This document shows, in pieces, positions 1-25,797 of a stretch of 25,797 nucleotides of DNA. How positions within the stretch are numbered: position 1 is the stretch's first letter; every line of letters starts with the position of its first letter. Below the pieces are notes generated by a model. The model had not been told where the DNA came from. It searched no databases and worked only from the letters and a program-made list of their open reading frames with translations. A program made the position numbers and the translations under genes. Location: the IMG/VR virus record IMGVR_UViG_3300024273_000600, positions 1 to 25,797 of that record, one strand, 5' to 3'. The DNA is from a virus.

Positions 1-238
1 GTACGAAGGTAAGGAAGCAGCTAATAGGCATCCCCTTGGGCTTCTCTCCCGCAGCTGGAGCATTGCTTAGAATTGGTGAACTAAACATAAACCATTCTTT
101 GCGTAGGTAGTCTTGTAGTCTGCGACTATGTGCCGCATCGGTAGCAAAGCAATCACAGGCACGTTTGAAAGCATCATCAATAGATTCGTTAGGTCGGCAG
201 TAGTGTTTATTTAATAATTCTTTTGCAAAATCAAGCAT
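1..238 (-). CDS. Ribonucleotide reductase large subunit, N-terminal part (cut by window edge)
   Basis: Partial gene running off the left edge; only about the first 79 residues are present. It would reduce ribonucleotides to deoxyribonucleotides for phage DNA synthesis. The recognisable part is the substrate-site segment near residues 52-77, with FSSPILSNA followed by GMPISCFL. This matches the 'SP.LSN...PISCFL' block of reductase catalytic subunits, including the first redox cysteine. The ATG overlaps the stop of the DUF3310 gene (ATGCTTGA), which indicates translational coupling. Whether it is class I or class II (B12-dependent) cannot be decided, because the distinguishing C-terminal parts lie outside the window. 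It sits with MazG-like and DUF3310 genes in a nucleotide-metabolism block. Confidence 0.85.
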   Translation of the reverse strand, partial: MLDFAKELLNKHYCRPNESIDDAFKRACDCFATDAAHSRRLQDYLRKEWFMFSSPILSNAPAAGEKPKGMPISCFLTFV

Positions 239-455
239 TGTATTCCTCTAAGATCATTTCAAGATAGTGAATAGCTTTCTCAATATCCTGTTTTCCATTT
301 TTATTTTTATGCCGACATACATATTTTATAACATTAGCTTCACGATAAGGTAAATTATTTTTTACTATAAATTCAATAGGCTGGATAGGCATAATGTAAT
401 GCTCACCACCAACTTGTTTCATAGTGTAGTGTCCACCATCGTTTTGCTTAATCAT
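231..455 (-). CDS. DUF3310 family protein (T7 gp1.7-related domain)
   Basis: A 74-residue protein carrying the DUF3310 signature: YIMPIQPIEFI, then a block close to 'NVIKYVCRHKNKNG', then 'DIEKAIHYLE'. The domain is common in phages and occurs in T7 gp1.7, reported as a nucleotide kinase. This copy is little more than the domain, so kinase activity should not be assumed. The ATG at 455 overlaps the end of the MazG-like gene, and its stop overlaps the start of the reductase gene, so all three are probably translated together. An internal ATG (residue 12, MKQVGGEHY) is a possible alternative start. Confidence 0.8.
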   Translation of the reverse strand: MIKQNDGGHYTMKQVGGEHYIMPIQPIEFIVKNNLPYREANVIKYVCRHKNKNGKQDIEKAIHYLEMILEEYNA

Positions 456-792
456 ATTTTAAACTCATTTGAGTGTTATCGTTAGCAGCGTCTTTGATAA
501 ATACGCCATGTTCGTTCAAGTATCCTGTGCGGTCTTTAATGTCTTCCCAAGCTACCGCGAAACATTCATTCAAACTTGTGTGTGTTAGCGCAGCAATATT
601 AGTTAGCACTACCAGACAGTCACCAACATCATCTCTAATGTCCCTGCCCTTTGCAATGTTATCTGCAAGCTCCCCCATCTCACTAACAAGTTTTAGAAAC
701 TGTTGGCTTGGTGTTGAGTTTGTTAAGATACCGCGAGAGCGTGACCAGCTAATTACATTGCGTTCATATTCTTCTAAATCGTAGTGTGTCAT
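448..792 (-). CDS. MazG-like nucleotide pyrophosphohydrolase
   Basis: A 114-residue, mostly helical protein with the metal-binding pattern of all-alpha NTP pyrophosphatases: EMGE (around residues 38-41), then DDVGD about 14 residues on, then a hydrophobic helix. The C-terminal 'RTGYLNEHGVFIKD' is also usual in phage MazG-like proteins. Family members hydrolyse (d)NTPs to monophosphates; the substrate here is unknown. It lies between DNA polymerase and DUF3310, with a good ribosome site (AAGGGGATAAT) before the ATG at 792, directly after the polymerase stop at 802. Confidence 0.8.
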   Translation of the reverse strand: MTHYDLEEYERNVISWSRSRGILTNSTPSQQFLKLVSEMGELADNIAKGRDIRDDVGDCLVVLTNIAALTHTSLNECFAVAWEDIKDRTGYLNEHGVFIKDAANDNTQMSLKYD

Positions 793-801
793 ATTATCCC
801 C

Positions 802-2643
802 TTAGTGTGTTTCGGCCCAAGACTTTCCAATAGCAGCTGTGCCTCTAATGGGTATCCTAAACTTTAAATGGTTAGTAACATCGTCAAAGCTAGTCTCAGC
901 TATAGTAGCTACGTCTTTAGCAATGGTTTCGTCACATTCTATCTGTACCTCATCGTGAACATTGAGAACAAACTCATACTGCTCACCTGATTTGTATTTA
1001 GCTTTTAGATTTCGGTCAAGAAAAATTAAATAATATTTCATAACCAGAGCCCCAGCCCCTTGGAGCAAGGTGTTGAGTGCCGAATGAGAGCTCCTAATAT
1101 GGTAGGGAGTTCCGTCCAGCGCCTTGATAGTTTTAGTAGTCTTGTAGACAGTTGCAACCTGATCGATCAGTAGCTTGATAGCTGGTGTACTCTTAAAGAA
1201 TCGTTCCTTAAGTTTCTTACCTTCTACCTCAGAGCCGTTAATTATCTGACCAATCTTGCCATCACCAGCCCCATAAAGAAATGCGTAAATAAATGTTTTC
1301 CCAGTATCGCGCGTAGGTAGTCCAGCAGCTTTCTGGTTTACGCTGTGGATATCGGTTCCGTCTTCCTTCTTGCCACTGTCAACAGCTTTGCCATACTTCC
1401 CGTTATCGAACCTAGCCATATAGTGTGATAGTGTTCGTAGCTCTAGGCCATCAGCATCACAACCAACCAAGACCCTGCCTTTAGGTGCTGAGAATAGCTC
1501 CCTAGCTTCGTGTCCCTTGTAAGCCCTCTCGCTTGGCACTTGGGCCATATTAGGGTTTGAATGCGTACACCTACGGGACACTGCGCCTAGTGTATTAACA
1601 CTTCCATGAATGCGTTGATCGTCTTTGACCATTTTCATCCAAGCATTCTTCCCTTCTGCAAGCTGGCCGATTAGCTTAGTGACGTTAAAGTAATGTGCTA
1701 GTATCTTTCCCTCTTTGAAGTCAAGTTGCTCTAATACTTTCTCGTTTACAATAGGCGTATTGTGTTCTGTAAACTCAGTTGGTTTCCAGTTGTAAACTTC
1801 CTTTAGCCACCGTGCGGTATGTTGTCTGCTACTAGGATTATAATGGATATCAACATAGCACCCCCATTCACCAGCCTCATTGAAGTGGTAGCCTAGGTTT
1901 TCTTGGTTAATCAAGACTTGTGATTTCTGACCATCTTTCTTAGTAGCTATTTTAGGATAGGTTTTAGGCATCCAAGTTTTTAGTGGTGTAAATACTTTGA
2001 ATAGTTCTAGCTCTGCTTCGTCAACTTCCTCTAGGAGTTCAACGTGTAGCTTCTGAGCCTTCTCAATATCAAACCAAACTCCGTACTTCTCTTGTCTGTT
2101 GATGATCTTAGCAAACTCATGCTCAAGCCACATAGCCTCATCAGTTAGTCCACGACTCTCTAATTTTTCGAGTAGAGCGTATGTTACCTCAGAGTCTTGT
2201 CGGCAGTATTCAACCATCTCAGGTGTTAGTATATCCCACTGTTCCTCATATTCACCTTTCAGCTTACGAAGTCTATAACCCCAAGCCTTTAGACCGTGAC
2301 CACCTTTAAACTTAGGTGGTATTGATTTACGATTAGCGTCTGCCATCAACATATTTGGGTAAGCTAGTCGGCTCATTAGGAGTGTATCCAAGCAAGCTTT
2401 GTATGTCCACTTAGGAAATATTTTTTCAATAGCTGGGATATCGTAGTTGATAATATTGTGACCAATGATAACATCAGCTTCGCTTAGAACAGCTAGACCT
2501 TGTTGCAGCGTACCATCAGACCCTTCAATATTTTTAGACGTATATACTTTTGTAGCACCATCATCGACTTTGATGGAAATACAATGGATTTTTTTTAATT
2601 CGTAATACAGACCATTAGCTTCAATATCAAAAATCGCTCTCAT
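802..2643 (-). CDS. T7-type family A DNA polymerase with 3'-5' exonuclease
   Basis: The replicative polymerase, 613 residues (T7 gp5 is 704). Exonuclease motifs: DIEAN (D6, E8), HN....D (H62-D68), YCRQD (D150). Polymerase motif A is DADGLELR (about 396-403), motif B is RDTGKTFIYAFLYGAG (445-460) and motif C is HDE (563-565). The NPSSRQH segment (269-275), IHGSVN and the ending GKSW.ETH are strongly T7-like. The thumb insertion that binds thioredoxin in T7 is present but about 25 residues shorter (about 219-268), so use of host thioredoxin is uncertain. The start ATG (2643) overlaps the end of the primase-helicase by 17 nt, and the gene is followed closely by MazG-like. Confidence 0.97.
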   Translation of the reverse strand: MRAIFDIEANGLYYELKKIHCISIKVDDGATKVYTSKNIEGSDGTLQQGLAVLSEADVIIGHNIINYDIPAIEKIFPKWTYKACLDTLLMSRLAYPNMLMADANRKSIPPKFKGGHGLKAWGYRLRKLKGEYEEQWDILTPEMVEYCRQDSEVTYALLEKLESRGLTDEAMWLEHEFAKIINRQEKYGVWFDIEKAQKLHVELLEEVDEAELELFKVFTPLKTWMPKTYPKIATKKDGQKSQVLINQENLGYHFNEAGEWGCYVDIHYNPSSRQHTARWLKEVYNWKPTEFTEHNTPIVNEKVLEQLDFKEGKILAHYFNVTKLIGQLAEGKNAWMKMVKDDQRIHGSVNTLGAVSRRCTHSNPNMAQVPSERAYKGHEARELFSAPKGRVLVGCDADGLELRTLSHYMARFDNGKYGKAVDSGKKEDGTDIHSVNQKAAGLPTRDTGKTFIYAFLYGAGDGKIGQIINGSEVEGKKLKERFFKSTPAIKLLIDQVATVYKTTKTIKALDGTPYHIRSSHSALNTLLQGAGALVMKYYLIFLDRNLKAKYKSGEQYEFVLNVHDEVQIECDETIAKDVATIAETSFDDVTNHLKFRIPIRGTAAIGKSWAETH

Positions 2644-4255
2644 CGTTGCCCTCTGTCTGTTCTATCTCGAACTCTTCATCTAGTTGGTGGACGATACCAG
2701 TGTCTTTGTCGTATAGAAAGCCCACTGTCTTGCCCGTAGCGGCCCCACTGAAACGATCCTTAAGTACCCTGATAAGCCCCTTGTTGCGTTCTATGGGGTC
2801 TTCGTGCAAAGTGTTACGCTCGATACCAAACATCGCATAGGCCCACCGCATGATAGCCCTAGAGCCTGTAAACTGCCCTTGCTCCGTAGTGCCACCAGCT
2901 TCGTGACTTGGCCCAGATTTAGGTGGGTTCAAGTGTGATACTAGCAGCACCCAAATGTCGAGCTCTTTTGCAATCCCAGCTACTTCGGCCATCAGTGCAT
3001 CCAAGTTCCTACGTTCATCTGTAGCATGGGCATTTAGTGCAGTAAGGTTATCAATGTAAACAATACGACATCCGTAGTTGTGGTACATATATCGTATTTT
3101 ATCGCTTATAGTAGTCCAGTCATTACTGCCGAAATTATCAAACATAAACAAGTTATCTTGAAAGCTTGTGACAGTTGCAATTAGCTTATCTTTGTCTGGG
3201 TTAGCATTTGGTAAGTGGTAGTGGATACCATCAACCTTACCAGCTGCCCGTAGTAGTGTTTCTTTAGTTGATTGCTCAAGCATAAAGGTAGCAACTTTCC
3301 AGCCCTCTTTTAAGTCAAAAGCTAACTGGCTCATAACGAAGTCTGTCTTGCCTACACTTACACCAGCACCAACCACAACAACCTCACCAAACCGTCTGCC
3401 ATACAACATACTCGTTAGTTTGCTGTAGCAATACGGAAAGCCAATTTCGATAGGCTCTGCGACTGAATCAATTAAGTCTAAAGGTCGAACAATGTCATCT
3501 GGTTGGTATCTCTCAGCATTGTAAAACGCATTCACAACACCAGCTTTACCTTTGTAGACCAACACATCACTTGCATCTTTGTGATCTGGGTGACGTATAA
3601 TACGCACCTTGTCAGCAGGGAGAATGGTTACGCATTCTGCTACTGCTTGTCTACCAGCTTCATCGTTATCGAACCAAAGATAAATTTCTTCGTGTCCTGT
3701 TAGCCATTTTAGTTGTTGGGCTATCTCTTTCTTAGCTGAGTTACTACCGCCTTTAACGCTAACAACAGGATATTTTCCATCGAATGCTGTTGCGACTGAT
3801 AAGGCATCAAGCTCACCCTCTGTAATCACAACCTTCTTACCTGTACCACCCCATAGCTGTTGACCGAATAGAGTTGCATCCTTAGTATCACCAATAAACT
3901 TAAAAGTTTTGTCGGGATAGCGTAGTTTTTGTGCAACAATTTCTTTTTCATCATTGAAGTAGTTGGCAATGTGGCACATAACTCCATACTTATCCTGACC
4001 TATACCATAGCGATACTGTCTGGCAATAGTATCAGGTATCTTTCGCTTGGCTAGTGCCTGATATTCGTATGTTAGTAAGTCCATTCTATTGCCCCTTGTC
4101 CTAGTTGTTACGGTAAGTGTCGCATCGTCATCCTTTGTCCACTTACTACAGGCAAAGCAAAAATGGGTTCCGTTTGAGTAGCTGGCATTAGCATCTGAGC
4201 TGCCGCAACTACCGCATGGGCCGTGATGTAGGAACTGACTTTCTTCATTAATCAT
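2627..4255 (-). CDS. T7 gp4-type primase-helicase
   Basis: A bifunctional replicative primase and 5'-3' helicase. From the chosen start it is 542 residues. The N-terminal zinc ribbon has C14, C17, C33 and C36 (CGSCGSS...HFCFAC, close to T7 gp4A). The TOPRIM domain has EGELDA (146-151) and WFDNDEAGR (194-202). The RecA-like helicase has Walker A GAGVSVGKT (296-304), Walker B IVYIDN, SHLNPP, and a QFTGSRAIMR/GIERN block. The C-terminus is acidic and ends in SDF, like the T7 gp4 tail that docks on the polymerase. The start at 4255 (MINEE) is preferred because GAGG lies 6 nt upstream; ATGs at 4261 and 4273 are alternatives. The gene overlaps the small 56-aa gene. Confidence 0.96.
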   Translation of the reverse strand: MINEESQFLHHGPCGSCGSSDANASYSNGTHFCFACSKWTKDDDATLTVTTRTRGNRMDLLTYEYQALAKRKIPDTIARQYRYGIGQDKYGVMCHIANYFNDEKEIVAQKLRYPDKTFKFIGDTKDATLFGQQLWGGTGKKVVITEGELDALSVATAFDGKYPVVSVKGGSNSAKKEIAQQLKWLTGHEEIYLWFDNDEAGRQAVAECVTILPADKVRIIRHPDHKDASDVLVYKGKAGVVNAFYNAERYQPDDIVRPLDLIDSVAEPIEIGFPYCYSKLTSMLYGRRFGEVVVVGAGVSVGKTDFVMSQLAFDLKEGWKVATFMLEQSTKETLLRAAGKVDGIHYHLPNANPDKDKLIATVTSFQDNLFMFDNFGSNDWTTISDKIRYMYHNYGCRIVYIDNLTALNAHATDERRNLDALMAEVAGIAKELDIWVLLVSHLNPPKSGPSHEAGGTTEQGQFTGSRAIMRWAYAMFGIERNTLHEDPIERNKGLIRVLKDRFSGAATGKTVGFLYDKDTGIVHQLDEEFEIEQTEGNDESDF

Positions 4256-4418
4256 ACTCATCCTCTTCAACAAAAGAATTAACTAAGAATGTCTCTTCAT
4301 TTAAAAATTTATCATAACCGCGTAGTGCTCTATCATATGCCTCTGCCCTTGTTAGGCTACTGTCCTCATACATTAGGTCAGATACACGATCACGAATGTA
4401 GTCCTGTTTATTCATCAT
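4248..4418 (-). CDS. Small acidic protein between resolvase and primase-helicase
   Basis: A 56-residue reading frame opening with tandem ATGs (4418 and 4415) that overlap the last codons of the RusA-like gene, and ending inside the ribosome-site region of the primase-helicase. It begins MNKQDYIRD and ends VEEDEYD. It is predicted helical with a strongly acidic C-terminus. The two-sided 4-11 nt overlaps are typical of a genuine coupled gene. No family recognised. Confidence 0.7.
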   Translation of the reverse strand: MMNKQDYIRDRVSDLMYEDSSLTRAEAYDRALRGYDKFLNEETFLVNSFVEEDEYD

Positions 4419-4812
4419 TTAGCACCTCAATTATAACGTCACATCTTGGATTCTCCTTATCAACACCACCAAATTCATAGCGTATCTCGCTCACGAAATG
4501 GTAGTTATCATCCTCAAGGATATTAAATTCAACCAAAGCATCATGGGTAAACTTTGTGACTACGCTTCCCACATTATCAATATCGAAGGCTCGTTTAGTT
4601 GGGTAATAAATTATATACGTCACCCGACACACCCCCACTACTGGCTTTAGTTTTCTAATAACCTCTGCTACTTCAATTTTAAACAGCTTCTTTAACTGGT
4701 TGTTAAGTTGAAACTGCCAATTCCTATAGCCGTTGAGGTTGAGATAGTAAGTTTTCTTTTTTACTAACCCAACCTCTAGCTTTATAGGCACACTAAATGC
4801 CTGTTTCTCCAC
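4408..4812 (-). CDS. RusA-like Holliday junction resolvase
   Basis: 134 residues. The segment around residues 75-100 reads DIDNVGSVVTKFTHDAL followed by ILEDDNYHF. This is the RusA signature of acidic residues (D, D, then DD) around a conserved helix with Lys. RusA enzymes are dimeric nucleases that cut four-way junctions. It occupies the slot of T7 gp3 endonuclease I, so it probably resolves branched concatemers before packaging. It starts with GTG at 4812, overlapping the SSB stop (TAGTG). The N-terminal line FSVPIKLEVG...KYYLNLN-like matches phage relatives, which supports that start. Confidence 0.85.
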   Translation of the reverse strand: MEKQAFSVPIKLEVGLVKKKTYYLNLNGYRNWQFQLNNQLKKLFKIEVAEVIRKLKPVVGVCRVTYIIYYPTKRAFDIDNVGSVVTKFTHDALVEFNILEDDNYHFVSEIRYEFGGVDKENPRCDVIIEVLNDE

Positions 4813-5444
4813 TAGAAATCTGTTTCTTCATTGAAGTTATGGTAGGATTGCGAAGTGTTGGACTCAAAGCCGTCCTCTTCCTCGAACCCATCATCGTTGC
4901 TACCAAAGCTAACAAGCTCAATGATCTGCATTTTAGTCCAAATCATACTAATGCCTACCTCTTTGGTATTTGCCATCGTGTAGGGATTGGCGTAGGCAGC
5001 ACAGCGAATGATCGAACCATTACCAACTAGCGGCACAGGGCTCACAACCTCTTTCTTAGCGTCCACAACCACAACACGGTCTTGTTGGCCTGTCTCTGAG
5101 CGTTTGTCGATATCTTTCAGCTTGAGCTTTAGGATAATCATACCAGTTGGTGCGCCATCTTGGTCAAACTCAGGTGTGCTAACAGCCCTTGGTTGATACT
5201 GAGCACCTTTAGCTCCCATCGACTCTTTGGTTTCAGCAAGCGCCACATCGCGTAGTTGCTCTAGTTTATCCAAGAAAGCCAAAACGGAAGGGTCGTTTGG
5301 GTCACACACCAATGAGGTTGAAAACTCACCATCTGCATTATATTTACGATCAGGTTCTACTACCTTACACCACATAGCCTTACCTTTAGGTGTTACTACG
5401 TTCATGCCTTTTACTGCGAAAGGTTTAGTTGGTTTCATAGCCAT
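4812..5444 (-). CDS. gp2.5-type single-stranded DNA-binding protein
   Basis: 210 residues, the size of T7 gp2.5 (232). Features: an early conserved block 'GKAMWCKVVEPDRKYN', a central OB-fold-like stretch, and an acidic low-complexity C-terminus (about 180-210) ending ETDF. The aromatic acidic tail is the known docking element of gp2.5 for DNA polymerase. Role: coats ssDNA and coordinates the replisome. It has a clear ribosome site (AAAGGAG) before the ATG at 5444 and its own promoter-like region upstream (5485-5540). It is followed by the resolvase with a 1-nt TAGTG overlap. Confidence 0.9.
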   Translation of the reverse strand: MAMKPTKPFAVKGMNVVTPKGKAMWCKVVEPDRKYNADGEFSTSLVCDPNDPSVLAFLDKLEQLRDVALAETKESMGAKGAQYQPRAVSTPEFDQDGAPTGMIILKLKLKDIDKRSETGQQDRVVVVDAKKEVVSPVPLVGNGSIIRCAAYANPYTMANTKEVGISMIWTKMQIIELVSFGSNDDGFEEEDGFESNTSQSYHNFNEETDF

Positions 5445-5487
5445 TTGTTTCTCCTTTAAATAGCTTTAAGTTCTTATAGTATAAACT

Positions 5488-5516
5488 ACTATAGTTATCT
5501 TAGTAGTAATAGTCAA
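5488..5516 (-). promoter_or_regulatory. Promoter region of the SSB/replication operon
   Basis: Reading the minus strand, TTGACT (5516-5511), a 17-nt spacer and TATAGT (5493-5488) form a good sigma70-type promoter (5/6 and 5/6). The 15 nt at 5488-5502 also match 15405-15419 at 12 of 15 positions (AGATnnCTATAGT core), so the same DNA may instead be a promoter for the phage RNA polymerase with +1 G at 5489. Either reading gives a leader of about 45 nt to the SSB start. Confidence 0.6.
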
Positions 5517-5520
5517 AATA

Positions 5521-5539
5521 TCTTTAAGATTCTTAAAGA
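5521..5539. repeat. Perfect inverted repeat 3' of the RNA polymerase gene
   Basis: TCTTTAAG, loop ATT, CTTAAAGA: 8-bp arms immediately upstream of the -35-like box of the SSB promoter. On the minus strand it is followed by TATTTT, so it could be a weak terminator for the RNA polymerase transcript or a binding site. One arm plus TA equals the decamer unit of the array at 15474-15523. Confidence 0.5.
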
Positions 5540-5570
5540 GAGTTCAACTAGAATGTCGTTTCTTTTAAAG

Positions 5571-8099
5571 TTAGCTAAAAATATACTCACTTTCAGTAAC
5601 TTCATTTAGGTTTAGCGTATTAATCATTATACTGTCAACAGGTTTTTCGAATTTAGGATGGACTTGATTAATAAACTTCTTTAGAGGCTCACATTCAAAT
5701 AATTCAATATATGCCTCACGAACTCGTTTGTTTAAATTCTCAACAAAAGTAATAGGAACACCATAGCTATCATGTATTAGGTGAAAGTCAATACAACCAT
5801 CTGCTTTTAATTTAGCTACAGTATGGGAAAGCAAAGTTGCGTCAAGACTATGGATGAAATTTGGTGCTATACCATTAATCATTTTAATCTGATGTAGCTC
5901 AGTTACTGCTTTCCTAATAGACAGTTTACCGATTGGTGTGGTTATCCTTTCAAGCTTTGTATTGTGTATTTTCTGTAGGACAGGAAAGTTTGTAATAGGT
6001 GTGGTAAAGAATACCCACTTACCGTCCCTCACAACGTCCTGTGTGACCTCTTTGAGATATTCCTGACCTACCCTAGCTCCTTTCACTACATCCGCTATAG
6101 CGCGGTCGTTGAGCTCTGTAAGAAGCTTTGCTACTAACCACGTTTCACCTACCCAAAATCTCTTATTATCATTTTCCATATCAGATAGTTCAATTTTAAG
6201 TTGTTCGTACATCCCAAAGCGGGTGACTGAGTATGGTTGGGTCATTGTATTACGTTTGGTTAGTTGTCGAGTGATCTTACCCTTGATACTATCAGCAATA
6301 GCTTGCGTTGATACCTCATGTTTTATTTTATCAGAGGTTTTATAAGATAGCGTCTTTGGGTAATCACCAGCATAGAGGTAGCCATTTACTTTCTTAGCTA
6401 CTTGGTCATAGATATCATTCCTATCCTTCCCAATTACATTAACAGCCTTTGCACCATCAGCATCCCTAAGTAATCCTGAGTATATTTGGATACCACTACA
6501 GGTAGCGTCAAGAGCTATTGGAATATGTGAGCGAAAACTAACACTGTCCGAAAGATAATCGCTATACTCAAAGCACCAAGCGAGGTAAAGATAAGGATCG
6601 TCAGCGCCTTTCCAATACCGCTGTCCTTTGATCGGGTCGTTAGCGATTTCTCTGATTTCATTAGTTTTCTCCTTTATCTTTTGAACTCTTATATCATATG
6701 GGTCTTTGTCGAAACCAAAGCAATTAGCCCCATGTATTAGAAATAAGCGTAGTTGTTCTGGTGTTTCAATCTTGTAGCCCTTTTTAAATTCCAACAGCGC
6801 CTTAACTTCTGACCCCCCTTGTGGCTGTAGGTGCTGTTGGATTGGATAAACCCTGCCTCTAAAGTCATATTGATAGCTGAAAAAGAATTCCTCCTCTTCT
6901 AAGTATTCACGGGCATTGAATAGAACCAAATCTAGCATAATAGCTTTACCCATATTAGATAGGATTAAATCCTTTTGGGTTTCAATATCCTTGAAGTACT
7001 TTCGCGTCATCTTCTTGTCTTTAGGCAGTCCTTTGTAAGAGCCTTCGGTATTTATCTCCCCATAGTTGTGGATGTTAATAAAGTCTTCTGGGTCTTTCTT
7101 CTCGTTATAGGGCAACTTTCCAAGTAAGTAAGGATTGTTAGGCATTGCTTCGGGATCAAGTATGTTATCACGAAACACTTTATTCATCACCCCATAGACC
7201 CTACTATTAATACGCCAAGGCGTTGATTGCATAGTATTTAGCAAGTCGTAGACCGCAGATGTATCAGAGTTCTTAAAGAAGCCTTGTAGCAGAGCCTTAG
7301 AGCCTGTACGGCACTTAATGATTGGTAGTTGGTAGATAGCTTTGTTGTGATAACCACCGCTTCCATCAAACGATACCCAATCAGTTGGCTTAACTATAAG
7401 TATTGGAAACTTACGATAGTCTGCTAGTAATTTCTCCCTAGATTGCAAGACCATTCTAAAGCATTCTTCGGTGTAGACTATATAGTGTGCTCTCCTCCCT
7501 TTGCTGTAAACTACTTTAGTTTCTATAATGTTACTACCACTTTTTACTACTAAGTCTAGCAATGTGCCAGCTAGGTAGGTTGTAACATCATCTAAATCAG
7601 AATCGACTAAGCTTGCTTGGCGTTTGACAATCTTAATTTTCTCACGCCTCCTAAAGGTTTCGCTCCTAGATTTAAACCGTTTGTCAACAAAAGCCCCAAA
7701 GGTGCTATCATCACGATCAAGCCTACGAACTAAAATGCTATCGTAGATTGATCTATTTATTTGCTTGACAAGGGATATAGTAGGAACGTGAACATCACGG
7801 CTAATACTCCTGACAATAGTTGCAATAATAATAAAAGCTAGGTCTTTAGGTGATTTGTAGAATTCTATAGCAACAATATCACGGGCAATTTTCATCTTAC
7901 CTCTGATATCTCTATCAAAATATTCCATAATCTTTTCGGCTAGTAAGTTAATGCTATGAATAAGGATTAAGCGTCCCTCTGCCAATTCATCTGCTTGACC
8001 AGCCTTAATTCTGCTTTTGATTTCCTTCATTAACCTTTCGTAGCTATAGTCATTTGCGTCCATCTCAAGCTTTAGTTGTCGGTCAAGTATGTTAAGCAT
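5571..8099 (-). CDS. T7-type single-subunit RNA polymerase
   Basis: 842 residues (T7 gp1 is 883); transcribes the middle and late phage genes. Catalytic Asp in LDATCSGIQ (D531; T7 D537), Lys in RQLTKRNTMT (K615; T7 K631), Tyr in QPYSVTRFG (Y623; T7 Y639), second catalytic Asp in HDSYG (D777; T7 D812). GRVYPIQQHLQPQGG (about 415-429) and GIAPNFIHSLDA match conserved T7 blocks. The protein ends ESEYIFS, equivalent to the essential T7 C-terminal foot (FAFA). A ribosome site (AAAGG) precedes the ATG at 8099 in the 5-nt gap after the glycine-zipper gene. Promoter specificity is unknown; see the motif at 5488 and 15405. Confidence 0.98.
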   Translation of the reverse strand: MLNILDRQLKLEMDANDYSYERLMKEIKSRIKAGQADELAEGRLILIHSINLLAEKIMEYFDRDIRGKMKIARDIVAIEFYKSPKDLAFIIIATIVRSISRDVHVPTISLVKQINRSIYDSILVRRLDRDDSTFGAFVDKRFKSRSETFRRREKIKIVKRQASLVDSDLDDVTTYLAGTLLDLVVKSGSNIIETKVVYSKGRRAHYIVYTEECFRMVLQSREKLLADYRKFPILIVKPTDWVSFDGSGGYHNKAIYQLPIIKCRTGSKALLQGFFKNSDTSAVYDLLNTMQSTPWRINSRVYGVMNKVFRDNILDPEAMPNNPYLLGKLPYNEKKDPEDFINIHNYGEINTEGSYKGLPKDKKMTRKYFKDIETQKDLILSNMGKAIMLDLVLFNAREYLEEEEFFFSYQYDFRGRVYPIQQHLQPQGGSEVKALLEFKKGYKIETPEQLRLFLIHGANCFGFDKDPYDIRVQKIKEKTNEIREIANDPIKGQRYWKGADDPYLYLAWCFEYSDYLSDSVSFRSHIPIALDATCSGIQIYSGLLRDADGAKAVNVIGKDRNDIYDQVAKKVNGYLYAGDYPKTLSYKTSDKIKHEVSTQAIADSIKGKITRQLTKRNTMTQPYSVTRFGMYEQLKIELSDMENDNKRFWVGETWLVAKLLTELNDRAIADVVKGARVGQEYLKEVTQDVVRDGKWVFFTTPITNFPVLQKIHNTKLERITTPIGKLSIRKAVTELHQIKMINGIAPNFIHSLDATLLSHTVAKLKADGCIDFHLIHDSYGVPITFVENLNKRVREAYIELFECEPLKKFINQVHPKFEKPVDSIMINTLNLNEVTESEYIFS

Positions 8100-8104
8100 A
8101 AAGC

Positions 8105-8563
8105 TTACCTTTCGAAGTCTAACTTATATTGCACACCATCAAGTGTGAAGGACATTACACTATGGCTGTAAACACGATGTGTATTGTAGGTGTAGTAAGT
8201 CTCATTGGTGCAATCTCCTTGCTCCTTACGATAGCCAACAATGACATTCTCTGTCCTGTTAGCGTCAGCTGCAAACATACCACCAGCTAGAGCACCGAAC
8301 GCAGCGCCGTTATCCTGACCCGTCAGACCCTTGCCAAGCAGTCCACCTATGATAGCCCCGCCTAAAACATCACTACCCCTTGTCTGGCGCTTACGTTGCT
8401 CGTAGATAGGCACATCAATCTCTTTGCATATCCGCTTAGTCCTTGGTGTACGCTGCTCCTCACTCTTATACACATGGTGGACTGATGTTGAGCCCACAGG
8501 TTCGGCTAATATAGGTGTTGTTAGGCCCATTACAATAGCGATAGGCAAAATAACTTTAATCAT
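8105..8563 (-). CDS. Secreted glycine-zipper protein
   Basis: 152 residues. Residues 1-20 form a classic signal peptide (MIKVIL...TTPILA followed by E) with no lipobox cysteine. A basic, cysteine-containing stretch follows, then a glycine-zipper segment around 67-98 (GGAIIGGLLGKGLTG, then GAAFGALAGG). This resembles the Gly-zipper of 17-kDa surface-antigen-like proteins, and the rest is a Tyr-rich tail. Such zippers usually insert in or associate with membranes. It lies between phoH and the RNA polymerase gene with short gaps and a good AGGAG ribosome site, so it should be made early and exported to the envelope. A role such as blocking superinfection or altering the envelope is only a guess. 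Confidence 0.75.
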   Translation of the reverse strand: MIKVILPIAIVMGLTTPILAEPVGSTSVHHVYKSEEQRTPRTKRICKEIDVPIYEQRKRQTRGSDVLGGAIIGGLLGKGLTGQDNGAAFGALAGGMFAADANRTENVIVGYRKEQGDCTNETYYTYNTHRVYSHSVMSFTLDGVQYKLDFER

Positions 8564-8574
8564 CTTGTGTTCTC

Positions 8575-9279
8575 CTATTCAAATCCATTAGGGTATTTTT
8601 TATGTTTAGCTCTGATATAATCACCAACTAAACCGCTTCTTACGATATCATTTTCGTTAAAGTAATTGAAATCAAACCGACTTGGCATACTTTCGACTAC
8701 TTGTAGGAACTTTTCGACATTCTTTTCAGAAATCTTAGTAAAGTCTCGTTGCAGTATATCACCACATATTACAATCTTACTATTACTACCGATTCTTGTC
8801 AAAACTGAGTCAGCTTCGTGGGCTGTTAGGTTCTGGAATTCATCGACAATAACAATACTGTGATCTATCGTCAAGCCCCTAATGAAACTGGTAAGCATAA
8901 ACCTAACGCCATCATGTTTCACTAGGATTTCATAGGCATCGTCCCTATGGAATAGTTCGCTACAGATTTTCTTATATGGTAGCTCGTAGACCGCACCCTT
9001 TTCAGCTTCAGTACCCTTTAGGAAGCCAATGTCCCTTGTAGGCACTGCACTACGAACAATGACTATCCGCTTGTAGCCACTATTATTCTGCATATCTTGG
9101 AAAGCTTTATACATAGCCATAAAGGTCTTACCAGTCCCAGAATATCCTAGTAGTAATTGTGACTTATCTGAAGCGTAGTTTTCAAAGAACAAGGCTTGGT
9201 TAGCTGTTAGTGGGTCAACCTTATACAAGTCCATGTTAGCGTCATTTAGAGGGTTGCGAGCTTTTCTAAGTCGGGCCAT
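8575..9279 (-). CDS. phoH: PhoH-like ATPase
   Basis: 234 residues with a PhoH-type P-loop domain: Walker A GYSGTGKT (45-52), 'RIVIVRSAVPTRDIGFLKG' typical of PhoH, Walker B IVIVDEFQN (142-150), and a C-terminal GDILQRDF block. PhoH proteins are ATPases or RNA helicase-like proteins found in many marine phages; their role in infection is not settled. The ribosome site AAGGAAATAAA supports the ATG at 9279. Downstream are the secreted protein and the RNA polymerase, in one likely transcript. Confidence 0.92.
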   Translation of the reverse strand: MARLRKARNPLNDANMDLYKVDPLTANQALFFENYASDKSQLLLGYSGTGKTFMAMYKAFQDMQNNSGYKRIVIVRSAVPTRDIGFLKGTEAEKGAVYELPYKKICSELFHRDDAYEILVKHDGVRFMLTSFIRGLTIDHSIVIVDEFQNLTAHEADSVLTRIGSNSKIVICGDILQRDFTKISEKNVEKFLQVVESMPSRFDFNYFNENDIVRSGLVGDYIRAKHKKYPNGFE

Positions 9280-9288
9280 TTTATTTCC

Positions 9289-9489
9289 TTACAGGTAGTA
9301 GTCCATTTCATTGTATTCTTTAAAGAGTTCGATAACTTCCTCTGGTGTTTTGCATAGAATCATAATCCTATCAAATGCACCTCTGTTATTACCACTAACA
9401 TCGACATAATAGCCGTTGTCTAGTCGCTCGACTTTAAAGTTCCTACCAACTCTTGATAGTTTGTCTGATATCTTTGTGTAATTATTCAT
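9289..9489 (-). CDS. Hypothetical small protein upstream of phoH
   Basis: 66 residues starting MNNYTKISD. The ATG at 9489 overlaps the TGA of the preceding gene (ATGA), which is why this start is preferred to an upstream in-frame ATG at 9525. It contains 'KVERLDNGYYVDVSG' and a C-terminal helix 'TPEEVIELFKEYNEMD'. No family recognised. Confidence 0.75.
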   Translation of the reverse strand: MNNYTKISDKLSRVGRNFKVERLDNGYYVDVSGNNRGAFDRIMILCKTPEEVIELFKEYNEMDYYL

Positions 9490-9704
9490 TTTGATAGTCC
9501 TGTGCGTTTGATCTTTTCGTAGCAAGAAATAACTTCCTCAGACATAGTTTCGCCTTCGTCTGAGATAAATGATGATAGTAGTATTCCCTCACCATCACAC
9601 ACAAGCTCCCTAGCATCTTCCTCTGAATCTGCCTCGACTTCAAAAGCTTCAATAAAGATAGCATTTGTAACCCGTGCAGCAACCTCTATAATATATTTAT
9701 TCAT
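9486..9704 (-). CDS. Hypothetical acidic early protein
   Basis: 72 residues, strongly acidic (EAFEVEADSEEDARELV). The layout, a beta-strand start followed by an 'A.S.EEA..L' helix, resembles small phage domains that occur throughout early regions. It has a ribosome site TTGAAAGGG before the ATG at 9704 and a 4-nt stop/start overlap with the next gene. Function unknown. Confidence 0.75.
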   Translation of the reverse strand: MNKYIIEVAARVTNAIFIEAFEVEADSEEDARELVCDGEGILLSSFISDEGETMSEEVISCYEKIKRTGLSK

Positions 9705-9714
9705 TTTGTCCCTT

Positions 9715-9897
9715 TCAATCTGTGAAATCTGTTTCTACTGCTTTGTCGAAATTAATGTAAGTCTTTAAGTCATTGCACATAATACCTCTTGGGCTAACAC
9801 TAAAGACCCTAGAAACCATGATGTTGTATGCTTTTGTAACGTATAACACAACCTCATCGTTGTCAAGTAATTGGTAGGCTACTGGTTCACTCATCAT
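9715..9897 (-). CDS. Hypothetical early protein
   Basis: About 60 residues (MMSEPVAYQLLDNDEVVLY...). ATGs at 9897 and 9894 are both possible; AAAGGA ends 5 nt before the first. It overlaps the end of the 33-aa membrane protein gene. No family recognised; soluble, with no membrane segment. Confidence 0.7.
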   Translation of the reverse strand: MMSEPVAYQLLDNDEVVLYVTKAYNIMVSRVFSVSPRGIMCNDLKTYINFDKAVETDFTD

Positions 9898-9988
9898 CAC
9901 TATCCTTTGTTAGACCAAATACCAAGCACATTGATGCAAGGATAGCTAGATAAACAAACATTATTATCCAAAAGAAAATCCACCACAT
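9887..9988 (-). CDS. Tiny single-pass membrane protein
   Basis: 33 residues beginning MWWIFFWIIMFVYL: an N-terminal transmembrane helix of about 23 residues, then a short acidic tail (TKDSDDE). The start overlaps the stop of the preceding gene (TGATG) and the end overlaps the next start, which supports a real gene. Possibly an envelope-directed early protein; function unknown. Confidence 0.6.
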   Translation of the reverse strand: MWWIFFWIIMFVYLAILASMCLVFGLTKDSDDE

Positions 9989-10149
9989 CAGCACACCCCC
10001 ATAAGTCTCTCTACCACAACGTGTAGTTTTAGTCGTTTCTTTAGGAATTTAATGTACTTAGCTTCAATCTCTTGGGCCTTCTTTTTGTCATTCACCAAGA
10101 CGTAGCAAAGTTCTTGGCCGTTACTGTCTGATATAGTGACTTTATACAC
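9988..10149 (-). CDS. Hypothetical small basic protein
   Basis: 53 residues from a GTG start at 10149, with AAGAGGTG as ribosome site. It reads VYKVTISDSNGQELCY then a Lys-rich helix (DKKKAQEIEAKYIKFLKK). Its start overlaps the end of the 39-aa gene, and its TGA overlaps the next ATG. No family recognised. Confidence 0.65.
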   Translation of the reverse strand: MYKVTISDSNGQELCYVLVNDKKKAQEIEAKYIKFLKKRLKLHVVVERLMGVC

Positions 10150-10261
10150 GGTGTTCACCTCTTGCGTACTCTAAAGCTAGTCTCTTGTTTCTAGTTATAA
10201 TTACAACAGTACCATCGTCATCATAGACAACATAGGTTTTCTTGTACATTCTCATTTTCAT
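10142..10261 (-). CDS. Hypothetical small basic protein
   Basis: 39 residues, MKMRMYKKTYVVYDDDGTV then a basic helix 'TRNKRLALEYARG'. Start ATGA overlap with the preceding 30-aa gene; short overlap with the next gene. Function unknown. Confidence 0.6.
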   Translation of the reverse strand: MKMRMYKKTYVVYDDDGTVVIITRNKRLALEYARGEHRV

Positions 10262-10350
10262 TTTGGTTTACCCCGATTCTTAAAGTAGTATTTACCAAGA
10301 CGATAACCAACATAGATTATAAAAGTTGTGAATAATGCTTGCTCTATCAC
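10258..10350 (-). CDS. Tiny membrane protein (GTG start)
   Basis: 30 residues from GTG at 10350, overlapping the TGA of the preceding gene (GTGA). It contains a short hydrophobic stretch (ALFTTFIIYVGY) followed by a basic tail (KYYFKNRGKPK). The overlaps on both sides are the main support; without relatives the call stays tentative. Confidence 0.45.
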   Translation of the reverse strand: MIEQALFTTFIIYVGYRLGKYYFKNRGKPK

Positions 10351-10544
10351 CCCCTATTCCTTTTTCTTTCTACTAGCTTCCAATGTACCCAAGAATCTTG
10401 GCAGTGGTAATCACCAAATATAGCATCGATTATTCTACAAAGATTGGGCTTGTTGTTCTTTTCTCGCTCATAGTTTCTACCACTAAATGATTGGTGTAGC
10501 TCACCCCCAAGTATTACGTTGAAAAGGATGCTTGTTTCTACCAT
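10347..10544 (-). CDS. Conserved phage hypothetical protein
   Basis: 65 residues from ATG 10544 (MVETSILFNVILGG...). The pattern 'FNVILGGELHQSFSGRNYEREKNNKPNLCRIIDAIFG..HC..SWV.W' matches a protein type I recall from many phage genomes (unnamed, one conserved block with His/Cys and SW). A longer in-frame start at 10619 is possible but would run across the 43-aa gene, and the conserved part begins near the later ATG. Function unknown; the conserved H, C and W could form a binding site. Confidence 0.65.
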   Translation of the reverse strand: MVETSILFNVILGGELHQSFSGRNYEREKNNKPNLCRIIDAIFGDYHCQDSWVHWKLVERKRNRG

Positions 10545-10632
10545 AATGTTTCTTAGGTAGCGGTAGGTTTTTCGTCCAATCATCACAGGGATCGTCAGGT
10601 CTAGGTGTATCTTTTTCATTATCATAACTCAT
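10501..10632 (-). CDS. Hypothetical proline/charged small protein
   Basis: 43 residues, MSYDNEKDTPRPDDPCDDW then a basic tail. It has a strong ribosome site (GAGGAG) and an ATGA overlap with the stop of the preceding gene. It overlaps the next gene by 44 nt in another frame, so one of the two starts may be wrong. Confidence 0.5.
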   Translation of the reverse strand: MSYDNEKDTPRPDDPCDDWTKNLPLPKKHYGRNKHPFQRNTWG

Positions 10633-10784
10633 AAACTCTCCTCTGATTCTATGCCCTTCATAATAAGCTTTACGAAGCCATATTCAAAGACTTTATGGTA
10701 TGTTTCTGCATCTAAGTCAAGTGTTAATGTAGCTGAACCATCATCATTATCTATTATATCAGATATTTTAATATCGTTATTCAT
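10629..10784 (-). CDS. Hypothetical small acidic protein
   Basis: 51 residues: 'ISDIIDNDDGSATLTLDLD' then a helix 'HKVFEYGFVKLIMKGI'. This two-part pattern (DDGSA beta-hairpin plus helix) is common among small phage proteins of unknown function. Ribosome site AAGGAGATAAAGG; overlaps both neighbours by a few nt. Confidence 0.7.
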   Translation of the reverse strand: MNNDIKISDIIDNDDGSATLTLDLDAETYHKVFEYGFVKLIMKGIESEESL

Positions 10785-10929
10785 CCTTTATCTCCTTGCT
10801 ATATTTACGAAACCTCTTGTTATACGCACGTTTAATCTTTTTTAACTGACCGCTTTTCCAAATCAAAAACCTACGCGCCTTAGTGAGTCCATCATATTCA
10901 GCACCGCCTTTCATTGGTATTCGTTTCAT
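10777..10929 (-). CDS. Small basic protein
   Basis: 50 residues, very basic: MKRIPMKGGAEYDGLTKARR then 'WKSGQLKKIKRAYNKRFRK'. The GG.EYD..T..RR...W..G..K.IKR pattern resembles small basic proteins I recall from other podoviruses; they may bind nucleic acid. Ribosome site AAGGGGATTGT before the ATG at 10929. Function unknown. Confidence 0.7.
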   Translation of the reverse strand: MKRIPMKGGAEYDGLTKARRFLIWKSGQLKKIKRAYNKRFRKYSKEIKDE

Positions 10930-10949
10930 TACAATCCCCTTAAATAATA

Positions 10950-11009
10950 TTATAGTGTTAGTAATAGCCCTTTTAGGTTGATTAATGATACTATCGTATT
11001 AGTAGTCAT
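10950..11009 (-). CDS. Possible 19-aa leader peptide after thyX
   Basis: A 19-codon frame whose ATG overlaps the thyX stop (ATGA), with AGAGGG just upstream. It is too short to judge on its own, and could be a coupling artefact. Confidence 0.25.
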   Translation of the reverse strand: MTTNTIVSLINLKGLLLTL

Positions 11010-11668
11010 TGCAACCCTCTTAGTGCTAACCATGAGACAGGAAATAACTCTCTCATTTTAACACAAATTTGATTAGCTACTAGGCGTGTCTCTTGCTGTG
11101 TGTCAGGCTTGCACCTAAGATTACACATATTAGCGAAAGCGTCAAGTGAGCCTGTCCAATACCATTCAGTCATAAGTGAGGCTGGTAGTACCATTCTTGC
11201 TTGCTCCTCACATACCCCTAGATTTAGTAAGTATTTATATAAATTAGCTGATGACATATTATGCTGCAAAATGCTGTTGTGTATGTTGCTGCTAAAAGGC
11301 ATTTCGTCTGAGCTACCTTGCTTCTTATCACCAGCTTTCTTTCTCCATGCGTTAGGACTATAGAATTCTGGGTCATCATCAACGTAGCGCCTTGATATCT
11401 CATTCCACCTTAGAAACTTATGCTTGACTAGCTGCCTAGCTACAAAGATGGGTGCTCTTACATGAAAAGTAGCAGCTGCATGGCCGAATGGTGAAAAATG
11501 CTGATGCTTTGCAAGATATCCAACAAGTTTATCGTCCTTTGCTGATAGTTGTGGTGGTTCCCCTTTGCTTTCTTGTTGCCAATCGCTTTGCTTTCCAAAG
11601 CTTACCCTAGCGGCATTGACTGTTGATAAGTCGCTGCCCATATGGTCGATGTAAGTTGCCTCAATCAT
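11006..11668 (-). CDS. thyX: Flavin-dependent thymidylate synthase
   Basis: 220 residues. Converts dUMP to dTMP using FAD, NADPH and methylenetetrahydrofolate. The ThyX signature RHRx7S appears as KHKx7S (K82-H83-K84...S92) followed by RRYVDDDPEFY, as in other phage versions. The C-terminal LRCKP..QQETR..A and the ending 'LFPVSWLAL' match the family substrate-site segment. Length is normal (about 210-250). The ATG at 11668 overlaps the stop of the preceding 55-aa gene (TAATG). Early placement suggests dTTP supply ahead of replication. The Arg-to-Lys changes are conservative. Confidence 0.95.
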   Translation of the reverse strand: MIEATYIDHMGSDLSTVNAARVSFGKQSDWQQESKGEPPQLSAKDDKLVGYLAKHQHFSPFGHAAATFHVRAPIFVARQLVKHKFLRWNEISRRYVDDDPEFYSPNAWRKKAGDKKQGSSDEMPFSSNIHNSILQHNMSSANLYKYLLNLGVCEEQARMVLPASLMTEWYWTGSLDAFANMCNLRCKPDTQQETRLVANQICVKMRELFPVSWLALRGLQ

Positions 11669-11835
11669 TAGAAAGGAACCTCATCATTTGCATTTCTTGG
11701 GTCATTAAAGTATCCTTTGGTTAATGTCAATAGATAAAGATTAGTCCCCGCAATGTCTTCGATGGCTTGTAAGTTACTTGTTTCTGTGAACCCAAGTCCA
11801 TCTAGTAATTGGTTTATATCAAATTCATCAATCAT
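11668..11835 (-). CDS. Hypothetical small protein before thyX
   Basis: 55 residues (MIDEFDINQLLDGLGF...NDEVPF), acidic, soluble. The stop overlaps the thyX start by TAATG, and GAGG inside its end serves as thyX ribosome site. No family recognised. Confidence 0.65.
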   Translation of the reverse strand: MIDEFDINQLLDGLGFTETSNLQAIEDIAGTNLYLLTLTKGYFNDPRNANDEVPF

Positions 11836-11845
11836 TGTCTAGCCT

Positions 11846-11995
11846 TTAATATCCTTCATTATCATTAATTTCCATTTGTTCGATTCGTTCAAGGTGCCAT
11901 TGGTAAGCATCTGTATTCCTGTTTTGATGCTCAACTATAATAGTTTGTGCTACTAATACTATAAGCCCAAATTTAAATATTGCTACTATCAACAT
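11846..11995 (-). CDS. Small single-pass membrane protein
   Basis: 49 residues: hydrophobic residues 2-21 (LIVAIFKFGLIVLVAQTIIV) then a polar tail ending INDNEGY. AAAGGA ribosome site; the start lies within the end of the preceding gene. Function unknown. Confidence 0.6.
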   Translation of the reverse strand: MLIVAIFKFGLIVLVAQTIIVEHQNRNTDAYQWHLERIEQMEINDNEGY

Positions 11996-12191
11996 TTTTA
12001 ATCCTTTCTTTTAGCTTTGTCAATAAGTTTGTTAAGTTATCAAAGTCATCAATATTTTCATCACCATTGCTTGCGCGGTATCCATCTGCCCAATTAAAGG
12101 TGATTGTCCATCCTTCTAAAGTTACTTCCCTTCCATGAAGTAGGTTGTCCATTGCATGATGTACTAAATAGTCTGTAACTTTAAGTTTCAT
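11973..12191 (-). CDS. Hypothetical early protein
   Basis: 72 residues: 'VTDYLVHHAMDNLLHGREVTLEGWTITFNW' then an acidic segment and a helix. Good AAGGA before the ATG at 12191. Not recognised. Confidence 0.7.
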   Translation of the reverse strand: MKLKVTDYLVHHAMDNLLHGREVTLEGWTITFNWADGYRASNGDENIDDFDNLTNLLTKLKERIKNVDSSNI

Positions 12192-12200
12192 TAGCTATCC

Positions 12201-12299
12201 TTATGAGTCTTTACAGACAAAATATACCCAAGTCGCTGCTGCTGCACATAGCGTTATAGCCATGATTATTTCTTCAAATAATGTAAACAATGGGAGCAT
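12201..12299 (-). CDS. Possible tiny membrane protein
   Basis: 32 residues from ATG 12299 (MLPLFTLFEEIIMAITL...), a short hydrophobic peptide overlapping the end of the 57-aa gene in another frame. Ends just before the ribosome site of the next gene. An internal ATG at residue 13 is an alternative start. Confidence 0.4.
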   Translation of the reverse strand: MLPLFTLFEEIIMAITLCAAAATWVYFVCKDS

Positions 12300-12447
12300 C
12301 CTTATTAGTCTCTCTCATAAGCTCAAGCACTTCTAATGCACTATCAAGCTCATTTATGTTGCCAGCCTGTGCCTCTTGTATTGCGAAATGCACAAACTCA
12401 AGGCCCTCTCTAACTATCACTAGCTTTTGTTCATCTGTCAAGTTCAT
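12274..12447 (-). CDS. Hypothetical small helical protein
   Basis: 57 residues (MNLTDEQKLVIVREGLEF...), helical and acidic, with AGGAAAG 4 nt before the ATG. Placed 8 nt after the stop of the 115-aa gene. Not recognised. Confidence 0.65.
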   Translation of the reverse strand: MNLTDEQKLVIVREGLEFVHFAIQEAQAGNINELDSALEVLELMRETNKDAPIVYII

Positions 12448-12455
12448 TTGCTTTC

Positions 12456-12803
12456 CTATGCTAAGTTATATTCGCGTTCCCAAACATCAAGATCACGAAG
12501 GCTAATTGTTTCTCTTGTTTCTATTACTTCAACTACTTTAGCTTTATAGACTAGGCATTGCTTGCCCTTGCGTTGCGATATACCCCAATAAGGATAGCCG
12601 AATTCTTCTAGCATACCGTTGATTCGTTCGCGTGTTGTGACTGAGCCCCATCCACACATATTAAACTTGACACCATCATAATCACGCCATGCAATCTTAT
12701 TTTGATGTAAGTAAACTTCGTTGCCTGTGGTATATGTTGCTGCAATCGATTTTGCTTTGCCATTACGAAAGGCTTTGACTATTTCTCTTGTTACTTTACG
12801 CAT
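12456..12803 (-). CDS. Conserved phage hypothetical protein (115 aa)
   Basis: Starts MRKVTREIVKAFRNG. The sequence 'VYLHQNKIAW...NMCGWGSVTTRERINGML' resembles a small phage protein type with a GW.S.TT.ERIN block that I recall from several phages. No activity is known to me. AAAAGGAACAG is the ribosome site. A sigma70-like promoter lies directly upstream. Confidence 0.8.
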   Translation of the reverse strand: MRKVTREIVKAFRNGKAKSIAATYTTGNEVYLHQNKIAWRDYDGVKFNMCGWGSVTTRERINGMLEEFGYPYWGISQRKGKQCLVYKAKVVEVIETRETISLRDLDVWEREYNLA

Positions 12804-12832
12804 TTTCTGTTCCTTTTGTTGCTGTTAAGTTG

Positions 12833-12861
12833 TTTAAATCATATTAGCTAATTGCTGTCAA
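12833..12861 (-). promoter_or_regulatory. Sigma70-type early promoter
   Basis: Minus strand: TTGACA (12861-12856), 17-nt spacer, TTTAAA (12838-12833). The -35 is perfect and the -10 is 4/6. It lies in the 63-nt gap before the 115-aa gene and would be read by host RNA polymerase. Confidence 0.55.
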
Positions 12862-12866
12862 GTCAT

Positions 12867-13055
12867 TTAGTCAAAGAAATTACCACGAATCCAATTATGC
12901 TCAACGATATAAGATTTCTCATTATGTTCCCATTTGCCTTGCCCTAGTACTGCCCTAAAGTGTTGATTAGCAGTTGCCATTGCAAAGCCTATATCTAAAG
13001 TTTCGCCTTCAAAGGTAATTTCTTTACCATCGACATTGAATTTTGCGTACACCAT
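12867..13055 (-). CDS. Hypothetical early protein
   Basis: 62 residues (MVYAKFNVDGKEITFEGETLD...). ATG 13055 is preferred over GTG 13064 because AGAGG is 8 nt upstream. 'FEGETLDIGFAMATANQHFRAV' suggests a strand-helix domain; not recognised. Confidence 0.7.
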   Translation of the reverse strand: MVYAKFNVDGKEITFEGETLDIGFAMATANQHFRAVLGQGKWEHNEKSYIVEHNWIRGNFFD

Positions 13056-13056
13056 T

Positions 13057-13206
13057 TTATTCACCTCTACTTAATTTGCGTTTTATGGCTATTCTAATCA
13101 GTGTCAAATGTATAGGCTTTTGTTCCGCTGATGGACTCAAAAGATTAGCCCTTAACCATTCAATACGTTGAGACATAGCAGCTTTTAGATATTTTTGCTT
13201 AGTCAT
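13057..13206 (-). CDS. Small basic protein
   Basis: 49 residues: MTKQKYLKAAMSQRIEW, then 'LIRIAIKRKLSRGE', rich in Lys/Arg. A strong GGAGG ribosome site, and its TAA overlaps the ribosome-site region of the next gene. A TTGACA/TAAAAC pair (13107-13080, 16-nt spacing) lies inside it and could be an internal promoter. Function unknown. Confidence 0.65.
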   Translation of the reverse strand: MTKQKYLKAAMSQRIEWLRANLLSPSAEQKPIHLTLIRIAIKRKLSRGE

Positions 13207-13208
13207 TT

Positions 13209-13517
13209 TTATTCACCTCCATGTTTAAAAGTAATCAATATTATATCTGTTGCGTTGTCAAGTGATGCTGTGGATATATTACCAATTTCAAGTTTAATTG
13301 TATCAGTCATATTTTCGTTTGCATGGTCTAGGAAAGCTTGTGCCGCCTTTGCTATATAATCATCATTGCTTAGATCATACTCACGCGCCCAAGTTATGTG
13401 TTTGGTTTTCCCGTAGTTATCAAAATGATCTGCCCAAGATGCTTTGTAGCGTGAGCCTTGATGATTAGTAGCTCCTAAGAATACTAAACGTACTAGGTGA
13501 GCTCTTTGAATTTCCAT
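13209..13517 (-). CDS. Conserved-looking early protein (102 aa)
   Basis: Begins MEIQRAHLVRLVFLGATNHQGSR. The 'VRL.FLGATN..GSR..A' opening resembles a phage protein type I recall only loosely. AGGAG lies before the ATG at 13517. It is preceded by the hairpin at 13542-13582. Function unknown. Confidence 0.75.
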   Translation of the reverse strand: MEIQRAHLVRLVFLGATNHQGSRYKASWADHFDNYGKTKHITWAREYDLSNDDYIAKAAQAFLDHANENMTDTIKLEIGNISTASLDNATDIILITFKHGGE

Positions 13518-13541
13518 TAGAATTACTCCTACTGTGTTTGA

Positions 13542-13582
13542 TTAAAGTTGCCTTATGATGTAGCCCGAAGGCTACACTTTAA
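13542..13582 (-). ncRNA. Conserved hairpin element, copy 1
   Basis: Outer stem TTAAAGT/ACTTTAA (13542-13548 with 13576-13582), an 11-nt one-sided bulge, and an inner stem GTAGCC/GGCTAC (13560-13565 with 13570-13575). As minus-strand RNA the loop is C(UUCG)G, an exceptionally stable tetraloop. The stop codon of the upstream gene lies in the outer stem. Same architecture as the copy at 13826-13868. Confidence 0.6.
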
Positions 13583-13800
13583 GATAACTTAATAGAGCAT
13601 TGATTAAGGCCAGCTATTGCGTAGATCATGTCCTCCACTTTATCCCCCTTCTCACGATAATATTTTGCTGTGTCCATGTCCCCCAAATCGTAGGCTTTGT
13701 GAAATAATTGCTTAAGAGATAATAAGCTCATTAATTGGTCAGCTAAAAGTATTTTGCGTTGATTCGATGATAAAACTACTGCTAAATTTTCCTGTGTCAT
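13579..13800 (-). CDS. Hypothetical early protein (73 aa)
   Basis: Starts MTQENLAVVLSS; helical throughout (LADQLMSLLSLKQLFHKAYDLGDMD..KYYREKGDKVEDM). The start at 13800 has GAAAGGG 6 nt upstream, within a leader that shares 15 identical nt with the leader of the preceding gene. Function unknown. Confidence 0.75.
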   Translation of the reverse strand: MTQENLAVVLSSNQRKILLADQLMSLLSLKQLFHKAYDLGDMDTAKYYREKGDKVEDMIYAIAGLNQCSIKLS

Positions 13801-13825
13801 TTTGTACCCTTTCAAGGTTGCTTGA

Positions 13826-13868
13826 TTAAAGTTGTCTTATGATGCAGCACCTCAACGCTGCACTTTAA
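13826..13868 (-). ncRNA. Conserved hairpin element, copy 2
   Basis: Same plan as copy 1: outer TTAAAGT/ACTTTAA (13826-13832 with 13862-13868), bulge TGTCTTATGAT, inner GCAGC/GCTGC (13844-13848 with 13857-13861), loop of 8. One inner pair changes T-A to C-G relative to copy 1 (compensatory), while the bulge differs at one base. Not followed by a U-run, so not a terminator. Confidence 0.6.
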
Positions 13869-13874
13869 GAGAAC

Positions 13875-14105
13875 CTATACACCTAATCCTAGTTTTTGTT
13901 TAGTGTAGGCTACAAGGTCATCAACTTCCCAAAAGTCACTTTTCGCAATTTTACCTTTCGGGCTGATAACATATATTGGTGATTCATCGCCTAAAATTGG
14001 GTGCTCATAAAACTTATATCCACTACAGCGACCTAATAAAGTTGGATTATGCGACATAAACTTTTGAGCGTTTTCTGATAGTGTTACTTGGATAAATACT
14101 GTCAT
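13875..14105 (-). CDS. First early gene: hypothetical protein (76 aa)
   Basis: 76 residues starting MTVFIQVTLSENAQKFM. ATG 14105 is chosen because AAAGG lies just upstream and the longer in-frame start (14183) would run through the promoter. First gene after the terminator/promoter region, the position where T7-like phages often keep host-takeover proteins. No family recognised. Confidence 0.75.
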   Translation of the reverse strand: MTVFIQVTLSENAQKFMSHNPTLLGRCSGYKFYEHPILGDESPIYVISPKGKIAKSDFWEVDDLVAYTKQKLGLGV

Positions 14106-14154
14106 CTGGTAGCCTTTCAAGGTTGCTAGGTTGCTTGCTTCGTTTCGATGATTC

Positions 14155-14183
14155 TTTATGCCATGCGATGAATTCATTGGCAA
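14155..14183 (-). promoter_or_regulatory. Sigma70-type early promoter
   Basis: Minus strand: TTGCCA (14183-14178), 17 nt, CATAAA (14160-14155) preceded by TGG, an extended -10. It is the first host-type promoter after three terminator-like hairpins and would give a leader of about 40 nt to the gene at 14105. Confidence 0.5.
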
Positions 14184-14204
14184 GCATTAAAATTCAAATA
14201 AATG

Positions 14205-14227
14205 AAAAAAAAGCATAATTAAATGCT
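14205..14227 (-). terminator. Weak rho-independent terminator-like hairpin
   Basis: Minus strand: AGCAT/ATGCT (5 bp, loop TTAATT) followed by T8 then CAT. The stem is weak, so activity is doubtful; listed because it shares the T8-CAT ending with the two stronger ones. Confidence 0.35.
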
Positions 14228-14258
14228 AAGTGTCTGTAATTAAACGAAAAGAAATATG

Positions 14259-14288
14259 AAAAAAAACCATCAAAAAGCTTGATGATGG
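14259..14288 (-). terminator. Rho-independent terminator
   Basis: Minus strand: CCATCA...TGATGG (6 bp; alternative CATCAA/TTGATG register with 5-nt loop), directly followed by T8 then CAT. Points against the minus-strand transcripts entering the early region. Confidence 0.65.
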
Positions 14289-14346
14289 TGATGTTGCTGA
14301 TTCGTTCTCTTGTTCCTGATTCGTTCTATATGACTAATAAGCTTAC

Positions 14347-14453
14347 ATTCAGCTTCTTGAATATGTATTGATACATTCAGCTTCTTGAATATGGCTCTCT
14401 CTGGTAGACATTCAGCTTCTTGAATATGTTGAGATACATTCAATCTCTTGAAT
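14347..14453. repeat. Four palindromic boxes (ATTCA-N6-TGAAT)
   Basis: 16-bp boxes at 14347-14362, 14375-14390, 14410-14425 (all ATTCAGCTTCTTGAAT) and 14438-14453 (ATTCAATCTCTTGAAT, arms of 6). Start-to-start spacing is 28, 35, 28. Each box is flanked by ACATTCA...GAATATG. The dyad form and even spacing suggest binding sites for a dimeric regulator or other DNA-binding protein. Confidence 0.75.
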
Positions 14454-14468
14454 ATGTTTAGAATGATG

Positions 14469-14495
14469 AAAAAAAATCCTCGCATTTCGCAAGGA
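14469..14495 (-). terminator. Strong rho-independent terminator
   Basis: Minus-strand RNA: UCCUUGC, loop GAAAU, GCGAGGA (7 bp including one U-G pair), then U8 and CAU. The U-G pair would be an A-C mismatch in plus-strand RNA, so the element is oriented for minus-strand transcription. Confidence 0.8.
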
Positions 14496-14514
14496 CAATT
14501 GAGCGTATAAAGGA

Positions 14515-14526
14515 ACGCGCGCGCGT
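14515..14526. other. 12-bp GC palindrome ACGCGCGCGCGT
   Basis: An alternating CG tract, perfectly palindromic, in otherwise AT-rich non-coding DNA just beyond the strong terminator. Purpose unknown; alternating CG can adopt unusual helical forms. Confidence 0.5.
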
Positions 14527-14581
14527 AGCATGAATGATTCTTTAAGTCAAGCACAAAAAGCATGAAGAAACATATAGAAAC

Positions 14582-14641
14582 ATTCAGATATTTGAATGTG
14601 TTATTCCCCTAGATCATATAGAAACATTCAGATGCTTGAAT
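14582..14641. repeat. Two further palindromic boxes in a 44-bp repeat
   Basis: Boxes ATTCAGATATTTGAAT (14582-14597) and ATTCAGATGCTTGAAT (14626-14641). Both are preceded by the same 13 nt (CATATAGAAACAT...; from 14571 and 14615), giving a 44-bp direct repeat. Same arms as the four boxes at 14347-14453. Confidence 0.7.
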
Positions 14642-14749
14642 ATGTCAAAAAGAATCGCTTTGGCGCGTCGAAAAGAAGCGGCACGGGGGACATCGCGCGT
14701 TTCATCTCTAATGATACCCACTGACATTTTTTTTATTTTTTTAGAAATC

Positions 14750-15217
14750 TCACCATTTCCCTTGGTTCTGTCCAAGGAGATAGAGTCCATAGCCAGCAAA
14801 GGCTACTGTTACAGCTACGATAAGGAACCCTACGCCCCAAGATATCATAGCATCTATCATTTCTTTTTTGCGGTACTCATGCTTCTCGCGTTGAGCTTTC
14901 ATAGTCCTAATAGTCTTCTTATAATCTTCAAGACCTTGCATACCATATGTATACATAATCATTACCTCTAGGTCTTTTTTTAGTGCGTCTACTTTCTGCT
15001 TTGCGATAAAAGCATTAGCAGCTTCCTTCTCATATGAGCTAGAGAAGCTTTTGTAGAACGGTGGGTCTTTAGCTTTTTCAGCTGAATAGTTGATATCACT
15101 TAGAGCCCCAGCGAAGGAGCTAAGAGCATTCGAAGCATCTCTGCCAGCACTCAAGAGTGACTTAATTTGACCAACAGCTGACGAAGCAATAGCTAGAGCG
15201 CTAATTGGATCAATCAT
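14750..15217 (-). CDS. Membrane-anchored protein following the terminase
   Basis: 155 residues from ATG 15217, which overlaps the stop of the 58-aa gene (ATGA); an in-frame ATG at 15250 would add 11 residues. It begins MIDPISALAIASSAVG, has a long charged helical middle (about 65-120, EKEAANAFIAKQKVDALKK) and one C-terminal transmembrane segment (about 125-148). Similar proteins ('DPISA...' start, 'YTYG.QG...Y' middle, C-terminal helix) occur in other podoviruses near terminase, but I know no proven function. Lysis or ejection roles are possible. It is the last gene before the non-coding junction. Confidence 0.75.
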   Translation of the reverse strand: MIDPISALAIASSAVGQIKSLLSAGRDASNALSSFAGALSDINYSAEKAKDPPFYKSFSSSYEKEAANAFIAKQKVDALKKDLEVMIMYTYGMQGLEDYKKTIRTMKAQREKHEYRKKEMIDAMISWGVGFLIVAVTVAFAGYGLYLLGQNQGKW

Positions 15218-15390
15218 TGAGTAATGTCTTTCTTTCGTTGAAGTGGACATCGAGCATCGGGGTGGATGTGGTAGGAGTAGTTTCTTGAGGAAGTCTCTTG
15301 AGCTTCGTGATACACACAGACCTTCCTAAAGGTATTCACCCCATCTAACCAAAAGTGGTTGTAGCCAACGAATACTAGCACAAGTAACAT
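15214..15390 (-). CDS. Small N-anchored protein, possible lysis accessory
   Basis: 58 residues: MLLVLVFVGYNHFWLDG start (short hydrophobic anchor), then 'FRKVCVYHEAQETSSRNYSYHIHPDARC' with two cysteines. AAGGAT lies 5 nt before the ATG at 15390, and its TGA overlaps the next start. A candidate phage promoter sits 15 nt upstream. Position after terminase and an N-terminal anchor would suit a spanin-like or lysis-accessory protein, but no sequence motif proves it. Confidence 0.55.
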   Translation of the reverse strand: MLLVLVFVGYNHFWLDGVNTFRKVCVYHEAQETSSRNYSYHIHPDARCPLQRKKDITQ

Positions 15391-15404
15391 GGGGTATCCT
15401 TATA

Positions 15405-15419
15405 ACTATAGACATCTAA
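15405..15419 (-). promoter_or_regulatory. Candidate phage RNA polymerase promoter
   Basis: Minus strand TTAGATGTCTATAGT. It matches 5502-5488 at 12 of 15 positions and contains CTATAG, like the T7 initiation site. There is no -35 box at sigma70 spacing. A +1 G at 15406 would give a 15-nt leader with the ribosome site before the 58-aa gene. Confidence 0.45.
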
Positions 15420-15473
15420 CCCAGACTTGTGGAGCTAGACATAAAACCTAGGGTGGGAGTTGTAGTAGTTCCT

Positions 15474-15523
15474 CTTAAAGATACTTAAAGATACTTAAAG
15501 ATACTTTAAGATACTTAAAGATT
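15474..15523. repeat. Decamer tandem array (CTTAAAGATA)n
   Basis: Five 10-bp units starting at 15474, 15484, 15494, 15504 (variant CTTTAAGATA) and 15514 (last base T), then an AT-rich tail (CTTATATACTTATATAT). It lies between the terminase stop and the 58-aa gene. T7 carries arrays of short CCTAAAG-type repeats next to its terminal repeats, and this array may be the counterpart. Confidence 0.8.
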
Positions 15524-15578
15524 CTTATATACTTATATATCCTCACCCTTGGATTGTCTTTTCATTTGAAGTAGACTA

Positions 15579-17276
15579 CTACGAATATGCTTTTAATCTT
15601 TTTAAAGCTGGTTTAGATGATGATTTCTTCTGGTTAAGACTCTTAAAGATATTAGCTCGACGTTTGAGCTCGTCTTCTACTTGCTTCCTCTTATACATAC
15701 CAAGAGCTATCTCACTATTCTGCTTCAATATACCATACTCGTTCCAGAACTGGACACCTAAAGTCAAGGCATCAAGCCTATCGTCATGCACCAAAGCTCC
15801 CCTATCCTTTGTAATATGGGTCATCTGGTAGATAAGCGAGTAGTAAATGTTCTTAGGCTCACTTAAACCAAACTCAATATCCTTCTTTATAGCCGAATAA
15901 TCGAATACAAGACGATGCTGGTTCATCAAAGGTTCCAAAGAATCTATAATACGCTTCTCCTTTTGGATGTTATTGCGTATTTCTTCTATACCAACTGGGT
16001 AAATGGCGTGTAACACAGGCATCATAAGGTTGGTAAACATACCATCACCAAAGTTACTTTCGACTACAATCTTATTAACCCTATGTTCTTTAGCTATTTC
16101 ACTAAGCTTTACGAGGTTACTTTCCTCATATCCACCCTTCATACCACCAAAAGCTGGCACAAAGACCTTACCAAGGAGATGATTTACTACAGCCCACCCC
16201 ATTTCATCCTGACCACGACCACTAGGGTCGATAGCAAGTACACTACCTTCATAGCCACCGAAGGCTTCTTGCCCAGAAGGCCGCTGGAAGGTGTCTCCAG
16301 AGAAGCCTAGGTTGGGTATATCCGTAACGCTATCGTGGCTCTGAGAGCTCCACAGGAGCTTTGTAGGGGCCTCCATAGCACCCATATCAGTTATGATTAA
16401 ATCCTTAGTCTTAAGTGGGTACTTTTCAGAGTCACTAAGAGTCGTATCGATCATAAACTGTAGCTTAAAACCACTCCTACCATAGCTCAATTCACGCTGG
16501 TACAAGTCTTCCTCGTTAAACCTACTATCAATAGGGGTATTAATCAACATTGGATTCTTAGCCATATCCTCTACTATGTAGTCTGCCAAGCAACCTTGGT
16601 AACTATCAGTATTCTCAGGATACCTAGCAGGGTATATACGGGTAACATAGCCCTTATCTCTCAACCTAGCATAGATAGACTCAGAGGTTTGGGGTGTTCC
16701 TAGTACAAGTATCTGGGCATTAGTAGTAGTCTGTAGAATAGCCTCGTATTCAGCTACTTGATTCAGTAGGTCTTGCCTACGTCTTTCAGTTGCAGAGTTC
16801 TGCTGGCCCTCAACGTCATCTGAGATGAGTAGCGAAGCACGATTACCCTGTAGCTGGGAGGTGATACCTAGTGCCTTGACACTAGGCTGTACGGATACAT
16901 TGCAACCATTAACATCGAAGGATACAACGGAGCTACGCTGGTCGGATCGGGGCTGTAGGTGCTCAAGAATAGGCATCGTATCGATTAGTTTCCTAATAAA
17001 TATTGAGATGTTATCTGAGTGATTACCTGACTGCGATACAATCAAAATCTTTTCGTTAGGGTCGCGCAGCAAACGCCATGCAACATAGGCTCCTGTAATC
17101 CAAGTCTTGCCAATACCACGCAAAGCTTCTAGCTGTGAGCGCTTGTGGCCTTCCTGCAAGTAATCAGCTATATAATACTGCATACGAGTAGGGGATGGTA
17201 GTCGTAAATGCTCCCAAGTAATCTTAAGGAATACCTTAAAATCTTTAATCGCACTTTCTATTTCATGCTTCTCCAT
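15579..17276 (-). CDS. Terminase large subunit (T7 gp19-like)
   Basis: 565 residues (T7 gp19 is 586): the packaging motor. ATPase: Walker A RGIGKT (53-58), 'KILIVSQSG' motif, Walker B LLISDDVEG (149-157), and 'ILVLGTPQT' coupling motif (189-197). RNase H-like nuclease: D350 in VLAIDPSGRG, E406 in VVESNFGDG, D499/D502 in HDDRLDALTLG. The C-terminus is basic (KKSSSKPALKRLKAYS). It drives DNA into proheads and cuts concatemers. AAAGGAGAA lies before the ATG at 17276; the 100-nt structured spacer separates it from the small subunit. Confidence 0.96.
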   Translation of the reverse strand: MEKHEIESAIKDFKVFLKITWEHLRLPSPTRMQYYIADYLQEGHKRSQLEALRGIGKTWITGAYVAWRLLRDPNEKILIVSQSGNHSDNISIFIRKLIDTMPILEHLQPRSDQRSSVVSFDVNGCNVSVQPSVKALGITSQLQGNRASLLISDDVEGQQNSATERRRQDLLNQVAEYEAILQTTTNAQILVLGTPQTSESIYARLRDKGYVTRIYPARYPENTDSYQGCLADYIVEDMAKNPMLINTPIDSRFNEEDLYQRELSYGRSGFKLQFMIDTTLSDSEKYPLKTKDLIITDMGAMEAPTKLLWSSQSHDSVTDIPNLGFSGDTFQRPSGQEAFGGYEGSVLAIDPSGRGQDEMGWAVVNHLLGKVFVPAFGGMKGGYEESNLVKLSEIAKEHRVNKIVVESNFGDGMFTNLMMPVLHAIYPVGIEEIRNNIQKEKRIIDSLEPLMNQHRLVFDYSAIKKDIEFGLSEPKNIYYSLIYQMTHITKDRGALVHDDRLDALTLGVQFWNEYGILKQNSEIALGMYKRKQVEDELKRRANIFKSLNQKKSSSKPALKRLKAYS

Positions 17277-17295
17277 AAATTCTCCTTTATCACAT

Positions 17296-17373
17296 AGAGG
17301 CCATAGGAGCCCCGTACAGCCCTTCTAGCCTTCTCAGGTAGGTAGGGTTATCTCAGGCTCTCTGATGGCCTCT
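17296..17373 (-). other. Long stem-loop between the two terminase genes
   Basis: AGAGGCCAT (17296-17304) is perfectly complementary to ATGGCCTCT (17365-17373). A second 5-bp helix, GAGCC (17307-17311) with GGCTC (17356-17360), nests inside it. The spacer is GC-rich compared with its surroundings. Could be an RNA element controlling terS/terL ratio or a processing site; not followed by a U-run. Confidence 0.6.
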
Positions 17374-17381
17374 AGCGGCCC

Positions 17382-17642
17382 TTAATGAGCTCTTGAAGCA
17401 ATAGCAAGCATATCATCTACACTGAAGGCATCTGACTTAGACTCTTCAGCGATACGTTTGATTGATTCAGTTAAGCTCATCATCGTTTCAGACTCAACAA
17501 TGTCAGCTGTGATATCATTGTCTTTAAGGAATCTGATGGCATGGGCTAATATTTTAGGGTCGTCTAGGTTAGCAGCTAGGGATTTAGCTACTAGACCATG
17601 AAGACCATTGAGTTCGTCAAGTGATGCTTTGTCTTTAGACAT
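17382..17642 (-). CDS. Terminase small subunit (T7 gp18-like)
   Basis: 86 residues (T7 gp18 is 89), all-helical and acidic: 'LNGLHGLVAKSLAANLDDPKILAHAIRFLKDNDIT', then 'FSVDDMLAIASRAH'. Size, position between the gp16-like protein and the large terminase, and the 'DPKI...AI.FLKDN.I' pattern support it. Family role: recognises concatemeric DNA and regulates the large subunit. Begins 2 nt before the gp16-like stop region with AGGAC upstream. Confidence 0.85.
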   Translation of the reverse strand: MSKDKASLDELNGLHGLVAKSLAANLDDPKILAHAIRFLKDNDITADIVESETMMSLTESIKRIAEESKSDAFSVDDMLAIASRAH

Positions 17643-17643
17643 C

Positions 17644-20600
17644 TTATTTTTGTCCTAATAGTTCGGTTAGTTCGGTAGTCAGTTGTTTTGTCAAAAAGAA
17701 AGTACCAAGACCTGTTGTACCAACAGCACGGTTAAGATCAGCCTGAGTAGCTTTTGCATACGGTGATATGTAGTTCATAGCAGTTATTGGAATACTTGCT
17801 AAATCAGATACATAACTTTCAGCTGCAAAGAAAGAGGCTTGTTTACCATAGGTATTAAAAATTGGTTCATCAACTATACCTTTAGCTCCAAGATCAATAA
17901 TATTTGGAAGAAAGCTTGCGTAAGTAGACATAGAAAAACTATTAGCAGCAATACGCTCTGGTGTCATCATTTTGTCTAGCTTTTCTTTATCATTACCGTA
18001 CATGACATGAGCTTTAGCAATATAAGATACAGACGCAAAGGCTGCTTGATAGCCCCAGTTGCCAAAGGTATCCATCATCTCTTTACCGCCACGGGATATG
18101 TCCATAAGACCTTTAGATAATTGCTTGTTGTAAGCAACTAACATATAGCTTTTAAGATTCATAGCCATGTTACCATAGATGGTATCACCAATAAGCTGGC
18201 CTTGCACCATAACTGCATTCTGGTCGCCGAGGTTAGCGCGTTGAATTAACTCAGCGTTGCGTCTACGAACACCCATACTCCATTGATGACCTATATTGTC
18301 ATCCCATTTATCAAGATTAAGAAGTGGGTAGTTAGGATTCTTATCACTAAAACGATTGATTTGAGAAACAATCTTATCAGTCATCTCATTAGTAAATCCA
18401 AACTTTCTAAAGTAATCGTAGCCTTTAGTGTTCATACCTTTTTGAGCAAAGTTAAGCATTTTACGTCTTGCAGCAAGTGAGCTCCAATATTCTAAAATAG
18501 CTGTACCACTTTTAACCCCGCCTAATAAAGCTGTTGCTTCAGCAAGAACATCGGAACCTCTTTCAAGTTTAGCAGAAAGTTCTGATCCAGTTCTACCAGC
18601 TTTACTAATAACCCCTTCAAATAATGTATCTTCCAACCTCAAAGCAGAAATATTTTGGCCTAGTTCTGGTGCAAGACCAACGTGTAGGCTGTTCTCCCAA
18701 AAGACTGCTGAAGCATCTTTACCTCTGTAAGCTTTAGATAAGTCTCTTAAAGCTGGTATTGTTTTAAACATGTTAACTACACCGTGGGCATGGGTAGTTT
18801 GAGCAAGCTCACTAGCCATAGAAAACCAAGTAGCACCTAGTTTAGCAAAGCGTACTAAATTATTCATTGAACGAACAACACGCCAAGCATCCCCATTTGG
18901 ATCAGTTTTTGTGCTTTTACCTAAAAGATCAGCCATAGTATTATCAAAGATATCTAAATCACTTTTACCTTTAGAAGATAAATTACCAGATACACCACGC
19001 AGTTCTTTTTCAATATTATTGCGTAGTTTTAGAATATCTTGTCTGTTTTGAAATCCTAGTTGTCTAAGAGCAGTGTCACCACCCATAGTTCTACCATATC
19101 TGCCCCATAGACTTTGAACATCTGTGTCTAGGAACTTTTTAAGAGCAATAACTTCCCCATTCTTAGTTGTAATAGTCGCATTTAAATCTAATGGCGTTCT
19201 AAATTTACTAGATGATGCAAGACCTTTTTGACTAGCTGATTTAGCAGCTTCTGTTTCTGTTTTTAGTAGTACAGCTTCTGCATCCGATAAACCTAATAGT
19301 TCTTGAAGCTCATCAATAGCTTTTCGCATGGCATCATCTTGAACAAGATACATTTCCTTACCTGTAGTTGGTGAGGATTTTTGAAACATCCGTTTAGTGA
19401 ATTGTTCGGTTGCCTTTTTAACCTGTTCTTTAGTCACACTATGACTTAATTTTGCCATTTGAGATTCAAGGCTTTTTTTGACAAGGTTTTTAAATTCAAC
19501 TCTTGTAAAATCACCAGCATCTTTACTAGCTTGTATTAAATCTTTTTGCCACCTTCTAGTAAGGTAGTCATCTTTTCTTTTAATACTTCCATCAATAAAC
19601 TTAGGATGTTCGGCTCTATAAAGAACATCAAAAGAATCACCACTCATTTTAGCATTTGCTTGTTCAATTTTTGCAAGTAGGGCTGGGTCAAGTGATCTAC
19701 TAAGAGGTGTGTCAATACCATAATGTACTTCACCCACTAACCTATAAAAGTTTTCTTGTGATTGTGGTGAAAAACGACTTCTTAGTACTCCCTTACCATA
19801 AGTTGTGTTCATAAACTCTAGATATATAGGATCAAAGTTTTTTTTAAAAGCATTTGTAATATTGTCTTTAACTATGTCTCTTGTAGCAGTAGCTTTAAAC
19901 CCTGCTTCTGGTTGTGGGCCTTTTAAAACATCATGGAAAAGCTGATCCCCAACAGATTTCATTGTTGGTGAGTCTGATTTTGAAAAATGAGAGGTAATAT
20001 TAAACTGTAGATTTTCAACAGTACCTCTCTGCTTTTCACTAATTACACCAGCAGCTTTTGCATTTATAGAATCAGTAAAATTATTTTTAAGTATTAATAC
20101 AGATTCTTTATCATATTTAAGTGGATTGTAGATGCCACCAAGAACACCCCCACCTACTACAGCGACCAGCATGTCTAATTCTGTACGCTCTGTAGGAGAG
20201 GCTATTTGTTTGACAGTTTCAAAAGAGCCTTCAACAGTACCCATAAGCATGGCACGACCTGTATAGCTTTTGTTCATATTAACAAACAATGAACCTAATT
20301 TGCCAGCAGCAGAGGCTTTTTGAAAAGCTGAAAGTAATGGCACATCAGCAAGGTAAGAACCAAACTCATATAAAGTACCCTCAATACCTAGCTCGTCTAA
20401 GTATTCTTTATTTACTGTAAAGTTTGTATATTTTTGTTGTAACCACTCACCATGTTGTCTGTTTTTAGCACCAGATATCTCATCATAGTAATCACGCCCT
20501 ACGTTTTTAAACAAATCTTTATTCTGTTTAATGTCAAAAGATGGGTCTAAATTTTGCATAAAAGCTGTACCAGCATCGTGTACAATATTTAAACCTACAC

Positions 20601-20727
20601 CAGCTAAACTATTATCAGCAAGAGAAGCTGCTATTGCACCTATGCGTGATGGGCTAGGCATTGCCGTGGAACCGTCACCAGAAGGTAATGGCGGTACAGC
20701 TGGTATCATATCAAGTACATCTGCCAT
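17644..20727 (-). CDS. Internal virion protein, gp16-like
   Basis: 1027 residues, against 1318 for T7 gp16. Long and mostly helical, with hydrophobic patches (for example VAVVGGGVLGGIY near residues 188-200) and a region of 'ANSFSMSTYASFLPNIIDLGAKG' near the C-terminus. It has no lytic transglycosylase domain at the N-terminus, where T7 gp16 has one; a lysozyme-like segment is found in the upstream 492-aa protein instead. Presumed role: part of the ejected core that forms the conduit across the envelope. ATG 20727 with AAGGAAAAA upstream; the gene directly follows the 492-aa gene and precedes the small terminase. Confidence 0.8.
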   Translation of the reverse strand: MADVLDMIPAVPPLPSGDGSTAMPSPSRIGAIAASLADNSLAGVGLNIVHDAGTAFMQNLDPSFDIKQNKDLFKNVGRDYYDEISGAKNRQHGEWLQQKYTNFTVNKEYLDELGIEGTLYEFGSYLADVPLLSAFQKASAAGKLGSLFVNMNKSYTGRAMLMGTVEGSFETVKQIASPTERTELDMLVAVVGGGVLGGIYNPLKYDKESVLILKNNFTDSINAKAAGVISEKQRGTVENLQFNITSHFSKSDSPTMKSVGDQLFHDVLKGPQPEAGFKATATRDIVKDNITNAFKKNFDPIYLEFMNTTYGKGVLRSRFSPQSQENFYRLVGEVHYGIDTPLSRSLDPALLAKIEQANAKMSGDSFDVLYRAEHPKFIDGSIKRKDDYLTRRWQKDLIQASKDAGDFTRVEFKNLVKKSLESQMAKLSHSVTKEQVKKATEQFTKRMFQKSSPTTGKEMYLVQDDAMRKAIDELQELLGLSDAEAVLLKTETEAAKSASQKGLASSSKFRTPLDLNATITTKNGEVIALKKFLDTDVQSLWGRYGRTMGGDTALRQLGFQNRQDILKLRNNIEKELRGVSGNLSSKGKSDLDIFDNTMADLLGKSTKTDPNGDAWRVVRSMNNLVRFAKLGATWFSMASELAQTTHAHGVVNMFKTIPALRDLSKAYRGKDASAVFWENSLHVGLAPELGQNISALRLEDTLFEGVISKAGRTGSELSAKLERGSDVLAEATALLGGVKSGTAILEYWSSLAARRKMLNFAQKGMNTKGYDYFRKFGFTNEMTDKIVSQINRFSDKNPNYPLLNLDKWDDNIGHQWSMGVRRRNAELIQRANLGDQNAVMVQGQLIGDTIYGNMAMNLKSYMLVAYNKQLSKGLMDISRGGKEMMDTFGNWGYQAAFASVSYIAKAHVMYGNDKEKLDKMMTPERIAANSFSMSTYASFLPNIIDLGAKGIVDEPIFNTYGKQASFFAAESYVSDLASIPITAMNYISPYAKATQADLNRAVGTTGLGTFFLTKQLTTELTELLGQK

Positions 20728-20736
20728 ATTTTTTCC

Positions 20737-22215
20737 TTATTTTGGCGATTCACCAACTGGTTTTACGTCAGCTGGTTTAGGCTCAGATACTTTTGGAAGA
20801 GTAAATTTTGAAGTTTCATCATTTATCCATTGACCATTTGAACCTAATGTTTGAATTTCATATTCATTTTTATAGTCTACACTTTTTCTATTTGTATTAT
20901 CAGAGTGAATAAGTTTATTATTTTTTCCATAATACTTCATAATAGTTTTATCACCAGTATTATCAGCTTGTACTTTTACAATTTTTTCCCCTTTAACAGC
21001 GGTATGTAATATATTCCAATCAGTAGCTCTGCGATTTGCAAGTCCAACGGAAGCACCTGATGTTTCTACACCAGTTTTATATCTATCATTTGTAAAAGTA
21101 GTTGTTGTTAATAATGCTTCATGTAAGTTCTTTTGGTTTGGCTTCTCTTTAACAAGTTCTTTATAAAAACTTTCTTTATTATTAAAGAAACCTTCTCCAA
21201 TATTCCAACCAAGATTAACAACAGTTTCTTTTATTGTATCATCCATACTGGCCCAATTAACACCCGCTTCTTCAATCTTTTTTTTAGCTTTAAGCGTAAA
21301 AGATTCTAACACAAAATTAGAAAAATCTTCGTCTGTTTTAAAGGAACTACGTCTAATTGTGATTCCATCAACTTTTTTAAAAGCTTTTGAAGTGTCTAAT
21401 TTTTTTGGATCGAAATTATCAATATCTTTCCATTTACCCTGCTTTACTTCAATGATTTCTGTATCACTAACTTTATACATTAAACCTTCTGGTACAGTTC
21501 CACCTATCATAGTAATATTGAAATCACCAGCTTGATGAGATAAGCTTCCTTCTTTACCACCCGTAAAAGAAGTAAATATTTTGTTAACTAAGGGAGATAT
21601 ATCAGTCCTTTTAAAGTCTTTAAGTTTATTATCCCCATAAACAGCTCTAAAATTTGCTAGTGCCATTTGTGTTTTTGACCCACTTATTCCGTCAGCTTTA
21701 TAAACTCCTTCATCAGAAGCCCCAGTAAGTTTTTGAATAGCTGTAATTTCTTCTGGTGATCTACCAGATAAAAACAATTCAGAAGCTCTTAGTGCTGTTG
21801 GGGCTATAGTTAAAGTAGACTCTTTTCCCATAGTAGCCTTATTTAAAGCTGGTAAACATTGTTCTGCGGTTTCTAATCCATTTTTACCACACGCTTTTAC
21901 AAGTTCTCTACCAAGTTCAACATTATAAAGAACAGCATTTTTTTGTGTTGTATCAAATGAATATGTATTTGATGCTGTTAAGGTAGGCAGTACTGGTGCG
22001 TTTATACCATAAGAAGATTTTTGAGATGTTGTTTCATTAAAACCATCTTTTCTGGGAGTAAAGTCATCATTACCTAATGGTTTTATATCAATCTGTGATT
22101 GTGCTTTATAAGTTTGAGCAAGCACTTTTTCAGCTACTAAGTCTGTGAAGCCGCTATCTTTTTTTTGTGCGGCTCCAAACCCTTCTGATGCTATGTGTGA
22201 AACACTATGTGCCAT
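20737..22215 (-). CDS. Internal virion protein with peptidoglycan-binding and lysozyme-like segments
   Basis: 492 residues from ATG 22215 (MAHSVSHIASEGFG), chosen because it follows the upstream stop and has AGGAAA. An upstream in-frame ATG (22326) would run 110 nt into the previous gene. Residues about 156-195 (ITAIQKLTGASDEGVYKADGISGSKTQMALANFR) resemble a PG_binding_1 repeat. Residues about 325-405 resemble the C-terminal half of GH24/T4-type lysozymes (VVNLGWNIGEGFF...; GLANRR.TDWNIL). The usual N-terminal catalytic 'E...Y.D..G..TIGYGH' block is not clear, so activity is uncertain. Probably supplies the cell-wall step of DNA entry that T7 gp16 performs itself. Confidence 0.7.
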   Translation of the reverse strand: MAHSVSHIASEGFGAAQKKDSGFTDLVAEKVLAQTYKAQSQIDIKPLGNDDFTPRKDGFNETTSQKSSYGINAPVLPTLTASNTYSFDTTQKNAVLYNVELGRELVKACGKNGLETAEQCLPALNKATMGKESTLTIAPTALRASELFLSGRSPEEITAIQKLTGASDEGVYKADGISGSKTQMALANFRAVYGDNKLKDFKRTDISPLVNKIFTSFTGGKEGSLSHQAGDFNITMIGGTVPEGLMYKVSDTEIIEVKQGKWKDIDNFDPKKLDTSKAFKKVDGITIRRSSFKTDEDFSNFVLESFTLKAKKKIEEAGVNWASMDDTIKETVVNLGWNIGEGFFNNKESFYKELVKEKPNQKNLHEALLTTTTFTNDRYKTGVETSGASVGLANRRATDWNILHTAVKGEKIVKVQADNTGDKTIMKYYGKNNKLIHSDNTNRKSVDYKNEYEIQTLGSNGQWINDETSKFTLPKVSEPKPADVKPVGESPK

Positions 22216-22216
22216 A

Positions 22217-24364
22217 TTAATTTCCTGTTCCTGAGTCAAGCTCAATATAAGAAGGACTAGACCCAGTTTTAACCAAGGTATCGATTTCATCTGGTGTAAG
22301 AATTGTAGCTTCGCTTCCATCCTCATAGAATACTACCCAATTACCATTTGGATTTGTAAAATCTTGTGGCATTAAAAATGTATCGCGCTGTCTAAATATT
22401 GTTGTTTCATTTTCATTATTAACATAATTTAGATTTCTAGCAACTCTTTGATAGTCATCCTCACTTGTAATACTTGTAATAGTATCACCATTTGGTAACT
22501 GCCTTTCAGTCCCTTTAGGTATTAAGGTTTGTTTGGGTGCTATCCCTGCTTTTTGTCCATAAGCAGCTGCCCGTATAAAGTTTTGATCTATAGCTGTACT
22601 AATCTCTTCTGATAAGTAAGCAGTATCTAAACCATATGCTAACATTGCATCGATTGTAGGCTCAAAGAAACTTCTAAGTTTTGCATTAACAGCTGGGTTC
22701 AAATCTATTGTAAAAGCATCTTCATTTGAAGCCATAGCTTTATAAACTTCATCGATATCAGCTGGTTTAGAACGAGGTCTAGTTCTTGTGTCGCTAAAGA
22801 TTTCAAAAGCATTACCAGTATTTAAGGCAATTAAACCTTGAATAACTTGGTAGTCTTTCATTAAGTTTGCTTTGTTTGCACCAGAGGGTATGTAACCATT
22901 TTCTTTAACAGCTTTTTCATAAACTTTAGCAAAACCAAGCATACTTCCTAAGTCTTGCATTGTGCCATTACGAGAAGATTGTAATACATTATCAATAAAC
23001 TCACTTGATTTAATTTTAACAGGTAAACCTTTATATTTTTTTAGTCCTGTAAAATAAGCATCTAGGGCTGGTAAGATTTCTTCTACTGTTCCGTTTGGTA
23101 TACTACGGCGTAGTTGAGTCTCTAAATCAGAACTAACCATATCTGCTACACTTGACCCGTGGCCTTTTTCAATTAGTGTAGTCAAACCTTGAATATTATC
23201 ATTAATAATAGCAGTCCGTACTTCTTTTTTGACATTACGTTCTTGCATAGCTTGTGATTTTTTAAAGTCCCAAGCTTTAAATACCGCAGGACTAATAGCT
23301 TCTTGCGACACCAGTTTAAGACCTAGTTTTCTAAAGGCTTCTACTGATGTAGTATCATCTATAAGCATATTTTGAAGGTCTGTAGTACCTTCATTATTTA
23401 TTTTATTTTTTAAGATATCAACAGCATTAATAACTTCACTATAACCATCTGTACCTTGTATCTGTGGTTGTAGTTTTGTAAAATCCATTACTTTTTGGTT
23501 AAAAACTTTATAATCATCCCAAGTAATACCTTTTGGGTTATTGTCTAATGCGTTAGCATAATTCTTAAAACTATTTAAAGTAGCCGTAGCAAAAGTCTGT
23601 AAATAAGCAGCTTTGTTATCTTTAAAATTAGAAATACCCCCAGCTTTTTTTAGGATATCATTCCATAAATCAGGTGTCATTTCACCGCTTAAAGCAATAT
23701 TCTGTGAGATAATATCTGTAATTTCACTACTAAGTACATTATCTTTTTTAGAAATACGTTCTTTAGATATTGTTTTATTATATTGTTCTTTAACACCTAG
23801 TGCTTTTTTTAGTAATGCCTGAGAATATGGATCGCTTTTATCCCTATATGGGTCTACAAATTGCTCGTCATATTTATCAAGCATAGTAGAATGGTAATCA
23901 ATATCTGGATTTTCTACCCAATTTTTATCAAAAGCTAATAGATTATCAATCAAGGCTACTTCGTTATCACGGTATCTATCTTCGATACCTTCTTTAGCAG
24001 TTGCACTATAATAACCATTAGCTAAAGTAGTAGCTTTTAAATATAGATCACGGGAGTATTTATTTTTACTATCAGCATATGGAAGAACAAATTGATCTTG
24101 TAATTCTGGCAGTAGAACATTTAGGCGGGTATCAAAATCTGATTCTTCCCACCGTGTATTAAAGACACCCTTCTTCTGTTCAAACTCAATAAGAGCTTTA
24201 TCATATTTTGTTTTATCAAGTTGGTCTTTTAGTTGAGCACCAGCCACAGCAGCTTCTTGAAGGTTAGCAATAGCCCTTGAAAAACTTAGATTAGGTTGAG
24301 TTGTAAAATTAACAGGAGTTACCTGTGCCATATCTTTAGTAGGTGTGTAGTTAAATAAAGGCAT
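22217..24364 (-). CDS. Internal virion protein, gp15-like
   Basis: 715 residues (T7 gp15 is 747), almost entirely helical and polar, with no membrane segment. Begins MPLFNYTPTKDMAQVTPVNF, a proline-rich tail-like start seen in internal core proteins. Position between the gp14-like and lysozyme-like core proteins and its length make gp15 the best match, though no sequence motif proves it. The ATG overlaps the gp14-like stop (TAATG), so the pair is co-translated. Expected to be packed as core and ejected with the DNA. Confidence 0.75.
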   Translation of the reverse strand: MPLFNYTPTKDMAQVTPVNFTTQPNLSFSRAIANLQEAAVAGAQLKDQLDKTKYDKALIEFEQKKGVFNTRWEESDFDTRLNVLLPELQDQFVLPYADSKNKYSRDLYLKATTLANGYYSATAKEGIEDRYRDNEVALIDNLLAFDKNWVENPDIDYHSTMLDKYDEQFVDPYRDKSDPYSQALLKKALGVKEQYNKTISKERISKKDNVLSSEITDIISQNIALSGEMTPDLWNDILKKAGGISNFKDNKAAYLQTFATATLNSFKNYANALDNNPKGITWDDYKVFNQKVMDFTKLQPQIQGTDGYSEVINAVDILKNKINNEGTTDLQNMLIDDTTSVEAFRKLGLKLVSQEAISPAVFKAWDFKKSQAMQERNVKKEVRTAIINDNIQGLTTLIEKGHGSSVADMVSSDLETQLRRSIPNGTVEEILPALDAYFTGLKKYKGLPVKIKSSEFIDNVLQSSRNGTMQDLGSMLGFAKVYEKAVKENGYIPSGANKANLMKDYQVIQGLIALNTGNAFEIFSDTRTRPRSKPADIDEVYKAMASNEDAFTIDLNPAVNAKLRSFFEPTIDAMLAYGLDTAYLSEEISTAIDQNFIRAAAYGQKAGIAPKQTLIPKGTERQLPNGDTITSITSEDDYQRVARNLNYVNNENETTIFRQRDTFLMPQDFTNPNGNWVVFYEDGSEATILTPDEIDTLVKTGSSPSYIELDSGTGN

Positions 24365-24954
24365 TATGATCTCCCAACTGTTTTAGCAGTAGCGGCTTTT
24401 GCTTGCTGAAATTGTCCAGATACATTACTAAATGTACTAGCACCACTAAAACCAGCTTGAAGTGCTCCTGTAGCAATCTCAAATGTTGACTTCATCTGAC
24501 TCATTGCAGAAGCTCTTTGTGAGGAAGCTTGATAAACACCAGCATCTCTACTATATTTAGCAGTAGCCATTTTACTACCAAGATCAGCCATAGCGGATTC
24601 AGCAGCTTGTTGCAACTGGTCTTCTGCTAAAGCTGCACTCATAGCCACAACGGCTTGCGATTTCTTTGCAGTTTGACCATAGATATTTTTCTCTGTATTA
24701 GCAGCTACAACTTGTCCACCAGCACTTCGCCTTTGGTAAATCAAGTCAGTTAGTTGCATACCGATTTGATTATTAACCTCATCAGCTTGAAGTCTAAGCC
24801 CATTGAGGGCAACACCAAATGTTTGATTTAGCGAACTTAAAGTTGAATTAAAGTTTTGATTAGCTTGATCTTCAATCTTTCTATTTTGTGCATCAGCGCC
24901 TATAATTGATAAAGCAGCATTGGCAATACCAGCTACTACCATTGGAGCAACCAT
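24364..24954 (-). CDS. Internal virion protein, gp14-like
   Basis: 196 residues, the same length as T7 gp14. Hydrophobic N-terminus (MVAPMVVAGIANAALSIIGA), followed by an Ala/Gln/Ser-rich coiled-coil region, the layout of gp14, which inserts in the outer membrane during ejection in T7. AGGAACATAAA precedes the ATG at 24954. First of four consecutive core/ejection genes. Confidence 0.75.
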   Translation of the reverse strand: MVAPMVVAGIANAALSIIGADAQNRKIEDQANQNFNSTLSSLNQTFGVALNGLRLQADEVNNQIGMQLTDLIYQRRSAGGQVVAANTEKNIYGQTAKKSQAVVAMSAALAEDQLQQAAESAMADLGSKMATAKYSRDAGVYQASSQRASAMSQMKSTFEIATGALQAGFSGASTFSNVSGQFQQAKAATAKTVGRS

Positions 24955-24980
24955 TTTATGTTCCTATTCTATATTAATGT

Positions 24981-25415
24981 TTACTTATTTGAAGCAATAC
25001 TAGCGCCAAAATAAGCACCGATTATAGCTTGGAAGCTGGGGATGATAACGGGAAGTATCACACTCCCTTGTAATTGCACCCATTCCTGTGTTATTTTTCT
25101 GGTATCTATTAAGCCAAATAAATGCTTACTACCAGTTTGTATTTCTTGTATTACGTTGATTGGTTGCACAATAGGGAATATTGCTATGACTACAATAATA
25201 GATGTAATCGATAAAGCAATAATTCTCCGTGTAAATGCAAATCCAGAATTCTGTGAGGCCATATTATTAACGGACGCGATAGCCTCTCGCCGCCCTTTAA
25301 ACGCATCGAACATCGCCTTGCGTTCATCTACTTTGTTCTGCATCCCAATGCTTAGTAACTTTACCAAAGCACCAAAGATACCCCCGCCTATAAGCGGTAA
25401 GATTTCCATAAGCAT
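24981..25415 (-). CDS. Multi-pass membrane protein, holin candidate
   Basis: 144 residues with three hydrophobic stretches: an N-terminal helix (about 4-24), a central one after a charged region (about 65-88, ALSITSIIVVIAIFPIV) and a C-terminal one (about 116-138). Charged linker RRE/RR. Proteins of this layout are often annotated holins in phages. Located in the structural block, upstream of the core proteins, rather than next to an endolysin, and no endolysin is seen in the window. AAGGAG lies before the ATG at 25415. Confidence 0.6.
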   Translation of the reverse strand: MLMEILPLIGGGIFGALVKLLSIGMQNKVDERKAMFDAFKGRREAIASVNNMASQNSGFAFTRRIIALSITSIIVVIAIFPIVQPINVIQEIQTGSKHLFGLIDTRKITQEWVQLQGSVILPVIIPSFQAIIGAYFGASIASNK

Positions 25416-25438
25416 TGAATTCTCCTTAAGTTTCAGAA

Positions 25439-25456
25439 AGCCCCAACTAAGGGGCT
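25439..25456. terminator. GC hairpin between two membrane-protein genes
   Basis: AGCCCC, loop AACTAA, GGGGCT. In minus-strand RNA it is followed by UUUCU, and in plus-strand RNA by CUCUUUAUUUU. It lies in the gap after the 87-aa gene's stop. Could be a partial terminator or RNA-stability element. Confidence 0.45.
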
Positions 25457-25460
25457 CTCT

Positions 25461-25724
25461 TTATTTTGGTGCAGCCATTTTTTCTACAGCTGATCTAATA
25501 GCCTTTATATTCTCATCCATCCGACCCAATGCTACGGCTTGCCCTTGAACGATTTGTTGCAAGGTTTCAATTCGTGTATCATGTCGCACAATCTCTTTAG
25601 CATTGGCTTGCACACCGCTATTTAAAGCAGCAACAAACCAAACTAAAGCGACAGTTTGAGTAATAATAGCTAGGATAAAACTAACAGGCATAGTCTTTGA
25701 TAAATGCCAAGGTTGCTCTTCCAT
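25461..25724 (-). CDS. Small membrane-anchored coiled-coil protein (lysis or holin candidate)
   Basis: 87 residues: one N-terminal transmembrane helix (about 12-34, MPVSFILAIITQTVALVWFVAAL) then a long amphipathic coiled coil (about 40-84). It resembles phage hemolysin/holin-associated small proteins with TM plus coiled coil. Paired with the 144-aa membrane protein, this looks like a lysis or membrane module. Function not proven. Confidence 0.6.
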   Translation of the reverse strand: MEEQPWHLSKTMPVSFILAIITQTVALVWFVAALNSGVQANAKEIVRHDTRIETLQQIVQGQAVALGRMDENIKAIRSAVEKMAAPK

Positions 25725-25747
25725 ATTTAGTACTTTCTTTAGATATA

Positions 25748-25797
25748 TTACTCAGGTTTAGTCGGCCAAGTGATGTCTGTAGGAAAGCCAGATTGTG
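25748..25797 (-). CDS. C-terminal end of an upstream gene (cut by window edge)
   Basis: Only the last residues (QSGFPTDITWPTKPE) and TAA are present. The ending is reminiscent of phage tail-fibre or adhesin C-termini, but the fragment is too short to assign. In transcription order it is upstream of the membrane-protein pair. Confidence 0.5.
   Translation of the reverse strand, partial: QSGFPTDITWPTKPE

Follow-up and report, generated by a model that had tools for sequence, protein, structure and literature searches.

Six palindromic boxes at the predicted left genome end of a T7-like phage

Six copies of a 16-bp dyad, ATTCA-N6-TGAAT, are clustered at the late/early junction of a T7-like phage. 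They are probably the left-end iterated repeats of this phage in a palindromic form, located within and just past the direct terminal repeat. The stretch analysed, referred to below as the window, comprises 25,797 bp from IMG/VR; it is a genome fragment of this marine phage, with all genes on the minus strand. The terminase is predicted to cut at window position 14714, and the array begins 73 bp from there; a T7-type start element lies directly on its late side, and repetition is strong within approximately 400 bp of the predicted end. The features are listed in Table 1.

The gene order of the window runs from the internal virion proteins through the small and large terminase subunits, a short junction, small early ORFs and PhoH to a single-subunit RNA polymerase, SSB, a RusA-like resolvase, a helicase-primase and PolA; the names SSB, helicase-primase and PolA rest on the sequences and the gene order. 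RNA polymerase, T7-type terminase, helicase-primase and PolA, by which a T7-like phage was defined, were all recognised (PHROG 414, E 1e-168; 38, E 4e-100; 891; 342). The top tblastn matches were to Lauvirus and roseophage Autographiviridae, and by terminase, at 50-56% identity, the closest isolates were Lauvirus and roseophages such as CRP-125. Of 12 isolate homologues of the ORF at 14750-15250, 10 came from Roseobacter phages, so the host is likely to belong to the Rhodobacterales. For the first early gene we infer a start at ATG 14105 rather than at TTG 14183, because the family match starts at residue 35 and AAAGG precedes the ATG. Duplicated leader segments, 85-90% identical, were observed before consecutive small early genes (13535-13564 and 13819-13848; 13795-13827 and 14100-14132).

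Table 1. Features of the junction region, with positions in the window and, where given, in the predicted genome
Feature	Position	Strand	Remarks
First early gene	13875..14105	-	PHROG 11770; start at ATG 14105
Terminator hairpin T2, then T8	14266..14289	-	-8 kcal/mol, z -3.1
Box 6	14347..14362	.	genome 353-368
Box 5	14375..14390	.	genome 325-340; L005 lacks one 28-bp box unit from here
Box 4	14410..14425	.	genome 290-305
Box 3	14438..14453	.	genome 262-277
Intrinsic terminator T1	14476..14496	-	-11.1 kcal/mol, z -3.8; genome 219-239
Box 2	14582..14597	.	genome 118-133; probably within terminal repeat; perfect 7-bp arms ACATTCA/TGAATGT
Box 1	14626..14641	.	genome 74-89; probably within terminal repeat
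C5 run	14685..14689	-	genome 26-30; clade-conserved and shared with the terminal repeats of T7, T3 and gh-1
T7-type terminal-repeat start element	14710..14744	-	AAAAAAT-N6-GGGTA/TCAT (/ = cut); matrix and alignment with T7, T3 and gh-1 ends
Small ORF	14750..15250	-	PHROG 32327; stops just short of the genome-end element
10-bp CTTTAAGTAT repeats	15474..15527	-	late side of the junction
Phage RNA-polymerase promoter-like motif	15539..15574	-	immediately follows terminase; same placement as T7 phiOR
Terminase large subunit	15579..17276	-	PHROG 38, E 4e-100; no conserved late gene between it and the genome end

The six dyads that the sequence-only reading had described in 14347-14641 are real: a pattern search recovered all six as exact matches, and the rest of the 25,797 bp contained no further copy. 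In 20,000 shuffles of the local 611 bp the mean was 0.009 boxes and the maximum was 2. When gaps of 0-20 between the arms were tested, only the gap of 6 was present. The arms are identical among the boxes and the inner six bases vary; the extended box reads ACA[T/C]ATTCA-N6-TGAAT[A/G]TGT, and the half-sites in each dyad are 11 bp apart. The box positions bear out the reported spacing of 28/35/28 in the quartet, in which the first and third boxes, like the second and fourth, are separated by 63 bp (6.0 turns). The last two boxes are indeed 44 bp apart, but what had been called a 44-bp direct repeat is a repeat of approximately 31 bp, 90% identical, spaced by 44 bp. A GTTC-N7-GTTC sequence, the consensus of alphaproteobacterial LexA sites, adjoins the array at 14312-14326; about 0.8 such sequences are expected by chance in the window.

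The placement of the array at the late/early junction also stood, with the terminase genes on one side and the small early ORFs and the RNA polymerase on the other. Its non-coding status is supported by the near-identical relative L005, in which loss of one 28-bp unit and a 6-bp insertion leave the ORF at 14270-14563 (minus strand) frameshifted and shortened; L005 also has a homogenised inner hexamer. The strong terminator proposed between the two groups of boxes was confirmed (T1). A second hairpin, T2, which the sequence-only reading did not contain, separates four boxes from the first early gene.

A contig of a T7-like phage that joins terminase to early genes does so at the concatemer junction. 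A 35-bp element on the late side, adjoining the boxes, is conserved in the clade. The matrix for this start element was trained on 14 marine sequences, among which there was no T7 relative of known ends. Its top match in T7 was 39778 (27.6 bits, next 4.7) and in T3 37978 (25.6 bits, next 0.8), both of which are the known terminal-repeat starts; the end of gh-1 was the second-best match in that phage, 1 bp off the annotated start. With the window excluded from training, the matrix gave a single strong match in it (32.5 bits, next 5.5). Terminal repeats start (/ = cut) as AAAAATCTGAGTGACTA/TCTCAC in T7, AAAAATCTGAATGGGTA/TCTCAT in T3 and, by prediction, AAAAATGTCAGTGGGTA/TCATTA in the window. 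The ends of SP6 and ICBM1 were not detected by the matrix. Because a matrix trained on marine sequences finds the T7 and T3 starts and makes one strong match in the window, the prediction of genome position 1 at window 14714 is well supported by sequence comparison.

At the other end of the terminal repeat, TATCTGT occurs at or beside the boundary in T7, T3, gh-1 and SP6 (4/4), and the right end of T7, T3 and SP6 carries TATCTGTT. TATCTGT matches the class II signal of T7 polymerase, ATCTGTT (PMC11617373). A right end at genome position 138 of the window phage was considered and rejected: the best match, CTATATGTT, was unconvincing and is missing from the relatives.

Counted from the predicted end, all six boxes fall within the first 370 bases. 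The CCTAAAG repeats of T7 (genome 17-332) occupy the same place as the boxes (74-368), with copies starting at 17-60 inside the terminal repeat and at 175-332 beyond it. Since the terminal repeats of T7, T3 and gh-1 measure 160, 231 and 216 bp, boxes 1 and 2 are probably inside the predicted terminal repeat and boxes 3-6 outside, and T1 sits near the boundary. Each end of the virion DNA would then probably carry boxes 1 and 2. A T7-like Pseudomonas phage is reported to have a terminal repeat of 985 bp, so the repeat of the window phage could contain all six. Like T7 and T3, the window has an array that lies both within the terminal repeat and past it, approximately 400 bp or less from the left genome end; it also shares with them the terminal-repeat start element and a phiOR-like promoter after the terminase. 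The repeat of T7 and T3 is a directional heptamer, whereas the window has 16-bp palindromes with interleaved terminators. The match to the T7 end repeats, SRL and SRR of Dunn and Studier, is not strict: T7 has CCTAAAG on both sides, whereas the late side of the window is without a box and carries the CTTTAAGTAT repeats. The papers searched gave no function for SRL/SRR; what these arrays do at the ends of the T7 genome is, to our knowledge, still unexplained, long known as they are.

In the clade of the window it is the position-specific repetitiveness that is conserved, while the repeat sequence itself has turned over. The left-end 400 bp of the window has a repetitiveness score of 90 (median elsewhere 2), and 0 of 246 other segments score as high; the corresponding segment of T7 scores 94, with 0 of 392 others higher. 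In 11 of the 16 lineages tested, the window included, the left-end 400 bp is the most repetitive segment. In L006, L007 and L011 the array is just past 400 bp, and the left end is mildly repetitive in L013, CRP-125 and CRP-114 and also weaker in Lau218. Conservation of the box itself in close relatives, which the sequence-only reading had made a condition of its account, did not hold: of the 38 terminase loci compared, L005 alone has the box, and its DNA is 98% identical to the window. Relatives with a 78-84% identical terminase have unrelated repeat sequences in place of the boxes, and the iterated sequences of other lineages at the same place include TGTC-N8-GACA, TCTTATATAAGA, CTCAAAG, CCACAGG and TACCCTTAGCAA.

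In the Yersinia T7-like fPS phages, the DNA that separates the left terminal repeat from the first phage promoter contains copy-number-variable repeats, 28-bp units included, and there are other repeats at the right side (PMC5923468). Their variation in unit number next to the left terminal repeat is like that between the window and L005; the main text of that study tabulates the repeats but no dyads common to another phage family (PMC5923468). Since the Yersinia phages show them, the end position and the repetitive character are of a kind already known, and the palindromic form is a variant. The Cobavirus marine roseophages have short direct terminal repeats with a conserved G+C-rich start, and that of Lentibacter phage ICBM1 (Cobavirus) is 172 bp (PMC6775973). 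ICBM1 has no box, and the matrix finds no T7-type start element at that end.

The left ends of L006, L007, L011 and L014 each contain two near-perfect sigma54 promoters, TTGGCACG-N4-TTGCW, against a background of 0.04 per kb-strand. Those of L007 are at genome positions of approximately 502 and 557, and in L007 and L011 (probably also in L006) the promoters stand behind tandem TGTC-N8-GACA dyads with a 21-bp period. The sequences suggest that in marine phages of this type the early genes may be read by the sigma54 holoenzyme together with an enhancer protein of the host, which as far as we know is unusual in T7-like phages.

The same box was found in a second group of phages. A box scan revealed clusters of 2-9 copies in HMO-2011-like (roseophage-type) contigs (L043, L044, L051, L059, L076, L094, L101, L112, L117, L123, L145 and L148). 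The clusters lie in the long non-coding stretch where early and late genes meet, and in several of them the copies are spaced by exactly 28 bp; whole HMO-2011-like records gave 2-9 boxes and zero control matches. The extended box is as in the window, and a two-box segment is 84% identical to the window over 51 nt (E 1e-6). The contigs that were read also show CTTTAAG-type repeats and a C-rich stretch beside the boxes. The resemblance to the end element is visual, because the start-element matrix gave no match at the boxes of these contigs. The HMO-2011-like contigs differ from the window in genome plan and have divergent modules; thyX, the 14750-15250 ORF and small genes are common to both, and the window also has genes in common with roseophages. 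The box was absent from HMO-2011 (first 50 kb), from the roseophage isolate stretches checked and from ICBM1. As the two groups share the box and no shared regulator was recognised, a host factor or exchange of end regions comes into consideration, and the comparison suggests a common dimeric protein, perhaps host-encoded, behind the shared box. One candidate for a shared regulator, the ORF at 10777-10929, was rejected: it occurs in more than 200 viral stretches, and 0 of the 80 loci examined had clustered boxes.

A genome-wide scan for paired boxes gave scattered matches in many phyla, and those examined were unlike this box. Palindromes of other kinds were encountered on the way. At 13631-13787 of L168 the perfect palindrome-like TAACATATTCAAAAAACTGAATATGTTA is repeated head to tail in 36-bp units, four of them complete. 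Palindromes of the types AAGATTCACGTACGTGAATCTT and AAGATTCATGTACATGAATCTT are dispersed in a contig of 24.6 kb (L137/L143, contig 3300003886_000042; L175/L182 of a gammaproteobacterial MAG).

The leading idea of the sequence-only reading was an operator array. Its account of non-random dyads with terminators at the junction was sound, and the packaging, replication and host-protein options that it listed were fair; the operator itself fared less well. A phage or host regulator binding the boxes, as operators or enhancers, to control an early promoter would fit the dyad symmetry and the location upstream of early genes, and in L006, L007 and L011 the tandem TGTC-N8-GACA dyads, 60-130 bp upstream of two sigma54 promoters, resemble activator sites. 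However, the boxes adjoin no recognisable promoter: on the early strand no sigma70 match of at least 10/12 and no sigma54 promoter was found within 900 bp, and the single weak sigma70 match (9/12) is on the opposite strand. The sigma54 GG-N10-GC promoter is absent from the whole window, which speaks against a sigma54 enhancer (UAS) array. Moreover, T2 separates the boxes from the first gene, and two boxes are past T1 and probably part of the terminal repeat. No HTH family was recognised among the proteins scanned, which are those of the window and include many small ORFs without a family; and relatives replace the boxes with unrelated repeats. Because of T2, the missing promoter and the two boxes beyond T1 we regard regulation of an early promoter as unlikely here, although some arrays in the clade could act in early transcription, given the sigma54 promoters and upstream dyads of the relatives. 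Somewhat more doubtful still are neutral repeats, unstable duplications that gather at recombining genome ends without a binding protein. Sequence turnover between lineages and the differing unit number of near-identical phages speak for them; the identical arms around variable inner bases, the one fixed gap of 6 and the recurrence of box and spacing in another phage family speak against.

Dyads that recur in non-coding DNA close to a genome end could also be iterons bound by an origin protein. This is improbable: an initiator gene was not recognised, a T7-type helicase-primase and DNA polymerase are present, and promoter-like motifs with AT-rich CTTTAAG repeats follow the RNA polymerase gene and the terminase, places that in T3 and T7 hold an origin or origin promoters. 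Apart from the copy after terminase, the promoter-like motif has its best match in the window immediately downstream of the RNA polymerase gene (5573), and the motif is followed by CTTTAAG repeats at both sites (5516-5573 and 15474-15574). In placement the two sites resemble the T7 origin promoters and phiOR, and they are perhaps replication origins. Very little probability attaches to the boxes acting as hairpins of a short transcript between T1 and T2. Each box does fold as a 7-bp hairpin (-4.3 kcal/mol) and four lie between the two terminators, but such hairpins follow from the dyad itself, the four-box RNA is overall not unusually stable (z -1.5), and no promoter was found there. That the boxes are promoters of the phage RNA polymerase would suit repeats in a phage encoding its own polymerase, but this we rejected as next to impossible: the conserved promoter-like motif has a different sequence, sits after the terminase and the polymerase gene and is absent from the array.

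If the boxes are left-end repeats, as we favour, each dyad would be bound by a homodimeric protein, more probably encoded by the host than by the phage. We infer a role at the genome end, where the protein would load along the DNA and aid end-related steps rather than switch one promoter; such steps may be the joining and cutting of concatemers, or the protection and organisation of the first DNA entering the cell. T1 would stop or pause phage transcription arriving through the concatemer junction. A search of 199 Lentibacter family genomes with the box pattern (up to 2 mismatches) gave scattered matches and no box-rich chromosome, so a host regulon is not supported. It is conceivable, and put forward tentatively, that one host DNA-binding protein, probably of the Rhodobacterales, recognises ACATATTCA-N6-TGAATATGT and is recruited to the genome ends by T7-like and HMO-2011-like phages.

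The start-element matrix can place the genome ends of metagenomic T7-like phages without reads. A dyad shared, spacing included, by two unrelated groups of marine phages is a concrete DNA bait for the protein. If a host factor does bind it, the end repeats of T7-like phages would evolve to match that factor, and the repeat would accordingly differ between lineages and hosts.
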